From a virus, in IMG/VR virus record IMGVR_UViG_3300010883_000015, positions 1 to 64,000 of that record: 64,000 nt of DNA, one strand, 5' to 3'. Positions 1 to 64,000 of this stretch are shown here, in pieces. The notes below the pieces were generated by a model. The model ran no database searches and had not been told where the DNA came from. It saw nothing but the letters and a program-made list of their open reading frames with translations. A program made the translations under genes and the position numbers. Each line of letters begins with the position of its first letter. The stretch's first letter is position 1.

Positions 1-150
1 TCTGCATTATACCTTGAATTGATTTTTTCATAAAATTTACAAGTGGTTGTGGTGTCAAGTGATTTAAGTTGGGGTATTATGTAGATTGATATATTATTTT
101 AAAACTTTAATAGGATAATAGTAATATGTTATCAACAGTTTGAGGTATGA

Positions 151-432
151 ATGAATTGTCCAAGATGCGGTAAGAAGTTTAGGGTAGCAAATACAGCTAG
201 CAGTGGTGATACAACGCGTGTTCATTTACGCAATATAGTTATAGATTCGTTGGAGTGGTATTCTGATGATTTTGTAGTACGCCAGCGTGTATGTCACAGT
301 TGTTTGTATACGACTATAACGGTAGAGATAGAGCATAAAGATTTGATAGCCATGTTTGATATAATTAGTAAAGAGGGCTTACCAGATAAGATGCAGAAGC
401 ATAAGCCACAAGCCAAGGTTAAGAAGAGATGA
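151..432 (+). CDS. NrdR-like zinc-ribbon protein, hypothetical
   Basis: A 93-aa protein with an N-terminal CPRC pair and a CHSC pair about 45 residues later, spaced like a zinc ribbon. The stretch VVRQRVCHSC-x3-TT resembles the R-rich second half of the NrdR zinc ribbon (RRRRC-x2-C-x3-FTT), but the ATP-cone domain of NrdR is absent. The C-terminal tail is lysine-rich. The stop overlaps the next start (ATGA), so the two are probably co-translated. A nucleic-acid-binding or regulatory role is inferred only; function unknown. Confidence 0.7.
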   Translation: MNCPRCGKKFRVANTASSGDTTRVHLRNIVIDSLEWYSDDFVVRQRVCHSCLYTTITVEIEHKDLIAMFDIISKEGLPDKMQKHKPQAKVKKR

Positions 433-803
433 ATGCAATCTTAAGCAAGAGTTTAAGGTTAAGGTATTTAAATTTATTGGGTTGTAATATATCTATTACT
501 TGTGGTGATGGATGGTATGATTTAATTGATATATTGTGTTGCGGGATTGAGCATTATCAAGATAGTGCGGGTGTTTCTTTAGTTTCGATTAAAGAGATTA
601 AGGAATGTCATGGTGGATTAGTTTATGTTTCTGCGACAGAGGATCCATTTATTTTAGGTATGATTAATCATTGTCAATTAATGTCGTACCGTGTTTGTGA
701 GCGTTGTGGTTGGCGAGCTATTCCATCTGCATTGGATTTAGGAATGAAGACGTATTGTGAGAATTGTATAGGCACGCGGAGGACAAGTGAAAAAGAGCAC
801 TAA
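429..803 (+). CDS. Phage protein with C-terminal zinc ribbon
   Basis: A 124-aa protein that starts inside the previous stop (ATGA). It resembles a widespread phage family: a GDGWYDLID segment near residue 26, a VSIKEIKECHGGLVYVS strand, then an SYRVCERCG ... CENC zinc ribbon near the C-terminus (about residues 88-115). Family members are usually annotated hypothetical. The paired zinc-ribbon proteins in one transcript suggest a small regulatory or nucleic-acid-binding unit. Convergent with the terminase gene 53 nt downstream. Confidence 0.7.
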   Translation: MNAILSKSLRLRYLNLLGCNISITCGDGWYDLIDILCCGIEHYQDSAGVSLVSIKEIKECHGGLVYVSATEDPFILGMINHCQLMSYRVCERCGWRAIPSALDLGMKTYCENCIGTRRTSEKEH

Positions 804-855
804 GTTGGTCTTTATTTTATATATTGTCTCTATTTTTATTATTTCTGATTTTGTT

Positions 856-2520
856 TTAAAAAGAAGAAAACGTAGCGGTGTAGGTACTTAGATCAAAAGC
901 AATTCTATCGTATACGTCAGCGAATCTAAAGTGATCAGCAGCACTACCTTCCATCCATATTATTCTTGATTTTTCTTCTGATAGAACTCTAACGGGTGCT
1001 TTCATTTGATCGACAAATCCGAGTACATTCATAACATCTTTTGGGTATTCTTTCTTTCCAAACCTTATCTCATCGAAGGTATAGTCCATTATCTGTGTTC
1101 GATCTGTTGTAACTATTCTGTTCTTGTAGTCTAATTTACGACCATATTTTTCTTTTCCAATTCTTGGTGTTGGATAGAAACGTGCAAGCCATACGTTGAT
1201 ACCTATTTGACTTCCCCAGTCTCTTAATTCTTGTGCTTTTCTCATTTCTGGCATGGAGTCGATTACAACTGTATCTACATGAAATGCTTCTATTAGGCTT
1301 TGTATTTCATCAAATGCTCTACAAGTAATAACGAGAAGTACTTTTCTTTTAGGGATTTCATCTCCTTCATTTTCTAAGTATTGTGTAGATATTTGTACAT
1401 GTAATAGTGCGCCTACATCGATACCCATGGATATGGTAACTTCTTCATACTCGTCTCCACCGCCATAATCTAGTTCGTAACTTTTCATACATTCGTGGAT
1501 CATGCTATTTGTTATTCTGGCTCCTGCGTATTCAAACGGCATTCCAAGTACAGAAGTATAGAAGGTAGAGATCCTAGAAGTGTTTCCTTGTGCAAGAACC
1601 CATTCGACGTATAGTTCGCTTAAATCCTGAGAGAGTATGTCTAATCTGGACATGGTATATCCCGCACGATCTCTTTCTATATACTTAGGAACCCATTCAC
1701 CGAAGTCTTGCCTATCAAATGTTTTCTCACATTTTACACAAACAGGCCTAATTGGCTCTTTAAAATAACTAATATTGCTGAAATTTATATCTTTTATAGA
1801 TGTATCTCTGGGTATGTAATTTCCATTGTCATCTTTTCTTACTATATTTCTGAAGAAGTCTAATGATTGCCAAGTTGAACATCTTGGGCACTTCTGAAAC
1901 CAATACCTTTCATCTGATTCATGAAACAATTTAGAGATCCCAAGGTTAGGAAGAGTGGGGTTTCCTAGTCGAAACATCTTTGGGTCACTAGATGCTCTAA
2001 TTCTATCCTTGGCTTTCGTTAAATTCTCTATATCGCATTGGTCAATTTCATCGACAATTAGAGTATCTGCTGAAAATTCAACAAAATCTCCTGTGGTATT
2101 TGACCCTAAAAACAATAAAGAACCGCTACCAAATCTTTTCATTCTGTTGTTACCTAGATCGTTTCTCCTCGGTAATAAATCTCTGTATGATGGTGTACCC
2201 GTCAAGACTTTGTTGATACGCTGATTTACAAAACGATCACGAACTGAGAATGTTGGAAGGACATAAGCAACAATCCTTCCCTGCCAGCCAGCATGGTACA
2301 AAGATAGGCAGATAAACAATTCTGAAAGTCCTGTTTGTACTGCTTTTCTTATGTCGCATTGCTTTAATTTGGGTATATCTCTGTACATTTGCGGAAGATA
2401 GGGCATGTCTAGGAAAGTCATAGGTTTCCCTCTTGTATTCCTGTGATGCACCAACGCTTGCCCAATAACGGGGAACTCCGACGAAACCTGAGACATTAGA
2501 GACTGATAATTATTCAACAT
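856..2520 (-). CDS. terL: Terminase large subunit
   Basis: A 554-aa DNA packaging motor protein that translocates and cuts concatemeric phage DNA at the portal. The ATPase part has a deviant Walker A of the gpA type (KAVQTGLSE, about 59-67) and a Walker B LIVDEID (about 154-160). A zinc ribbon (C211/C214 and C261/C264) lies between the domains, as in lambda gpA-like terminases. The C-terminal nuclease shows the expected acidic residues: GID (D368), VVIDS (D421) and an Asp in AADHFRFAD near residue 535. No small subunit is recognisable nearby. It is on the minus strand, away from the portal, and its start lies 79 nt from the divergent phosphoesterase start. Confidence 0.93.
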   Translation of the reverse strand: MLNNYQSLMSQVSSEFPVIGQALVHHRNTRGKPMTFLDMPYLPQMYRDIPKLKQCDIRKAVQTGLSELFICLSLYHAGWQGRIVAYVLPTFSVRDRFVNQRINKVLTGTPSYRDLLPRRNDLGNNRMKRFGSGSLLFLGSNTTGDFVEFSADTLIVDEIDQCDIENLTKAKDRIRASSDPKMFRLGNPTLPNLGISKLFHESDERYWFQKCPRCSTWQSLDFFRNIVRKDDNGNYIPRDTSIKDINFSNISYFKEPIRPVCVKCEKTFDRQDFGEWVPKYIERDRAGYTMSRLDILSQDLSELYVEWVLAQGNTSRISTFYTSVLGMPFEYAGARITNSMIHECMKSYELDYGGGDEYEEVTISMGIDVGALLHVQISTQYLENEGDEIPKRKVLLVITCRAFDEIQSLIEAFHVDTVVIDSMPEMRKAQELRDWGSQIGINVWLARFYPTPRIGKEKYGRKLDYKNRIVTTDRTQIMDYTFDEIRFGKKEYPKDVMNVLGFVDQMKAPVRVLSEEKSRIIWMEGSAADHFRFADVYDRIAFDLSTYTATFSSF

Positions 2521-2599
2521 GCATACAACCTTTGCACTCCTGAAAAATATTATATTATGTAATTGCCACCTTTACTATTTTATCTCAAAGGAGAAAATA

Positions 2600-4162
2600 A
2601 TGTCCAAAAGCAAGTTTGCTTCAATATTAAATAATTTCACAGAAAAACAATTAAAACATTTAAGAACCAAGGTATTACCTAGCTCTAGATATAACCGATA
2701 TTTTGACTCAACAATGTTTTATAGCACTATATTTGTAAGCAAAGCAGAGCTAAAAGGATTTTGCCAATGGTATAGACTGCAAAACAACCTTAGCTATACC
2801 TTGATAGATAAAAAGAAATCTGAGAAATCTGAAAAAGTAAACAATTTTTCAATAGATGAAGTCTCGTTTGACAATTCAGAAGAATATGACAACCCAGAAG
2901 AGTATAAATCAACAGAATCTCAATTGTCTCATTCTAAATTCTACTATTTCAACAAACAGAAAGATGAATATATTGTCCATTTGCCCAGTAAAAAAAGGCC
3001 GTTCATATTAACGGGTGAATATTGGCGATCTCTAATTGACGCTTATTCAAACTGGGACAATCAAGCAAGTACAATAAATGAAATGTGTAGAAAGTTTGGA
3101 TTGGCTCGTAATACATTAGTTGAATTACTGCGTGTTATGGGCGTTACTCATGACTCTTCCCCTTGGAGTGAAGAGCACTTAGAGAATACAAACGAAGAAA
3201 AGTTAATAATCGATTTACTTAGAAAAAAAGAAGAACGCGTTTTAATGAGATCTCAAGCAAAGGAGTACACAAAGATCCAAAGAGATGCAATTCGTTATAG
3301 AAACTATAAGGAATATGCAAGACAAATCAGGCTTATGATGGAAGGTCTGGAGCCTAAACTAAGAATTGTAGAAGAACACGAGACAGATTCTAATTTTGTA
3401 GTAATTGTTTCTCCAACTGATTTCCATTGGGGTAAGCATGCGACCTCTTACACCAATGATGCTTATAATAGAGACATAGCAAAAAAGAGACTTATGTATA
3501 GTACGGCTGATGTTTTAAGTAGAATTAAACATAGAGGAAAGCCTTCTAGGATTATCTTGGCTATCGGTGGAGACGGTCTACACATAGACAATCAGTTCAA
3601 AGGAACAACTAGAGGAACACCACAAGATTGCGATGGTAGCGCCACTGAACTGGCTTCTTCTTATGTGCGCCTGTGTATCGAGTATGTAGAGATGGTTAAA
3701 GAATTTGCAAAAGTACAAGTTTTTGTAATACCAGGTAATCATGACTTCTATACCGCTACATTACTAAGAGAAGCAATTATGGCATGGTTTAGAAACGATG
3801 TGAATGTTTCCATTAATGATGAACTTAGTCCTAGACAAACAATATTATATGGAAATTCATTAATTTCCTTCATTCACGGAGATACAGGCTCGGTAAAGGA
3901 TTACCCGCATATTATTGCTAGTGAAAAAGCTAAATTATGGGGAAAGTCTGCCTATAGGTTTATATTCACTGGACACTTCCATAGTGAACGAGAACTTCCT
4001 CAGTTTGGAGACACCACGGTATACAGAATGCCAAGTCTAGCTGGAACCGATGAATGGCATTATCTGAAAGGATACAAGTCACGGAAGGCTTTGATAGGAT
4101 ATATAATTGATGAAGATAAAGGTGTAATTGGTACGGAGATATGCCCTATCCTTCCTTCTTAA
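2600..4162 (+). CDS. Calcineurin-like metallophosphoesterase with HTH region
   Basis: A 520-aa protein. I place the start at 2600 because AAAGGAG sits just upstream; an in-frame ATG at 2519 overlaps terL and lacks a site. The C-terminal half has the di-metal phosphoesterase motifs in order: D-x-H (TDFHWG, about 275), GGDGLH (about 322), GNHD (about 379), HGD (about 430) and GHFH (about 458). Residues about 160-200 look like a helix-turn-helix (CRKFGLARNTLVELLRVMG). Residues 70-110 are acidic and low complexity. The substrate is unknown; an HTH suggests a nucleic-acid role. Such enzymes are common in phages next to terminase genes. Confidence 0.87.
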   Translation: MSKSKFASILNNFTEKQLKHLRTKVLPSSRYNRYFDSTMFYSTIFVSKAELKGFCQWYRLQNNLSYTLIDKKKSEKSEKVNNFSIDEVSFDNSEEYDNPEEYKSTESQLSHSKFYYFNKQKDEYIVHLPSKKRPFILTGEYWRSLIDAYSNWDNQASTINEMCRKFGLARNTLVELLRVMGVTHDSSPWSEEHLENTNEEKLIIDLLRKKEERVLMRSQAKEYTKIQRDAIRYRNYKEYARQIRLMMEGLEPKLRIVEEHETDSNFVVIVSPTDFHWGKHATSYTNDAYNRDIAKKRLMYSTADVLSRIKHRGKPSRIILAIGGDGLHIDNQFKGTTRGTPQDCDGSATELASSYVRLCIEYVEMVKEFAKVQVFVIPGNHDFYTATLLREAIMAWFRNDVNVSINDELSPRQTILYGNSLISFIHGDTGSVKDYPHIIASEKAKLWGKSAYRFIFTGHFHSERELPQFGDTTVYRMPSLAGTDEWHYLKGYKSRKALIGYIIDEDKGVIGTEICPILPS

Positions 4163-4177
4163 AATACTAGGAACTAA

Positions 4178-4612
4178 ATGCAAGAGATAACAGACGTAAC
4201 AAAAAGATTTAAAATTCTTTTAGATAAAGGAATCTCAACACCTAATATTATTGAACTCAATAAACAGTCTGATATATTATATGAATGGTTTATTAATTGT
4301 TTGCTATTGCCTGATACATGTTCTCCTCATATTTATACAGATACGGTATTGCCTAGTTCATTAATAAAAAAGAGAATGCAAACTCTTAATTATTACCATA
4401 ATGCGCCCATAACAGAAGGTGGATTTTATATCTGTAAAACACCTATGTATTTTTGGGAATTTGACTCTGAGGGGATTACATTTAGTCCCATAACAAGAGA
4501 AATAGATTTAACTTTTGAGCAATGGTGCTCTAAAAACTTATTTGACTTGCGAATACAAGGTAGTATAGGAATCTTGATTAAAATTCTTCAAAAAATGGGC
4601 GATTCTAAATGA
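4178..4612 (+). CDS. Hypothetical protein
   Basis: A 144-aa protein with no motif I recognise. It sits between the phosphoesterase and the MT-A70 methyltransferase, and its stop overlaps the next start (ATGA at 4609), so it belongs to that operon. It has many aromatic and charged residues and no signal peptide or membrane segment. Confidence 0.65.
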   Translation: MQEITDVTKRFKILLDKGISTPNIIELNKQSDILYEWFINCLLLPDTCSPHIYTDTVLPSSLIKKRMQTLNYYHNAPITEGGFYICKTPMYFWEFDSEGITFSPITREIDLTFEQWCSKNLFDLRIQGSIGILIKILQKMGDSK

Positions 4613-5139
4613 AGAAATATGGAATAATATATGCCGACCCACCTTGGGACTACAAGGGCCAAACACAACATGCTGGCAAAGGTAAGAGTGATACGGGTGG
4701 AGCTATCGAGCATTACTCGACCATGAAACTACCTCAATTAAAAGCATTAAAGCCTATGATTGATGACCTAGTGGCTACGGATTGTCTTATGTTTATGTGG
4801 GCAACCTCTCCACACTTAGATCAAGCAATTGACCTAATGAAGCACTGGGGGTTCAAGTGGTCAACGGTTGGGTTCGTTTGGGATAAGGGTAGGGTAAATC
4901 CGTCGTTTTATACAATGAGCCAGATCGAACTGTGCTTGATCGGCAAACGCGGGAAAATACCACAGCCCAGAGGAGCTAGGAATGTTCGACAATATCTTCT
5001 TTCTCCAAGAGAAAAGCATAGTAAGAAACCCGATGAGGCAAGAAAGAGAATTGAATTAATGTTCCCAACACAAAACAAGATCGAATTATTTGCACGGGAA
5101 AGAGTAGATGGTTGGGATGCTTGGGGTAATGAGGTATGA
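4609..5139 (+). CDS. MT-A70 family adenine-N6 methyltransferase
   Basis: A 176-aa S-adenosylmethionine-dependent methyltransferase. The catalytic motif is YADPPWDY (residues 8-15), typical of the MT-A70 family, followed by FMWATSPHLDQAIDLMKHWGFKW and an AR-x-RIELMFP segment near the C-terminus that matches the family fold. The substrate is most likely adenine in phage DNA. It is the first of five methyltransferases of DNA-modifying type here. Start and stop codons overlap both neighbours, so it is translationally coupled. Confidence 0.9.
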   Translation: MKKYGIIYADPPWDYKGQTQHAGKGKSDTGGAIEHYSTMKLPQLKALKPMIDDLVATDCLMFMWATSPHLDQAIDLMKHWGFKWSTVGFVWDKGRVNPSFYTMSQIELCLIGKRGKIPQPRGARNVRQYLLSPREKHSKKPDEARKRIELMFPTQNKIELFARERVDGWDAWGNEV

Positions 5140-5222
5140 AATTTCCAGATAAAAAGTACAATGTTAGGTATACATTCCATAAGACAATAGAGGATCATGA
5201 AGATCAATTGAGGTTATTTTAA
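5136..5222 (+). CDS. 28-aa coupled peptide
   Basis: An ATG in the ATGA overlap of the MT-A70 stop opens a 28-codon frame (MKFPDKKYNVRYTFHKTIED...RLF). It ends in a TAATG overlap with the next gene at 5222. Tight junctions at both ends are what a real, co-translated phage gene shows; function unknown. The peptide is highly charged and soluble. Confidence 0.6.
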   Translation: MKFPDKKYNVRYTFHKTIEDHEDQLRLF

Positions 5223-5449
5223 TGGCACAAAAAACTAAATGTCTAACTCCTGAATGTATATTTAGCACGAGGATCAGCCCCAAAGAAATATCGGTAATAG
5301 TAACGCTACCAGAAGAAATAAATATATCCAAGGAAGAAGCGATTCTATTGGAGAAACTATTACACAATCAAGTAGAGATTTGTCTAAGACCTTACTTCAT
5401 CAGAAATAATTATTCGATTCATTCCCCCAGCACTGTGAATCAAGTATAA
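5222..5449 (+). CDS. Hypothetical protein
   Basis: A 75-aa protein that begins in the TAATG junction with the 28-aa peptide. It contains two early cysteines (CLTPEC) and one later cysteine, and no recognisable domain. It is the last plus-strand gene before the hairpin at 5480-5507. Confidence 0.55.
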   Translation: MAQKTKCLTPECIFSTRISPKEISVIVTLPEEINISKEEAILLEKLLHNQVEICLRPYFIRNNYSIHSPSTVNQV

Positions 5450-5479
5450 TCAACATACAGCATATTGATTATATAAAAA

Positions 5480-5507
5480 AAATGCTTAGCCCGAAGACTA
5501 AGCATTT
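5480..5507 (-). terminator. Rho-independent terminator
   Basis: A 10-bp stem (AAATGCTTAG / CTAAGCATTT) with an 8-nt loop. Read on the minus strand it is followed by a run of T (TTTTTTTATAT), so it best terminates the minus-strand transcript of the lipoprotein gene. It may also act weakly on the plus-strand genes that end at 5449. Confidence 0.75.
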
Positions 5508-5540
5508 AATTATTATATTCTGTATTGTTTGCTATAATTA

Positions 5541-5702
5541 TTATAGATTAATCACATCAGTTTTTGATATGTTGCTTCTAAGGATAAGGCGCTCAAGTCG
5601 CATTTGAGAGACTTGTAGCTCAGAAATTGCGGTATCTTCTTTAGCGGTATCTTTATTCTTTGAACATGCATTACAGGCCATAAATAGTGTCAATATAATC
5701 AT
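5541..5702 (-). CDS. Small lipoprotein, 53 aa
   Basis: Minus-strand frame of 53 codons preceded by AAGGAG 5 nt before the ATG. The N-terminus MIILTLFMACNAC is a short hydrophobic segment ending in a lipobox-like F-M-A-C (Cys10). The rest is a charged helix (SELQVSQMRLERLILR). Size, lipobox and helix fit an outer-membrane spanin or a similar lysis lipoprotein. No i-spanin gene is adjacent, so the role is inference. It is followed by the terminator at 5480-5507. Confidence 0.65.
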   Translation of the reverse strand: MIILTLFMACNACSKNKDTAKEDTAISELQVSQMRLERLILRSNISKTDVINL

Positions 5703-5754
5703 AGTATCTCCTTACTAGAATAAGCAATCTACTTAATACTAAAGCTTATGTCTA

Positions 5755-6450
5755 TCAACAATTTGATATTTGTAACATTGCTTTATTGAAATACTCTATG
5801 TCTGCCTCACAACCAATGAAAGACCTATTTGTTTTTTTGCAAGCATTGTATGTTGAGAAACTTCCTGCGAAAGTGTCTAGGACAATATCACCAACATTTG
5901 AATGTTTTTCGATCAATTCCACAAGAAGTTTTATTGGCTTCTGTGTTGGATGAAACCTGCCTTTGTCTTGGCATATTGGATAGCTATATACCCCTCGATC
6001 ATATTGGCTATTGAATGTAGGCTTTGCTTTTTTAACTGCTGTTATTGCAATTTCTCTTGAATTCGTAAGATAATTTATCTTACTATTCAGAGGTACAGGA
6101 TTTGTTTTTATCCATTCTATAAATCGCAACTGTTTAAACTTTGAAGATTTTAAGAAGTCAGCGATAACTGTTATTTTCCATAGATCATAGAATATAATCG
6201 CAGTGCCATTTGGTTTTAAAACTCTGAAATATTCAGATATAACTTTATCAAAATACTCCAATGTAAATGAGTTGTCCCATTCTCCAAACTCCATAGATAC
6301 TTTGAATCTTTCAACACCAGATACGCAACTTTTAAAGCCTGTTTTTCTGCTTATCCCATAAGGAGGGTCAGTTAAAACTAAATCAATTGAATTAGATTTA
6401 ATTTGTGCTAAGAATTCTAAGGCCGATGTATTTTGCATGGTTTTTTTCAT
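5755..6450 (-). CDS. Beta-class DNA methyltransferase
   Basis: SAM-dependent amino-methyltransferase, 231 aa from the ATG at 6450, which has GGAG 9 nt upstream; an in-frame upstream ATG at 6483 lacks one. The catalytic TDPPYGIS lies near the N-terminus. The SAM-binding motif is C-terminal (GDIVLDTFAGSFSTYNA), preceded by FHPTQKPIKLL. This order (DPPY before FxGxG) marks the beta group, which methylates adenine-N6 or cytosine-N4. The motif I sequence FAGSFST differs from the usual FxGSGTT. Its leader contains a tandem duplication (6453-6535). Confidence 0.88.
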   Translation of the reverse strand: MKKTMQNTSALEFLAQIKSNSIDLVLTDPPYGISRKTGFKSCVSGVERFKVSMEFGEWDNSFTLEYFDKVISEYFRVLKPNGTAIIFYDLWKITVIADFLKSSKFKQLRFIEWIKTNPVPLNSKINYLTNSREIAITAVKKAKPTFNSQYDRGVYSYPICQDKGRFHPTQKPIKLLVELIEKHSNVGDIVLDTFAGSFSTYNACKKTNRSFIGCEADIEYFNKAMLQISNC

Positions 6451-6452
6451 AG

Positions 6453-6535
6453 TATAATACTCCAATATGTAAAATAAACTCAATTTCCTTTACATATAAT
6501 CTCCAATATGTAAAAGAAACGCGATTCCTTTTATG
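6453..6535. repeat. Tandem imperfect 41-bp repeat in methyltransferase leader
   Basis: Two adjacent copies (6453-6494 and 6495-6535). Each begins TATAAT-(A)-CTCCAATATGTAAAA and continues to a TTCCTTT block. On the minus strand each copy carries a GGAG, so the leader of the methyltransferase gene at 6450 has a duplicated ribosome-binding region. Confidence 0.7.
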
Positions 6536-6563
6536 CTTATATTAACATGCAAAAGGAGTCGCG
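6520..6563 (-). terminator. Possible terminator or leader hairpin after portal gene
   Basis: Arms 6520-6533 and 6550-6563 pair over 14 positions with one mismatch (CGCGATTCCTTTT against AAAAGGAGTCGCG), with a 16-nt loop. On the minus strand the hairpin is followed by TTTCTTTT. It lies between the portal stop and the downstream methyltransferase, so it could end the portal transcript or regulate the methyltransferase. Confidence 0.5.
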
Positions 6564-6611
6564 CTTACTTTATGTGCAGAATACTAAATAATAATCATAT
6601 TACGAATATAA

Positions 6612-8117
6612 TTAGTCTAAATCTGCCTGCTCGCTATCTATTTGTGAGAATCCGTCGTTCATTTCTGGTGCAAAGTCTACAACAGGCTTTATATCAATTT
6701 CATCTAATTCTTCTTTGTTTAAATCAGGATTATTCAAAGCATTTTGTGCTAAATTTTCATTATCAAAATTAGAGACAACTGACATTAAAGGCTGTGGCAT
6801 ACCCGCAACTTCTATCGTTGGAACATCACCACCAACGAGTGGCTGTAAACCAAGATACTCTCTAACTTCATTTCGAGTTAAAACACCTTGTTTTATATAA
6901 GTTGCATAAGTTCCAGATAGCTCTCTTTGTTCAACGGGTGATAGCCTTGATTCTCGATCAAATTTGAATTGAATATATTTGACTAATTCTGGGTTCTTTA
7001 TAAGAGCAGGAATAATCTGAGCATTTATTTTACCTTGAAGCAATTCAAGAATAGGTGTAACTAAATGACTTGTACTAACATCCATCTGCACGGAGGCGGT
7101 AGCTTTTGGCATACCATCTGTCATCCCCATTTCAACGGGCATAATTCCGAATACCCGATAAACGACCTTCCGAATATCATGGATAATCTCTGCCATTGAT
7201 AAATCTTTTGGTGTTCGCCTTAATTCTAGCCATTTAGCGCCCATTCCTTGCGGGTCTGGCGTTGTCATTACTCTGACCTTATGATCTTGTCCCTTTAACA
7301 TTTGCATGTCTGCTTTCGCCTGTTCTGCTGCTTTACCCGCAATACCAGCAAGAACCAATATACCCGGTGGGACCTCGTCTGCATCCAACGCAAGCATGGC
7401 ATGCTCTGCTCCTCGTAATAAAGATATTACTTGATTAACAAGACATTCTATTATTGGATTACCTTCATTATCAGCAGTGTTTTTAAACAAACTTAAATAC
7501 AATATTTGCTTTCTTTTAAACTCAGGATGAATATCTTGACCAACAGAAGGAACAGAAAAGCTATCCCCTTCTTCAAACATATTTTGAACATAGTTCTTAA
7601 GTCGACCAAATGAATCCATAACAGGGCTTATTGTAGACCCTCGTAGTGGAACCAATTCTTGAAGAGTACCTTTTCTGTCATATGCCAATTCTAAGACACC
7701 AGCATCAAAGACCAAGCAGTCAGTAAGCATAGCAGTCATTATTTCTTGCCAAGTATCCCCGTTCCTATTTGGCTTCTGTAAAAACCTAGTCACCTCAGAG
7801 CATACAGTTGCCAATTCTTCATAATTTTCATTCTGTGGAGATACAGTAGGGACTACCATCCAATCAAATGTCGCGACTCTTCTAACTATGCTATCAACAC
7901 AAGCGCGAACATCTGGGGTTCTACGGTAAACAGTCCATAAATCACTATTAGAAAGAATACGATCTTGATACCTATCCAATCCTACCGAATATCCCGAATC
8001 GGTACTTCCATTATTATAATGAAGACCAATCCTTTTTCTTATTTCCATAGATTTTCCCCAAGAACCATAATTTGGAGTTTTATTAATTACTAAATAATTA
8101 CTGTTCATTAACTTCAT
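6612..8117 (-). CDS. Portal protein
   Basis: A 501-aa protein with the features of the phage portal family: DVRACVDSIVRR near the N-terminus, a central helix-rich part, VFGIMPVEMGMTDG and the ring-forming helix, then LTRNEVREYLGLQPL, typical of HK97/Mu-type portals. It forms the dodecameric ring through which DNA is packaged. AAAAGGAAAAAGAA precedes the start. The start overlaps the stop of the methyltransferase upstream (ATGA), so portal translation is coupled to a DNA-modification gene. Acidic C-terminal tail. Confidence 0.9.
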   Translation of the reverse strand: MKLMNSNYLVINKTPNYGSWGKSMEIRKRIGLHYNNGSTDSGYSVGLDRYQDRILSNSDLWTVYRRTPDVRACVDSIVRRVATFDWMVVPTVSPQNENYEELATVCSEVTRFLQKPNRNGDTWQEIMTAMLTDCLVFDAGVLELAYDRKGTLQELVPLRGSTISPVMDSFGRLKNYVQNMFEEGDSFSVPSVGQDIHPEFKRKQILYLSLFKNTADNEGNPIIECLVNQVISLLRGAEHAMLALDADEVPPGILVLAGIAGKAAEQAKADMQMLKGQDHKVRVMTTPDPQGMGAKWLELRRTPKDLSMAEIIHDIRKVVYRVFGIMPVEMGMTDGMPKATASVQMDVSTSHLVTPILELLQGKINAQIIPALIKNPELVKYIQFKFDRESRLSPVEQRELSGTYATYIKQGVLTRNEVREYLGLQPLVGGDVPTIEVAGMPQPLMSVVSNFDNENLAQNALNNPDLNKEELDEIDIKPVVDFAPEMNDGFSQIDSEQADLD

Positions 8118-9358
8118 TTCTTTTTCCTTTTCTTGATTCCAGACTTTCTTTTCTTAAATCCAGATTTCTTTTTCTCTAATTTCAAGTTCCTAATATTTTC
8201 TAATCTACTCTCTATTATATCAATATAATGTTTATTTTGTTCAATTCCGTCACATTCAACCCCAACTTGTTCTGCTGCAACCAAAGTGCTCCCTGATCCA
8301 CAAAATGGATCTAATATTTTTGTTGCTTTATTGGGCTGACTAACCATCATTATTAAATACCTCATTAATTGAAGAGGCTTCACGGTTGGGTGGTCATTGA
8401 ATTTCCCTTTTTCTTTAGAAGTTGGCTTTGCAACATAGAAAAATCTACTAGCGCCCCCAAAGCCTGCGTGTCCTGATGTTTTTACTGTGCGCTTTGCACT
8501 TCCAAATAATGCACTCTTTCCGCTTTCCCTTGTATGTCCAGAACTTTTGCTCAGACCGCTTTGCTTATCTAGTTGCTTTGCTGCTACTGGATCGAACACT
8601 ACATTGCTAGGCCACCTTCCCTTGTGCTGGGTTGTATGGGAAAACGTTGGGTTATTACCTGTTGCCTTGTAGCTTTGACTAAATGAATCTCCTTTGTTGT
8701 GATTGACTGAAATTGTATCATTACCAATTCTTGTAGCCTCAATATTTAATCCAGCAATTCCATGGGTTAGGGCATTGTTGTGGTAGGTTTTATCAACAGG
8801 CTTCATTGCTATAATGATTGGCTCATGAGAAGGGCGCAACCCTGTTCCGTATCCATAAAAATCTTTTGCTTGCTGGGTTACAGGTGTGTCGCTATCTTTC
8901 TCATGATAACCACGCTCTTGAGCTTTTCTGATAAAAGGTCTTGATCCTTGCTCATCACCTTTTCCACCACCTACTGCTTTCTGATTCCTAACCATATTTG
9001 CGGGAATCGTTATCTTGCTTCTTTCTGCACCTAAATGCTCATCAATTTTTGCAGATATATTATGTGATTTTGGCATACCGCTTCCGTAAACCCACATCAT
9101 CATGTCTCGGATCTCCCATCCTGCATCTTCAATAGCAACACATAGTCGGTGGAATGTACGAGATCCTCCAAACGCAAAAATAAAACCACCAGGTTTTACT
9201 ATTCTTAATGCTTCTTTCCAGTATCTAGAATCTGGAATTGTTTTGTCCCAATCTTTACCAAGAAATTCTAAGGCATAAGGTGGATCTGTAATTATAGAAG
9301 TATAAGTTTCAGAAGGTATTTCTTTCATTATTTCTAAACAATTTCCATTATAGATCAT
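8114..9358 (-). CDS. Beta-class DNA methyltransferase with basic tail
   Basis: A 414-aa SAM-dependent DNA methyltransferase. TDPPYALEF near residue 24 is the catalytic motif. GGFIFAFGGSRTFHRLCVAIEDAGWEIRD follows, and the C-terminal part holds HPTVKPLQLM and ILDPFCGSGSTLVAA (motif I), then GIEQN. The order defines the beta group (N6-adenine or N4-cytosine). The region between (about 110-300) is a long variable target-recognition segment. The last 25 residues are almost all Lys/Arg and could bind DNA. No restriction partner is visible, so this is a protective or regulatory orphan methyltransferase. Confidence 0.9.
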   Translation of the reverse strand: MIYNGNCLEIMKEIPSETYTSIITDPPYALEFLGKDWDKTIPDSRYWKEALRIVKPGGFIFAFGGSRTFHRLCVAIEDAGWEIRDMMMWVYGSGMPKSHNISAKIDEHLGAERSKITIPANMVRNQKAVGGGKGDEQGSRPFIRKAQERGYHEKDSDTPVTQQAKDFYGYGTGLRPSHEPIIIAMKPVDKTYHNNALTHGIAGLNIEATRIGNDTISVNHNKGDSFSQSYKATGNNPTFSHTTQHKGRWPSNVVFDPVAAKQLDKQSGLSKSSGHTRESGKSALFGSAKRTVKTSGHAGFGGASRFFYVAKPTSKEKGKFNDHPTVKPLQLMRYLIMMVSQPNKATKILDPFCGSGSTLVAAEQVGVECDGIEQNKHYIDIIESRLENIRNLKLEKKKSGFKKRKSGIKKRKKK

Positions 9359-9374
9359 GGTTTCCTTTAATAAA

Positions 9375-9392
9375 TTATCAATATATTGATAA
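9375..9392. promoter_or_regulatory. Perfect 18-bp palindrome between divergent genes
   Basis: TTATCAATATATTGATAA is a perfect palindrome 17 nt upstream of the minus-strand methyltransferase start and about 85 nt upstream of the plus-strand capsid polyprotein. Position and symmetry suit an operator for a dimeric repressor serving both directions. A TATAAT at 9441-9446 could be the -10 element for the plus-strand gene. Confidence 0.45.
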
Positions 9393-9477
9393 GAAGAAGT
9401 GTTACGTTACTTATTAAATAAATAATAATATATATTATTGTATAATAGTCGTTTTAAAAAAAAGAGATAAAATTGTC

Positions 9478-12400
9478 ATGGCAAGAGTCTATCAAGATAT
9501 TAACAAAATCGATCTAGAAACAGAGAGGTTATTGAAAGATAATCTCTCTGAAGAGTTTAATTTTGAAATACCTGAACTGCCATACCCAGACGACAAAGAA
9601 ACAAAAGAAGAATTAGAGTATCTTCTTGATATAGCAAAAAATTGCAGATCAGAACTCAGTGATATTATAAGAATGGTTGATAACGACCTTACCACGCTGT
9701 TCTTTGGTTTCCTTAAAATTAAAGGAATGACTTTATCAGATAATCAAAAGTTAAGCATTGCTGAACTTATCAATAAAAGTGTGCCATTTTTATTAAAAGT
9801 TAAATATAAATATAATAGACCTAGGCCTTGGCAAGATGCTAAATTTTTTAAAATTGATTTTTGGGCGATGGAATCTTCAACATCAAATACACCGTCATAT
9901 CCGAGTGGTCATACTTTTCAAGCATATTTAATAGCAGATTTCTTATCTAAGATATTTCCTGAAAAGCTAAGAGAATTCTATGATATTGCAGAAAAGATAG
10001 GAATAACGAGAATTATTGGTGGCTATCATTACCCTTCTGATAATAAATATTCTCAAATTTTATTTAAAGAATATAAATCCAATGAGCCTGACTCTAGGGG
10101 ATTAGACTCATCTTTGGCAGGATTATTTGACACTCAAGTAGTACAGGAAAAGCTAGAATTTAATGATCTAAAAGCAGACATTAAAGACTTCATATTTAAA
10201 CAATCATCTAAAGATGATCTTACTGATTTTCCAAAGAAGGGAGACAATTTAAAAGTTTCTTTATCTAATAGCAATTGGGACGTTTTTCCTGTTAGTTTTG
10301 CAGATAAAATCAAAAAAGATTATCCGGAAATTTGGAAAAAAGGTGGTAATATAAAAGGTAATGATCAATATAGAGATTTGGTTCCTGTTCAGAACAGAGG
10401 AGGAAACGTTGTTAATAAAAAAGAAGAAGATGCTGTTAGACTTCGAGAGTCGTGGGTCGCTAGGCATTTTAAAAACTTTAGAATAGAAGGTGTTATAGCT
10501 CAAATAAAATGGCTAGCAGTTGGTTCTAAAGGATTAAATTACATGAAAAATTTAGTGAGAGATGAAATGAAAAAAATAGATGGAAAGGTAAATCTTGGAA
10601 AAGTTTTAAATGAAGATTTTGAAATATTAGAGGTTGGCTCTCAAGAGAATAAACCTAATAGTTATTTGATTAAATCAAAAACACCTCAGAAGTTATCGAT
10701 GTATATCGATTATATTCAAGTTAGAGATATGACTCCTGACGAAACAAGAGATCTTGGGAATAAGAAAGATAATAATTTCTTAATAAAGGGAATTGCTAGT
10801 TCAACTTCCGTAGATCATTATGGAACTGAAATGTCTCTTGGTGCATTAAAAAGCATGGAAGACCAAATCGCCAATGGAGTTGTTATACTTCCTCGTCATG
10901 AAAGCATGAGTGGAGGAGCAGGTATTGCTGAATGGGATGAAGTCATTGGTCGAACATTATCTGCCAAGATTGTTAGGTCGGATGTAAAGAATAAAGATGG
11001 ATCAAAAATTGGTCATGTTTTAGAAGTAACAAGTCAGTTGTTTGGAGAAGACAATAGAACAAAAAATCTTATGAGAAGACTAAATCGTGGTGAATTGATT
11101 GGTCAGTCCATTGGCGGTTGGTTTGAAAATGTTAGGGTTGAAGAGGGCCTTAGTGGAGAGATAGAGAGAGTTATTGTAGAGGATGTGACACTTGATCATA
11201 TTGCCATTACTAGGGCACCTGCAAATCCTGATTCTTATGGATTGTCTTTACTAAATGTGAGAAACAAATTACAATCATTCCTTAAGGGGAGAAATAAAAT
11301 GAATAGTAACGAAACAGAAGAGTTATTGGAAGATATTTCAGCATCTACTGATTGCTTAGAAAAAAGAAACTTTGATGAACTTGCAACTGTTGAAGATCCA
11401 TTGTCTGGCGAAAAAATGACACATGGCGATGCAAAAGCAGACGATAGTAATGCACAGAATCCTTTTGAAATTGCTCATGATGATATTGAAAAGGTTCGAG
11501 AAGAGGAAAGGAGGGACGTTATGGATGAAGACCTCCAAGAGAAAGAAGATCACTACAAAGGTGGTGAAGATGATGATGTGGATCAGATTGAAAAACTTGA
11601 AGAAGACGAAGATTATGACAAAGAAAAGCGTGAAGAATATGAGCGCATGAAAGAAAACTTTGCACTAATGAAAGAAGAAATGGAGCGCATGAAAAAAGAA
11701 ATGGAGCGCATGAAAGAAATGAAACTTGATCAAAGTGAATTCGATGAAGGTAAAGAATCCGAAGGTACTAAATTGTATGATGAAGACGTTATCAATTCAC
11801 TTCGTTCTGCATTACCGTTTGTAAAAATGTCAATCGCACCGATTGATGTAGAATGGAATTGGGATGCTGCTGCTTCTAATAATGTTTTGGGTGACGATAA
11901 TTGGAATAGATTTGCAAAGGCGCACCTATATCGTATTGATGACTCAAATTTTGAAACAAAAAGTGCCTATAGATTACCTATTGCAAAAATGATAGATGGA
12001 GAACTTAAAATTGTTTTTCGAGCCTTGGTTGCTGTAATGGGTGCATTAAATGGCGCAAGAAACGGTGTTAAATTAACAAAAGAAGATAGAAGTAAAGTAT
12101 ATGAAAATCTTGCTAAATATTATTCTCTTTTTGACAAAGAAGCACCAGAGCTTAGAAGTTATGAAGAATGCTTCGATGACGGCTATGAAGTAGGTTATGA
12201 AGAAGGCTATGAGAATGCTTCTGAGAAATTATCAAAATCCACACAAGATACTGATAATAAATTTGACAATAAAACTAATTTAAATCATGCTTTTACTGAT
12301 GGTGAAGGCGAAGCTTTTGCCAAAGGTAAAAGTAATAATCCTGAAAGATATGGAGAAAATATCATGGAACCCAAAGAACTACAATCAATAATCGAGCAAG

Positions 12401-12792
12401 TTACTCGAAGTGTTGTTGAGACTCTTTCAACAAACACTCCTCAAGTAAAAGAAGAAGAGCCTATCGATAGTGTTGCTGATCTAAAAGCAAGACTTGACCG
12501 AGCAGAATTCACCCTTGCTAAAGTAATGGAAACTCCTGTACGAGCAGGACGGCATCTAAGCACTACAATTAGTGGTATTGGATCTAGGTCTGCTTTTGAA
12601 GATCTAGCGAATCGATCTCAACAAGGTGGTAACGTAGCACTTTCCTGTGTTGTACAAGCTAATCTTGATAAGCTAAGTAATGATAATATTTCTAAACTTA
12701 GCAATCATGAGTTGAGAAGTCTGTTAGCTGCCGGATTACGCGGTGCACAACAAGATGGATTACTCGGTACACCTGTCGCTGGCTGGCAATAA
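9478..12792 (+). CDS. Capsid-assembly polyprotein: PAP2-like phosphatase, prohead protease, scaffold
   Basis: An 1104-aa fusion. Residues about 60-195 carry all three PAP2 superfamily signatures: K109-x6-RP (R116-P117), PSGH (142-145) and R178-x5-H184-x3-D188. Residues about 245-380 match a domain often found beside phage proteases (DLTDFPKKGD ... RESWVARHFKNF). Residues about 430-600 are the prohead protease, with LPRHE (H474) and GQSIGGW (S544) as likely catalytic residues. Then come acidic coiled coils with EERMKE-type repeats (about 700-755), a domain starting EWNWDAAASNN (about 785-895) often seen next to phage proteases, and a scaffold-like C-terminus. It directly precedes the major capsid gene. 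Three internal in-frame starts with good ribosome sites may give separate scaffold products. Confidence 0.85.
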   Translation: MARVYQDINKIDLETERLLKDNLSEEFNFEIPELPYPDDKETKEELEYLLDIAKNCRSELSDIIRMVDNDLTTLFFGFLKIKGMTLSDNQKLSIAELINKSVPFLLKVKYKYNRPRPWQDAKFFKIDFWAMESSTSNTPSYPSGHTFQAYLIADFLSKIFPEKLREFYDIAEKIGITRIIGGYHYPSDNKYSQILFKEYKSNEPDSRGLDSSLAGLFDTQVVQEKLEFNDLKADIKDFIFKQSSKDDLTDFPKKGDNLKVSLSNSNWDVFPVSFADKIKKDYPEIWKKGGNIKGNDQYRDLVPVQNRGGNVVNKKEEDAVRLRESWVARHFKNFRIEGVIAQIKWLAVGSKGLNYMKNLVRDEMKKIDGKVNLGKVLNEDFEILEVGSQENKPNSYLIKSKTPQKLSMYIDYIQVRDMTPDETRDLGNKKDNNFLIKGIASSTSVDHYGTEMSLGALKSMEDQIANGVVILPRHESMSGGAGIAEWDEVIGRTLSAKIVRSDVKNKDGSKIGHVLEVTSQLFGEDNRTKNLMRRLNRGELIGQSIGGWFENVRVEEGLSGEIERVIVEDVTLDHIAITRAPANPDSYGLSLLNVRNKLQSFLKGRNKMNSNETEELLEDISASTDCLEKRNFDELATVEDPLSGEKMTHGDAKADDSNAQNPFEIAHDDIEKVREEERRDVMDEDLQEKEDHYKGGEDDDVDQIEKLEEDEDYDKEKREEYERMKENFALMKEEMERMKKEMERMKEMKLDQSEFDEGKESEGTKLYDEDVINSLRSALPFVKMSIAPIDVEWNWDAAASNNVLGDDNWNRFAKAHLYRIDDSNFETKSAYRLPIAKMIDGELKIVFRALVAVMGALNGARNGVKLTKEDRSKVYENLAKYYSLFDKEAPELRSYEECFDDGYEVGYEEGYENASEKLSKSTQDTDNKFDNKTNLNHAFTDGEGEAFAKGKSNNPERYGENIMEPKELQSIIEQVTRSVVETLSTNTPQVKEEEPIDSVADLKARLDRAEFTLAKVMETPVRAGRHLSTTISGIGSRSAFEDLANRSQQGGNVALSCVVQANLDKLSNDNISKLSNHELRSLLAAGLRGAQQDGLLGTPVAGWQ
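11299..12792 (+). CDS. Nested internal-start product: scaffold candidate (long)
   Basis: In-frame ATG (codon 608 of the polyprotein) preceded by GGGGAG with 7 nt spacing, immediately after the prohead protease domain. Translation from here would give a 497-aa acidic coiled-coil protein without the protease. This copies the lambda C/Nu3 arrangement, where the scaffold starts inside the protease gene. The ribosome site is visible; use of the start is inferred. Confidence 0.55.
   Translation: MNSNETEELLEDISASTDCLEKRNFDELATVEDPLSGEKMTHGDAKADDSNAQNPFEIAHDDIEKVREEERRDVMDEDLQEKEDHYKGGEDDDVDQIEKLEEDEDYDKEKREEYERMKENFALMKEEMERMKKEMERMKEMKLDQSEFDEGKESEGTKLYDEDVINSLRSALPFVKMSIAPIDVEWNWDAAASNNVLGDDNWNRFAKAHLYRIDDSNFETKSAYRLPIAKMIDGELKIVFRALVAVMGALNGARNGVKLTKEDRSKVYENLAKYYSLFDKEAPELRSYEECFDDGYEVGYEEGYENASEKLSKSTQDTDNKFDNKTNLNHAFTDGEGEAFAKGKSNNPERYGENIMEPKELQSIIEQVTRSVVETLSTNTPQVKEEEPIDSVADLKARLDRAEFTLAKVMETPVRAGRHLSTTISGIGSRSAFEDLANRSQQGGNVALSCVVQANLDKLSNDNISKLSNHELRSLLAAGLRGAQQDGLLGTPVAGWQ
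11521..12792 (+). CDS. Nested internal-start product (middle)
   Basis: In-frame ATG at codon 682 preceded by GAGGAAAGGAGGGACGTT, one of the strongest Shine-Dalgarno matches in the window. The same bases encode Glu-Glu-Arg-Arg, which generates this sequence by chance more easily, so this start is less certain than the one at 12364. Confidence 0.35.
   Translation: MDEDLQEKEDHYKGGEDDDVDQIEKLEEDEDYDKEKREEYERMKENFALMKEEMERMKKEMERMKEMKLDQSEFDEGKESEGTKLYDEDVINSLRSALPFVKMSIAPIDVEWNWDAAASNNVLGDDNWNRFAKAHLYRIDDSNFETKSAYRLPIAKMIDGELKIVFRALVAVMGALNGARNGVKLTKEDRSKVYENLAKYYSLFDKEAPELRSYEECFDDGYEVGYEEGYENASEKLSKSTQDTDNKFDNKTNLNHAFTDGEGEAFAKGKSNNPERYGENIMEPKELQSIIEQVTRSVVETLSTNTPQVKEEEPIDSVADLKARLDRAEFTLAKVMETPVRAGRHLSTTISGIGSRSAFEDLANRSQQGGNVALSCVVQANLDKLSNDNISKLSNHELRSLLAAGLRGAQQDGLLGTPVAGWQ
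11641..11722 (+). repeat. Coding tandem repeat (GAGCGCATGAAA units)
   Basis: Imperfect tandem units GAGCGCATGAAA-(A/G)AAGAAATG encode repeated ERMKKEM heptad-like blocks, which would form a coiled coil in the scaffold part of the polyprotein. Repeats of this kind can change copy number by slippage. Confidence 0.6.
12364..12792 (+). CDS. Nested internal-start product: small scaffold candidate
   Basis: In-frame ATG at codon 963 preceded by TGGAGAAAATATC (GGAG, 8 nt spacing). It would yield a 142-aa C-terminal scaffold-like protein (MEPKELQSIIEQVTR...). The sequence just before it is low complexity and linker-like, which suits a domain boundary. Size and position directly upstream of the major capsid gene suit an internal scaffold. 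Confidence 0.5.
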   Translation: MEPKELQSIIEQVTRSVVETLSTNTPQVKEEEPIDSVADLKARLDRAEFTLAKVMETPVRAGRHLSTTISGIGSRSAFEDLANRSQQGGNVALSCVVQANLDKLSNDNISKLSNHELRSLLAAGLRGAQQDGLLGTPVAGWQ

Positions 12793-12816
12793 TTAAATTT
12801 AACTGGAGATATTACA

Positions 12817-13851
12817 ATGTCTAACAATTCCTCTTGGTTCGGATCTGATTCCGCAACTCGTCAAAGATTCCAACGTGCTACTGAATTAACAGTAACAGGT
12901 GCAGGATCTGAACTTCTACAATCTTTTATCAATAGAACTGTCCAGCAATTGACTCTTCGTGAATTTGGTCTACAAGCCATACTTCCACGTCGAGCGGGTT
13001 CTGGGCAAGCAGAAATCATTAACCGAAGAACCGCTGGTACAACTGGTGGGGAATGGGTTGCTGATACTACTAGTACTAACTTCGATGAAGTAGGTGCATA
13101 TACACAGGTTTCATTCACATATAGATCACTTCTGACTCGTGGTAAAGTAACTCGTAAGTTGCAAGCTACTGGTCGATCTTATGCTGATGTTCTTGCTCTT
13201 GAAATGAGCGCAAAAGCAGAAGACTTTGCCAACTCTTTGGAGAATGGTATTGTCATGGGTGATACTGCTGGTAAATGTGGTCTTCCCGCTAGTGCCAATA
13301 TTGCAAATGGCTTTCTAACCTTGATTCAAGGTGTTAGTTCTTTTGATATGAGCCAATGTGTTTCAGCAACCGGAACTTCTGTTAATGGTACAATTACCCT
13401 TAGCAAGTTGGATGCAGCTATTGATCTTGTTAAAGGATCTGCCCAACGTGGTGATCTGGCTATCATCGGTTCATTCGCTGGTATCCGACAGATCAATTCC
13501 CAATTGCAATCTCAACAACAATTTAATAATGTAGTTGAAGTTGCTGCTGGTTTCCGTGTTCGCACTTATGATGGTATACCTCTTATCGTAAGTACTTCCA
13601 TGCCAAATACTTTTGAATTTGGTCTTGGGGTTGCAAATGTTAATACTATTACTGGAAATTCTAGTAATGGTACATGTTTGATGATCCTTAATACTCGGTA
13701 TTGCTTCCTAAGTGAGCTAACACCTACTACTGTAATGCCACTTGCTAAGTCAAGTTCTCAATATGATGAATTTGATATGTATTGGGATGGTGCTCCAGTA
13801 TTGTCAAATACAAAAGGTGGATCGCTTCTTACTAATATTAAAGCAGATTAA
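12817..13851 (+). CDS. Major capsid protein
   Basis: A 344-aa protein directly behind the protease/scaffold gene and followed by a strong terminator. A good ribosome site (CTGGAGATATTACA) precedes it. The composition is typical of HK97-fold capsid proteins: an N-terminal helix region, VTGAGSELLQSFINRTVQQLTLREFG, an E-loop-like stretch rich in Gly/Thr (about 65-95), and a C-terminal beta-rich domain. Position is the main evidence; no signature motif exists for this family. Confidence 0.85.
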   Translation: MSNNSSWFGSDSATRQRFQRATELTVTGAGSELLQSFINRTVQQLTLREFGLQAILPRRAGSGQAEIINRRTAGTTGGEWVADTTSTNFDEVGAYTQVSFTYRSLLTRGKVTRKLQATGRSYADVLALEMSAKAEDFANSLENGIVMGDTAGKCGLPASANIANGFLTLIQGVSSFDMSQCVSATGTSVNGTITLSKLDAAIDLVKGSAQRGDLAIIGSFAGIRQINSQLQSQQQFNNVVEVAAGFRVRTYDGIPLIVSTSMPNTFEFGLGVANVNTITGNSSNGTCLMILNTRYCFLSELTPTTVMPLAKSSSQYDEFDMYWDGAPVLSNTKGGSLLTNIKAD

Positions 13852-13870
13852 TATTTAAAAAGCATGAATT

Positions 13871-13907
13871 AAAAAGGGGGGCTAAATATAGTCTCCCTTT
13901 TTTTTTG
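13871..13907 (+). terminator. Rho-independent terminator after major capsid gene
   Basis: AAAAAGGGGGGCT-AAATAT-AGTCTCCCTTTTT forms a 13-bp stem (two G-U pairs) and runs into a T tract. It would isolate high-level capsid transcription from the neck genes downstream. Confidence 0.85.
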
Positions 13908-13967
13908 TTTATTTTATTCAAAAACGGTATTACTATAATATATAATTCCAAATAAAAGAGAGGCACA

Positions 13968-14276
13968 GTGTTTGTATTAAGACGATATGATAGTATTCCT
14001 AGAACCGGTAATTTGTTCTGTTCTTATGAAGAAGTGGTAAATACAACGGTTACTAATTATAATAATAAATTAGCAACTACTTTATTTTTAAATACCGTAA
14101 CAGCTAGGGATCTTGCACTTAAACAGGGTTGGCAAGATGAATCAGAAGAATATAATAAACACTTAGAAGCAGAACAAGAAATTGTTGATTCCAAGAAATT
14201 AGAAGATTTTGTGGCTACAATAGAAATTAAGAAAGTAAAAAAGAAAAATACTAACCGAAGTAAAAAAAAGAAGTAA
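13968..14276 (+). CDS. Hypothetical head/neck protein, GTG start
   Basis: A 102-aa protein starting with GTG, placed by the AGAGAGG ribosome site 5 nt upstream. No domain recognised. The tail is strongly basic (KKVKKKNTNRSKKKK). A TATAAT at 13934-13939 could serve as its promoter -10, since it follows the capsid terminator. It stands between capsid and head-tail adaptor, so a minor head protein is likely. Confidence 0.6.
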   Translation: MFVLRRYDSIPRTGNLFCSYEEVVNTTVTNYNNKLATTLFLNTVTARDLALKQGWQDESEEYNKHLEAEQEIVDSKKLEDFVATIEIKKVKKKNTNRSKKKK

Positions 14277-14279
14277 CAT

Positions 14280-14855
14280 ATGGCTTTAGCAACTAGAATA
14301 AAAGTCAAAAGAATGTTGGGTGTGCCATCTGGTATTACTAGATATGACGAGACAATCGATGACTTATTAACTGTTTCTGATCAAATTGTATTAGATGAAA
14401 CAGGATTTAGTACATTAACGGTAACACAATATTCTGAATTATTAACAGTAGACTATGTGGGACAGAATGAACTTGCTTTGAAGTATTCTCCTGTTGTCTC
14501 TGTTGTTGCATTAACAATAGGTGATCAACTTCAAGTATTAAATACAGATTATAGTATAAATGAAGAGCTAGGATTTATTGAATTAAAGCCATTATATGCT
14601 AACTTCCCCACGGGTAGGGGCGTTGTTGATATAACCTATAATGCAGGTATAGACCCTGTTCCTTCTGATCTCACATATGCCTCTAATCTTATTGCTTGTA
14701 GCCTCTTTAATCAACAATCACATGTTGGTTTCCAAAGTGAAAAAGCAGGTAATTATACATATAATTTAGGCAAAAATACAGGTTCAACTATACCGCAAAT
14801 GGCTAATCGAATCTTAAACAAATATAGGCGATTATTCGCAAGGGGAATGACATAA
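14280..14855 (+). CDS. Head-tail connector (adaptor) protein
   Basis: A 191-aa protein resembling HK97 gp6 / SPP1 gp15-type adaptors: an N-terminal helical part (TRIKVKRMLGVPSG...YDETIDDLLTVSDQIVLDETG), then a beta-rich insertion (VDYVGQNELALKYSPVVSVVALTIGD, VVDITYNAG) and a C-terminal helix. It binds beneath the portal ring. Its position after the capsid gene supports this. Confidence 0.78.
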   Translation: MALATRIKVKRMLGVPSGITRYDETIDDLLTVSDQIVLDETGFSTLTVTQYSELLTVDYVGQNELALKYSPVVSVVALTIGDQLQVLNTDYSINEELGFIELKPLYANFPTGRGVVDITYNAGIDPVPSDLTYASNLIACSLFNQQSHVGFQSEKAGNYTYNLGKNTGSTIPQMANRILNKYRRLFARGMT

Positions 14856-14856
14856 C

Positions 14857-15177
14857 ATGATCTTATTTAAACAATGGGAAGAGAAAGAAGAATACAGAAC
14901 CAATTCTGGGTTTATCAAGGCTAGAAAGTTTAAAGACTTAGCCTTAGTAGAAACTAATGATCAATTACAGCAAAGGTACTTAATGGTTGTTAAGAAATTT
15001 AAAATGTATCAAGGATCAATGCCTTCTGCTTCTCCATCTCCAAGTAGTTCTCTTATTGAAAGAAATAAATCTAAAAGAAACAAGAAGGTTGGAAGTATTT
15101 CTAGCCAACCAAAGCCAGAAGAAAAGAAGCCTGTAAGAAGAAAAAGTACACTACCGAAGCGACGATTAAAAAAATAA
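14857..15177 (+). CDS. Hypothetical neck-region protein
   Basis: A 106-aa protein starting one base after the adaptor stop. The first half is mixed; the second half is Pro/Ser then Lys/Arg-rich (KPEEKKPVRRKSTLPKRRLKK) and probably disordered. No family recognised. It is the last gene before the dyad element at 15201-15264. Confidence 0.6.
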   Translation: MILFKQWEEKEEYRTNSGFIKARKFKDLALVETNDQLQQRYLMVVKKFKMYQGSMPSASPSPSSSLIERNKSKRNKKVGSISSQPKPEEKKPVRRKSTLPKRRLKK

Positions 15178-15200
15178 TTTGATAGTTAAATAAAACATTT

Positions 15201-15264
15201 CTTATTGATACATGTATTAATTATAATTATATATAATTATATATAATTAATACATGTTCATATA
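15201..15264. promoter_or_regulatory. Dyad promoter element, copy A
   Basis: Starts CTTATTGATACATG and ends ATACATGTTCATATA. Arms 15210-15225 and 15242-15257 are perfect 16-bp inverted repeats. TTGATA (15205-15210), 17 nt, then TATATA reads as a sigma70-type promoter toward the dUTPase gene at 15334. Copies B (41112) and C (61873) share both ends and almost the same length. Confidence 0.6.
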
Positions 15265-15333
15265 ATAAAATTATATAACCACGCTTAATTAATATTCCTT
15301 CTTGGGCGTTTCTTTTTAATAAACAGGTGAATA

Positions 15334-15759
15334 ATGAAAATCAAAATCAAGAAAACTCATCCTAATGCTATTTTACCAAAATATGCAAAGGATGGTGATG
15401 CCTGTATGGATCTTTTTTGTGTAGACACAGAAATAGATCAATATGGTAATACCGTTTGTAATACAGGCGTTGCTATTGAAATACCAAAAGACTATGTGGG
15501 GTTAATTTTTCCAAGATCTTCAATAAGTAAAAATAGCTTATTTCTAAGAAACTCTGTGGGTGTTATTGATTCTGGCTATCGAGGTACAATATATGCTTCT
15601 TTTGGTTCTTATCAAGATGAGCCAAATAAAACTTATCAAGCTGGAGATCGAGTTTGTCAATTAATGATTATGCCGTTTCCTAAATTTGAATTTGAAGAAG
15701 TAGACACATTAAGCGAATCTGACCGTGGCATTGGTGGTTTCGGATCAACAGGAGAATAA
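15334..15759 (+). CDS. dut: dUTP diphosphatase
   Basis: A 141-aa trimeric dUTPase that hydrolyses dUTP to dUMP, keeping uracil out of phage DNA. All five motifs are visible: DACMDL (motif 1), PRSSISK (2), GVIDSGYRG (3), the AGDRVCQLMI segment (4) and RGIGGFGSTG (5). Full length. It is the first gene after the dyad promoter element, in an operon with the sugar dehydratase. Confidence 0.95.
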   Translation: MKIKIKKTHPNAILPKYAKDGDACMDLFCVDTEIDQYGNTVCNTGVAIEIPKDYVGLIFPRSSISKNSLFLRNSVGVIDSGYRGTIYASFGSYQDEPNKTYQAGDRVCQLMIMPFPKFEFEEVDTLSESDRGIGGFGSTGE

Positions 15760-15760
15760 G

Positions 15761-16765
15761 ATGACAAAGAGAGCGTTAATTACAGGGGCTTGTGGGTTTA
15801 TTGGACATGCTTTAGTTGAGGATCTTCTAATTAGAACAGACTACGATATTGTGTGTCTTGATAGGCTTGATATATCGGGAACAATGGATCGCATAAAATA
15901 TATATTGGATGCTTATCCTGAGAAGGCTCACAGGGTTTCATTCGTGTTCCACGATCTTAAAGCAGAACTAAACGAATATACAATAAATCAAATAGGTGAT
16001 ATTAATTATATATTCCACTTGGCTGCGGGTTCTCACGTTGACAGGTCTATTAAATATCCATTATCTTTTGTTATGGATAATGTTGTTGGTACAGCACACT
16101 TGCTAGACTATGCAAGGCTTCATTGTTGTAATTTAGACTTGTTTTACTATTTTAGTACTGATGAAGTCTTTGGGCCTGCACAAGAAGAGCCATATAAAGA
16201 ATGGGATAGATATAATTCTGGAAACCCTTATTCAGCCAGTAAAGCTGGTGCAGAAGAATTGTGTATTGCATATTCAAATACATATAGAATCCCTATGATT
16301 ATTACTCATTGCATGAACGCTTTTGGGGTTCGCCAACATAAAGAAAAATATATTCCTATTTGTATTGATAAAATAGAAAAGGGTGAGAAAATATTTATTC
16401 ACTCCAATAAAGATTGTACAAAAGCAGGAAGTAGATTTTATATCCATACAGAAGACATAAGTGATGCTGTTTTGTTTTTGTTGGATAAGTGGAATGAAGG
16501 AGAATTAAACTTTTGTGATAAATACAATATTATTGGGAGTCAAGAATTGGATAATTTTGAAATTGCCGAATTGATAGCTAATTATATGGGTAAATCATTG
16601 AATTATGAATTTGTTGATTTTCATAGCGACAGACCGGGTCATGATCTTAGGTATTCTTTATGTGATGAAAAAATGAATAGATTAGGATGGAAGCCTAAGT
16701 CTATGACTGATAGATTGCATAAAACCATCGATTGGTATTTAGAAAATAAAAAATGGCTAAAGTAG
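15761..16765 (+). CDS. NAD-dependent dehydratase, RmlB-like (dTDP-glucose 4,6-dehydratase family)
   Basis: A 334-aa extended short-chain dehydrogenase. The start at 15761 has GGAGAATAAG just before it. The Rossmann motif GACGFIG lies at residues 9-15, the active site STDEVFG near 131-137 (the T-D-E of 4,6-dehydratases) and YSASKAGAEE (Y-x3-K) near 157. This pattern fits nucleotide-sugar 4,6-dehydratases. The natural substrate is uncertain. The gene fits with the 953-aa glycosyltransferase and the sialic-acid cassette as part of a sugar-modification theme. Confidence 0.88.
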   Translation: MTKRALITGACGFIGHALVEDLLIRTDYDIVCLDRLDISGTMDRIKYILDAYPEKAHRVSFVFHDLKAELNEYTINQIGDINYIFHLAAGSHVDRSIKYPLSFVMDNVVGTAHLLDYARLHCCNLDLFYYFSTDEVFGPAQEEPYKEWDRYNSGNPYSASKAGAEELCIAYSNTYRIPMIITHCMNAFGVRQHKEKYIPICIDKIEKGEKIFIHSNKDCTKAGSRFYIHTEDISDAVLFLLDKWNEGELNFCDKYNIIGSQELDNFEIAELIANYMGKSLNYEFVDFHSDRPGHDLRYSLCDEKMNRLGWKPKSMTDRLHKTIDWYLENKKWLK

Positions 16766-17301
16766 GCTGCATTATATTTTCTGATAGAGTTTACGGGATA
16801 GTTCGTAATCGTTACTCTTTAACAGAACTAATTCGTAAAGATCATCCCGATATTTTCTTTAGGAAACTTACCGCTAAGAATATTTCTGTTCTTAGTAGGG
16901 TCTATACAAGCAAATTAGAGGATCTGAGGAAATTTGCTCAAGGCAATGATAAAACGATTGCATTTATAGCGGTTGGATTGTCTGAGTGTGCAGGTGGTTA
17001 TGATTATGGAATGATGAGTGTTCATGTAAATGGGATGATTTCAGAATTAGAAGAGATTGGATGTGAGGTTTGTTTAATCAATGGAAAAGTTAACAATAAA
17101 TTAAATGGTAAGTTTTCAATATTCTATGAAAACCATCACTGTAACTTGTTAAAGATTTCCAAAGAAAGATTCTGTGATATAATAAGACCAGAATTTAAAT
17201 TATTATTCTTGGACAAAAAAGATTATTTAATATCAAGTCATACGGTTCTTTCTTATGTGAATAATATTTGTTCTTATATAGAGGCGAATAAACATGTATA
17301 A
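16753..17301 (+). CDS. Hypothetical protein
   Basis: A 182-aa protein overlapping the dehydratase gene by 13 bases. It has alternating beta/alpha character (VGCIIFSDRVYG, IAFIAVGLSECAGGYDYG, VCLINGK) suggesting an alpha/beta fold, but I cannot name a family. Position in the sugar operon suggests a related role; this is inference. Confidence 0.6.
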   Translation: MAKVGCIIFSDRVYGIVRNRYSLTELIRKDHPDIFFRKLTAKNISVLSRVYTSKLEDLRKFAQGNDKTIAFIAVGLSECAGGYDYGMMSVHVNGMISELEEIGCEVCLINGKVNNKLNGKFSIFYENHHCNLLKISKERFCDIIRPEFKLLFLDKKDYLISSHTVLSYVNNICSYIEANKHV

Positions 17302-17440
17302 TGCCAATTTAATCCAACAACACGTGCTGTATTTTGATTGCAAAGCAAATCATCGCGCATTGTATTCAATGCCAATAAGAAATGCCGAAAAAGGCTATTT
17401 TTGCTCGATTCTTGTGATAACAAAAAATACTGGTGTCTAA
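17294..17440 (+). CDS. 48-aa coupled small protein
   Basis: A frame of 48 codons beginning 8 bases inside the end of the previous gene, with GAGGCG upstream. It ends in a TAATG junction with the gene at 17440. Sequence MYNANLIQQHVLYF...; no recognised domain. Both junctions argue for a genuine small gene. Confidence 0.5.
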   Translation: MYNANLIQQHVLYFDCKANHRALYSMPIRNAEKGYFCSILVITKNTGV

Positions 17441-18042
17441 TGATTTTATCAATGTGCTTTACTACCGCAAAAGTTATCAGACAAAGCAATACAAGTGTTT
17501 CTGAAACAACTGTTTCTTCAACAATAACTGTATCTAGCCAACCACAAGTAAGAACAGCAGTAACTCTTATTTTTGCTATTAGGGTTACTGGTAATGCCAC
17601 AATAACAGGCACATTAAGTGGTGTATCTCAAATTGAGATAATATCTATATCTGCAAATAAAATTGGTCAAACGATTAAGCAATTTGATACCATTACAAAA
17701 GTTGATTTATCTAGCGGGATTGTATCAACAGGAACAACTTTTAAAGTAAAATATGCAGGTACTTCAGGTACTTCTGTTCCTATATTAACAGATGTTATTG
17801 ATAATTGGCCTATTCGGATATCACGAGGAAAGTCTTATATTAAGGTTGATATGGACGGATCAACTGAGATGGAAAAGTGTTCTGCAATTCTTCCTTATGA
17901 TACTTTATGGACACCAAAGGAATTTGATATAATAACGATTAAAGAAACAAGCGAGAAATTTATAGTCGTTGGGGCACCAGAAATGGAGCAAGTAGGGATT
18001 AATCAACATTGGAATGTATATTTATCAAGGTATGAGAGATAA
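17440..18042 (+). CDS. Hypothetical neck/tail-associated protein
   Basis: A 200-aa protein. I take the start from the TAATG overlap at 17440; an in-frame ATG at 17338 lies inside the preceding small gene. The N-terminal half is rich in Thr/Ser/Val and resembles a beta-sandwich or structural repeat. The C-terminal half (TLWTPKEFDIITIKETSEKF) is reminiscent of head-closure or neck proteins. Family not certain. Confidence 0.6.
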   Translation: MILSMCFTTAKVIRQSNTSVSETTVSSTITVSSQPQVRTAVTLIFAIRVTGNATITGTLSGVSQIEIISISANKIGQTIKQFDTITKVDLSSGIVSTGTTFKVKYAGTSGTSVPILTDVIDNWPIRISRGKSYIKVDMDGSTEMEKCSAILPYDTLWTPKEFDIITIKETSEKFIVVGAPEMEQVGINQHWNVYLSRYER

Positions 18043-18106
18043 ACAACATATTGAACTTGGTTCGTCTTAATATTTCTTTAATTGTATTATCTCAATAGGA
18101 TTATAC

Positions 18107-18520
18107 ATGAAAAGCACTAGCGAAATGAAAGCCATAATTACCAGAAAGTTTTTCTATTCTGATATAGAACTGTTAGAAGTATTCCAGTCTGCATTATTAA
18201 TTTTTGTAAATCCATTTAATCTATCTTCAGTTGAATGCGCAGACTGCGGTACTTATCTTTCTTATATGTCTATCCCCAGTTTTATTATAGGAATTATAAC
18301 CATTATAAGTGTAATTTTTGATTACCATATAAAATCACGAATTAGAGTTGCAAGGCTTCACTGGGTTTTGTGTGTTGTCATAACTTCATTAATGTTATGT
18401 AGCACTGATCATATAGGTACCGGATTATTGTCTTATTATATTGTTCAGTGTGTATTTTGTGCATTTATTATAATTAGATTAAATTCTGAATTTTTACACA
18501 ACAAAAGAACAAGAGGATAA
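18107..18520 (+). CDS. Membrane protein, possible holin
   Basis: A 137-aa protein with about three to four hydrophobic segments (near residues 27-37, 56-72, 84-98 and 103-122), hence an inner-membrane protein. It stands directly before a single-membrane-span coiled-coil protein. Size and topology are compatible with a holin, but no lysis motif is visible. Confidence 0.6.
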   Translation: MKSTSEMKAIITRKFFYSDIELLEVFQSALLIFVNPFNLSSVECADCGTYLSYMSIPSFIIGIITIISVIFDYHIKSRIRVARLHWVLCVVITSLMLCSTDHIGTGLLSYYIVQCVFCAFIIIRLNSEFLHNKRTRG

Positions 18521-18524
18521 TAAA

Positions 18525-18857
18525 ATGAATGAAATGGTTATAACTGCTATCCTTTCGTTAATTGGCGCTTTTTTTAGTGCCAAAGGTTGGGAATACTGGC
18601 GAGCTAGAGAGCAAAACAAAAAAGAATTGGACATGAAGGAAAGAGAGGATGTTCACTTGTATCGAGATGATTTGCGCATAGAGGTAGGAAGACTAAGAAC
18701 TGAACTTCAGGGAGTTTATATTAAACGAGAGGAGGAACTGCTTAAACTTACCAAGTCAATTGCTGATCTTCGTGCCGAACTAGCGAGTTTTAAAACACGC
18801 GTAGAATTTCTAGAAAAAGAAAATCAAGAATTGCGAGATGCTCTTAATAAAAAGTAA
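18525..18857 (+). CDS. Single-span membrane protein with coiled coil
   Basis: A 110-aa protein with an N-terminal membrane helix (MVITAILSLIGAFFSAKGW) followed by a long charged coiled coil to the C-terminus. This topology matches an inner-membrane spanin or a holin-accessory protein. It follows the membrane protein by 4 nt, so the pair may be a lysis unit. The 53-aa lipoprotein at 5541-5702 could be the outer partner, though far away. Confidence 0.65.
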   Translation: MNEMVITAILSLIGAFFSAKGWEYWRAREQNKKELDMKEREDVHLYRDDLRIEVGRLRTELQGVYIKREEELLKLTKSIADLRAELASFKTRVEFLEKENQELRDALNKK

Positions 18858-18931
18858 AAAAATTATATTGTTAATAATTAATTAAGACAATATGCTTTAT
18901 GTAGGTTCGAGAAACCATTACAGGAGTTAAT

Positions 18932-21793
18932 ATGTATAGTCACGCAATAGTTATTCCCACATGTGGAAATTATGAAACATTAACAGCAGGATTGCCCCGC
19001 TTTTTTGAGCACGCGAGCAAAGAAGTAATTATAATTTTAAGCATTAATCCAGTTATAAAAGTAGAAGCAGAAAGAGCATTAAAGATGATTACTGCTTTTT
19101 ATGATGGGATTGATGGAGATAAGCCAGCATTTGACCATATATGGTCTGATAAAGCTATCGGTTTTGGTAATGCTGTAAATAAAGGAATTGACTATCTAAG
19201 GGAAAAGTATGGCATTACTGAATTTATAACCATAGCAAATGATGATTTATTGGTTACGGAAGATTGGCTTACTAATCTTGAATTAGCTTTTAGTGCCAAA
19301 GAAATTGTGACAGTATCAACGCTTACTAATTCACAAAATAACCCTAAAAGAGATATTTCTTTTTTGAATGGTAAAATTGGAATGACAGGACCTACCAGTA
19401 ATGGTGTTTTTAATGATCAACGGGCTTATAATGCTGATTTACTTAATAAGGAAGGATTAGATCGTTATGCGAAATCAGTCTCAATAACAAATTCAGGTCA
19501 TTACATTCCGACCTCTTTTCTTAGTGGTTTCTGCATTACATTCACTAAGGAATGCTTAGAAGATCTTTGTGATGAATCATTTAATTATAATGGAATTTTT
19601 GATACGAGATTTAAAGTTGGTGGTTTTGAAGATGACGACCTAGCACATAGGGCATTAATAAAGGGGTGGAGACAGGTTATATCTGTTGCTGTTTTTGTTG
19701 GTCATGCAGTATCCAGTACCCTGAACCTTTACTTTGAAGGACAGAGGGGTGGTGTTGCCAATTGGGTTGATTATCTTTTAAAGTGGGAAGATTACACCCA
19801 GAAGGAACCTAAAATTATTGGAGCATATAGGGTTTCATTAAAGTGCGTTAATGATTTAAATCAATTACGCGCATCCTTAGTAAGAGCGGGAGATGTTCTG
19901 GATGGGGTTGGATTTGTTTTAACAAATAACCCAAAAGAAATAGTCGGTTCTTTTGATAATATGTTTATAAGTCATCTACCACCAGACGATCAGGCTTTTT
20001 TGGAAAAATGTAAATTACTTCCAGACGATATTAAAGAATGTTCTAATGAATTAAATGAATTGCTTAATGAATGGTTAACCAATTTATTAAGTAATACTGA
20101 AAGAGATATGGATGTAGCTTGTAAGGTTTGGACAGAAGTATTTAATGAGAGAGATGAAAGAAATCTAACTCATGAACTTTCAGAAAGTTTAAACTCAGAT
20201 TGGATAATTTCTATTGATGCTGATGAAATATTTGAAGATCGGCTTACTAGAAAACATCTGGTTCGTATTGTTACGAATCCAAATCCTTCTAGATTTTGTT
20301 ATAATGTAGGATTCTTAAATCATTGGGAATCAATGAAACTTCTTCGCCAAGATAGCAATTACGGTCAGCAAACAGGAGCTAGATTATGGAGATCTTTTCC
20401 TTCTAATCCAAGGATTGTTGGGGGTAATGAAGTCGGGTTCCATTGTGGAAACTCACCAGAACAAGGGAATTACTGTAGAAGAATTAGCGGGATAAGGATG
20501 AGGCATTTATCACACGTCCGACAGATAGACCGACATAATAAATATGAATTTTACAGCAAAACAGATACCGATAAACAGGTAGCTATGATAGGTGCCCAAA
20601 CTTATCAGCACATTGTAAAGTCAGATAATGTTGTTGTTAGTTTGTATAATCCAAATAATGGAATTGCATTTTTCATGCTTTGTTATGAGCAAGAAGATTG
20701 GATTAATATCACAAGATGGTTGGATCAAGTCTATTCCGTTGCTGATAAATTAGTTCTAACATGGACGGGTGAGTGGGATCTTAAAGATAGGGCATGGATT
20801 GAAAACATGGGATCGATAAAAGATTTGTCTGAAAAAGATTTCAATGAATTGTATAAGACTGGCCCTCGGTGGCACCTTGCTCAGGTTTCCAGACTTTTTA
20901 AAGTTGAATGGGTTTATAGTAAATTTGATTATGAAAAAGGTTTAGCGGAGTGTAGGAATTCTGCAATAAATCATATTCATGATACCAATGATGGAACATT
21001 GGGGTGGTGTTGGTTTATGGATCCAGATGAAACCGCACAAGATATAGGAGTTATGTCTGGTTCAGCCCTAACGATAGCTCAAACCAGCGATAATATTGGT
21101 TATATGTTTAAATTTCTTAATCCAACAGGGGATTCTGAGCGACCTGCAAATAGTGAAAGTATACGGTTGTTTAAATTAGACCCCAATCGTAGCTTGCAAA
21201 TGGAAGGAAGAGTTCACGAAAGTTTTGAGGCATCTCTTAAGAAAATCAGAACAGAGAATTATATACCTAATATAGATTATTTCCCCGGTATTTTTATTAA
21301 TAGTGGCTTGTCACAAAGTCCTGAGCGAATGGCTGAAAAACTATTGAAGTATCGAGATCTTCTGGTTGTTCAATTAAAAGATGACATGTATGATACGGGT
21401 GCTTGGGTTTCTCTTGGGTTACAATATTTGAATGATGACGATATTGATAATGCTGAACATTGTTATGATAACGCCCTTAAATGTGCAGGTGGTGCTTACT
21501 TACCATTTAAAGAATATGGAATTCATTGCTTAAGAAAGGCTGTTGTCCTTCTTCAGGAAAGCCATAGAAGAAGTAATTCTTCTGTTGATTTTCATAAATT
21601 AAGTGAAGAAATGATCTCTACCTTGATAGGTTGGGATTTGTCCATGCCGATTGTAAATACAGGTGGTATATCTATAAGTGATACAACAATAATGCCTGAA
21701 TTTATTGACCCCTCCAAAGCAGTAGAGAATCAAAGCAACCCTTCCGAAGAGGCTATTAATGAAATTATCCCTGAAGGTGTTAAAGGGTCCTAA
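18932..21793 (+). CDS. Multidomain glycosyltransferase (three GT2-like segments)
   Basis: A 953-aa protein. Segment one (1 to about 300) starts like a GT-A family 2 enzyme (AIVIPTCGNYETL) with an acidic nucleotide-sugar site at IANDDL (about 103) and GGFEDDDLAHRA. Segment two (about 300-560) has ISIDADEIFED (about 425), a D-x-D. Segment three (about 570-800) has WCWFMDPDET (about 694). The C-terminal part holds a TPR-like stretch (LGLQYLNDDDIDNAEHCYDNALKC). Three stacked transferase segments suggest sequential sugar additions. It sits between structural genes, so virion glycosylation is possible. Acceptor and donor are unknown. Confidence 0.82.
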   Translation: MYSHAIVIPTCGNYETLTAGLPRFFEHASKEVIIILSINPVIKVEAERALKMITAFYDGIDGDKPAFDHIWSDKAIGFGNAVNKGIDYLREKYGITEFITIANDDLLVTEDWLTNLELAFSAKEIVTVSTLTNSQNNPKRDISFLNGKIGMTGPTSNGVFNDQRAYNADLLNKEGLDRYAKSVSITNSGHYIPTSFLSGFCITFTKECLEDLCDESFNYNGIFDTRFKVGGFEDDDLAHRALIKGWRQVISVAVFVGHAVSSTLNLYFEGQRGGVANWVDYLLKWEDYTQKEPKIIGAYRVSLKCVNDLNQLRASLVRAGDVLDGVGFVLTNNPKEIVGSFDNMFISHLPPDDQAFLEKCKLLPDDIKECSNELNELLNEWLTNLLSNTERDMDVACKVWTEVFNERDERNLTHELSESLNSDWIISIDADEIFEDRLTRKHLVRIVTNPNPSRFCYNVGFLNHWESMKLLRQDSNYGQQTGARLWRSFPSNPRIVGGNEVGFHCGNSPEQGNYCRRISGIRMRHLSHVRQIDRHNKYEFYSKTDTDKQVAMIGAQTYQHIVKSDNVVVSLYNPNNGIAFFMLCYEQEDWINITRWLDQVYSVADKLVLTWTGEWDLKDRAWIENMGSIKDLSEKDFNELYKTGPRWHLAQVSRLFKVEWVYSKFDYEKGLAECRNSAINHIHDTNDGTLGWCWFMDPDETAQDIGVMSGSALTIAQTSDNIGYMFKFLNPTGDSERPANSESIRLFKLDPNRSLQMEGRVHESFEASLKKIRTENYIPNIDYFPGIFINSGLSQSPERMAEKLLKYRDLLVVQLKDDMYDTGAWVSLGLQYLNDDDIDNAEHCYDNALKCAGGAYLPFKEYGIHCLRKAVVLLQESHRRSNSSVDFHKLSEEMISTLIGWDLSMPIVNTGGISISDTTIMPEFIDPSKAVENQSNPSEEAINEIIPEGVKGS

Positions 21794-22238
21794 CTTTACA
21801 AACATTAGTAAATCTTTAAAAAAAAGGATGAAGAGAACCAAGAAAGATATTGGTGAAGATATTGCAGATTATATTTTCAGATCAATAATTAAAAATGTTA
21901 GTAGAAAAGATTTTACATTAGAACAATTAAAGCAAATGGGGTATCCTTACTCTAAGAGAGGAACGGGTACTTTACCTAGTAGCATAGCTCCATATATGGT
22001 TCATTCTAGAAGTGGGGAGTTTAGAAAAACATTTACAATGAACAGGCAAGGGACAAACCAGTATCAAGATCAATTTAATATTAAATTTGTACCAAAACAA
22101 AAGTATCATAAAGATATATTTAAAGGTACAGAAAAAATGGTTAGCAGAGATCCAATTGGTGGGACTTTATCAGAGCATCAAGTACAGAAAAAGATTAAAC
22201 AAGCAATAAGAAATAAAATGAAAATGAACTTTGGTTAA
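21759..22238 (+). CDS. Tail completion/minor tail protein (HK97 gp10-like)
   Basis: A 159-aa basic protein overlapping the end of the glycosyltransferase by 35 bases, with GAAGAGG upstream. The pattern of an N-terminal basic helix followed by a GTLPSSI / SRSGEFRKTF region is typical of the gp10-like neck/tail family. It sits directly before the tail terminator candidate, which supports the assignment. Confidence 0.65.
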   Translation: MKLSLKVLKGPNFTNISKSLKKRMKRTKKDIGEDIADYIFRSIIKNVSRKDFTLEQLKQMGYPYSKRGTGTLPSSIAPYMVHSRSGEFRKTFTMNRQGTNQYQDQFNIKFVPKQKYHKDIFKGTEKMVSRDPIGGTLSEHQVQKKIKQAIRNKMKMNFG

Positions 22239-22240
22239 AA

Positions 22241-22651
22241 ATGCCTAATACTCAAAACATATTAACTTTAATAAGAAATAAATTACTAGGCGTGGCCTCT
22301 GTTACGGATGAGGTCGAAGATCGCGTACACACTTCACATTTTTATGATCTAGACAATGCCAGCATTGTTTATCCTATGATTATCTTAAATCCAGTAGGTG
22401 GATTTTCTTCTTATAGTAAATCATGGGCAAAAACAGAATTGCATATATATGTATATAGTCAATATAATTTAGATCAATGTTTAAGAATATATCAACTTGT
22501 ATATAATTCGTTACAGGCAGAAGGGTTAAGTAACACCAATATAAGCGATAAGGGTTATCTAAGAGAGACTGCTAGGCCGACAAATGGATACAATGACCAA
22601 ACAAGATCTTATTATTTAAGAGCTACTTATCAAATATATACAGCAGGCTAA
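22241..22651 (+). CDS. Tail terminator-like protein
   Basis: A 136-aa protein that starts 2 nt after the previous gene. VTDEVEDRVHTSHF near the N-terminus and YYLRATYQIYTAG at the end match the general look of tail terminator/DUF3168-type proteins that cap the tail tube. Order (gp10-like, terminator, tube protein) is the classic siphovirus order. Confidence 0.68.
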   Translation: MPNTQNILTLIRNKLLGVASVTDEVEDRVHTSHFYDLDNASIVYPMIILNPVGGFSSYSKSWAKTELHIYVYSQYNLDQCLRIYQLVYNSLQAEGLSNTNISDKGYLRETARPTNGYNDQTRSYYLRATYQIYTAG

Positions 22652-22654
22652 ACC

Positions 22655-23002
22655 ATGACGAATAAAGGTTACGAACCAAAAAATAAAAATTCTCAACAAG
22701 ATCTTGATAAGAAGATCCAAAAAATAGAAAGGCATATAAAGGCTTTAGAGGATGAGGTTAATCAACTTTCTTCCGTAAAAGAAACCTTTGAAACAACCCT
22801 GATTAAGCCTATCGATAAATTGTGGAATTGTGTTAAGTGCGGTAGTAGGCTTGGAATATACGATATAAAGACTGATGAATTGCGTGTTAGGTATCGAGAT
22901 TTTTATGCTTGGTGGAAAGCGGGTATTGGTGGATATTTAAAAATAGTGTGTAGATCTTGCTCTCATTTAAATGAGATAAAATATGAAGAAGGTAAAAGTT
23001 GA
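22655..23002 (+). CDS. Coiled-coil protein with Com-like zinc ribbon
   Basis: A 115-aa protein. Residues about 10-45 form a coiled coil. The C-terminal half holds CVKCGSRLGIYD and IVCRSCSHLNEIKYE, a C-x2-C ... C-x2-C ribbon like that of phage Mu Com, whose zinc finger binds the mom mRNA and turns on translation. Whether this one binds RNA is unknown, but its place inside a tail module of a DNA-modifying phage is notable. Confidence 0.65.
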   Translation: MTNKGYEPKNKNSQQDLDKKIQKIERHIKALEDEVNQLSSVKETFETTLIKPIDKLWNCVKCGSRLGIYDIKTDELRVRYRDFYAWWKAGIGGYLKIVCRSCSHLNEIKYEEGKS

Positions 23003-23106
23003 ACTATCTTAAAATAAAGTGATTCATGATATGTTAAACTAGAGTAGACAAAAAAATAATTTACTTATAATTAAATTGATCTATATCGCATTAATAGGAG
23101 AATGAA

Positions 23107-23724
23107 ATGCCTTTAAATATACCTACGGGTAGCAATAATAATATTAGTTTTGGACCCGCCCGAATCCTTATGGACCCTTGGAGTTCTGCTGTTGGCTCAA
23201 CACCGACAACTGACGTTGGTTTTATTGGAGAGGATGGTCTGACCATAGAACTTTCTTCTGAAAAGAAAGATATTACACAGGGAAATCCTCAGCTTATCCA
23301 ATACAGTTTCGTTACTGCACAGTCTGCAACAATTAATTTTACATCTATTGAGTGGAATTTTGAAAACTTTAGACTTGCTCTTGGTGCTGGTGCAACATCT
23401 ATTGGTAATGTTGCCAAGCCTCCTTCTGGTGGAGCAGCAACCACTGTTGCTACATTTAACTTTGGTGGAAATCCTTTGAACACTTATGTTGCTCTTCAAG
23501 TTCAGCATAGAATGGCTCAAAGTGCAGGAACACTATATGCTTATATTTGGAAAGCCCAATCAGAATCAGGTTTCTCTCTTCCGTTTGGAACAGATGAGCA
23601 CACTTTTGAATTCAGTTTCAAGGCACTTGCTGCTACGAAAAACTGGAACGGTGTAACTTTACCTTTTGATCAGTGTTTGATGAAACTAGAAAGAGAATAT
23701 AGTAGGACTCAAATTCTTACTTAG
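23107..23724 (+). CDS. Major tail (tube) protein
   Basis: A 205-aa, beta-rich protein with AGGAGAATGAA upstream of the start. The sequence pattern (GFIGEDGLTIELSSEKKDIT near the N-terminus, SEFSFKALAA-type strands later) and the position between tail terminator and tail-assembly chaperones identify the tube subunit. The 104-nt leader (23003-23106) contains AT-rich promoter-like sequence but no convincing -35/-10 pair. Confidence 0.82.
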   Translation: MPLNIPTGSNNNISFGPARILMDPWSSAVGSTPTTDVGFIGEDGLTIELSSEKKDITQGNPQLIQYSFVTAQSATINFTSIEWNFENFRLALGAGATSIGNVAKPPSGGAATTVATFNFGGNPLNTYVALQVQHRMAQSAGTLYAYIWKAQSESGFSLPFGTDEHTFEFSFKALAATKNWNGVTLPFDQCLMKLEREYSRTQILT

Positions 23725-23775
23725 AAGTTTAAATAATTTACCTTGACATTAAATGAGCGAGACTCAGGAGAAAAT

Positions 23776-24306
23776 ATGTCTGATGTACTAGAAAAAGAAA
23801 AAGCAGTTGAAGCGGTTGAAGAAACTATTGATATTGCCGAAGCCTCTCAGAACATAACAGATGCAGTAACAAGTTTACTTGAAACACTAGTTCCACCAAA
23901 GGACATTCAAATCGTGGATGTTTTTGGAAACGAGTATGAATTGCCAACTTCTGTATCTGCTAGAAAACAAATTAAGATACTTCGAGAGTTTGAAAAACTT
24001 AAGGATATACCCGCTGAAAAGTTCTCAATAAAAGATGGAACTCCAGCGGGTATTGTTTCTATGATTGTTGATATAGCAATGAATGAAATAGTATTTGATG
24101 TTATTTGTAAATGTTTTTACACAGCGCACACGCTCACAGTTTTAAAAGCTAAAACTGTTGCAGATGAAGAGGGCGTGGAAGTAGAAAAAGACCATTTAGG
24201 GGTAGGAGACTTGTTTCCTATTGAAGAGATAGTTTCAGGTATTGTCCCTTTATTTATACGGTTGGCTCGAAGGACAGGAAGCGCACTAGCGGTTCTGTCG
24301 AAATAA
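23776..24306 (+). CDS. Tail assembly chaperone, G-like
   Basis: A 176-aa protein starting at the ATG at 23776, which has AGGAGAAAAT upstream. It lies between the tube and the tape-measure genes, exactly where the lambda G gene lies. It contains VDVFGNEYELPTSVSARKQIKILREFEKLK, and the downstream frame continues in the -1 frame. Chaperones of this kind coat the tape measure during tail assembly. Confidence 0.75.
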   Translation: MSDVLEKEKAVEAVEETIDIAEASQNITDAVTSLLETLVPPKDIQIVDVFGNEYELPTSVSARKQIKILREFEKLKDIPAEKFSIKDGTPAGIVSMIVDIAMNEIVFDVICKCFYTAHTLTVLKAKTVADEEGVEVEKDHLGVGDLFPIEEIVSGIVPLFIRLARRTGSALAVLSK

Positions 24307-24668
24307 GTAAAAATACTTCGCAGTCAGCCGACGAGGTCATAGATTCCATTGAAAATTTAATGGGTATCTTATTGTCTTCTGGGCTTTCTTTAGATAAAAT
24401 TTTAGAAATGTCATGGGATCAAATTCACTTCACAGCAATGTGTATCCAAAAACATAAAGTAAGTATGATTGAAATGGTAATGACTCCCATTGCCGAAGGA
24501 TTAGGAGGTAAAAGCTCTAAGAAATCTAAAAAGATGACGAAGAAGATGCAAGACCAAGTAAATAATATGACTCCAGAACAAAAAGTAGAAAGAGATTTAC
24601 ATAGACAACACAGGTTACATCAACAACTTCATCTTGCAGGTATTAGAGTGCACGATAAACCCAGATAA
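23776..24668 (+). CDS. Predicted G-T frameshift fusion chaperone
   Basis: The zero frame up to 24252 joined to the -1 frame. The -1 frame is open from well upstream of the slippery heptamer to 24668, without stops. A shift at CCCTTTA (24246-24252) would read through the zero-frame stop at 24304 and add about 139 residues, including the T-like domain. The fusion is inferred from geometry and from the lambda G/GT precedent. Confidence 0.65.
24246..24252 (+). promoter_or_regulatory. Probable -1 ribosomal frameshift site CCCTTTA
   Basis: The heptamer is in the right phase (C CCT TTA, an X-XXY-YYZ slippery sequence) and lies 52 nt before the zero-frame stop. The alternative frame is open on both sides. 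The second partner gene has no ribosome site of its own. Confidence 0.65.
24360..24668 (+). CDS. Tail assembly chaperone T-like region
   Basis: A 102-aa frame with no Shine-Dalgarno before its first ATG, which argues that it is expressed mainly by frameshift from the G-like gene. The region MGILLSSGLSLDKILEMSWDQI is followed by a Lys-rich helix and a His/Arg-rich tail. It precedes the tape-measure start by 16 nt. Confidence 0.6.
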   Translation: MGILLSSGLSLDKILEMSWDQIHFTAMCIQKHKVSMIEMVMTPIAEGLGGKSSKKSKKMTKKMQDQVNNMTPEQKVERDLHRQHRLHQQLHLAGIRVHDKPR

Positions 24669-24684
24669 AATTTGAGAGACTAAA

Positions 24685-27600
24685 ATGGCAGAACGCACAT
24701 GGAAAGAACAAGTAATTGTTCAGATTATGGGAAAAGATGCAGGTTATAACAAACTTGTATCTGATGCAACCAGAAGAACAGATCGATTTGGTAAGTCTCT
24801 TGAAATACTCAGTACACGGGTAACCAATCAATTTACAAAAGGATTGGCGAACATGGCAACTGCCGTGTCTGCTTTTTCTAAAGATATGGTTGTGGCTGGA
24901 GCAAATTTTGAGCAAGCGATAACTACACTTAGCGCAATAAAACCGTCAACAAGTAGTTCGGCCTTAGCAGGCCTTTCTGATGAGGCAAGAAAGTTAGGTG
25001 CCACGACTGCATATACTGCTACTGAGGCAGCAGAGGGTATGCAACAATTGGCTCGTGCGGGATTTGAAGCAAATCAAGTTCTAGCAATGACTGGCCCTGC
25101 ATTATATTTCGCAGGAGCGAATGCAATAACAATGGATATGTCAACGAAATTGTTGGCATCCTCTTTAAAGCAGTTTAATCTTGTTGCTTCTGATTCCAAT
25201 AATGTTCTGGATGTTTTTACTGTTGCAACACAGAATTCATTGTTTGATGTAGAATCCTTAGCGGTAGCTATGCGATATGGTGGTTCAGTTGGTGCTTCTC
25301 TTGGTAGGTCCCTTGAAGAAACTGTTGCGGTTATGTCGTCATTTAGAGATTTGGGCCTTGAAGGTTCGATGGTGGGTACTCGCTTTAGGCAAGCGATGCT
25401 TTCATTAATTAATCCTACCGCAGGTGCTAAAAAGATAATAAAAGATTTAGGATTAACCTTAGAAGATGTCAACCCTTCTATTGTTGGCGCAACTGAGGCA
25501 ATCAGAAATCTTGGAAAGGCGGGAGCCACAAGCCCAGATGCACTAGCGCCTATTGTTTCTAAAAGGGCAGCAGGTAGTGTTTCAAAACTAGCAAAAGATT
25601 TGGCAGAAGCATTAAGCATTGATGAATTAGAAATGTACTTTTCAAAATTAGGAAAAGATTTATCACTTCAAACTGTTGAAGATATTGCAAACGCAGAAAA
25701 GCAAATAGGGAAATCTCTTCACCAAATAGATCTAATGCAGATGAAGTTTCAGAGATCTGCTGGGATAACTGCGCGAACCTATGAGACAATGATCTCAACG
25801 GTAGAAGGTCAGTATAAGATATTGACCTCTGCTATTCAAGAATTGCAAATTACAACATTTAAAGCCTTTAATACAGATGTTTTCAGGGGAACAAAAAAAG
25901 AAATAGAAGAAATTGGAAAAACATTTAGCGGTACAATACCTGAAATTAATAGTTTTTCTTCTATACTTGAAGATTTAAAGAAAGTTGTTGATGACGTAAC
26001 AACCGTTATTTCTTTTCAGGGTATTGAAACAACATTATTCTTCACTGAAATGACCGATAAGATCAAAGAATTAGTTGATACATTTGGAACCACGGAAAGT
26101 ATAACTATTCATTTTATAGAAATGAGTAAAGCAATTGTCTCTGCTTCTCTAAATGTTGCTTTATTTTTAAATAATTTCAGATTTTTAATTGATCTAGCAC
26201 AGACATTTGTTGCTATAAAACTTGGGTTTATGTTTAAGAATATTGCCGAGTATATGCTAAGAAGTGCTGGAGCGATGACCGTGACTGCTGGTGCCATGGT
26301 AAACCTTACAGGGGTGCAGGGTGCACTAAATGTAGCTTCTAAGGGTGATATAGCAATAAAGAATATACAGCGAACCCTAATGATCCAAATGCTGGAATTG
26401 ATGATCGTTCAGACCCAAGCATTTGTTGCGTTAACAGCAGGGCAAAGTAGGGCAACAGTAGCAACTAAAACAAATACCGCAGCATTAACTACGCAAATCA
26501 TGGCAATGAAGGCTAGTGTTGGTCTTTTAAAAAAGCAGATAATAAGCGCAGGAGCAGCAAGTGCCACTATACCGGTCGCGACTGTATCGATGGGGCTTCT
26601 AGGTAGGGCGACACTGAAAGCAGCCGGGTTCTTTCGTGCGCTTGCGGGTGCTTTATCAGGCCCAATAGGACTTCTTTTTATATTTGCACCCTTATTAATG
26701 GATATATTTTCAGGCTGGAGCGACATTGCAGATGAAGTAGAGGCTACCACCTCAAAAGTTAATTCATTACGCCTATCACAAGAGGCATATAATAAATCAT
26801 TAGCTACCTCTGCTGGCGGGGATAAAGTTGATCAACAAGATGGGATAAATGCATTAAAGCAACAATTAAGAGATAGAGAAGAATATACCTCAGTTATTAG
26901 AAATGAACTAAATTTAGTAAAAGATCTTACTGATAAAAAACGACAAGAACTTCTATTAGAGGGAAAATTATTTAAAGTTCAATATGGTAAGGAAAATATT
27001 TTATTATCGGCTAATGCTGCTCAGGCATTAAGGAATACTTATTTAGAAAAAGAGCATGGGATTCTGGCTCAACAAGAAAAAATTGCTGAAAGTATGACCG
27101 CTAATGCAGATGCTTTAAATAAAAAAGTTAAAGATGGAGCATCAGGATTCACATCATTAATATTACACCAAAAAGAACTTAATAAAGAGTCTGGATGGTT
27201 TGGGAATTCATGGAAATTAAGCCTAACTGATTTAAATGATTTTAATAATATATTAAAAGAAACATCAGCATCCATGGGTTCAGTGCTTGTTGCAGGAGAA
27301 AAGCATAGCAACTTAATGTCGGCTATTGCTAGCAAAGGTTTAAATGTTTATAGTGCTAGTGATTATTCTGAGATAGTAAAATTATCTACTGAAGTTTATG
27401 AAACACTTGAGTCTCAAGCTAAAGCCACATCTAATCAAGCCAATGTAATGGGGAACGCCCTTACTGATGCAATAGATAGAGTTACAAATGCTGGACAGAA
27501 AAGAATAGAGTCGAATAAACGTATAGGGAAAAGCAACAATGATCTAAATAAAGCAATTGAATCAAGGTTAAAGTTAGAAGAAAAGCTTAGGAAAGCCCTA

Positions 27601-30600
27601 GAAAAAGCAAAAGCAGTAAGAACACAAGAAACACTTGCTATTGAATATAAATATAGAATTAAAGAACTTCAAAAAGTTTATGAAAAAGAATTAGCACTTC
27701 TTAAAAATAATTTAGAGAAAAAGAGGGCGCTTGAAGCACGTTATGCAAACTCTGTAAGGATGGTTCAGGATACTTATGAACAGAAATACTTGGCTGGTCA
27801 TGACAAGATGCGAGAGCGGATTCTACAAGATATTGAAGAGAGTTCAAAAAGTGAAATAGGGCTTTTAAAGTCAAGTCATAAGGAAGAAATCGACGAAATA
27901 AAAGATAAATTTAAAGATGAAGAAAACCTGATAAAACAACAATTAGGCATTAGAGATGATAACTCAGCATTGTCTGCTGATATCATAAATAAACATTTAG
28001 ATAATGAATATGACATAACAATAGAGTCTTTTGATAAAAAAGCCAAGGCTCAGTACAGTGCAAATAGTGAATATGTAAAGAATAGTATAGGTGATAATGC
28101 CTCACAAGAGAAAAGACTAGAATTATATGAATCAGATTTAGCTAAAATTACAGAAGAAGCAAACACAAAGAGGGAGGCCCAGAAAGACAAATCACTCAAT
28201 AGATTGGCTACTTTAACTACTAACCATCAATCGCTGCTGGTCTTAGCCGAGAAGAAGAACAGCGCAGAAGTTTTAAAGGCTACTGGCGAGTTGCAAGATG
28301 AATTATTTAAGAATGATATCGAGAGCATGGAGTCAAGGCTAGGTGTGTCTCTTCCTGTTTTAAATTTAATAGTTGAAGAAGAAGCATATAAAAAATATCT
28401 TAAAAAATTAGAAGATAGTGGTGATATCTCTGCGAATAGAAGGGGACAATTAGAGCAACTATATACACAAAAAATATTAAATCTCAGGAAAAGTGTTCTT
28501 GACCAATCTCTAGGTTTTGATTCTAATTATCTGAAATCTCACAAAGAAGATATTGCAACTCTTCTCAATGAAGAAAACGCAATGTTTAATAATTCGCTAA
28601 ATCTTACTGAGGATTTATCGAACAATAGATTACTGAAAATGCTTGGCTATTCTAAGGAAGAAATAAAATTACTTGTTTCTAGAACGCAGATAGCAAAGAC
28701 CATATCAATAGAAGAATTAAAAATAAAGAAAGAGACTGCGCTAAAGCTTCTTGCATTAGATAAATGGTACAACGGAGAAGCACAAGCAGTAGCTCGTCAG
28801 GCTGAGGTAGATAAAAGAGAAGAAGTTAAAGCTAATATGACTACTCTTTATGAGTCCAGAAGACGTGCAATTGCAGAAGGAGAAAAGGAAGAAATAGAGG
28901 AACTTTCAAAATATAACGATGAGAAGATTTTAGAAAATAAGAGATATTTTAAAATATTAAGCAATATATTCTCACAAACACTTCTAGCAACCCGGTCTTC
29001 TTTAAATAAAATAGCAAAAATAGTCGGTGGTGCAACTATTGCATTAGGCGCTCTGTTTTCATTACTATCAGGAGAAAAAAATTCATCTTCAGTGAAGGAA
29101 TTTAAAAAATATTTAGCTGGAATAACTAGGTCATTTAGTGCTTTCGGAGCAAGACTAGAGAAAACAGGGTCAGAAACAAAAGATTTCTTCAAGGGATTAG
29201 GTGACGGAGTAAAAGGTGTTAGCAAAAGTGGAGTTACAAATATAACTACTTTGTTTGCTGGAATAATATCATTATTTAAAGAAGGAGGATTAAAAAAGGG
29301 GTTTTCTTCATTATCAAAAGGATTAGGAGACTTGGGGAAATCCACTAAGGAAAAGGGATCAAAAGGAGACCTGCTTAAGGGATTGGTCGGTGGAGTAAAT
29401 AAAGCCAGTAAGGCGCTAGGAAATGTAGAATTAACTACAGGTGGTGGGCTTGCAGGAATGGCTAGCAATACAAAAGCAATATCAGGTGCGCTTTCTGCAA
29501 TTGGTGGAAAGTTGGGTGCTATCTTGGGTGGAGTTGCTTCTACACTAGGATATGCAGCTATTGGTGTGGTTGTATTAGGCAAGGCATTAGGCAAAATATT
29601 AGGAGTTGTTGGAAAGGCAATTTCAAAAATAGTAGAGTTGAGCAAGCAAGCCTTTGATTATATAACTGGTGGATTTAATCTAAATGTTTTCACTGCAATA
29701 TCAAATATTACTAGTGATATTATATCACAGCAGACCGCTGCTATTGATAAAGCGAAATCAGACTTAGAGTCCTTGGAACAGCAATTATTGGCGAGGAAAA
29801 TAACTAAAGAAGAATATGACGAAGCAAGAGCAGGTGGAATCGGATCGGTAGATGAAGTTGATATTCAGGGTGAAACAGAAACTGCGGTAAATGAACTTTT
29901 TAAACAAGCAGAAATGTTTATGGGTGTGATACTTCAAGTTGCTCCAAGAGTAATGGAGATGTTTGCGGAAAAACTTCCTGCTTTATTTACTATGTTTAAA
30001 AATGCTGCAATAAGTCTTTTAGGCACAATCGAAGCCTACATGCCTAATTTAGTTATAAGTTTTGTTGATTCTATATTCAGAATTGCTCCTTCTATTTTAT
30101 CTGTACTGCAAGAAGTCCTTCCATCTATACTTACATTTGCTACCAATTTAATTGTTAAAGAATTACCTGCTCTTGCAAATATGTTTTACAGCATACTCTT
30201 AACTTTTGGCGATATTATAATATCTTCTTTGCCGGATATTGTAACTGCAATAATAAAGCTTGTTCCTACTGTGACTTCGATAATACAAAATATGTTAAAA
30301 ATATTTGGTGTTGTTGTAAAGGAAGTAATTAAAAATGCTGATGAAATAACTAAAGTGATTACCGATGCGATTGGGCCAATTCTTGCGACACTTGCAGATC
30401 AATTGTTTCCATTACTAGCTAGTCTTCTAAGTGTTTTAGTAAAATGGGCATTATCCTCTGCTACCAATTTGACTAAATTTGCTATCGATCTGATTGTTGG
30501 GTTTATGAACGCCCTGCCTGATATAATCACCAAAGTAATTGATTTACTACCACTAATAATTGAAGAATTAATATTAAGCATTGGGGATATAATAATTGCA

Positions 30601-31317
30601 ATAGTTATGGCAATTCCTCAAATAATACATGCTATTATTATTTTAATACCAACATTGATCGCTAGTATTATAAAATTAATTCCTGATATTATTGGCGCTC
30701 TTGTAAGTAGTATAGGTATTGTCGGTAAGACAATGTTTGATTCATTCACATCAGGTATCTGGGATATGTTTACTGATATTGGCAAACAATTCGGTGAAGC
30801 ATTTAAAGACACCTTGTTTAAAAATGATTGGCTTTCTGGGCTTAGGGACACAAACAATTCAGACGATGATGGGTCTTCTGTCGGGGGTGCAATCAAGGAC
30901 TGGTTTGGAAGACAAAAAGATAGATTTGAGGGTAATGCCTCCGTATCGCTGAATGAGTATAATGATACTCCATATGCACTAAGGGCTGGACTAGATGGTT
31001 TTGCTGCAAAATTTGCTGCTGGTGATTATATTGTCGCTGCTCAAAATCCTGCTGGATTATTACAGCAAGCATTAGATAATTTCATTAATACTACAAGTTC
31101 AAGAGGCTCATTTTCAGGGATGGAGTCAATGGGCAATTCAGGTGGCGCAATGCCCCCAATCGATATAGCTGTTATAGCCGAAGGAAGGCTGTTAGATGCC
31201 GTTCAGATTACAGCCCTTGATCGAGGTCACGCCCCAAGAATGGAGCGTAAATTACGCAGAGCTAGCGGGGTCAATGTAGGCTTCGATAGAGGCCGATTCA
31301 ATAACTTTGGGAGATAG
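24685..31317 (+). CDS. Tape-measure protein
   Basis: At 2210 aa it is the largest gene. It sets tail length and is ejected into the host with DNA. The N-terminal part has the TP901-type tape-measure core (FEQAITTLSAIKPS, LARAGFEANQVLAMTGPAL). Middle sections are long charged coiled coils (about 970-1450). There are several hydrophobic, possibly membrane-inserting segments near residues 590-680 and about 1750-2040, with repeats of aliphatic runs such as IIIAIVMAIPQIIHAIIILI. Its length suggests an unusually long tail. Confidence 0.92.
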   Translation: MAERTWKEQVIVQIMGKDAGYNKLVSDATRRTDRFGKSLEILSTRVTNQFTKGLANMATAVSAFSKDMVVAGANFEQAITTLSAIKPSTSSSALAGLSDEARKLGATTAYTATEAAEGMQQLARAGFEANQVLAMTGPALYFAGANAITMDMSTKLLASSLKQFNLVASDSNNVLDVFTVATQNSLFDVESLAVAMRYGGSVGASLGRSLEETVAVMSSFRDLGLEGSMVGTRFRQAMLSLINPTAGAKKIIKDLGLTLEDVNPSIVGATEAIRNLGKAGATSPDALAPIVSKRAAGSVSKLAKDLAEALSIDELEMYFSKLGKDLSLQTVEDIANAEKQIGKSLHQIDLMQMKFQRSAGITARTYETMISTVEGQYKILTSAIQELQITTFKAFNTDVFRGTKKEIEEIGKTFSGTIPEINSFSSILEDLKKVVDDVTTVISFQGIETTLFFTEMTDKIKELVDTFGTTESITIHFIEMSKAIVSASLNVALFLNNFRFLIDLAQTFVAIKLGFMFKNIAEYMLRSAGAMTVTAGAMVNLTGVQGALNVASKGDIAIKNIQRTLMIQMLELMIVQTQAFVALTAGQSRATVATKTNTAALTTQIMAMKASVGLLKKQIISAGAASATIPVATVSMGLLGRATLKAAGFFRALAGALSGPIGLLFIFAPLLMDIFSGWSDIADEVEATTSKVNSLRLSQEAYNKSLATSAGGDKVDQQDGINALKQQLRDREEYTSVIRNELNLVKDLTDKKRQELLLEGKLFKVQYGKENILLSANAAQALRNTYLEKEHGILAQQEKIAESMTANADALNKKVKDGASGFTSLILHQKELNKESGWFGNSWKLSLTDLNDFNNILKETSASMGSVLVAGEKHSNLMSAIASKGLNVYSASDYSEIVKLSTEVYETLESQAKATSNQANVMGNALTDAIDRVTNAGQKRIESNKRIGKSNNDLNKAIESRLKLEEKLRKALEKAKAVRTQETLAIEYKYRIKELQKVYEKELALLKNNLEKKRALEARYANSVRMVQDTYEQKYLAGHDKMRERILQDIEESSKSEIGLLKSSHKEEIDEIKDKFKDEENLIKQQLGIRDDNSALSADIINKHLDNEYDITIESFDKKAKAQYSANSEYVKNSIGDNASQEKRLELYESDLAKITEEANTKREAQKDKSLNRLATLTTNHQSLLVLAEKKNSAEVLKATGELQDELFKNDIESMESRLGVSLPVLNLIVEEEAYKKYLKKLEDSGDISANRRGQLEQLYTQKILNLRKSVLDQSLGFDSNYLKSHKEDIATLLNEENAMFNNSLNLTEDLSNNRLLKMLGYSKEEIKLLVSRTQIAKTISIEELKIKKETALKLLALDKWYNGEAQAVARQAEVDKREEVKANMTTLYESRRRAIAEGEKEEIEELSKYNDEKILENKRYFKILSNIFSQTLLATRSSLNKIAKIVGGATIALGALFSLLSGEKNSSSVKEFKKYLAGITRSFSAFGARLEKTGSETKDFFKGLGDGVKGVSKSGVTNITTLFAGIISLFKEGGLKKGFSSLSKGLGDLGKSTKEKGSKGDLLKGLVGGVNKASKALGNVELTTGGGLAGMASNTKAISGALSAIGGKLGAILGGVASTLGYAAIGVVVLGKALGKILGVVGKAISKIVELSKQAFDYITGGFNLNVFTAISNITSDIISQQTAAIDKAKSDLESLEQQLLARKITKEEYDEARAGGIGSVDEVDIQGETETAVNELFKQAEMFMGVILQVAPRVMEMFAEKLPALFTMFKNAAISLLGTIEAYMPNLVISFVDSIFRIAPSILSVLQEVLPSILTFATNLIVKELPALANMFYSILLTFGDIIISSLPDIVTAIIKLVPTVTSIIQNMLKIFGVVVKEVIKNADEITKVITDAIGPILATLADQLFPLLASLLSVLVKWALSSATNLTKFAIDLIVGFMNALPDIITKVIDLLPLIIEELILSIGDIIIAIVMAIPQIIHAIIILIPTLIASIIKLIPDIIGALVSSIGIVGKTMFDSFTSGIWDMFTDIGKQFGEAFKDTLFKNDWLSGLRDTNNSDDDGSSVGGAIKDWFGRQKDRFEGNASVSLNEYNDTPYALRAGLDGFAAKFAAGDYIVAAQNPAGLLQQALDNFINTTSSRGSFSGMESMGNSGGAMPPIDIAVIAEGRLLDAVQITALDRGHAPRMERKLRRASGVNVGFDRGRFNNFGR

Positions 31318-31319
31318 AA

Positions 31320-34300
31320 ATGCCAAAAGCACCATCGCAATTTATGATTATCAATGATAATTCATTCGTAAACGCCTTATTAACATCAACCAATAGTTAT
31401 AATGAATTAAGGTTGGATGTTGCAAATGCTGAAAGTACTAATTCAGGTGAGTTATCATTATTTTGCACAGGATTTAATCTGGGTGCTTTAACTAGTGATC
31501 CTACTAGTTATGAATTTAGAGTTCAAAATAGTGGGTCCTTAGATTCTGCTACATGGATATGGTCTAAATCACCATCTTCCGCTGCATCTTCTTGGTACGG
31601 AGAGCCAGATCTTCGCTATCCAAATGTAGTTGACAATGCAAACGTTAAGACTATTGCTTATGGTGCGACAGGTGTGTATTCTAGCAAAGAAAATGCAATA
31701 TTATTATATTATGGATCTTCAACATCAAATAGTATAAATGTAAGAAAAAAAGCATTAGGTGAGGAATCGAGAGAAGGTTATTGGGGCACCAGCACAATTG
31801 ATATAGCTGCTATTGCAGGGTATGGGATTGATCATTCTAATGATCAAAGTATAACACTAGATGTTTGTGAGCTACCTAATGGGACGCTACTAATGCTTGT
31901 CGGATATAACGATGATTTATTCATATACGATAGTCTTGATGGTTCAACATGGAGTCTTTATGCAAATGAAATTGCTTCAAGGTTTGCAGGAATTAAGAGA
32001 CAATTCCTTGATTGCAAAATAGAAACTAGCGGAAGTTATGTCAGAATTATTGGCACATATCCTAACACTATATCTACTGGTGTTCAAACATATAATACTA
32101 CTTACCCTTTGTTCTCCATGGTTTCATCAGATAGTGGCGCAACATGGAAAGACGTAACAACTAGTGACTTTCAATGTATTGAGATTTCAACTTCAGGAGC
32201 AGATAGATTTTCATTTGATATAGCAAAATATGATAACAATGGAACCTTCATAATTGTTGGGATGACTAATTTTCGTGCAAATAAAATATATGATACGTTT
32301 ATAGGTAGTGGAAATTTAGCATTACAATCAACATTGGAGTCCCCACATGCCACCTTAGATCCATCGGGCGTATACATTACAGATTATGGAGATTGGATCG
32401 TATGCGTTCAGGTCGGTGCCATATCTAGACAAGATTTATTTCAAGATGCTCAATTTATAAGTAGTACGAGTGTAAATAATAACCCGGCCTTACCGACCCT
32501 TACTGTAATAGGTAGTAAAATAACAATGTATGAATTCATTTTTCAATACATTGATAAAACAGAAAATCCTTTGACTGCAAAATGGAAAAGTCTAAATGAT
32601 TCTTATGCTATTTCAGGATATTATGGATCTATGCGATATGTCCCATCTAGGGGTGCTATATTTGATACAGGGAAAGGGTTATCTTTCTTTTCTGCGCTTA
32701 GGGACATTGAAGAACCTTTGCAATTTGGATATGTTAAAGGAGCATCATATAGAGAGTTTTCTGGATGGGGAACTAGGCCAGTAAGAGATTACAATATTGA
32801 TAATTTCGCAAGCGAATTAGATGCTACTGCCAATATGTCTGTTGAAATAACAAACCCTCATCAGCCCTCAGGTCGGTTTATGAGGCCTCAGTGGGATGTT
32901 GGGGGTGGATGCCCCGACCAAGGAAGCAATGGTGGTATATATACTCCGTGGGAAAGAATAAGGTCATCTGGTGCCAGATCAAATATAGACTGGAAATTTG
33001 GTCGAAGTATGGAGATTTATGATTGGGCTGGATCTTCATTGACTCAACAAAATTATTTTAGATTTATTGATCCAAACTTTTATGACCTACAGAGAACATT
33101 TAGCATTCAATCCATTGCCGATGATCATTATAGTGGGGTTACTGGTGTCACTAATTTCTATGGATATAGTGATTATATAAAAGCAAGCGGTGAAACTCCT
33201 TACGCAGCATCATTTAATGCACAAAAAAGCACACCCTTAAGGAATTGGGTTTTCTTACCACAAATAGATACTTCATCAAATATTACATCTAATTCACAAA
33301 CAAGCAATTCATACCCTCATGGCTCTTGTGTTGTATGGACAGCCAAATTCGACGATGGGACTACAGCATTTGACGGAACCCAAGACTTTATGGTTGTTGG
33401 GTTAAGTTCTTATAATATATTAACTAGATCATCAGGAGCCACAGATAAGTATGCGGTTAATTGCGTGGTTCGGCATTCTGAATATAAAGCAGTTGTTTAT
33501 GATAAAATTTCTAATGTTGCGTTGGCAACAATAACACCTGATGCCTCTATTTATGGGGCAAATCCCTTTAGAGATGAATTTTGGGAATTCAGATGGGCTT
33601 GGTATCCATTCAAAGGAGGTCAGGTAATATCCAATACAACAAGTAATTGGAAAGGAAAATGTGCTCTGATGTGTAGAAAGTTAGGGTCTGATGATTGGCT
33701 TTCTACAAGCGTTTTAACGCCTAGTTATGATGACATATCTGCAATAACTTCTGCTGATATTAATTCTAGGCTTCTTAATCAAATGATTTATTTTGGTAAT
33801 TATGAAGGTAATCCTTATCAAAAATCTAACTGGAAAAACTTAGGTGTTCATACAGGTAATGATCTTGGTACTTTTGCTTATATAAATGCAAGTATTTCTC
33901 CAGTTGCTTCTTTACAGCCTATTGATGCAATACGAGGAAGAAAGCTAGGAGACTCCCCAATAACTTTTGATAGTAAAGTAGCAAGTAGTCAAACGTCTTT
34001 TGCTAAGGCTGTTTGGGGCGGGGCTGGTGGTGTTTATAATGATCGATATACTTGCAATATAAAATATGTTTATCCACCAACAAATATGAATCAATTTTCG
34101 TCTCCAAGAATAAAATATAGAACAAAAAAGTCTTCTGCTCGGAATACAACAAAAACTGCAAATGTTGTATTTAAGAGTAAAAATAATGATGTTTTTTATC
34201 ATGACTCTGTTTCCTTTATTAATACGAATTTGGCTAGTCTTCATGTTTCTTATTCCATGGATAATTCAACATATAGCGCAGGTAAAACAATTGATTTTAA

Positions 34301-35069
34301 AAGAATAGGTGGTGGACTAATTACTGCAGCAACTAGCAATATTATTACAATTGATTTTCCTAATAATAATTTATTCCCAAGTGAAATATCAAGTAGCGAT
34401 AAGAAGAAATTCTATCTTCAAATTGATATTGCAACAGCAGGCACAACTTATGATAAATATTTAATACAAAAAAGTTTTGGAAATAATACCTTTGTTCTTG
34501 ATCAAGAAAATTCAAATATTACCTCAGTCCCTTCTGGGATGGTAGGTTCGACTGTAAGTATATATAATGACCGTGGATACGGGATTTATTCTGCTCCTGA
34601 ATATGGCAAGTATATGAAAATAACAATTCCTGAATATAACAGAACGAATACAACTTATGGAGAAATCGGAAGCATTGTAGCAGGGGTTTCCTTTAATTTC
34701 GATGTTCCTTTATCTTGGTCTTTTACAGATACAGAGAAAGCGAATCAGCAAACCTTTAGAAGTCGCTCAGGAATACAATGGTCTTATAATCAAGGGCCCA
34801 GTACAAGGGAATTATCATTAACAATGATTGGTGATGTTAGCCAGCAAAATAGAAGAACAATTAGAGAGCAAATTAAGTCTATAAGTCAATACGGTAAAAA
34901 TAATTTAGTTTTCATAACAGAATCAGGAAGTAAGGATTCTGATATGATTTTTCATGGTAGATATGAAGATTCAACTCAATTAAAAAATGACGGATGGTAT
35001 TATGACGAAACAAATAAGTTGTGGAGACCCATAGGTAATATGGGGATAAAATTAACTGAAATTAATTAG
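31320..35069 (+). CDS. Large tail tip/distal tail protein with Asp-box segments
   Basis: A 1249-aa protein starting 2 nt after the tape measure. It contains Asp-box (BNR) motifs, for example YDSLDGSTWS (about 206) and SSDSGATWKD (about 268), which mark beta-propeller blades in sialidase-like folds. This suggests a glycan-binding or sialidase-type propeller on the tail tip. The C-terminal 250 residues resemble a distal-tail/baseplate beta structure. No catalytic residues for a sialidase can be assigned with confidence. Confidence 0.68.
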   Translation: MPKAPSQFMIINDNSFVNALLTSTNSYNELRLDVANAESTNSGELSLFCTGFNLGALTSDPTSYEFRVQNSGSLDSATWIWSKSPSSAASSWYGEPDLRYPNVVDNANVKTIAYGATGVYSSKENAILLYYGSSTSNSINVRKKALGEESREGYWGTSTIDIAAIAGYGIDHSNDQSITLDVCELPNGTLLMLVGYNDDLFIYDSLDGSTWSLYANEIASRFAGIKRQFLDCKIETSGSYVRIIGTYPNTISTGVQTYNTTYPLFSMVSSDSGATWKDVTTSDFQCIEISTSGADRFSFDIAKYDNNGTFIIVGMTNFRANKIYDTFIGSGNLALQSTLESPHATLDPSGVYITDYGDWIVCVQVGAISRQDLFQDAQFISSTSVNNNPALPTLTVIGSKITMYEFIFQYIDKTENPLTAKWKSLNDSYAISGYYGSMRYVPSRGAIFDTGKGLSFFSALRDIEEPLQFGYVKGASYREFSGWGTRPVRDYNIDNFASELDATANMSVEITNPHQPSGRFMRPQWDVGGGCPDQGSNGGIYTPWERIRSSGARSNIDWKFGRSMEIYDWAGSSLTQQNYFRFIDPNFYDLQRTFSIQSIADDHYSGVTGVTNFYGYSDYIKASGETPYAASFNAQKSTPLRNWVFLPQIDTSSNITSNSQTSNSYPHGSCVVWTAKFDDGTTAFDGTQDFMVVGLSSYNILTRSSGATDKYAVNCVVRHSEYKAVVYDKISNVALATITPDASIYGANPFRDEFWEFRWAWYPFKGGQVISNTTSNWKGKCALMCRKLGSDDWLSTSVLTPSYDDISAITSADINSRLLNQMIYFGNYEGNPYQKSNWKNLGVHTGNDLGTFAYINASISPVASLQPIDAIRGRKLGDSPITFDSKVASSQTSFAKAVWGGAGGVYNDRYTCNIKYVYPPTNMNQFSSPRIKYRTKKSSARNTTKTANVVFKSKNNDVFYHDSVSFINTNLASLHVSYSMDNSTYSAGKTIDFKRIGGGLITAATSNIITIDFPNNNLFPSEISSSDKKKFYLQIDIATAGTTYDKYLIQKSFGNNTFVLDQENSNITSVPSGMVGSTVSIYNDRGYGIYSAPEYGKYMKITIPEYNRTNTTYGEIGSIVAGVSFNFDVPLSWSFTDTEKANQQTFRSRSGIQWSYNQGPSTRELSLTMIGDVSQQNRRTIREQIKSISQYGKNNLVFITESGSKDSDMIFHGRYEDSTQLKNDGWYYDETNKLWRPIGNMGIKLTEIN

Positions 35070-35077
35070 GTTTTATT

Positions 35078-36766
35078 ATGGCAAATTTAACAGACTTAAA
35101 AGAATTATTATTTAATAGAATAAAATCAATATCCTCAATAAATTCATATTGGGCTACATTAATTAATTCTGATCCATATTTAAAAGAATCTTTTACTACA
35201 ATAGATTTGGTTTTTGGAAATGGAAAAAAAGTTAGCTTTTCTACAAATAATTTGGAGTGTAGTGATGATAATGATAATAAATACATATATGAGCCTTTTT
35301 TGCAAGAAGAGATTACTATTTCTTCTTCCTACAAATTTGGCGGAGGACAAGCCAGCCAAAGAGTCCTATCGTTATCAATCGATGGGAGGAAGGTGGATGC
35401 TTTAAGCATAATTTTAAACGGAGATTTCTTATCGGGAATAGGCGAAATTTGCATACAGAATAATAATGGAGATTTTGAAAGCAGGTATGTGATTTTAAGA
35501 GGAGAAATGAGGGGGTCAATTAATTTTGGAGTAAAAGATGAATTGATTCAATTGGAAGTAGGTGATCCTGATTTAAGAATAAACAAAACAATACCAGAAT
35601 TTTTAATTACGAAAGAAGACTTTTATGCTTTACCTGATAATAATACAGGATTAAGATTTCCTGTTGTTTTTGACAATTGCTACGCAGGAGTATCAACAAT
35701 AAGAACATCCGAATATGAATGGGGGCCTACATTTATTATTGCGTATGGACATGATATTACCGTAATTGAGGTGTATTTAAATGGGATTCTTGTTCCCAAT
35801 AATGACCAAGCAAGAGGTTGGGAAATATTATATGAGATTACAGATTCAGGGATTCCCTATACAGCTATTGATTTTGTTTTTGCAAACGGGCAAATAATAA
35901 CTCAAAATATGTCCAACGGACTTCCATTTTCAACATCAGTTGATATACCACCTTGGGATAATTCTGATTCTGTATATGTAAGAACAGAGTCTAAAAGTGG
36001 AAAAAACAGATCCATAATAGACTTAATAAGGAATTTATTAAGAAATAACATAGTTTATGGGGCCAACCTAATTGATGAAAAATTATTTGGAAAATCCGAA
36101 GGAAAGGTTCCTTTTCTTTTTGGTCAAGTAATAATAAATGGATCATCTTCTAGTACTGTAACAACTGCACTAGAGTATGTAGAAAGCGCCATATGTCCTA
36201 GCTTTCCTATGATCTCTATGGTGTATAGCGGGAGTGGGATAGGTTGTGTTGTTACCGACAGAAGAAGCAATGTTTTCTTTGGGACATTCATTGTTGGTCA
36301 AGAATTAATATTTGATAGAATTACTGGGATTCAAGAAACCCCAAAAGAAGAAATATATAATTCTTTTACACTTAGATATGGATATAATTCTTTATCAGAT
36401 ACTTATGAAAAGAGTGTTACAAGAAATAAATCTAATTCTTATGTTTGTGAGATATCAGAAAACAGAACAGGTAAGCGAGATTACGATCAAATAGATAGCA
36501 TATTGATATTTGATGATTCGACTGCTAATTATGTAATTGAATGGCTGTCTGCTCACTTCTCTTTACCTTCATATTATATTGAATATTTAGCAATCCCTTC
36601 TTTGTTTTTTAAATTAAATTTAGGTGACAATATAAAAATAACTGACAATGAATTGGGGTTTATAGAAGAAGTTGGGACTATTGAAAAATTAGAGTATACA
36701 AAAGGAAGCCTAACAATAGGAATTCGATTTTGGATACTTTATACTAAATTAACAAATTCGCATTAA
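35078..36766 (+). CDS. Tail hub-like protein
   Basis: A 562-aa protein behind the distal tail protein. The N-terminal half is beta-rich (IDLVFGNGKKVSFSTNN, ITISSSYKFGGGQASQRVLSLSI). The C-terminal part (LNLGDNIKITDNELGFIEEVGTIEKLEYTKGSLTIGIRFWIL) looks like the tail tube/hub domain of siphovirus tip proteins. Assignment rests on position and pattern. Confidence 0.6.
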   Translation: MANLTDLKELLFNRIKSISSINSYWATLINSDPYLKESFTTIDLVFGNGKKVSFSTNNLECSDDNDNKYIYEPFLQEEITISSSYKFGGGQASQRVLSLSIDGRKVDALSIILNGDFLSGIGEICIQNNNGDFESRYVILRGEMRGSINFGVKDELIQLEVGDPDLRINKTIPEFLITKEDFYALPDNNTGLRFPVVFDNCYAGVSTIRTSEYEWGPTFIIAYGHDITVIEVYLNGILVPNNDQARGWEILYEITDSGIPYTAIDFVFANGQIITQNMSNGLPFSTSVDIPPWDNSDSVYVRTESKSGKNRSIIDLIRNLLRNNIVYGANLIDEKLFGKSEGKVPFLFGQVIINGSSSSTVTTALEYVESAICPSFPMISMVYSGSGIGCVVTDRRSNVFFGTFIVGQELIFDRITGIQETPKEEIYNSFTLRYGYNSLSDTYEKSVTRNKSNSYVCEISENRTGKRDYDQIDSILIFDDSTANYVIEWLSAHFSLPSYYIEYLAIPSLFFKLNLGDNIKITDNELGFIEEVGTIEKLEYTKGSLTIGIRFWILYTKLTNSH

Positions 36767-36778
36767 TAAGGAGAAGAA

Positions 36779-38371
36779 ATGAGTTCAGGTGGTAATTTAA
36801 CAATCGATAGGCCAACTGCAACCGCAGCAGTGTTAAATTCTTTTTGGGATATGGCAGTTGCAAATATAGCAACTATGATGCCTACCGCCTTGAGGTATAT
36901 TGATTCAAGGGCGTTTGATGATCTTACAATGGATGAAGATGATGTTGAGGCTATTTCTATATTACGACAAGGAGATATATTACAAGCAATAGCAAATAAA
37001 GCAAATCGTATGTTTTTTAATACACCGAGCCTGTCATGGGATCTTGATGATGATGGAATTGGAATAGTAGATCTTTATGATGATGCCTATGATTTAGGTG
37101 TAAATGTTTTACCTAATTTTTTCGATACAGAAGGATATGAGGTTAATGAAGAATTAAAATATTATGAAGCGAATCCTGATTGGAGTTCTGATTTCTGGGA
37201 TTTACAAAACAATATAAGTCAATTAAATAAATGGTTGATCGACGGTTCTCCTTATAGGGTAACCGTTTATGATGATAGTCTAGATCCAGAACAAGGATAC
37301 TTTAGGGATATGATCTATGGGAATAGATACAGAACAAATACTCAATACCAAAATGGATACTTATCCCAGGTAGGATCCGTTCCTTTAGATGGAACAATTG
37401 TTACAGGTTCTAATAATCAATCTTCTCAATATATGCAGTCTGCATTATATAAAGCTAGTAATAATGTCATGCAGACAACATTTTCCATGACAGGAAGTAA
37501 TAAACAAATAAACATGCCCACAATGAACATGTCTTTAAAAGAAAGACTTAATATTTCTGCTGAATTTAAAAGAAGCGGGCTTGGGGGGTGCAGAACTAAT
37601 GCGTGTGCTTTATCCAAGCCTATATCTGACTGTATAAATGTTACTGACCCTAATGCCATAATAGATAATGCATATATGAAGTTATCAACTGGGGATTTAT
37701 TTCCGCTAAGATTTCTACCAAAAACTGCATTTGAGAATGCCATCTTGCAGAAGGCAAGAACAGAGAGGGGGTCTGATGTTAGTACTTCAACTGCAACACA
37801 AACTATTGCAACTATTACTTTTGATGTATCTGTTATTGGTAATCCAATAGTAACTAAAACAGATAAGAGAGTAAACAACACAACAGGAATAGGATGGTTT
37901 TCTAATGGGTTTTTAGGCTCAGAAACTTTTGATGGAACAGGAAGTAAAAAAGAATGGAATCCTGGTGATTCAAGAATTCTATCTAGGAATAATTTAGGAT
38001 ATAAAAATACAGATCTAAATGTAATAAAATATGATTATGGAAATGGATATAATGAATGGTTTTCAGATAAAGCATATAAATTAGGGGAATCAGAAAGATT
38101 TGAAGGTGGCTGGAAAGAAGGGAGGACACCTTCTATACCTAATAATAGCCTTGATTTATTATATGTGACTGAAAACTTATCCTCTCAATGTACGGGATCA
38201 AATGCAATATTTAAATTAAGTTCCTTGTATGAAACAGGAACGCTTCATGTTTATTGGAATGGAGTTAGACAGAGTGATATTCAGATAACCGAATTAAGTT
38301 CAACAACATTCGGCACTTCGTTTGTTCCATCTTCAATTGGTGTGCTAATTGTAGATTACATGCCTTTGTAG
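36779..38371 (+). CDS. Tail tip/appendage protein
   Basis: A 530-aa protein with AAGGAGAAGAA upstream of its start. No named domain recognised. It has an N-terminal helix-rich part and an acidic central part (DDDGIGIVDLYDDAYDLG), then beta-rich repeats of Asn/Thr/Ser-rich sequence toward the C-terminus, typical of tail appendages. Part of the tail tip operon. Confidence 0.55.
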   Translation: MSSGGNLTIDRPTATAAVLNSFWDMAVANIATMMPTALRYIDSRAFDDLTMDEDDVEAISILRQGDILQAIANKANRMFFNTPSLSWDLDDDGIGIVDLYDDAYDLGVNVLPNFFDTEGYEVNEELKYYEANPDWSSDFWDLQNNISQLNKWLIDGSPYRVTVYDDSLDPEQGYFRDMIYGNRYRTNTQYQNGYLSQVGSVPLDGTIVTGSNNQSSQYMQSALYKASNNVMQTTFSMTGSNKQINMPTMNMSLKERLNISAEFKRSGLGGCRTNACALSKPISDCINVTDPNAIIDNAYMKLSTGDLFPLRFLPKTAFENAILQKARTERGSDVSTSTATQTIATITFDVSVIGNPIVTKTDKRVNNTTGIGWFSNGFLGSETFDGTGSKKEWNPGDSRILSRNNLGYKNTDLNVIKYDYGNGYNEWFSDKAYKLGESERFEGGWKEGRTPSIPNNSLDLLYVTENLSSQCTGSNAIFKLSSLYETGTLHVYWNGVRQSDIQITELSSTTFGTSFVPSSIGVLIVDYMPL

Positions 38372-38412
38372 GTATGTGTTTTAAATTAATATTCTAATAA
38401 GGAAAAAATAAC

Positions 38413-39132
38413 ATGGCTGATAATATTCAAATTAAAACGGGTCAGATAACTGATGATGCCGTTACCGCTGACAAAGTAAATCTTGCCGCTGGTGCATATG
38501 ACTTTAGTTCTGGTGGTGTTCTAAGTGTCACAACTCAAGCTGCAAGCACTAATTCTGTTCTTGCTGCATCTACCGCTTATGTAGATGCTGCTGTTGGTGC
38601 CGGATACAGTGCTGGTGTTGGTATTGCGATTGCTGGTGGAGTAATTACCGCTAAAGCTGCTATCAATGCTGGTATTACCTATGCTGGTAGTGCTGCTGGT
38701 GATGGTGCTCAAGTTGTTCTTGATGCAACTAAATCTCTTTCTGTTGACAGTAATGGTATTGCAGTTGAAGTACTTACCGCTGGTGGGATTGCCCATTCTG
38801 GTAGTGCTGGACTTTCTCTCCGTTTGGGTGGGATGATGCAGATCGCTTCTGGTGTTCTTGAGCTTAAAGATGATAAAGTAACTCTTGCTAAGATGAAATG
38901 GTCACCTAAGTATGAAGAGTTTACTGCTCAAACAGGAACTACTATTACAGTAGCCGGATCGATACCTGTTGGATATGAACTAACTACTGTAGTATACAAA
39001 AACGGATTGAGACTTTCTTATGATGCAGATCCAAGTACTAATAATGAATATAAAGCATTAGGAACTACTATTACATTTGGTGCCGTTTGTGATACCGCTG
39101 ATCTTATCCAAATTCAATACGTTAAGGAATAG
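38413..39132 (+). CDS. Tail fibre-like protein
   Basis: A 239-aa protein rich in Ala/Gly/Ser/Thr. The AASTAYVDAAVGAG segment (about 50-65) is a recurring element of phage tail fibres, and the middle has a repeated G-rich pattern suitable for a trimeric fibre shaft. The C-terminal 80 residues (KWSPKYEEFTAQTGTTITV...) form a globular head. It is the last gene of the tail operon, followed by a strong terminator. Confidence 0.65.
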   Translation: MADNIQIKTGQITDDAVTADKVNLAAGAYDFSSGGVLSVTTQAASTNSVLAASTAYVDAAVGAGYSAGVGIAIAGGVITAKAAINAGITYAGSAAGDGAQVVLDATKSLSVDSNGIAVEVLTAGGIAHSGSAGLSLRLGGMMQIASGVLELKDDKVTLAKMKWSPKYEEFTAQTGTTITVAGSIPVGYELTTVVYKNGLRLSYDADPSTNNEYKALGTTITFGAVCDTADLIQIQYVKE

Positions 39133-39139
39133 TAAACCT

Positions 39140-39185
39140 GTTTAAATCTAAGGTTTAAATCTAAAGTTTAAATCTAAAGTTTAAA
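39140..39185. repeat. 13-bp tandem direct repeats (GTTTAAATCTAA[A/G])
   Basis: Three full copies of GTTTAAATCTAAA/G (39140-39152, 39153-39165, 39166-39178) plus a partial fourth (39179-39185), immediately before the terminator. The array lies in the transcription convergence zone between the tail operon and a minus-strand operon. It resembles an iteron-type binding site; function unknown. Confidence 0.75.
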
Positions 39186-39210
39186 GCCCCTTCATCTGGA
39201 GGGGCTTTTT
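39183..39210 (+). terminator. Rho-independent terminator of the tail operon
   Basis: AAAGCCCC...GGGGCTTT hairpin with a 10-nt central part whose outer bases also pair, followed by a T run. It ends the tail operon; the minus-strand gene stops directly beside it, so the site may act in both directions. Confidence 0.85.
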
Positions 39211-39212
39211 TC

Positions 39213-39872
39213 TTAAGATTGACCCATGTTCTTCATCATAGAATCATAGTTAAAATGTTGACCAAGACATTCTGAAATATTAACCATTTTATCTTCACAG
39301 AATCCAGTCACCTTTCCATTAAATGTATATACATATTTGGCAACCTTAATTCTTCCTTTAACAAAATCAATACCTTCCTGAGTGGGCCTCCACATTCCAT
39401 TTGTTCTTGTGTTTCTATCTGGGTCAATCTTTGTTTCTGCCAATCCCCAGTAAGCCAGAGCGGGATAATCTCTACTTGAAAATTTACATTCTTTATAATG
39501 TACCCAATCATTTCTATTTTCAAATTCCCTAACAAGAGAAATTAGGAATTTAGTACTATTGCTAGAAATATTACGCTTGTATTCTTTCGCTAATTGATCA
39601 CAAGTTGGACAGTATACACCTCCGTTCCTTCTATCTATTTGTACTTTATTTTTTAAACTTAAAGAAACATTATCTTCTATAAACAAAATCGCTTTAGGAT
39701 AAAAAGCTTTAAGGAAAGAATATATTTCTTCCTCTTTATTGCTTTTTAATTCTTGCAAGCAAAACATAAGTACCTTGCCTTTTGATATTTCATTTATTTC
39801 AAAATAAAGAGAAGCATTAGAAATGAATTTCTTTAAATAATTTAGTTTTTCAAGTTTTAATCTTGATGACAT
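39213..39872 (-). CDS. Phage hypothetical protein with CPTC motif
   Basis: A 219-aa protein. It resembles a widely distributed phage family: CPTCDQLAKEYKRNISS, YPALAYWGLAETKID, TNGMWRPTQEGIDFVKGRI, VTGFC near the C-terminus. CPTC may be half of a zinc site. Function unknown. It is the last gene of the minus-strand 39-41 kb operon. Confidence 0.7.
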   Translation of the reverse strand: MSSRLKLEKLNYLKKFISNASLYFEINEISKGKVLMFCLQELKSNKEEEIYSFLKAFYPKAILFIEDNVSLSLKNKVQIDRRNGGVYCPTCDQLAKEYKRNISSNSTKFLISLVREFENRNDWVHYKECKFSSRDYPALAYWGLAETKIDPDRNTRTNGMWRPTQEGIDFVKGRIKVAKYVYTFNGKVTGFCEDKMVNISECLGQHFNYDSMMKNMGQS

Positions 39873-39893
39873 TTAATCTCCTTTTGGCGTAAG

Positions 39894-40289
39894 TTATAAT
39901 TCAATTCTAATTTCTTCATAGTCTGAAATTTTACCCATTTTTTCAGCGGTATCATTTAATACAACCCCATTATTCCAACATTCAAAAGTAAGGTCGAAAG
40001 TAACGGATAAAGGGTTTAATCTTTCAAATTGAACTAATATTTTACATCTTTTATGTTTTTCATTTGTTTCAATATCAAAATGATCAAACGCCAATTGAAC
40101 TAATGCAAATTCTTGGTTTTCGTCTAATTTGTTAATAAATGTATCATCTAAAACTGAATAATAGTCTTTTTCTAAAGAGATATTGTTAGCATTTATTATT
40201 AATTCATTAGGCAATGCAATAAAAAGCTTCTTTCCATTTTTAGTAAAAAAAGAATTGAATAGATTATTATCTGACATAATTATTACCAA
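39894..40289 (-). CDS. Hypothetical protein
   Basis: A 131-aa protein, one of three small neighbouring genes. It overlaps the gene at 40267-40569 by 23 bases. No recognised domain; beta-strand-like pattern near the C-terminus (KCKRILVQFERL-type). Part of the minus-strand operon. Confidence 0.6.
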   Translation of the reverse strand: MVIIMSDNNLFNSFFTKNGKKLFIALPNELIINANNISLEKDYYSVLDDTFINKLDENQEFALVQLAFDHFDIETNEKHKRCKILVQFERLNPLSVTFDLTFECWNNGVVLNDTAEKMGKISDYEEIRIEL

Positions 40290-40569
40290 TAGATTCTACT
40301 GATGTAATCTCAATCAAATCAGTAGAGATCGTAACTTTAACATCTAATTCTTTTAGTAAATATAATATACACCAGTCTGGGCATAACCTTAATTTCTCAT
40401 TTGAGATTGAACAATAAGCACTAAGATTTGAAGGGTTTATTTGTAATAACCTAGCTAAATCTTTTGAGTTTTTAGTTGGATTCCTTAAGATCCAAAGATC
40501 TCTTAATTTTGTAAATATGTCATTTCTAGGTAATTTTATTTTTTTATCACATTCTGATATAGTCATCAT
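40267..40569 (-). CDS. Putative HTH regulator
   Basis: A 100-aa protein with KDLARLLQINPSNLSAYCS near residues 37-55, which reads as a helix-turn-helix (Cro/repressor type). It overlaps the downstream gene. It could control this minus-strand operon or the nearby dyad element (41112-41176); the link is inference. Confidence 0.55.
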   Translation of the reverse strand: MMTISECDKKIKLPRNDIFTKLRDLWILRNPTKNSKDLARLLQINPSNLSAYCSISNEKLRLCPDWCILYLLKELDVKVTISTDLIEITSVESIGNNYVR

Positions 40570-40582
40570 GTCTCCTTGTTGA

Positions 40583-40909
40583 TTACAATTTTATTTCTAT
40601 GGGGCTATCGGGTTTATTAATTAGACAACTTATATCTATTTGCATCTCGTCATCATTCTCAATTGATTTTTCCATATGAGTGTCAGTTCTAATAACTTTT
40701 TGACCGCTAAACATATTTTTAAAGTCTTTTTCTGATACCCAAAAAGAAATGGTGAACTTTATTGGTTTTCCAAATGTATAAGAAAAACCTCTATTTACAT
40801 TTAGATTAAAAGTAAATAATATAGATTGTTTGGATAAGTTTAAAGCGAATTCAAGAATTCGATTTTGTAGTTTTAATTTTGTATCAATAGTAGATATTTT
40901 TACATCCAT
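40583..40909 (-). CDS. Hypothetical protein
   Basis: A 108-aa protein, first of the minus-strand operon at 39.2-40.9 kb. The sequence alternates beta-strand-like stretches (ILFTFNLNVNRGFSYTFGKPIKFTISFWV). It shares general style with the 131-aa neighbour; both may be related small structural proteins. No function assigned. Confidence 0.55.
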   Translation of the reverse strand: MDVKISTIDTKLKLQNRILEFALNLSKQSILFTFNLNVNRGFSYTFGKPIKFTISFWVSEKDFKNMFSGQKVIRTDTHMEKSIENDDEMQIDISCLINKPDSPIEIKL

Positions 40910-41111
40910 AGGGCACCTCTGTCTTAATAATTAATTCTATACAATGGAACATTCCAATTTGTGTATATGTATATATAGCACATACAGAAGACAATTCAAT
41001 AAATTGTATGTTCTGTTGACATAGAATTAACAAGAAGGATTATATGTAAAGCTATTACTAATAGTAAACAACTATAATTACATCATTTATGTTAAATAAA
41101 ATGAAAAATAG

Positions 41112-41176
41112 CTTGTTGATACATGTATTAATATAATATAATTATAATTGAATTAATATTACATGTATCATGTTCA
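41112..41176. promoter_or_regulatory. Dyad promoter-like element, copy B
   Basis: Starts CTTGTTGATACATG; 11-bp perfect arms TGATACATGTA (41117-41127) and TACATGTATCA (41160-41170), ending ATGTTCA. This is the second copy of the element seen at 15201 and 61873. The genes on both sides are minus strand. The 293-nt gene-free stretch 40910-41202 otherwise holds only AT-rich sequence. Confidence 0.6.
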
Positions 41177-41202
41177 ATGTTCATTATTAACAACAAGGAT
41201 TA

Positions 41203-42549
41203 CTATTCTTGTACAATTGGAGCATATGAATAATAAGGGTGACTTGTTGGGAGCCTTACCCACGTAGCATATTTGTGAGCCAGATAACCTTCAATTAATT
41301 GGCGGTTTTCTTCGTTACATTCACCATTTACCAATATAACTTCGGCAATATCACCTTTAAAGAATTGTGAAGAGCCATTTTTACCCATAAGTAGCTCATT
41401 CGCATTATCAGCACCTGCTCCCATATATTTATGATTTATTTTGCTACCATCTAAAAATAATCCACCTGTTCCTGCGCTTAATTTATCAGTTATGGCTTCT
41501 GACATTTGATAAGTATTTGTAACGCCTGTAAAGCTTGCTGCATGCGAATTAGAATCACCCGTCATTGAAAGTCCGACAGTTGATACATATCCTAATGAAT
41601 AAGTTAGATCTTTCACTAATAATGGATTGTTCCCAACTGCCGGATCAGTAGGGCTATTAATTATAAATATACTATATCCATTTGTAATTAAATCTAAGGT
41701 CGCAGAGTCTGCTGCACTTAGAAAATCATTAGTTCCATCAAATTTAATAATAGAATAATTGTTTAAAGCATTTTTATATTCAACAGGTTCATTTCCTACT
41801 CCAGCAGCAGACATGGTATTACTATTTGCACTAGAGTCTGACCAAGCTGTAACTGTTGATCCAGTGACGGTGACTCCAAGATCTGCTTTATACCATGAAG
41901 CAATTGTTACTCCTGTAATATTGTTTGGATTCCATAAAGAAGGAGACGTTCCTGTTTGTGTATATTGAGAAACAGTAAATGTATCTAAATATACAGTTCC
42001 ATTTTTTACTTGAATCCCTGGAACTCCCCCTGTTAGTTTAGAATCATTAATATCGCCAACATTAGCAACAATAGTTGAGTCTAATAGCAATTGAAGAGTA
42101 ACTTGGTCTTTACCATAACACCTAAATTCCATTGTATGCTTTGCGCCCCTAGATATAGAGGTGTTTGGCATTGTAGCGTCTACTAGAATAGTTTCTTTAT
42201 TTCTAACTCTTCGACATATCTGTACTTTCCTTTGCTCTACATTTAATTTTGCAATATAACATGAGTAAGCACTTTGAGGGTCGCCTTGAAAATTAGTAGA
42301 TCTTGCTATAAGCCCTAATGTTCCACCCATAAATGGATGAGTTTCATTATAATTAGGCCAAGCATAATCAGTATATACCGAGTAGCTAGTTGCAGACATT
42401 GTTGTTGTTGTTCCAACAACTGTTAATAAATAATCTTCTGTTTGGGTGGTTAAGCCTGAACTTGCAACTAGGCATCTTCCGCTTAGAACACCTGTTGGGT
42501 CATTTATTGCTCCCCATCCTGACGTTCCTTTCCAATTACTTTTACTCAT
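41203..42549 (-). CDS. LamG/concanavalin-like surface protein
   Basis: A 448-aa protein. The start at 42549 has GAGGATATC upstream; an in-frame ATG 30 nt earlier lacks a site. The C-terminal half has the typical LamG/jelly-roll pattern (SIIKFDGTNDFLS, IAEVILVNGECNEENRQLIEGYLAHKY). The N-terminal half has a second similar segment (ISRGAKHTMEFRCYGK ... VYLDTFTVSQY). It is probably a carbohydrate-binding appendage or fibre protein. The gene is coupled (ATGA) to a 27-aa Cys-rich peptide. Confidence 0.7.
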   Translation of the reverse strand: MSKSNWKGTSGWGAINDPTGVLSGRCLVASSGLTTQTEDYLLTVVGTTTTMSATSYSVYTDYAWPNYNETHPFMGGTLGLIARSTNFQGDPQSAYSCYIAKLNVEQRKVQICRRVRNKETILVDATMPNTSISRGAKHTMEFRCYGKDQVTLQLLLDSTIVANVGDINDSKLTGGVPGIQVKNGTVYLDTFTVSQYTQTGTSPSLWNPNNITGVTIASWYKADLGVTVTGSTVTAWSDSSANSNTMSAAGVGNEPVEYKNALNNYSIIKFDGTNDFLSAADSATLDLITNGYSIFIINSPTDPAVGNNPLLVKDLTYSLGYVSTVGLSMTGDSNSHAASFTGVTNTYQMSEAITDKLSAGTGGLFLDGSKINHKYMGAGADNANELLMGKNGSSQFFKGDIAEVILVNGECNEENRQLIEGYLAHKYATWVRLPTSHPYYSYAPIVQE

Positions 42550-42629
42550 GATATCCTCACATAATTTACCCCATGACAATCACAAGGCTCGCATCCACAG
42601 ACTAGGCACTCATATCTAAAAAATAGCAT
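42546..42629 (-). CDS. 27-aa cysteine-rich peptide, coupled
   Basis: A minus-strand frame of 27 codons ending in an ATGA overlap with the LamG-like gene. The peptide contains ECLVCGCEPCDCHG, five Cys in eleven residues (C-x2-C-x-C-x2-C-x-C), which could bind metal. The ribosome site AAAAGG is only 1 nt from the ATG, so initiation is doubtful; the coupling argues for translation. Confidence 0.4.
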   Translation of the reverse strand: MLFFRYECLVCGCEPCDCHGVNYVRIS

Positions 42630-42634
42630 ACCTT

Positions 42635-42976
42635 TTATTTCTTAATCTGAGAAATTCTATCTCTTAAACTTTTAGGTATCTTTGCTTTTTCAAGATTAGA
42701 TCTTTCTTGTTTTCTAGCCTTCCTGTCTTCTGGGGACTTTTTGGAGAAGGAAACTGCTATCTTAATTGCAGTAGCAAAAATTAACCCATCTATTGCTTCA
42801 ATAGCTGCGCCCATAGGGTTTTTGACTATTGCATTAAAATCAATAAGTTCATCTAATAAAGATGACAATTGATCTATTACCTCTTCTTCTGGTATTCCTT
42901 TTTCTAACAAAAGGTCTGCCATATCCAATATTTCTTTCCAAGGTAATTTACTTAAATTTAAAGCAATTTTAGCCAT
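42635..42976 (-). CDS. Hypothetical protein
   Basis: A 113-aa helical protein with a hydrophobic patch in the middle (AIEAIDGLIFATAIKIAVSF) and a Lys/Arg/Glu-rich C-terminus. No known family. It stands between the LamG-like gene and another small gene on the minus strand. Confidence 0.55.
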   Translation of the reverse strand: MAKIALNLSKLPWKEILDMADLLLEKGIPEEEVIDQLSSLLDELIDFNAIVKNPMGAAIEAIDGLIFATAIKIAVSFSKKSPEDRKARKQERSNLEKAKIPKSLRDRISQIKK

Positions 42977-42992
42977 GATATCTCCACGTAGT

Positions 42993-43310
42993 TTATTTTT
43001 TTATTGATTTTCTTTTCTTATCTAATTCTTTGTTGATTGATTTATCAGTTTCACTCTGTATCATTTCTTTTAAATTATCTATAGGCTCTACTATTGATCT
43101 TGTTATATATAAAACATTTCTTTTCCGAACATGCACTTCATTCATATCGAATTTAGGAAATCTATTATCGGACATTGTGGTTACGTTTATTAAAACAAAA
43201 GCATCCTCCAATAAGGCAGATGTTTTTACTTCATCACATACACATGGTAACCAAAATTCAGGTGTTGAAAATTCTGCATATACAATATATTTCTTTACTT
43301 CATCACTCAT
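42993..43310 (-). CDS. Hypothetical protein
   Basis: A 105-aa protein, first of the minus-strand group ending at 41.2 kb. No recognised domain. It is divergent from the plus-strand gene at 43387; the 76-nt intergenic region must hold promoters for both directions. Confidence 0.55.
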   Translation of the reverse strand: MSDEVKKYIVYAEFSTPEFWLPCVCDEVKTSALLEDAFVLINVTTMSDNRFPKFDMNEVHVRKRNVLYITRSIVEPIDNLKEMIQSETDKSINKELDKKRKSIKK

Positions 43311-43386
43311 AAATCCCTTGTTATTTTACATATATTTATATAGAGTTAGTGCTACTATAACATATATATCAATTTGGAGTATAAAA

Positions 43387-43971
43387 ATGACACCTAAAAT
43401 ATTAGAGATAATAAAAAATAAAGGATACAAAATATTTCTAAATGGTTCCTATAATATAAATATTATAGGCGTTAGGGGCGATTCTTTAATATCAAATTCA
43501 TTTGATGATTCATTGTTTCTTGTTTTTAAGGATAGCGAAGGGCTTTGGGTCGAATTAAAATTTAAAATAACAACTGACCCCGGAAAATATTGGTTGCAAA
43601 ATCCTTCTCGTATTGAAGGTACGGCAATTCTTGTTGAAGGTCAATATAGTGGTGCTTATCGAATAGATAAACATCGTGGAAGTTATGATGCACTATGTCA
43701 GCGTGGTGCTCAAGTACGAATATATAGAGATAATAATAAAAATATAATATTAGACAAAGAAATTGAAGATATTAATTCTGGTTATTTTGGTATAAATATT
43801 CATAAAGCTAGTGCAACAAGAACAAGTACACAAGTAGATAAATGGTCAGCAGGATGCCAAGTTTTCGCTAATCCAGATGATTTTGAACTTTTTATGAGTA
43901 TTTGCAGAATATCTTCAAGTAAATACGGGAATTCATTTACTTATACATTAATTACCGAAAGCGATTTATAG
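43387..43971 (+). CDS. Putative cell-wall enzyme with YkuD-like SAGC motif
   Basis: A 194-aa protein; TTTGGAG precedes the start, whereas an in-frame ATG at 43030 lies in the antisense of neighbouring genes. Near residues 135-165 it has GINIHKASATRTSTQVDKWSAGCQVF: a His followed by SxGC. This resembles the H-x(n)-S-x-G-C catalytic motif of L,D-transpeptidases/YkuD-like enzymes acting on peptidoglycan. It could be the phage lysin or a virion cell-wall enzyme. Fold not certain. Confidence 0.5.
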   Translation: MTPKILEIIKNKGYKIFLNGSYNINIIGVRGDSLISNSFDDSLFLVFKDSEGLWVELKFKITTDPGKYWLQNPSRIEGTAILVEGQYSGAYRIDKHRGSYDALCQRGAQVRIYRDNNKNIILDKEIEDINSGYFGINIHKASATRTSTQVDKWSAGCQVFANPDDFELFMSICRISSSKYGNSFTYTLITESDL

Positions 43972-43978
43972 GATAGTC

Positions 43979-44962
43979 ATGGAAGACTCTGACTTTATTT
44001 TAAAAATTGGTGACTGCATTGAAGAATTGAAATTATTAAAAGAGAATTCTATTGATTCTATTGTTACTGATCCTCCTTATGCCGTATCCATAGACAAAAA
44101 TGATTGGGACGATTTTAAATCTTTACGCCATTTTCAAAAGTGGTGTGAGAAATGGGCAATAGAATGCTTTAGGGTTCTAAAGCCCGGTGGTTATATTGTT
44201 GCATTTAGCTCGGGAAGAACGTATCACAGGTTAGCTTCGGGCATAGAAGACGCTGGGTTTCAAGTTAAAGATACAATTAATTGGGTGTATTTTAGCGGGA
44301 TGCCAAAGGGGTTACGAATAGATAATTTAGGTACTCAATTAAAGCCAAGTTGTGAGCCTGCGGTATTGGCCCAAAAGCCTATATCAGAAAAAACCTATGC
44401 TGATCAATTAAAGAAAACAGGTACAGGGTTTATGAATATAGATGAATGTAGATTCCATCATAAAGACCGTTGTTGGCTAGGCCCTAAAAATGCTGATTTT
44501 GTTAAAGCTTGGGATAAGCCGATAATGAGTAACTTTACAGGAGACGGAGCTAAGTTATTCGTGGCTGATAGTAAAACAAATTATCAAATAAGAGATATTT
44601 CTAAATATAAACCTACTGGTGGTAGATTTCCTGCGAATATTTATCATTGTAAAAAGCCAAACAAAAAAGAAAAAGATGCAGGAATAAGAGCATCGAGGGA
44701 TAATAACCAAAATGGAAGAAGAAACTTCCACCCAACAGTAAAGCCCTTAAAATTGATGAAATGGCTTGTTAGGCTAGTAACGCCCCGAAACAACAATGCT
44801 GTTGTCTTAGACCCATTTCTAGGCTCAGGAACAACGGGTATGGCTTGTTTATTAGAAGGATACCGATGCATAGGGATTGAGCGTAATCCTGAGTACAAAC
44901 ATATAATAGAATCTAGGATAAAAATAGCTAGAAAAAGTATTTCTGATAAAAATCTTGACTGA
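43979..44962 (+). CDS. Beta-class DNA methyltransferase
   Basis: A 327-aa SAM-dependent enzyme. VTDPPYAVSIDKNDW near residue 30 is the catalytic motif; GGYIVAFSSGRTYHRLASGIEDAGFQVKDTINW follows; HPTVKPLKLMKW and VVLDPFLGSGTTGMACLLEGY form the C-terminal SAM region. Same architecture as the 414-aa enzyme at 8114 (GGS/SGRT-HRL motif), so probably a paralogue with a shorter recognition region. Beta group: N6-adenine or N4-cytosine. Confidence 0.9.
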   Translation: MEDSDFILKIGDCIEELKLLKENSIDSIVTDPPYAVSIDKNDWDDFKSLRHFQKWCEKWAIECFRVLKPGGYIVAFSSGRTYHRLASGIEDAGFQVKDTINWVYFSGMPKGLRIDNLGTQLKPSCEPAVLAQKPISEKTYADQLKKTGTGFMNIDECRFHHKDRCWLGPKNADFVKAWDKPIMSNFTGDGAKLFVADSKTNYQIRDISKYKPTGGRFPANIYHCKKPNKKEKDAGIRASRDNNQNGRRNFHPTVKPLKLMKWLVRLVTPRNNNAVVLDPFLGSGTTGMACLLEGYRCIGIERNPEYKHIIESRIKIARKSISDKNLD

Positions 44963-44984
44963 ATATATTCGTATAGTTTATATT
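44955..44984 (+). promoter_or_regulatory. Sigma70-type promoter for a small RNA
   Basis: TTGACT (44955-44960), 18 nt, TATATT (44979-44984). It overlaps the methyltransferase stop and leads into a gene-free stretch that ends in a terminator, which suggests an independent short transcript beginning near 44991. Confidence 0.6.
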
Positions 44985-44990
44985 AATATA

Positions 44991-45096
44991 AGCCTCGTAC
45001 CGCCTTAATCACCTCCTAGCTCGTACACGGTCACCTAGTTTGTAATGATAGAGTATTTGTGAAAGGATCGCTGTTTATGATAGCGATCCTTTTATT
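44991..45096 (+). ncRNA. Probable phage small RNA with anti-Shine-Dalgarno-like sequence
   Basis: About 105 nt from a good promoter to a good terminator (45062-45092), with no coding frame. Near 45010 it holds AATCACCTCCTAG, of which ATCACCTCCT (10 nt) equals the 3' end of bacterial 16S rRNA. It could pair with ribosome-binding sites of mRNAs or mimic the rRNA tail. The RNA and its function are inferred; only the signals are visible. No tRNA cloverleaf was found. Confidence 0.45.
45062..45096 (+). terminator. Rho-independent terminator of the small RNA
   Basis: AAAGGATCGCT-GTTTATGAT-AGCGATCCTTT (11-bp stem), then TTATTTTTAT. A strong intrinsic terminator between the methyltransferase gene and the plus-strand gene at 45223. 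Confidence 0.85.
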
Positions 45097-45222
45097 TTTA
45101 TATTTTCGGACATATTCTGTCTTGATCATGTCAATTCAATGTAAATCGCTTTAAATTATATGTTTAATCCAATACAATTAAACATGTCAATAAGACATTA
45201 ATATAAATAATAAGGTGGTAAT

Positions 45223-45579
45223 ATGGTAGATAAATTTTACTTAGGAAGTGTCGTAGTTACGAAGTCTTTAAATAATTTCTTAGAAGAAAGCGAGTCTTTT
45301 CAGAAGGTAATATTTGGGTGTCTCGAAAAGCATAAGTCTGGGAATTGGGGTGACACTGCCCTTAATGATTGTGAACTTAATAACAAGGCAATTGAAGAGA
45401 AGAATGGAGATAGAATTGTTTCAAAATATGAACTCTCTAATACGACTCTGAATTACCTTAATTGTGATTCGATTCCGAAAAGAGAAAGTGATCTTTATTC
45501 TTCTATTTTTATAATTACTGAAAATATTGGAATTACAGAAAAAACGTTAACAACACTACTGTTTTGTTCAGAATATTAA
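45223..45579 (+). CDS. Hypothetical protein of the 'plasmid-related' HxSGxWGD family
   Basis: A 118-aa protein with a HKSGNWGDTALNDCELNNKA segment (about 44-63) that matches a small family common on plasmids, phages and next to DNA genes, where it is usually annotated only as conserved. Ends TTLLFCSEY. Function unknown. The 130-nt leader (45093-45222) contains a weak relative of the dyad element on the other strand. Confidence 0.75.
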   Translation: MVDKFYLGSVVVTKSLNNFLEESESFQKVIFGCLEKHKSGNWGDTALNDCELNNKAIEEKNGDRIVSKYELSNTTLNYLNCDSIPKRESDLYSSIFIITENIGITEKTLTTLLFCSEY

Positions 45580-45588
45580 GGAGTTGTA

Positions 45589-46935
45589 ATGAAATATAAT
45601 AATATGGAATTACATTTAAAAAGATATGAATATCCTGAAATGATAAAAAAGGGACTGATATTTCCTGTCTCATACAGTGAAATAAAAACTTTACCTTGTT
45701 CCAGAAAGTATGCATTTAAATATATAGAAGGCTTTTCTTCTAATTCTTATAGTAGGCCATTAACATTTGGAATTTCTTGGCACTATGTCTGTGAACAAAT
45801 CTTAATCAAAACAATAAAAACTGATCAAATTATGGACAATAAAGAAATAAATGATGTTTGTGATAAATATTTAGTTCATTTCCTTGAAGGTGAATTAAAA
45901 AACAAGTATTTCTATGAAGGTGTAACAATAAAAGGAGAAATAGAAAGCATAGTTACACAGATAAAATTAGGAATAATAGGATGGGCAAAGAATTGGTCGG
46001 AAAATATACATCCCAGATATAAAGTTATTGCTGTTGAACTTGCTTTAGGCATGCCTATTTCGTGCGACGGAAAAGTTCTCCGTAAAAAGATGACTTTTGT
46101 AAAGCATGAATTTAAAGATTGTGAAATATTAAGACTTCCTGTTTCTGGCGAGTTGGATAAAAATGGAAAATCTTTTTCAAAAGACAATTATGTACCTGAA
46201 ATTCAGATGGGTGATAAAATATCAACTGAATCGTTAAAAAACACTTGTATTTCTAAACAAATTAAATTCTTTAAAGTTGGAAAATTGGACTGCTTATTGC
46301 AGTCAAGAGAGACGGGTGGGCTATGGATATTGGATCATAAAACGTCTGGTTCACCAAAAGGGTACAAAACTAAGATGCAATTTAATCTTCAACTTCATAA
46401 TTATTGCTCTCTTGTTAGGTACGCCATTAAAGAGGGAAGGTTTTCTGATTTAAATTCAGATAATTTAATTGTTGAAGGGGTCATGTGGGATATCGCTTCT
46501 TCAAAATACAACCCGATGCAATTTGATTCTGATGGAAAATTAAAAAAGTTAAAGAGACCGATCCCTCCTTACCATATCGTTAAAGAATATGTTGAGAAGA
46601 ATAAGTTAGAAGACTCATATTCTGATTATTTAGATCTTTTAGAAGAGAAGAACCTCGACAAATATTTTTTAGTTGAAGAGATGATCTCTGAAGAAGATAT
46701 GGACAGATGTGAACTAGAAGATTACTGTTATGTTCAAGAAATGATCATAAAGAGAAAAAAGGCAGAAATCGTTAATTTGCGATCTCCTTCCGATCTTAGC
46801 GTAAAGATTCCACGTTTTACAATTTGTGAAACGTATAATTTTTGTCAATTCTATATCAATTGTTTTGCAAATACAGCAATGCACAAGATACAATATAAAC
46901 GTGAAGCCAATATGTTTTGGCGAAGCATTCTATAA
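45589..46935 (+). CDS. RecB-like PD-(D/E)XK nuclease
   Basis: A 448-aa protein with AAGGAGTTGTA upstream of its start. Motifs of Cas4/RecB-type nucleases: SRKYAFKYIEGF near residue 38, GKLDCLLQSRETGGLWILDHKTSG (about 229-252, D...D-x-K) and QLHNYCSL. A cluster of Cys near the C-terminus (CETYNFCQFYINCF) may hold an iron-sulfur cluster, as in Cas4-like exonucleases. It probably trims DNA ends in recombination, together with the Sak4-like ATPase and the SSB that follow. Confidence 0.82.
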   Translation: MKYNNMELHLKRYEYPEMIKKGLIFPVSYSEIKTLPCSRKYAFKYIEGFSSNSYSRPLTFGISWHYVCEQILIKTIKTDQIMDNKEINDVCDKYLVHFLEGELKNKYFYEGVTIKGEIESIVTQIKLGIIGWAKNWSENIHPRYKVIAVELALGMPISCDGKVLRKKMTFVKHEFKDCEILRLPVSGELDKNGKSFSKDNYVPEIQMGDKISTESLKNTCISKQIKFFKVGKLDCLLQSRETGGLWILDHKTSGSPKGYKTKMQFNLQLHNYCSLVRYAIKEGRFSDLNSDNLIVEGVMWDIASSKYNPMQFDSDGKLKKLKRPIPPYHIVKEYVEKNKLEDSYSDYLDLLEEKNLDKYFLVEEMISEEDMDRCELEDYCYVQEMIIKRKKAEIVNLRSPSDLSVKIPRFTICETYNFCQFYINCFANTAMHKIQYKREANMFWRSIL

Positions 46936-46963
46936 ACACAAACTACACTACAAGGAAACCAAT

Positions 46964-47746
46964 ATGGCTATTGAAATAAGAAGAGCAAGCGAGGCTCTAA
47001 AGAAAGGAAACACTCATGCAAAAATACTTGTCTGGGGCAATTCTGGGGTGGGCAAGTCGTGGCTCGCTGCCAGTGCACCGAACCCTTTGATTGTCCTAAC
47101 AGAGTCTAACGGGGCTGTCTCTGTTGGTCACAGCAACCCAGATGCCGATGTCATAGTTATCGATAATATTAAAGACTTGAGAACTATTTGTGGTATGGCT
47201 AAAAGTGGAAAGTTGAACAAATATGATACCATTGTATTTGACAGCCTTACAGAGTGTCAGAGGTTATTTAAAGATGAAATCCTTGGCGATAGGGATACTC
47301 TGAAAATACAAGATTGGGGCTTATTGGCTACTAGGATGTTAAAATTCATTCGCTTGGTTCGCGACTTACCTTTCCATATTGTCTGTACTGCTTTGGCAGA
47401 CAAACTTACAGACTCTGAGGGTGTCATAACAATGAACCTTCCTCAATTTGAAGGCAAGAAAACAGCTAATGAGATTATGCAATATTTCAGTGCTGTTGGG
47501 TATTATTTTCAAAAGAGCACAATCGTAAAGACAAGTGATGGTGATGAACATAAACAATTAGTTCGTAATCTTATGTTCGAGAACACAACAAAATGGATGG
47601 TGAAACCTTGCCACCCACTAACAAATGTATCTGATCCTAATATGACAGATATTATATCCCGCATAATTTCTGGTTCAAATACTACAGAGATTATTAATAA
47701 AAACAAAACTAAAAAAAATCAAAAAGTTGAGGTGACACATGGCTAA
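46964..47746 (+). CDS. Sak4-like AAA ATPase (single-strand annealing)
   Basis: A 260-aa RecA-fold ATPase. The start at 46964 has AAGGAAACC; an in-frame ATG at 46826 overlaps the previous gene. Walker A GNSGVGKS (about 24-31) and Walker B YDTIVFDSL (about 89-97) are clear. Length and context (nuclease before, SSB after) match phage Sak4 proteins, which promote annealing with SSB. Its stop overlaps the SSB start. Confidence 0.8.
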   Translation: MAIEIRRASEALKKGNTHAKILVWGNSGVGKSWLAASAPNPLIVLTESNGAVSVGHSNPDADVIVIDNIKDLRTICGMAKSGKLNKYDTIVFDSLTECQRLFKDEILGDRDTLKIQDWGLLATRMLKFIRLVRDLPFHIVCTALADKLTDSEGVITMNLPQFEGKKTANEIMQYFSAVGYYFQKSTIVKTSDGDEHKQLVRNLMFENTTKWMVKPCHPLTNVSDPNMTDIISRIISGSNTTEIINKNKTKKNQKVEVTHG

Positions 47747-48344
47747 AATAAACCCTAGAAAAGATGGAAGTATTTCCGATTCTGGATCAAGACCTAAGAA
47801 AGTAACGGCAGGTAATAAAATATTTGCCCCTATTGGAATAGCATACACAAAATCAGCAAACAAAGGAACTGTTTGTCTGCATGTATACTCTATTGTTATT
47901 AAAGACCTAGAAGGTGATAATAATGAAGGTATAATTCACATTGAAAAGTTTTGGCAAACAGGAAAGGCGCTTTGGAAGGTTGCTAATTTTGCATTATCAA
48001 TGAGATGTGAAATTGAATTTGATTCAGAGGATAGGAATGATGTTGAGAAGATGATAGCCAATGGTGTGTGTTTCTCTGGTGAAATCGCTGTTAAAGATAG
48101 CGGTGAATATACTGTTAGAGAGATCGTTAATTTTAATATACCTAGTGATGTAATAGATGATGGTAAATTGAAGTTGACACCTGAAATGGAAGAATATATT
48201 GTTCAGGGAGAACAAGCGTTTCCTAAATATATTCAAAAACAAAAAGAGTATGGTGTTAACTTTATAGAACCTAAAAGTTCTGTTAAGATAGACTTATCAT
48301 CTGACGAGGAAGAAGAATATCAACATGATAGTATCCCATTCTAA
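47739..48344 (+). CDS. Single-stranded DNA-binding protein
   Basis: A 201-aa protein. The C-terminus is a classic acidic SSB tail: SSDEEEEYQHDSIPF, like the DDDIPF tip that recruits partner proteins. The N-terminal part (about 20-140) has OB-fold-like strands (VCLHVYSIVIKDLE...IIHIEKFWQTGKALWKVANFAL). GAGGTGACAC before the start; overlaps the ATPase gene by 8 nt and the RuvC gene by 20 nt. Confidence 0.8.
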   Translation: MAKINPRKDGSISDSGSRPKKVTAGNKIFAPIGIAYTKSANKGTVCLHVYSIVIKDLEGDNNEGIIHIEKFWQTGKALWKVANFALSMRCEIEFDSEDRNDVEKMIANGVCFSGEIAVKDSGEYTVREIVNFNIPSDVIDDGKLKLTPEMEEYIVQGEQAFPKYIQKQKEYGVNFIEPKSSVKIDLSSDEEEEYQHDSIPF

Positions 48345-48891
48345 AGTATTAGTTGGCATTGACCCTGCAACCGCAGGATCAGCAGTTGTTTTAATCGGAA
48401 CTTCTGTTCCTGCGGTTATACTTTGGAAGAAGGTTACTAGAAAAAAAAGGAAAGTATTTAGTGTTAGTATCTCTTTCTCAAATTCAAAAAATGTACAAAC
48501 AACATTATGTAGAACCCCTGCTCATATTGGAGCAGTAATATCTGGATTGAGTTGTTTAAATATAGTGAATGGTATTTCTATTGAAGATTGTTATTTTCAT
48601 AAGAATCCTAAAACCACTATTATGTTGGCAAGATTTGGAACTGCTGTTTCTGCTCCCTTGCAGATAAAATGCGGATTTGATCCTGTATTTGTTGCACCTA
48701 CTGAATGGAGGAAGTCAGTCATAGGTGTGAGAACTAGAATAAAAAGAGAAGAAGCAAAGAGATTATCGTTAAAGCACTTACCTTTATTACTGCCCGAATT
48801 AGAGCATCACTTAAACCTCTTAGGTCGCTACGATCATATAACTGATGCAGCAGGTATAGCCTTATGGCTGTCATACAAATACTCTAAATAA
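48325..48891 (+). CDS. RuvC-like Holliday junction resolvase
   Basis: A 188-aa protein of the RNase H fold. VLVGIDPATAGSAVV (D12) is the first catalytic acidic motif, SIEDCYFHKNP the second (E), and HITDAAGIALW the C-terminal Asp. This pattern matches RuvC-type resolvases that cut recombination and packaging junctions. It overlaps the SSB gene, consistent with one recombination operon. Confidence 0.82.
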   Translation: MIVSHSKVLVGIDPATAGSAVVLIGTSVPAVILWKKVTRKKRKVFSVSISFSNSKNVQTTLCRTPAHIGAVISGLSCLNIVNGISIEDCYFHKNPKTTIMLARFGTAVSAPLQIKCGFDPVFVAPTEWRKSVIGVRTRIKREEAKRLSLKHLPLLLPELEHHLNLLGRYDHITDAAGIALWLSYKYSK

Positions 48892-48922
48892 TTTAACATA
48901 ATAATAAAAAAAAGGGATTAAC

Positions 48923-49240
48923 ATGAGGGTAACATACCAACATGATAGGATATCTACGCCTATAAAAATAGCAAAACTGTTTGAATTGTGGCTTCACATA
49001 CACAGATGGAAACGAAGGCCAAGACTAACAACGCGGAGAATTATTATTTTTAATTCTCAAATTCAGGAAAAGGGATTCGCTGAGATTTCTCAGGTATTCT
49101 ACTTTCTTATAAAGGATAATGATTATTCAAATCATATCAAAAGCAATGGTCATACAAAATTAAGAAGTATATTTAATCGGCACAATTGGGATGAAAAGGT
49201 TCAACGTTCAACAGTAGGTAAAAAAAATGAGTGCATTTGA
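48923..49240 (+). CDS. Hypothetical basic protein
   Basis: A 105-aa basic protein rich in His/Arg/Lys (LHIHRWKRRPRLTTRRIII). No family recognised. It overlaps the primase-helicase gene by 14 nt, so it may be a replication accessory. Low information. Confidence 0.55.
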   Translation: MRVTYQHDRISTPIKIAKLFELWLHIHRWKRRPRLTTRRIIIFNSQIQEKGFAEISQVFYFLIKDNDYSNHIKSNGHTKLRSIFNRHNWDEKVQRSTVGKKNECI

Positions 49241-51137
49241 AAGATTTAATAAGCAAGGTATCGATATAGCAATTGGCTTATTAGGCATGAGATCAGGAAG
49301 GATGAGGTCATACGGGGATTGTCCTGCTTGTGGCTCTGAAAAGAGAGGCAAAAACGATAATCGCTTGCCTATCGGGATAACGCCCAATGGGAATGGCTGG
49401 CATTGTCATAAATGCCAAATATCAGGCAATTTGACAGATCTATTAAGTTATAGTCTTTGTGGTAATTCTTATTCTGATTTAGATGATGTAAGTAAAACAA
49501 CTATTTTGGATTGGTTGCTGGATAAAGGTTTCGGAACAAAAAGAACTGATGTTTCTAAAAAGTTTACAAATATATCTAAAGTCGTTGATAATACAACAGT
49601 AAAGAAGAAACCTAAAATTGATACTACTTCTGATTTTAGATGGGAGAAAGATTTATGGAGGCAATACAAGGCAAATTTGAGTTCTGATATAGGTAAGTTC
49701 GTATTTGAGTATCTTACATTGGATCGCAAGTTATCTACTGAAGTAATTGATAAGGCAGATTTGGGCATGGTAAGTATAAGGGGCGAAGATTGGCTGGTAA
49801 TCCCTCTCAAAGATAAGCATGGAAAGGTAATAAACATGCGCTTCAGAACAACACCACCCCTTGATAAGACATTCCGTGTCTGCGCTGGGTGTCCTATGCC
49901 ATTGTATGGGCTAGATAGCACATCTAAGCAGAAAGGAAATCGCGTTATAATTATGGAGGGAGAATTAGATGTTCTAGCCATGCATACTTACGGGTATGAA
50001 AATATTGTTTCAGGAACAACGGGAGCATCAGCAAATTGGAAAGAGGATTGGCTTGATAGCATTGAAGGGTTTCAATCATTCCTGATTTATTATGATAATG
50101 ATCAAGCAGGTGATACTGGAGCCGAAAAAGTAGCCAAAAAATTAGGATATTATAGATGTTTTAGGGTTAAGGATGACGTATTTAATGATGCGGGAGAATG
50201 TTTACAGAACAATATTCCTTATAATCATATTCAAAAACTTTTAGAAAATCCAGAAGGATTTATTAAAAGCAGACTGAAGCGTGTCGGTTCTTATCAAGAC
50301 CAAATTGAAGAACTTGTTAACAACCCAACAGCAGTAAAAGGTTTTTCAAGTGGTTTAAATAAATTAGATCCATTGATCGGTGGTATAAGACCGGGTTTGT
50401 GGGTTGTGTCTGGAGATACTGGTCATGGTAAAACAACATTTTTAACATGGTTACTTTGGAAACAAGCAACAAATATGATTCCTGTTCTTGTTACCAGTTT
50501 TGAGCAACAGCCCATTGGAACAGTTCAGAAATTATTAAGAACTCAAGTAGGCAATGACTTCACAAAGGTTAGCGTTAGTGATAGAAAAAAGGCATTTAAT
50601 GAATTAGATGCTCTTCCTATTCATATATATGATCATTATGGTGAAATAAAATTAGACGAAATAATAGAATGTATAAGATTCTCTTGTAGAAGACATGATA
50701 TTAAAATTGCCTTAGTTGATCATTTAGGATTTCTTGTCGGTGGTCAAGATAAGAATTTAGATGAAAGACAGGCTATTGAAAATGCTGTTAGAGAATTGGC
50801 TACCATTGCAGTTCAGGATGATATTACGATAATGCTTGTTTGCCACCCTAACAATATGTCAATAGCCCAGCAAAGAAGAGTAAAGATCACAGACCTAAAA
50901 GGAGCAAGTGCTATTCGACAAGATGCACATGTTGGTATTATCGTGGAAAGAAACGATATAGATCAAAATTCAATATTTCCAACCACAACAATATATGTTG
51001 ATAAATGTAGATCTGAATTCGGATTATCAGGATCAAATTGTTTATTAGCATTTGATCCATTGTCGTGTTATTTTGCTGATGATTGGAACTCAACCCCGAG
51101 CGGTATTGCTAATAGAAAAGTGATTTGTCCTACTTAA
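49227..51137 (+). CDS. DNA primase-helicase (T7 gp4-like)
   Basis: A 636-aa replication enzyme. The N-terminal zinc-binding part has CPAC ... CHKC (about 32-60). The Toprim domain has VIIMEGELDVLAM (about 236) and LIYYDNDQAGDTGA (about 287). The C-terminal DnaB-type helicase has Walker A SGDTGHGKTTF (about 391) and IALVDHLGF (about 492, Walker B). It primes and unwinds at the fork. Full-length and in one operon with the recombination genes. Confidence 0.93.
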   Translation: MSAFERFNKQGIDIAIGLLGMRSGRMRSYGDCPACGSEKRGKNDNRLPIGITPNGNGWHCHKCQISGNLTDLLSYSLCGNSYSDLDDVSKTTILDWLLDKGFGTKRTDVSKKFTNISKVVDNTTVKKKPKIDTTSDFRWEKDLWRQYKANLSSDIGKFVFEYLTLDRKLSTEVIDKADLGMVSIRGEDWLVIPLKDKHGKVINMRFRTTPPLDKTFRVCAGCPMPLYGLDSTSKQKGNRVIIMEGELDVLAMHTYGYENIVSGTTGASANWKEDWLDSIEGFQSFLIYYDNDQAGDTGAEKVAKKLGYYRCFRVKDDVFNDAGECLQNNIPYNHIQKLLENPEGFIKSRLKRVGSYQDQIEELVNNPTAVKGFSSGLNKLDPLIGGIRPGLWVVSGDTGHGKTTFLTWLLWKQATNMIPVLVTSFEQQPIGTVQKLLRTQVGNDFTKVSVSDRKKAFNELDALPIHIYDHYGEIKLDEIIECIRFSCRRHDIKIALVDHLGFLVGGQDKNLDERQAIENAVRELATIAVQDDITIMLVCHPNNMSIAQQRRVKITDLKGASAIRQDAHVGIIVERNDIDQNSIFPTTTIYVDKCRSEFGLSGSNCLLAFDPLSCYFADDWNSTPSGIANRKVICPT

Positions 51138-51155
51138 CAAAATAAGGATAATAAA

Positions 51156-51395
51156 ATGACTAGAAAATATGTATTACTTAGAGATATGTCGTTTAACGAT
51201 ACGTCAAAGAATGACCATTCATTGCGTATTCTTAAAAAGGGTTCTGTATATCCTCTTGTATATTTTAATGAATATGATCGGTACTCAAAATCAATGTTTT
51301 TCCAAAGTAAAAAAAAGAAAGAAAATATTGTAATATTGTTTGCTGAGGGAATACAGAGGAAATTTATATTAAATATAGATGTTAGGCTTGTGTAG
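51156..51395 (+). CDS. Hypothetical protein
   Basis: A 79-aa protein with AAGGATAATAAA upstream. Sequence MTRKYVLLRDMSFND...; rich in Lys and aromatic residues. No family recognised. It lies between primase-helicase and queE. Confidence 0.55.
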   Translation: MTRKYVLLRDMSFNDTSKNDHSLRILKKGSVYPLVYFNEYDRYSKSMFFQSKKKKENIVILFAEGIQRKFILNIDVRLV

Positions 51396-51433
51396 CTATT
51401 GATAATAGTATTTAAATATATTACATTATCTTT

Positions 51434-52123
51434 ATGTTCACTATAAAAGAAATTTTCGCGACACTTCAAGGTGAAGGATCAAGATCAGGAACTCCTGCGA
51501 TCTTTGTAAGGTTTGCTGGTTGTAACCTATGGTCGGGACAAGATCATCTTCGAGAGAAAGGAAAAGGTCACTGTGCTTTATGGTGTGATACTGATTTTTT
51601 TCGTGGAGATAAATATGAAGGTTCTGAATTATTAAACCGCCTCAATAGATTAACCTCTAAGTGGCAAGATAAGATGGTTGTATTTACAGGGGGAGAGCCT
51701 TGCTTACAATTAAAGAAGCCCGAAGCCGTAGGATTAATTGAAAGATTGCTAAATACAGGATGGGTGGTTGCAATAGAAACAAATGGAACGATATCTGCTG
51801 AAGAGTGTCAAGTGCTAAATATATTAAATGATCACCCGAATGGTCATATTACGGTTAGTCCGAAACCTCTTATGGATAAAAGTAAACGTCACAGTATTGA
51901 GCATATTAAATTAAGATTTGGTACAGATTTAAAAATAATCATCCCAACAGTGTTACCTTTAAATGAATTTCAAGAGTTAAATTTTGAACATTTCTTCTTT
52001 CAACCAATGGATCTACAGGACGGGACTTCTGGATTAAGTTCAGTAGAAGAAACCATTGAATTCTGCATAACTTATGGATGGAGGCTATCTTGCCAAACAC
52101 ACAAATTTCTAAACCTACAATAG
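51434..52123 (+). CDS. queE: 7-carboxy-7-deazaguanine synthase
   Basis: A 229-aa radical-SAM enzyme that converts 6-carboxytetrahydropterin to 7-carboxy-7-deazaguanine, the ring-making step of the 7-deazaguanine pathway. Seen: FATLQGEGSRSGTPAIFVRFAGCNLW, the iron-sulfur cysteines (AGC then HCALWCDTDF), FTGGEPCLQ and VAIETNGT. The Cys spacing is C-x16-C-x3-C, an insertion form, and the last gap is one longer than the usual C-x2-C. Overlaps folE. Confidence 0.93.
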   Translation: MFTIKEIFATLQGEGSRSGTPAIFVRFAGCNLWSGQDHLREKGKGHCALWCDTDFFRGDKYEGSELLNRLNRLTSKWQDKMVVFTGGEPCLQLKKPEAVGLIERLLNTGWVVAIETNGTISAEECQVLNILNDHPNGHITVSPKPLMDKSKRHSIEHIKLRFGTDLKIIIPTVLPLNEFQELNFEHFFFQPMDLQDGTSGLSSVEETIEFCITYGWRLSCQTHKFLNLQ

Positions 52124-52674
52124 ATGAAGTAGAAAAAGCATTTAAAACTATATTGAAATATGTAGGCGAAGATCCAGAAAGAGAAGGCTTAAAAGAAACG
52201 CCTAAACGAGTAGCTAGATCATTAAAAGAATGGTTTTCAGGATATGACATAGATCCTAAATCTGTATTATCAACAACGTTTGAAGAAGTTGAAAATTACA
52301 ACGAGATTGTAGTTTTAAGAAATATTAGGCTAGAAAGTCATTGTGAGCATCACATGTGTCCTATTATTGGAACGGCAACGGTAGCTTACTTGCCTAGAAA
52401 TAAAGTTGTAGGAATTTCAAAATTAGCTAGAGTAGTAGATGCATTCGCGAAGCGTTATCAAATTCAAGAAGTTATGACAAAGCAAATAGCAGACACCATA
52501 CAAGAAGTGTTAAATCCTAAAGGTGTTGCAGTTATAATTAAAGCACAGCATTTCTGTATTGGAACAAGGGGAATTCATAAGCATGAAAGTGATATGATTA
52601 CCTCCTGTATGCTTGGTGTATTTATGGAAGATAGCACAGCCAGACTAGAACTTATGCATTTAATAAAAGATTAA
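52078..52674 (+). CDS. folE: GTP cyclohydrolase I
   Basis: A 198-aa enzyme that makes dihydroneopterin triphosphate from GTP, the first pathway step. The zinc and active-site motifs are present: ESHCEHHMCP (about 86-95) and AQHFCIGTRGI (about 161-171), with DAFAKRYQIQEVMT. It overlaps queE by 46 bases, so the two are translated in close coupling. Highly similar to the standard FolE pattern. Confidence 0.95.
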   Translation: MEAILPNTQISKPTIDEVEKAFKTILKYVGEDPEREGLKETPKRVARSLKEWFSGYDIDPKSVLSTTFEEVENYNEIVVLRNIRLESHCEHHMCPIIGTATVAYLPRNKVVGISKLARVVDAFAKRYQIQEVMTKQIADTIQEVLNPKGVAVIIKAQHFCIGTRGIHKHESDMITSCMLGVFMEDSTARLELMHLIKD

Positions 52675-52683
52675 GGATACAGT

Positions 52684-53484
52684 ATGCTTTCAGTATTATC
52701 AGCAAGTGGTGGAATGGATAGCACCTCTCTTTTGATGAGACTCTTAGGAGAGGGTCATGAAGTCCATGCTATTTCATTTTATTATGGTCAAACCCATTCT
52801 TTAGAATTGATTAGGCTTAAAGATAATATCACTTATCTTAGTGAAAATGGATACAAAGTAGTTCATAAAGTTATTAATATAAAATCTATCATGTCCTCCT
52901 TTCATAGCGCTCTGACTGGCTTAATTGATATGCCAGAAGGGCATTATGAAGAAGACAACATGAAAGATACTGTTGTTCCGAATAGGAATGCCATTTTTAG
53001 TTCTATCATATATGGTTATGCATTATCAGAAGCAAATAAACGAGGATGTAAAGCACAGGTTGCTCTTGGTGTTCATAGCGGGGATCATGCAATATATCCT
53101 GATTGCAGACCTGAATTCTATGACTATTTATTTATGGCTTTTGATTTTGGAAATTGGAATTCTGAAAGCGTTAAATTGTATCTTCCTTATTTAAACGGAG
53201 ATAAAGAAAGTATTCTAGTAGATGCTATCCATTATTGTAAGAAGTTAAGACTTGATTTTGATACCGTATTTGCGAACACAAACACAGGTTATGATCCAGA
53301 TGAAAAAGGAAGATCTAGCGGGAAAACTGGGGCAGATATAGAGCGCATATTAGCCTTTCACGCTATTGGAAGAACGGATCCGATAGAATATGTGGACGGA
53401 TGGGAAAGTGCCCTAAAGCACGCGATATCAACGCAAGAAAGACATGATACAGATAAAGAACAGCATTCAAATTCAGAGTCTTAA
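52684..53484 (+). CDS. queC: QueC-like protein without zinc cysteines
   Basis: A 266-aa ATP-pyrophosphatase-type protein. Seen: SGGMDSTSLL (residues 8-17), VVPNRN (97-102) and DHAIYPDCRPEF (134-145), all standard for QueC, the preQ0 synthase. The C-terminal zinc motif (C-G-x-C-x2-C-x2-R) is replaced by S212-G-K-T215-G-A-D218-I-E-R221, and the first Cys position by G202. The framework R/E/A-F residues remain. It may be a modified QueC or a paralogue with another activity, such as the decarboxylase DpdL proposed for dDG phages. Confidence 0.85.
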   Translation: MLSVLSASGGMDSTSLLMRLLGEGHEVHAISFYYGQTHSLELIRLKDNITYLSENGYKVVHKVINIKSIMSSFHSALTGLIDMPEGHYEEDNMKDTVVPNRNAIFSSIIYGYALSEANKRGCKAQVALGVHSGDHAIYPDCRPEFYDYLFMAFDFGNWNSESVKLYLPYLNGDKESILVDAIHYCKKLRLDFDTVFANTNTGYDPDEKGRSSGKTGADIERILAFHAIGRTDPIEYVDGWESALKHAISTQERHDTDKEQHSNSES

Positions 53485-53489
53485 TATCC

Positions 53490-53828
53490 ATGTCTTTATT
53501 CAAGAATAAACCATGGGGTTATGAGTTATTATTTGCTCATAGCGAATATTATGTTGGTAAGATTCTTTTCATAAAAAAAGGACATAGGCTGTCACGTCAA
53601 TACCATGAACAAAAAGATGAAACTATATTTGTTCTTAATGGAAAGCTTAATTTGGTTTTAAATAAATCAGAAGATCTTATTATTTTAGAACAAGGAGACT
53701 CTTACAGAATAAATCCACTTATAATTCACAGGATGGAGGCCAAAGAAGGAGACGTTAAATTAGTGGAAGTATCTACTCCTGAACTCAATGATATAGTCAG
53801 ATTAGAGGATGATTATGGAAGAGTTTGA
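53490..53828 (+). CDS. Cupin protein (mannose-6-phosphate isomerase type II-like)
   Basis: A 112-aa single cupin. The fold motif is clear: KPWGYELLF, RLSRQYHEQKDETIFVLNGK, and YRINPLIIHRMEAKE. Cupins of this kind often stand in nonulosonic acid and nucleotide-sugar loci. It opens the sugar cassette within the 7-deazaguanine gene cluster and overlaps the NeuA-like gene. Confidence 0.78.
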   Translation: MSLFKNKPWGYELLFAHSEYYVGKILFIKKGHRLSRQYHEQKDETIFVLNGKLNLVLNKSEDLIILEQGDSYRINPLIIHRMEAKEGDVKLVEVSTPELNDIVRLEDDYGRV

Positions 53829-54486
53829 TGATTACATATTTCTAATACCAGCGAGAAAGGGATCGAAAGGGGTTCCATTTAAAAATAGGAAACTTTTTGA
53901 CTACACAGCTAAAATAATACCTGATTCAATTAAGCATAAAGTCTACGTCTCAACTGATGATGAGTTTTTTATTGAAAAGTGTAAAGAATTTGGATTTAAT
54001 TATATAGAAAGAGACCCCTTGTTTGCACAAGATGAAACTACAACAAAGGACATGGTTAATAATTTCATTGATAATAATAAAATAGTAAATAAAACCATTA
54101 TTTTATTATATTTAACGTATCCAGAAAGAAAATGGATTGATGTTTTAGGTGCTAAAAAGTTCTATGAGTTAAAAAAATGTCAATCTTTGCTATGTAAGAA
54201 AAAAACTATTGTATCTCCTTATCTAATCCTTTATGATTTAGGAGATGATTTTGGAGAGCAGGTAATTCCACACAACCTTTGTAGGAGACAAGAATACAGA
54301 GAATGTTTTGAAATTAGCCACTTCATAAGTATATTTAGTGTCCAGAATTTAAAAGATTTAAACGTGAATTTATATAATTCAAAAACTAAATTTATGATTA
54401 TTAAAAATGCAATAGATATAGATACAACTAATGACTTAAGGGTATTTTATGACAAAAGTAAAAATAATAGCAGAGATCGGGATTAA
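53815..54486 (+). CDS. CMP-nonulosonate cytidylyltransferase, NeuA-like
   Basis: A 223-aa protein. I choose the ATG at 53815, which has AGAGG 6 nt upstream; 53809 is in the same frame. LIPARKGSKGVPFKNRK at the N-terminus is the CTP-binding motif of acylneuraminate cytidylyltransferases. VSTDDEFF and NAIDIDTTNDL are further motifs. It would activate the NeuB product as a CMP-sugar. Its stop overlaps neuB. Confidence 0.85.
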   Translation: MEEFDDYIFLIPARKGSKGVPFKNRKLFDYTAKIIPDSIKHKVYVSTDDEFFIEKCKEFGFNYIERDPLFAQDETTTKDMVNNFIDNNKIVNKTIILLYLTYPERKWIDVLGAKKFYELKKCQSLLCKKKTIVSPYLILYDLGDDFGEQVIPHNLCRRQEYRECFEISHFISIFSVQNLKDLNVNLYNSKTKFMIIKNAIDIDTTNDLRVFYDKSKNNSRDRD

Positions 54487-55273
54487 CCATAATGGTGATA
54501 TTAATATTGCCAAAGAATTGATTGATGCTTCAATACTTGCTGGTTGTGATTTTGCTAAATTTCAAAAAAGAACACCAGATATTTGTGTTCCTGAACATCA
54601 GAAATCTAAATTAAGGGAGACTCCTTGGGGTGAAATTCCTTATATAGAATATAAGAAAAAGATTGAATTTGAAAAAGAAGAGTATGAAGAATTGTTCGAT
54701 TATGTAGAAGATCTACCTATTGAAATATTTGCCTCTGTATGGGATAAGCCTTCTGTTGATTTTATGTCTAGATATACTCCATTTTCAAAAATAGGATCAG
54801 CCTTAATAACAGATTTGGAATTATGTAAATATGCTAGAAAGAAATCAGAATTTCTTATTATCTCAACAGGCATGAGTACTGAATATGAAATTGAAGATTG
54901 CATAAATGCCTGTAATCCTGACGTTGTAATGCACACGAATTCTGCTTATCCTTCGCCAGTTAATGAATTAAATCTAAATTACATTCATTGGCTAAAGGAA
55001 AAATGGCCTGAGCACGCCATTGGATATAGTGGTCATGAATATGGCTTGGTTACTACTTTTGCAGCAGTTGCAATGGGTTGCACTTGGGTAGAACGACATA
55101 TTACGCTAGAAAGAACTATGTGGGGAAGTGATCAAATGGCATCGATAGAGCCACAAGGATTTACTAAATTAGTAAAAGGGATAAGAGACATAGAAAAAGC
55201 TTGTATTTTACCCCCACAAGCGCGGGTCTTATTTCCTAGTGAAACCTCTAAAAGAGCAAGTTTAAGGAAATAA
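54449..55273 (+). CDS. N-acetylneuraminate (nonulosonate) synthase, NeuB-like
   Basis: A 274-aa TIM-barrel synthase that condenses phosphoenolpyruvate with an N-acyl hexosamine to give a sialic-acid-like sugar. Seen: IIAEIGINHNGD (6-17), FAKFQKRTPD, GYSGHEYGL and ERHITLERTMWGSDQMASIEP. It lacks the usual C-terminal SAF (antifreeze-like) domain, so it is shorter than the standard ~340 aa. Substrate (Neu5Ac or another nonulosonate) is not determined. Confidence 0.88.
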   Translation: MTKVKIIAEIGINHNGDINIAKELIDASILAGCDFAKFQKRTPDICVPEHQKSKLRETPWGEIPYIEYKKKIEFEKEEYEELFDYVEDLPIEIFASVWDKPSVDFMSRYTPFSKIGSALITDLELCKYARKKSEFLIISTGMSTEYEIEDCINACNPDVVMHTNSAYPSPVNELNLNYIHWLKEKWPEHAIGYSGHEYGLVTTFAAVAMGCTWVERHITLERTMWGSDQMASIEPQGFTKLVKGIRDIEKACILPPQARVLFPSETSKRASLRK

Positions 55274-55274
55274 G

Positions 55275-56288
55275 ATGAAAGCATTACATTTATATGCCTC
55301 TAAGGCACAGTTTAATTCTGGTGATTTCTTTCTAGGCCCTGCAACTAAATGGAAATTTGAAAAAATAATTGATTCAAAAGTAGATTGGGAAACGCTAGAC
55401 ATTAGACAATCTTTCTCAAAAGGAACTATCAATTATATAAATTCGTTTGATTATTTAATTGTTGGTGGGGGTGGATTGATTCTTCCTGATAGCAACCCAA
55501 ATGAAGTATCTTGCTGGCAATGGGCTATATCCAAAGAATTATTAGAACTCATAACGGCAAAAATATATGTAATGGCTATTGGTTATAATTTGTTTTTTGA
55601 ACAAGACATGTCCATGCCTCATCGAGAAATAGAAGATTCTATACCAAGAAGAAAAACAATATTTAAATCTAATATAGAAACCTTAATAAGGAAAAGTCAT
55701 TATTTTAGTATGAGGCATAAAGGGGACATAATTCAATTAAGGAAAATTGTTGATACTGAGTATCATTCAAAAATAGAATTTATGTTTTGCCCTGTTATTG
55801 ATTATGTTAAAAATAAGTATCTTCTTTCATTCAATTCAGGAGATTATTATACTTTTGAAATTAAAGATGATCGTCCCAACAGAAGATATAAAGGAACATC
55901 TAAAGAGGAATTTTATAGTAAATTAAAACAATTTATAGAATATTTAATATCTGAAAACAAGCCTGTTGCTATCATGTCTCATGATGGTAGTCGTTCCTTT
56001 TATGATTATTTAAAATCTAAATCTATAAATATTCCACTTTTAGACAATACAACCGCAGATGAGATTAAAATAATTACAAATTATTCAAAAGTTAAAAAAT
56101 TATATTGTATGGCAGGTCATAGTCAAATGACAGGTCACGCTCTCGGAATAGATATGTTTAGTTTAATAAGCCACAACAAATTAAAATACTTTCTTGAAGA
56201 CATAAAGAGAACAATACCTAAAGATGGTGAATATGTGTCTGAATTAACTTTAAGTAATTTAATTAAAGGATATAATGATGAATCTTGA
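55275..56288 (+). CDS. Polysaccharide pyruvyl transferase-like protein
   Basis: A 337-aa protein with AAGGAAATAAG upstream. FDYLIVGGGGLILPDS and VMAIGYNLFFEQ near residues 55-120 and FMFCPVIDY fit the polysaccharide pyruvyltransferase (CsaB/WcaK) family, which adds pyruvate ketals to sugars. Part of the sugar cassette. Similarity is of moderate strength. Confidence 0.68.
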   Translation: MKALHLYASKAQFNSGDFFLGPATKWKFEKIIDSKVDWETLDIRQSFSKGTINYINSFDYLIVGGGGLILPDSNPNEVSCWQWAISKELLELITAKIYVMAIGYNLFFEQDMSMPHREIEDSIPRRKTIFKSNIETLIRKSHYFSMRHKGDIIQLRKIVDTEYHSKIEFMFCPVIDYVKNKYLLSFNSGDYYTFEIKDDRPNRRYKGTSKEEFYSKLKQFIEYLISENKPVAIMSHDGSRSFYDYLKSKSINIPLLDNTTADEIKIITNYSKVKKLYCMAGHSQMTGHALGIDMFSLISHNKLKYFLEDIKRTIPKDGEYVSELTLSNLIKGYNDES

Positions 56289-56949
56289 ACAAGTTAAAAA
56301 AATATTTTCGAGAAAAAAGAACAGTAGAAACCCTATGATGAAATTATATAATGTAGACGAATTTTATCAGGATATAAATAAATTATTTCATTCGTATGAA
56401 AGTCTCGATATTTTAGATATTGGAGGGGGGAGAGGTCGCACATTTGATACTGTCAATTCCAATTATCATGTGTTTGATTTAAATCATCATAATAGTAAAA
56501 ATTTTATTAAAGGCGATATTACTGATCCTAAATTAAGCGTAAACAAGCAATTTGATATAATTTTTACTAAAGATACTTTTGAGCATATCTTAAACCCTTG
56601 GGAGGCCACAGATAACATCAAAAAACTTCTTAAAGAAAAAGGGGTCTTTATCTGTATAGCACCCTTTTCTTGGCGATTTCATCCTTCTCCATATGATGCT
56701 TATAGATATTCTCATCAAGGATTAAAATATATTTTTGAACATAAAAATAATATTAAAGAAATAGAGTCAGGATATATTTATGCCATTGATAAAACAAAAG
56801 GAACTTGGCCTAATAAATATGACTCTTGGATTGCTCCAGATGGAGTATATAAAGATTGCGTTTCTGCTTTTTATATAGGGATTAAAGATTCAAATTATAT
56901 TTTCAATAAAAATATTATTGTAGCCGATACTTCTCTAAATCATGATTAA
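56275..56949 (+). CDS. SAM-dependent methyltransferase
   Basis: A 224-aa class I methyltransferase. LDILDIGGGRGRTFD (about 43-57) is motif I; FDIIFTKDTFEHILNPWE follows. The target could be a sugar, as suggested by the cassette. Overlaps both neighbours by a few bases. Confidence 0.78.
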   Translation: MMNLEQVKKIFSRKKNSRNPMMKLYNVDEFYQDINKLFHSYESLDILDIGGGRGRTFDTVNSNYHVFDLNHHNSKNFIKGDITDPKLSVNKQFDIIFTKDTFEHILNPWEATDNIKKLLKEKGVFICIAPFSWRFHPSPYDAYRYSHQGLKYIFEHKNNIKEIESGYIYAIDKTKGTWPNKYDSWIAPDGVYKDCVSAFYIGIKDSNYIFNKNIIVADTSLNHD

Positions 56950-57622
56950 AAAAACAATGAATTGTGTTATTTGTAATGGTTCAAGTTTTTTATATCGTGA
57001 ACATCTTTTATTAAAAGAAGAAATATATAAATGTTCTTCTTGCTTTTATCATTTTGTAAATTGTTCAAATTTTAATGAAAAAGATATATTTGATCAGCAG
57101 AATAATAATTCTGGAAGTTTTGGTGGGAATTTTTCCAGAAATTCTAAGTATTTATCTTTATTGAAAAAACAAACAAATATTAAAAGCATATTAGAAATTG
57201 GAACACCTGATAATTACGGATTTTTAGAAATGGTTTTTAAAGAATTTGGAAAAACCATTGAAATAAATTCTCATGACTTAATAAAGAATAATTTTCCTTC
57301 TTATATTAATTTTTATTCCAATAAAGATGAATTGCTAAGAAAAGAAATTGATCTCTTGTTTTGTATTCATACTTTAGAACATATCCCAACTAATCATCTT
57401 TTAGAATTCATTTCATTTTGTAAATCTGTATCAAAAAAATACATATTTGAAGTACCTTGCTGTGAAACCCTTACAAGAGTATTAAAAAGTTCCACTCAGC
57501 CTCATTATAGTTTCTTTTCTGAATTATCATTAAAGGTTCTTTTTGAAGAGGATTTGATTCTAAATAAAACAAATGAAGTTATTAGATTTACTAATTTGGA
57601 AGAATTAAATATATTAATATAA
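56942..57622 (+). CDS. Methyltransferase with N-terminal zinc ribbon
   Basis: A 226-aa protein. N-terminal CVIC ... CSSCF (about 8-35) resembles the zinc ribbon of sugar C-methyltransferases. The core ILEIGTPDNYGFLEMV and IDLLFCIHTLEHI is a class I methyltransferase. Overlaps the preceding gene by 8 nt. The motif I GTPDNYG is unusual (G-x-G replaced by G-T-P). Confidence 0.68.
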   Translation: MIKKTMNCVICNGSSFLYREHLLLKEEIYKCSSCFYHFVNCSNFNEKDIFDQQNNNSGSFGGNFSRNSKYLSLLKKQTNIKSILEIGTPDNYGFLEMVFKEFGKTIEINSHDLIKNNFPSYINFYSNKDELLRKEIDLLFCIHTLEHIPTNHLLEFISFCKSVSKKYIFEVPCCETLTRVLKSSTQPHYSFFSELSLKVLFEEDLILNKTNEVIRFTNLEELNILI

Positions 57623-57643
57623 TTATATTAAAATGAAAGAATA

Positions 57644-57754
57644 ATGAAAAAGCTAAATATAGGCCCAGTCTCTTCTACTTCTTATTTTAAAAATCTTGCA
57701 GACTAGGAAGCAAGAGAGCATTATAGAAGTATGTATATAGAGGTTATTAAATGA
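57644..57754 (+). pseudogene. 36-codon frame interrupted by one TAG
   Basis: From ATG 57644 the frame reads MKKLNIGPVSSTSYFKNLAD, then TAG (57704-57706), then EAREHYRSMYIEVIK and TGA, overlapping the next start (ATGA at 57751). Without the TAG it would be a 36-aa gene with a typical coupling junction. It is either a recently broken small gene, a real 20-aa peptide, or a read-through product. Confidence 0.4.
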
Positions 57755-58080
57755 TTATTTATGTAGACATAGATGAAACGATCTGCAATTCTCCTGAAAA
57801 TAGAGACTATGCAAAAGCAGAACCAATTTACGCACATATTAAGGAGATAAACAGGCTATATCAACAAGGTAATACAATTATATATTGGACAGCAAGAGGG
57901 ACTGGCTCTGGTATAGATTGGAGATATATTACCGAAAATCAATTTAAAGAATGGGGCGTTCAATACCATCAATTAAAGTTTGGTAAGCCCATTTATGATC
58001 TGTTCATAGACGACAAAAATATAAATAGCGAGGTATTTTTTAATGGAGCTTTCGAGTTTAAAAAACAAGCACAAATATGA
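57751..58080 (+). CDS. HAD-superfamily phosphatase-like protein
   Basis: A 109-aa protein with AGAGGTTATTAA upstream. The HAD nucleophile motif YVDIDET (residues 4-10), the TARG motif (about 48-51) and FIDDKN near residue 90 are typical of small HAD phosphatases found in sugar biosynthesis loci. It may dephosphorylate a nonulosonate phosphate. Its end overlaps the next gene by 38 bases. Confidence 0.78.
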   Translation: MIIYVDIDETICNSPENRDYAKAEPIYAHIKEINRLYQQGNTIIYWTARGTGSGIDWRYITENQFKEWGVQYHQLKFGKPIYDLFIDDKNINSEVFFNGAFEFKKQAQI

Positions 58081-58741
58081 AGACGTATGGGTTATCGGTT
58101 CAGGATCTTCTCTTGATTTTATAGATAAATCATTTTTTGAAAACAAAATAACCGTTGGAGTTAATAGGTCTTGTTGTTATTTTGAATGCGATTATGTGGT
58201 TGCAAAAGATCTTAGAGGATTAGAAGAAATAGAAGAAAACACTTTAAATAAAAATATTCAAAAAATATATTCTTTATTTAATTGTGGGAATACTACATCA
58301 ACAAGAAATGACGAAAATAAAGATAAAGATATTGTTTATTTCCATCACCCACAAAATGGGAACCCTAGGACAGAAATCATTGGAACGACCAATAGTAATG
58401 GAGAAGACTTAATTATTGTTTCTTTATCAACAATAACTAGTGCAATTCATATTGCGGCCTATATGGGCGCTAAGAATATAATTATATGTGGTCATGATTG
58501 TGGGAAACTAAATAATAATATTTCAATAAAAGGATATAATTCTATTATCCCGCCCGTACAGGGAGCTAATGAATATGTTGAATGGTTAAACCGCATAGAA
58601 AATCATACTATAAAAGTATGTAAAAAACTTAAAGAAGTATACAATTGCAATATACATTCATTAAATCCATTCATAAATTTTAATTTAGAAGGATTTAAAT
58701 TTGAGTCAAATCCAAAAATAAACGAAAGAAGGTTTAGTTAA
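58043..58741 (+). CDS. DUF115/GT42-like putative sugar transferase
   Basis: A 232-aa protein with GAGG 8 nt upstream of the start. The N-terminal VWVIGSGSSLDFIDK...NR pattern and the later STITSAIHIAAYMGAKNIIICGHDCG are like DUF115 (motility accessory factor) and GT42 sialyltransferases, families that transfer nonulosonic acids. This would complete a make-activate-transfer set with NeuB and NeuA. Assignment is by pattern, not by close match. Confidence 0.55.
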   Translation: MELSSLKNKHKYEDVWVIGSGSSLDFIDKSFFENKITVGVNRSCCYFECDYVVAKDLRGLEEIEENTLNKNIQKIYSLFNCGNTTSTRNDENKDKDIVYFHHPQNGNPRTEIIGTTNSNGEDLIIVSLSTITSAIHIAAYMGAKNIIICGHDCGKLNNNISIKGYNSIIPPVQGANEYVEWLNRIENHTIKVCKKLKEVYNCNIHSLNPFINFNLEGFKFESNPKINERRFS

Positions 58742-58777
58742 ATATTGCCTTAAATATATAAATATAAGGAGTGAAAA

Positions 58778-58951
58778 ATGAAAAAGAGCAAAAACAAAAT
58801 AAAAACAACAACACAAAATAGATCTGAAATATTAGAAGGCAAGCCTGAAATATTAGAAAATAAAAAAATTATAAAAAATAAAGAAGAACGAGACTGGAGA
58901 TATCCTTGGGAAAAGGCGTGGAAGACTGATCTTAGAATAAAGTGGAATTAG
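58778..58951 (+). CDS. Small basic protein, 57 aa
   Basis: A frame of 57 codons preceded by AAGGAGTG 6 nt before the ATG. MKKSKNKIKTTTQNRSEILEGK..., ending in a Trp-rich tail (DWRYPWEKAWKTDLRIKWN). The strong ribosome site supports translation. A near-exact internal duplication (GKPEILE / RSEILE) is visible. Function unknown. Confidence 0.6.
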   Translation: MKKSKNKIKTTTQNRSEILEGKPEILENKKIIKNKEERDWRYPWEKAWKTDLRIKWN

Positions 58952-59032
58952 ATAAAAATAAAGATCAAGCAAATTAAGAACTTATAATAAATTACTAAAA
59001 ATTATCAAATCCGTTTAGTTGTAAAAAAAATG

Positions 59033-59077
59033 TAAATTAATCAATTAAATTGTTGATTTAACATACTGATTAATTTA
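59033..59077. promoter_or_regulatory. Inverted repeat upstream of queD
   Basis: Perfect 11-bp arms TAAATTAATCA (59033-59043) and TGATTAATTTA (59067-59077) with a 23-nt spacer, 24 nt before the queD start. Suits an operator or an mRNA leader hairpin. The rest of the 150-nt gap (58952-59101) is AT-rich. Confidence 0.45.
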
Positions 59078-59101
59078 AGTAATAATATAAGGAGAATTTT
59101 A

Positions 59102-59560
59102 ATGGGATATCAAAGTACAAAAATATTTTCAGGATATAGCACAGCCTTCAGGCAGTGGAAAGCAACTCATTCTCATTGTAAATTTATGCATGGATATGCA
59201 TTAAGTTTTAAAGTATGGTTTGAGGGAGACATAGACGAAAGAAATTGGGTAGCAGATTTCGGGTCTTTTAAAAAGAATGGAATTAAAGACAAATTAAGTA
59301 ATATATTTGATCACACTACCATCATCGCTAACGATGACCCTCTTTTGGCAGACTTTGAAAACCTGCATAACAAAGGTGCAATTCAGATTATTATAATGGA
59401 AGATGTGGGGTGTGAAGTATTTGCTAAATGTGTATCAGATATGATAAATACAATAATAAGTAAAGAAACCAATGGAAGGGTGCAAGTCAAAAGAGTTGAA
59501 TGTTTTGAAGGCTCTACAAGCAATAGTGCAATTTATGAGGCTAATAATGAGATCAAATAA
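59102..59560 (+). CDS. queD: 6-carboxytetrahydropterin synthase family, QueD-like
   Basis: A 152-aa protein with AAGGAGAATTTT upstream. It converts dihydroneopterin triphosphate to 6-carboxytetrahydropterin in the 7-deazaguanine pathway. Seen: FSGYSTAFRQWKATHSHCKFMHGYAL. Cys26 is the catalytic Cys and H30 a zinc ligand. The classic HGH is HGY32 here, and the first His is replaced while H23 and H25 are present, so the zinc site differs. VADFGSFK...DHTTI and FEGSTSNSA are also typical. Confidence 0.85.
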   Translation: MGYQSTKIFSGYSTAFRQWKATHSHCKFMHGYALSFKVWFEGDIDERNWVADFGSFKKNGIKDKLSNIFDHTTIIANDDPLLADFENLHNKGAIQIIIMEDVGCEVFAKCVSDMINTIISKETNGRVQVKRVECFEGSTSNSAIYEANNEIK

Positions 59561-59834
59561 TACTCAAATTGCGACTATAAGATTGAATTTATTAGATCTA
59601 AATAAAAGCGCGAATGAGCCTCAATTTAAATCTTTAATAAGCGATGGATGGACTGTTATTTCTTCATTGGCGGTACAAGAAGAAGAACGACCTACTTTAA
59701 TTTTACTGTTGGCTCCCCCTAAAGAAGAAATCAGGGTTAAAGTTGAAAAGGAAATAAAGATAAAACTAATAATCATGATTATTATTCAAATATTAATAGC
59801 AATTGTTTTAATAAAGGGAGGCCTGTATGCCTAA
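59547..59834 (+). CDS. Small C-tail-anchored membrane protein
   Basis: A 95-aa protein; the ATG at 59547 has GAGG 6 nt upstream (upstream in-frame ATGs lie in queD). The C-terminus is a single hydrophobic helix (KLIIMIIIQILIAIVLIKGG), so a tail-anchored inner-membrane protein. The remainder is soluble and charged. Overlaps both neighbours; function unknown. Confidence 0.6.
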   Translation: MRSNNTQIATIRLNLLDLNKSANEPQFKSLISDGWTVISSLAVQEEERPTLILLLAPPKEEIRVKVEKEIKIKLIIMIIIQILIAIVLIKGGLYA

Positions 59835-60462
59835 GGTAATAGAAGAAATAGAAGTAGAAGAAGGTCAAAAAGTAGAAACAGAAAAAGTAGGGGAATGGGT
59901 GCACCTAGATCAATTGGTGGAATGGGATCAGAATCCAAGATTTAACGACCAAGCGATAGATCAAATTGCTGATAGTATAAAAAAGTTTGGTTTTTCTTCT
60001 CCTATAATTGCTAGAAAAGCAGATAACAAAATAATTGCAGGACATACAAGATTTAAGGCTGCTCAGTCCTTAGGTATGCAATTTGTTCCTGTCCGATTTA
60101 TGGACTTGTCAGAAACAGAAGCAAAGGCTCTTGCCCTTGCCGATAACAGGCTCGGAGAGATAGCATCTTGGGACGACGGGCTGTTAGGTGACGTGCTATC
60201 TGAATTAAAGAAAGAAGGCGTAGATATGGACATATTGGGCTTTTCTCAACAAGAAGTCGATCAATTGTTAGGAAATTGGACTGATCCTTTTTGGGATGAA
60301 GATGAACTTAATAGCAGTGAATTAAATGATGACGAAATAGAAGATAATGGTCAATCAATAATCTATATCACCGTAGCTATAAATAGAGCCAAAGATACTA
60401 GTGATCTCATTACAGAATTGCTAAATAGCAACAACATAGAACATACAATTAAATTAAAATAA
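59827..60462 (+). CDS. ParB/Srx-fold DNA-binding protein
   Basis: A 211-aa protein with a ParB N-terminal domain: HLDQLVEWDQNPRFND (about 26), IADSIKKFGFSSPIIA, IIAGHTRFKAAQSLG and ALADNRLGEIASWD. This type of ParB domain is frequent in phage modules beside DNA-modification enzymes. It stands directly upstream of queF and dpdA, so a role in targeting or controlling DNA modification is plausible but not shown. Confidence 0.85.
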   Translation: MPKVIEEIEVEEGQKVETEKVGEWVHLDQLVEWDQNPRFNDQAIDQIADSIKKFGFSSPIIARKADNKIIAGHTRFKAAQSLGMQFVPVRFMDLSETEAKALALADNRLGEIASWDDGLLGDVLSELKKEGVDMDILGFSQQEVDQLLGNWTDPFWDEDELNSSELNDDEIEDNGQSIIYITVAINRAKDTSDLITELLNSNNIEHTIKLK

Positions 60463-60475
60463 AAGGATTTACAAC

Positions 60476-60952
60476 ATGACTGATGATGAAAAATATGAGT
60501 CTCATGGGAATTCTTCGCAATTAAAATCCCTTGGGAATGCCAAAACTAAATACCCAACAACGCCAGACGAGGCAGAGTTAGAGAAAATACCGTGGAAAGG
60601 AGAAGGCTTTAGTTACGTTACTTGGGAATGCCCTGAATATACTTGTGCTTGTCCCAAAACAGGCCAACCTGACTTTGCAACAGTCTATATACAATACATA
60701 CCAGAAGCATATATTGTAGAAAGTAAATCATTGAAAATATATTTATTCTCTTTCCGTAATTATGGTCATTTCCATGAAGTTGGGATTGAAAGAATTGCTA
60801 AAGATATATTTGATTTTATACAACCTAAATTCTTAAGAGTAGTTGGAGACTTCAATAAGAGAGGAGGGATATCAATTGTCCCTATTTCAGAATTTGGAGA
60901 TCTTTCTTTATCTAGCTCTATACCTATTCCTAAAATAACATATGGCTCTTAA
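60476..60952 (+). CDS. queF: PreQ0 reductase, QueF-like
   Basis: A 158-aa unimodular QueF, which reduces preQ0 to preQ1 with NADPH. Seen: CACPKTGQPDF (Cys59 as nucleophile, Asp66), VESKSLKIYLFSFRN (81-95) and HFHE (H100, E101). These match the known catalytic residues at the right spacing. Its presence points to preQ1, not preQ0, as the base inserted into DNA. It overlaps dpdA in a TAATG junction. Confidence 0.93.
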   Translation: MTDDEKYESHGNSSQLKSLGNAKTKYPTTPDEAELEKIPWKGEGFSYVTWECPEYTCACPKTGQPDFATVYIQYIPEAYIVESKSLKIYLFSFRNYGHFHEVGIERIAKDIFDFIQPKFLRVVGDFNKRGGISIVPISEFGDLSLSSSIPIPKITYGS

Positions 60953-61842
60953 TGCCTATTAAATTCCATAATTTAGTTTCTTTTGCATTATTTGGAGATC
61001 GAATTAATGAAGGCTTGCATCCAGAATGGAATACTATGTTGGATAGCGGGGGATTTACAAACTTTGTAAGAGGTAAAGATATTGTTACCTTGAAAGATTA
61101 TTGTATGTATCTTAAAACCGAAAAGGTAAGGTTTTGGGAATATATGGCTCTCGACCGAATTGGGGATAAAAAGATCAGCGGGGAGTATCTTAATAAAATG
61201 ATAAGCGTCGGTCTTGCTCCTGTTCCAATTTATCAGAGAGGAGAAGGAAGTGCCAAAGAATTAACTAAGATGATAGAAGCAAATAGATTAATTGCTATTG
61301 GTGGAATCTCTCAAAACCTTTCAGCCAAAGCCGAGCAAGAGTACCTTCGTAACGTAATGAGGGTGGTAAGAAAAGTTCCGACTGCAAAGGTTCATCTTCT
61401 TGGGGTAGGTGTTAGAGAAGCCAAGCTATATTGCCCTTATAGTTCAGATAGTAGCACTTGGGCTAGTCATTTTAGATTTGGGATTATTCGTCTTTGGCAT
61501 CAAGGTAAATTGTTAGACTTCCAAAAACATAAGACTGCTCAACACGCCAAGAGATATGTTAGGCCGAATCCAAATTACACACGATGTTTAGCTAAATATA
61601 GCCTGACTTGGAATGATCTATATGATAATGCCGATTGGTCTAAGCCTGAAAGTAAATTAAGCATAGCAGCAACTAGGTCTTGGATAAGGCAATCTAGGTC
61701 TTTGTATCGAAAAGATAGCAGATATTTATTAGCAAGTTTACCAATAAATGTTCAAGCGATTAAAGAGGCTTGGAATTATGAAAGAATTTCATGGGGTTGG
61801 CCTAAGTCTAAATTCATAAGTATACCATCTGAAAAGAAATAA
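60952..61842 (+). CDS. dpdA: DNA guanine transglycosylase, DpdA
   Basis: A 296-aa TGT-like enzyme of the DpdA family, which exchanges guanine in DNA for a 7-deazaguanine. Seen: MLDSGGFTNFVRGKD (about 29, the DSGGF of transglycosylases), YMALDRIGDK, LAPVPIYQRG, IAIGGIS, KVHLLGVGV and SSDSSTWAS. The stop codon of queF overlaps the start. The subfamily is not assigned here. Confidence 0.9.
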   Translation: MPIKFHNLVSFALFGDRINEGLHPEWNTMLDSGGFTNFVRGKDIVTLKDYCMYLKTEKVRFWEYMALDRIGDKKISGEYLNKMISVGLAPVPIYQRGEGSAKELTKMIEANRLIAIGGISQNLSAKAEQEYLRNVMRVVRKVPTAKVHLLGVGVREAKLYCPYSSDSSTWASHFRFGIIRLWHQGKLLDFQKHKTAQHAKRYVRPNPNYTRCLAKYSLTWNDLYDNADWSKPESKLSIAATRSWIRQSRSLYRKDSRYLLASLPINVQAIKEAWNYERISWGWPKSKFISIPSEKK

Positions 61843-61872
61843 TTGTTATATTGTTGTCAATTGTTTCTTGTT

Positions 61873-61937
61873 CTTATTGATACATGATCATGTATTGATA
61901 TAATATATATATAATATTATTTATACATGTTCATATA
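61873..61937. promoter_or_regulatory. Dyad promoter element, copy C
   Basis: Starts CTTATTGATACATG and ends ATACATGTTCATATA, with a perfect palindrome ATACATGATCATGTAT at 61880-61895. TTGATA (61877-61882), 16 nt, TATAAT (61899-61904) is a good sigma70-type promoter toward 62052. It shares both ends with copy A (15201), and nearly the same span. Confidence 0.6.
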
Positions 61938-61976
61938 AGATATTTATCATAAATGTAATAATTAATACTTAAGCAG

Positions 61977-62040
61977 TAATATAAATATATTTTAAAAGAC
62001 CCTATGAATAATATAAATATATTTTAAAAGACCCTATGAA
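61977..62040 (+). repeat. Perfect 32-bp tandem duplication upstream of gene at 62052
   Basis: Two identical adjacent copies (61977-62008 and 62009-62040), each starting TAATATAAATATATTTTAAA and ending GACCCTATGAA. The second copy runs directly into AGGAGATCAA, the ribosome site of the gene at 62052. It duplicates a TATA-rich promoter-like box. Confidence 0.85.
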
Positions 62041-62051
62041 AGGAGATCAAA

Positions 62052-62369
62052 ATGGATTGTAGGTGGGCAACAACTGAAAGTATTAAAGAACTTAATTTCT
62101 GGTCTTCATCTTTTAAAATGAAAAGATACTTTACTGATAGATTAATTTCAATATTAGACCCTGAGGGTTATCATCTCTGTATTGGAGTTGTTGTTTACTC
62201 TAAAGGGAAGGGAGATTCTCTTGTTGATTACTATAGAACTCAATGGATGCTGAAATTAAAAGATCAAAAAAGTCCCCACATGGACTATATGGATATAGAT
62301 ATTAAAGAATTTAAAAAATTAACTCTTTCTAAGCCCGCCCCTTCTGATAAATTTAAATATAAAACCTAG
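62052..62369 (+). CDS. Hypothetical protein
   Basis: A 105-aa protein with a strong AGGAG. MDCRWATTESIKELNFW...; probably alpha/beta. No family. First gene after dyad element C and the tandem duplication, so likely an independently regulated transcript. Confidence 0.6.
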   Translation: MDCRWATTESIKELNFWSSSFKMKRYFTDRLISILDPEGYHLCIGVVVYSKGKGDSLVDYYRTQWMLKLKDQKSPHMDYMDIDIKEFKKLTLSKPAPSDKFKYKT

Positions 62370-62383
62370 CTCTTTAAATAATT

Positions 62384-62581
62384 ATGAAATGTGAATTATG
62401 CCATTATTCAGAAAGTATTGAGTTGTTGGAAGATATAAAAAAAACCAAACAACATGAAAGTAGTATAACAATGATTTTTAGAACAAAAGAAAGTTTCATG
62501 TTGGTTTGCAAAGCCTGTATAAGTGAAAATGAAGCGATTATGAAATTATACAATTCAGATTTAAATAAAGGAAAAAAATGA
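62384..62581 (+). CDS. Small zinc-finger protein
   Basis: A 65-aa protein with CELC (3-6) and CKAC (about 42-45), a two-CxxC zinc-binding pattern. It overlaps the next gene by 4 nt (ATGA). A regulatory or nucleic-acid-binding role is inferred. Confidence 0.6.
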   Translation: MKCELCHYSESIELLEDIKKTKQHESSITMIFRTKESFMLVCKACISENEAIMKLYNSDLNKGKK

Positions 62582-62925
62582 ATATTACAAATCTCGGCAA
62601 TGAATTAGATCATGATGAAATCAAAAAAGAACCCGAAGAAAGTCATGTTGATTTAAATACAGTTTCAAGTTTTTTCTTACTTTATAGGGATGATAATGGA
62701 AATATATCTTTATCAAATAAATCTTCATCGGCTGACGATAAAGTATTACTGATGTGGCATGGGTTCATGTTATTAATAGAGATACTTTCAGAGTGTATTA
62801 ATATAGATATAAAATACTCAAAAATATCCAATATAGCTTCTACGATAATAGAGGCTTTATCAGAAAATGGGATCTACACTTATAATGAACTACATTCAGA
62901 GCCAGAGAATATAGAAGAAGAGTAA
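62578..62925 (+). CDS. Hypothetical protein
   Basis: A 115-aa protein, acidic at both ends, starting in an ATGA overlap with the zinc-finger gene. No family recognised. Confidence 0.6.
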   Translation: MNITNLGNELDHDEIKKEPEESHVDLNTVSSFFLLYRDDNGNISLSNKSSSADDKVLLMWHGFMLLIEILSECINIDIKYSKISNIASTIIEALSENGIYTYNELHSEPENIEEE

Positions 62926-62926
62926 G

Positions 62927-63346
62927 ATGCAAAGCATGATAGATTTAAAATTGCTATTTAAATTTGGAAAAATAACAAGTTCCGTTTTAGATAAAATTAC
63001 TATTCTTGATTTTTCAGATTACTTGGATCCAATAGAATATTCTATATTAAGTATATTTATTAGCCATAGGACATTAAAGGGCGCTGATGATTTAACCTTC
63101 CAAAAGATAACATCGTCTAATATTTTAAATTCTTTTTATGACCACCTTAGTGCTAGTCTTTTATTTATAAGTATAAAAAGATTACCTTCTGGGTATTTAG
63201 TTATTAAACCTTATAGCTCTAATCAGGCTTTTGATTTTATGAGAGATGTTCCTCTGCATGTGGCATTGTACTCCTTTGGTGTACCGGGTAATGATGTTAA
63301 ATTTTTCATTAGAAAAAGACTTAAAGAAAATGATAAAAAAGAGTAA
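62927..63346 (+). CDS. Hypothetical protein
   Basis: A 139-aa protein starting one base after the previous gene. No family recognised; mixed helices and strands, basic C-terminus. Confidence 0.55.
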   Translation: MQSMIDLKLLFKFGKITSSVLDKITILDFSDYLDPIEYSILSIFISHRTLKGADDLTFQKITSSNILNSFYDHLSASLLFISIKRLPSGYLVIKPYSSNQAFDFMRDVPLHVALYSFGVPGNDVKFFIRKRLKENDKKE

Positions 63347-63348
63347 AA

Positions 63349-63951
63349 ATGAAAGTATTAGGATCTTCTGTATTAAGAAGTAAAAATTCAGAAAAAAGAG
63401 AAAAGAATGATTTTTATGCCACGGAACCTTGGGGTGTTGAATTGTTTTTATCTTGTCATAAGATGAATAATAAACTATGGGAACCTGCTTGTGGGCAAGG
63501 CCATATAGCCGAAGTTCTATCTAAACACGGCAAAGAAGTAAGGTCGACAGACCTTATAGATCGGGGCTATGGTAATAGGCTTGATTTCTTGACCGCAGAG
63601 GGTACTTGGGATGGGGATATAATAACAAATCCTCCATTCTCATTGACAGAAAGTTTTATAAGAAAGGGAATGTCATTACTTGAAGATAAGAATCAACTTA
63701 TGCTGTTTTTAAAAATACAATTTTTGGAAACAAAATCCCGATATAAACTTTTTAAAGAGTATCCCTTAAAGTATGTTTATGTTCATTCTTCTCGTATTGG
63801 TACTGCAAAGGATGCTGATTTTGAAAAATATAATGCTAAAGCAATGTGCTATGCTTGGTTTGTTTGGGAGAAAGGTTTCAAAGGGGAGAGCACACTAAGA
63901 TGGGTGCCTCCATCTTTAGATCAAGAAGATCAGTTTCAGATGTTTAAATAG
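63349..63951 (+). CDS. Phage N6-adenine methyltransferase (NPPF type)
   Basis: A 200-aa protein. Motif I WEPACGQGHIAEVLSKHG (about 44-61), then DIITNPPFSLTESFI (about 90-104) with catalytic NPPF, and MLFLKIQFLE. This matches a phage adenine methyltransferase family often misnamed in databases. It starts 2 nt after the preceding stop. Fifth DNA-methyltransferase-type gene in the window. Confidence 0.85.
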   Translation: MKVLGSSVLRSKNSEKREKNDFYATEPWGVELFLSCHKMNNKLWEPACGQGHIAEVLSKHGKEVRSTDLIDRGYGNRLDFLTAEGTWDGDIITNPPFSLTESFIRKGMSLLEDKNQLMLFLKIQFLETKSRYKLFKEYPLKYVYVHSSRIGTAKDADFEKYNAKAMCYAWFVWEKGFKGESTLRWVPPSLDQEDQFQMFK

Positions 63952-64000
63952 CCTATAATTCAGATTAGATATACACATGAAGCATAAGATTATAGACCGC

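Follow-up and report, generated by a model that had tools for sequence, protein, structure and literature searches.

An AT-Rich Element at Three Gene-Cluster Borders

Between a 106-aa gene that ends at 15177 and, downstream of it, the dUTPase gene (15334–15759, plus strand) lies one of three copies of an AT-rich element found in the window, by which we mean the whole 64,000-nucleotide stretch of DNA analyzed here. Copy A (15201–15264, plus strand; 64 bp, 89% AT) lies in the gap 15178–15333. Copy B (41112–41176, plus strand; 65 bp, 83% AT) lies in the gap 40910–41202 between two minus-strand neighbors, a structural gene ending at 41203 and an operon starting at 40909 that encodes a helix-turn-helix (HTH) protein, and copy C (61873–61937, plus strand; 65 bp, 85% AT) occupies the gap 61843–62051, with a queuine tRNA-ribosyltransferase-like gene on one side (end at 61842) and the next gene, which begins at 62052, on the other. 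Measured along transcription, the distance from the last stop codon to the start of the copy is 23 nt for A, 26 nt for B, and 30 nt for C, and all three copies are noncoding and stand at borders of gene clusters; the element sequence is thus found at several intergenic sites and in no coding region. BLAST of the whole record with copy A bore out the three copies located in the first-pass annotation, and the operon-border position claimed for them holds for 3/3, each being in a gap between gene clusters. The same search returned only the three copies and their inverted self-matches, with no fourth copy in the 80,695-bp record and none in its last 16.7 kb. Between copy C and the gene at 62052, a 30-bp unit (AATATAAATATATTTTAAAAGACCCTATGA) occurs twice in tandem (61978–62039).

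The window covers the initial 64 kb of this 80,695-bp IMG/VR record, and the sequences of its terminase, portal, head protein, and head–tail adaptor genes point to an uncultured tailed phage as the source; no lysogeny genes were recognized in it. Terminase and portal match GenBank phages only at about 20–30% identity and the capsid protein has no match among GenBank phages, closer kin being confined to IMG/VR (terminase up to 68% and capsid up to 65–69% identity). Longer IMG/VR records of these kin, located via terminase alignment, portal protein alone, and capsid alignment, were retrieved for comparison with the window genome; terminase or primase as a single-protein query recovered no kin. 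The phage carries several DNA methyltransferase genes, and its radical SAM, GTP cyclohydrolase I, QueC-, QueD-, and queuine transferase-like genes (51434–53484, 59102–59560, and 60952–61842) probably form a 7-deazaguanine DNA-modification set. A sugar gene cluster at 53809–58741 (cytidylyltransferase, pyruvyltransferase-like, methyltransferase, and sialyltransferase-like) has no counterparts in most of the compared relatives, and a pair encoding a MoxR-type AAA ATPase and a von Willebrand factor A protein (locus L006, 5769–7040 and 8510–10018) is found in several relatives too.

The window contains exactly three occurrences of the string TTGATACATG, and the pattern TTGATACATG-N30..45-ACATG, picked post hoc, was observed three times against 0.007 expected in composition-matched random genomes. 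When each gap was dinucleotide-shuffled separately, the similarity between A and B and that between A and C were reached in 0/500 shuffles, and that between B and C in 8/500. Dyad symmetry was reached in 0/500 shuffles for A, 67/500 for B, and 20/500 for C; hence, of the AT-rich centers and inverted arms described at first pass, the arms and the AT-rich core stand, while the dyad is above AT-rich chance in A and not clearly so in B or C.

Conserved Half-Sites around a Variable Center

In the aligned copies both ends are conserved, each with 10–14 identical bases whose arrangement is fixed, and the center varies in length and sequence. All copies start C-T-T-(A/G)-T, as had been noted (CTTATTGATACATG in A and C, CTTGTTGATACATG in B), and their ends are common or related (TACATGTTCATATA in A and C, TACATGTATCATGTTCA in B). 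Judged by sequence, what is conserved is most plausibly a pair of inverted half-sites that face outward from a variable AT-rich center, with an outward consensus of TACATGT(A)TCA(T)ATAAG (~16 nt) and CATG-to-CATG spacings of 42 bp in A, 40 bp in B, and 43 bp in C. The arms appear to be one half-site in two slightly different forms, inverted: on the minus strand, A-left (15201–15216, outward TACATGTATCAATAAG), B-left (41112–41127, outward TACATGTATCAACAAG), and C-left (61873–61888, outward ATCATGTATCAATAAG, inside the dyad TGATACATGATCATGTATTGA); on the plus strand, A-right (15251–15266, outward TACATGTTCATATAAT), C-right (61924–61939, outward TACATGTTCATATAAG), and B-right (41160–41176, TACATGTATCATGTTCA, its outward arm also given as TACATGTATCATGTTC), the most divergent arm. 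The internal dyad of the left arm is spaced differently in A and B than in C. When the 80.7-kb record was scored genome-wide for the half-site, the top five matches were five of the six arms; degenerate extra half-sites at 6534 and 5653 were not above the null and were rejected.

Promoter-Like Sequences and Alternative Explanations

Copy C contains a good sigma-70-like promoter match (TTGATA-16-TATAAT, 61877–61904, plus strand; 11/12, with TGn before the −10) that faces the gene at 62052. The match in copy B (TTGATA-15-TATAAT, 41116–41142, plus strand; 11/12) lies on the strand opposite to both neighboring genes and would drive transcription antisense into the 3′ end of gene 41203–42579; a better promoter match for the HTH operon (TTTACT-18-TATAAT, 41039–41068, minus strand) is found ~45 bp beyond copy B. 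Copy A offers as −10 just a weak TATATA at 17 nt. The first-pass reading of A and C as TTGATA-N16/17-TATAAT is therefore exact for C but weak for A, and the broader description of a promoter element is supported in part, for C, with B wrongly directed and A weak. Because the −10 register differs in each copy and B faces the wrong way, the three copies do not share a promoter character, and, with no promoter register in common, it is both arms that unite them.

It could nevertheless be argued that the copies are ordinary host sigma-70 promoters of similar sequence that lack a regulator of their own, with −35 regions as the arms and the symmetry an AT by-product. The 11/12 scores of C, with its extended −10, and of B, with a 15-nt spacer, agree with this explanation, as do the same-strand genes at which A and C point and the TTGACA-N15-TATAAG promoters used by relatives; however, A lacks an acceptable in-register −10, B is misdirected, the right arm is also conserved although a promoter has no need of it, and two such elements need not have 10–14 identical bases in common, making this an unlikely account. 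It is quite improbable that the element acts in RNA, as a 3′-end hairpin (terminator, stabilizer, or processing site) after the upstream gene, despite the placement of 3/3 copies 23–30 nt past a stop codon along transcription, the 16-bp stem into which copy A folds, and the ease with which symmetry would explain the flipped orientation at B. Folding z-scores are −4.1/−3.6 for A and −0.9 to −2.3 for B and C, which barely fold better than shuffles; no copy has a terminator-like hairpin, that is, a stable stem with a T-run, whereas ordinary GC-rich terminators are present elsewhere in the phage; and there is no Rfam match. Since CTTRT at the outer ends and the unpaired TTCA have been retained and RNA folding is clearly above chance for A only, it is the sequence that is conserved, not merely pairing.

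Replication-origin or partition sites, offered as an alternative at first pass, would fit the AT-rich cores and the ParB-like protein encoded 1.4 kb from C, but we found no supporting evidence for such a role and consider it highly improbable: GC skew shows no switch, being unchanged at A and C and dipping at B in step with gene direction, no iteron array is present at the copies, methyltransferase and nuclease families are also among the matches of the ParB-like domain, and a far better repeat array lies elsewhere, at 77.9–78.05 and 80.1–80.5 kb. Chance likeness of AT-rich gaps, or descent from a small mobile repeat of which the copies are remnants, is in our view very unlikely; the 83–89% AT content, the B–C similarity and the B and C dyads near shuffled levels, and the post hoc choice of pattern lean that way, yet 10–14 identical end bases recur in a fixed arrangement, the A–B and A–C similarities were never matched by shuffling, and the record has no further copy. 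A protelomerase site is a single long palindrome accompanied by a protelomerase gene; the sites here are three and imperfect, and no protelomerase match was found among the proteins scanned, which represent part of the ORFs.

The repeat array comprises ten copies of the palindrome ACTAATTAGT (L006 13888–14041 and 16098–16486; record 77888–78041 and 80098–80486), all within two noncoding gaps and intermixed with TTGTTACG/CGTAACAA repeats, whose orientation is reversed from one gap to the other; it makes a far stronger candidate for an origin or operator array than copies A–C do. A 726-bp gap also holds a long AT-rich palindromic, partly repeated tract (L006 8180–8297; record 72180–72297), with symmetry above local shuffles and without CATG arms.

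Related Phages and the HTH Protein

None of the relatives carries the sequence, contrary to the expectation of conservation raised at first pass: an exact two-arm scan of IMG/VR gave no copy in related viruses, BLAST of 15 related records did not find the element, and a relaxed two-arm search allowing two mismatches gave no match in 1.76 Mb of related loci. Two exact-pattern IMG/VR matches (L007 and L008) lie inside genes and were set aside as chance. The element is most likely private to this phage, its nearest relatives not having it, and conservation is not demonstrable. Because those relatives are just about 68–70% identical in the compared proteins and several have promoter-dyads of their own, the absence weakens the claim and does not refute it.

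Three relatives (G017, G020, and G022) contain repeated intergenic promoter-dyads of the form TTGACA...TAAC-N9-GTTA-TAAT (TAAC-N9-GTTATAAT), with dyad counts of 37, 12, and 32 against 16, 1, and 3 expected; in examples at G017 66892, G020 3762, and G022 77043 the dyad runs into the −10. Similar repeats are present in G019. In the window genome TAAC-N9-GTTA is at chance level (19 vs. 19.6 expected). The TAAC-type dyad adjoins the orthologue of the window's HTH gene, upstream in G003 and G008 and just downstream in G017, with chance expectations per gap of 0.005, 0.0002, and 0.05, respectively. The two gaps of G001 and G016 that match element positions hold AT-rich or other dyads only. The G001 dyad at the position of A (GATATTGATCATCAATATC) is within shuffle chance (77/400), and the AT-rich dyad that precedes the HTH operon in G016 is of marginal symmetry (18/400 shuffles); although the latter scores above shuffles as a homologue of copy A or B, we rejected that homology because the alignments are gappy and AT-rich and the arms are missing.

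The HTH operon, just upstream of which copy B lies, begins with a 108-aa gene of no family (40583–40909, minus strand), about 200 bp from copy B, followed by the gene for a 100-aa Cro/C1-like HTH protein (40267–40569, minus strand) with orthologues in seven relatives (G003, G006, G008, G009, G016, G017, and G022). For the orthologues there are weak matches to the HTH_3, P22_Cro, and repressor families (best E about 0.0005–0.006) and to LexA-like models, the window protein by itself has no family match, its single-sequence structural model is poor (pLDDT 63), and a fold search with that model gave no match passing E 0.001, the weak ones including XRE-type HTH proteins. The first-pass assignment of an HTH protein at 40267 therefore keeps a Cro/C1-type look that is weak but consistent across orthologues, although the window member alone matches no family. 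In the recognition-helix region the window protein reads NPSNLSAY and that of G016, its nearest HTH relative, NASALSAY, whereas the other orthologues are mostly xPQA/V; the window genome and G016, both with this altered region, are without the TAAC-type operator. By position and analogy, the Cro/C1-like protein beside copy B is the best candidate for the binder, an identification that we hold only tentatively and think somewhat unlikely to be correct.

A Putative Multi-Copy Operator

We hypothesize, at what we judge to be about an even chance, that the element serves a phage regulator as a multi-copy operator specific to this phage. The evidence agrees with the first-pass proposal of a phage-specific regulatory element placed at operon borders, and the relatives, which seem from their sequences to have the same design with another sequence beside the HTH gene, would lend it support; three copies are few, and AT-richness inflates their similarity. 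The half-sites, 40–43 bp apart, would lie on nearly the same helix face and flank a low-melting AT-rich core, and a spacing near four helical turns would suit a protein that bridges the two across a core prone to melting. By occupying both half-sites, a DNA-binding protein of the phage may control transcription starting in or beside the element, either blocking RNA polymerase or helping the core to open, so that the sign of regulation is itself conjectural. Three junctions could be coordinated by such an operator: at A the dUTPase gene and tail cluster, at B the HTH operon, and at C the cluster of small genes downstream; with the HTH protein as binder, copy B would be its autoregulatory site. 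At copy C, the dyad of the left half-site overlies both the −35 and the extended −10, and the right half-site is expected near +15, a layout that would be that of classical repression and that is not claimable for A or B.

An unlikely but more far-reaching scenario is that one small Cro/C1-like protein runs a multi-site regulon, the operator and the recognition helix having changed together between close relatives; the two operator forms, doubtful to the same degree, would be TAAC-N9-GTTA in most of them and the paired CATG-type element in this phage. If true, operator replacement across the lineage would be a ready set for studying regulon-wide operator change. The operator reading would also locate the sites from which this uncultured 80-kb phage is chiefly controlled, the comparison with relatives would suggest a regulator–operator pair with changed specificity, and the phage family with promoter-dyads beside the HTH gene supplies test sequences for binding assays.

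Comparison with Known Phage Regulatory Sites

Repeated phage operators are known from lambda-type systems. The TAAC-N9-GTTA dyads of G017, G020, and G022 resemble the element in being multi-copy, intergenic, and overlapped by sigma-70 signals, but they have another sequence, consist of a single 17-bp dyad inside the promoter, and occur in far more copies. T4-type middle promoters combine a phage activator box with a −10; A-right and C-right likewise place a phage-specific box near a −10-like sequence, whereas the boxes of the element come in inverted pairs, and no MotA homologue was found among the proteins scanned. Cro of phage PY54 binds the 16-bp palindromic OR3 (PMC4488713). Cro/C1-type operators share with the putative operator a short palindromic site by a small-HTH gene, overlap with promoter sequences, and a specificity that changes fast between relatives, but here paired half-sites ~42 bp apart stand at three distant operon borders. 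Mycobacteriophage L5 has more than twenty single 13-mer operators or stoperators oriented with transcription (PMC9283540); like the element, they repeat a single site particular to the phage in its intergenic gaps and have asymmetric half-sites, whereas here there are three inverted pairs, with the one at B not oriented along transcription. Repeated phage-specific operators are already known, and the element, read as an operator, is another such case, of a fairly ordinary kind.
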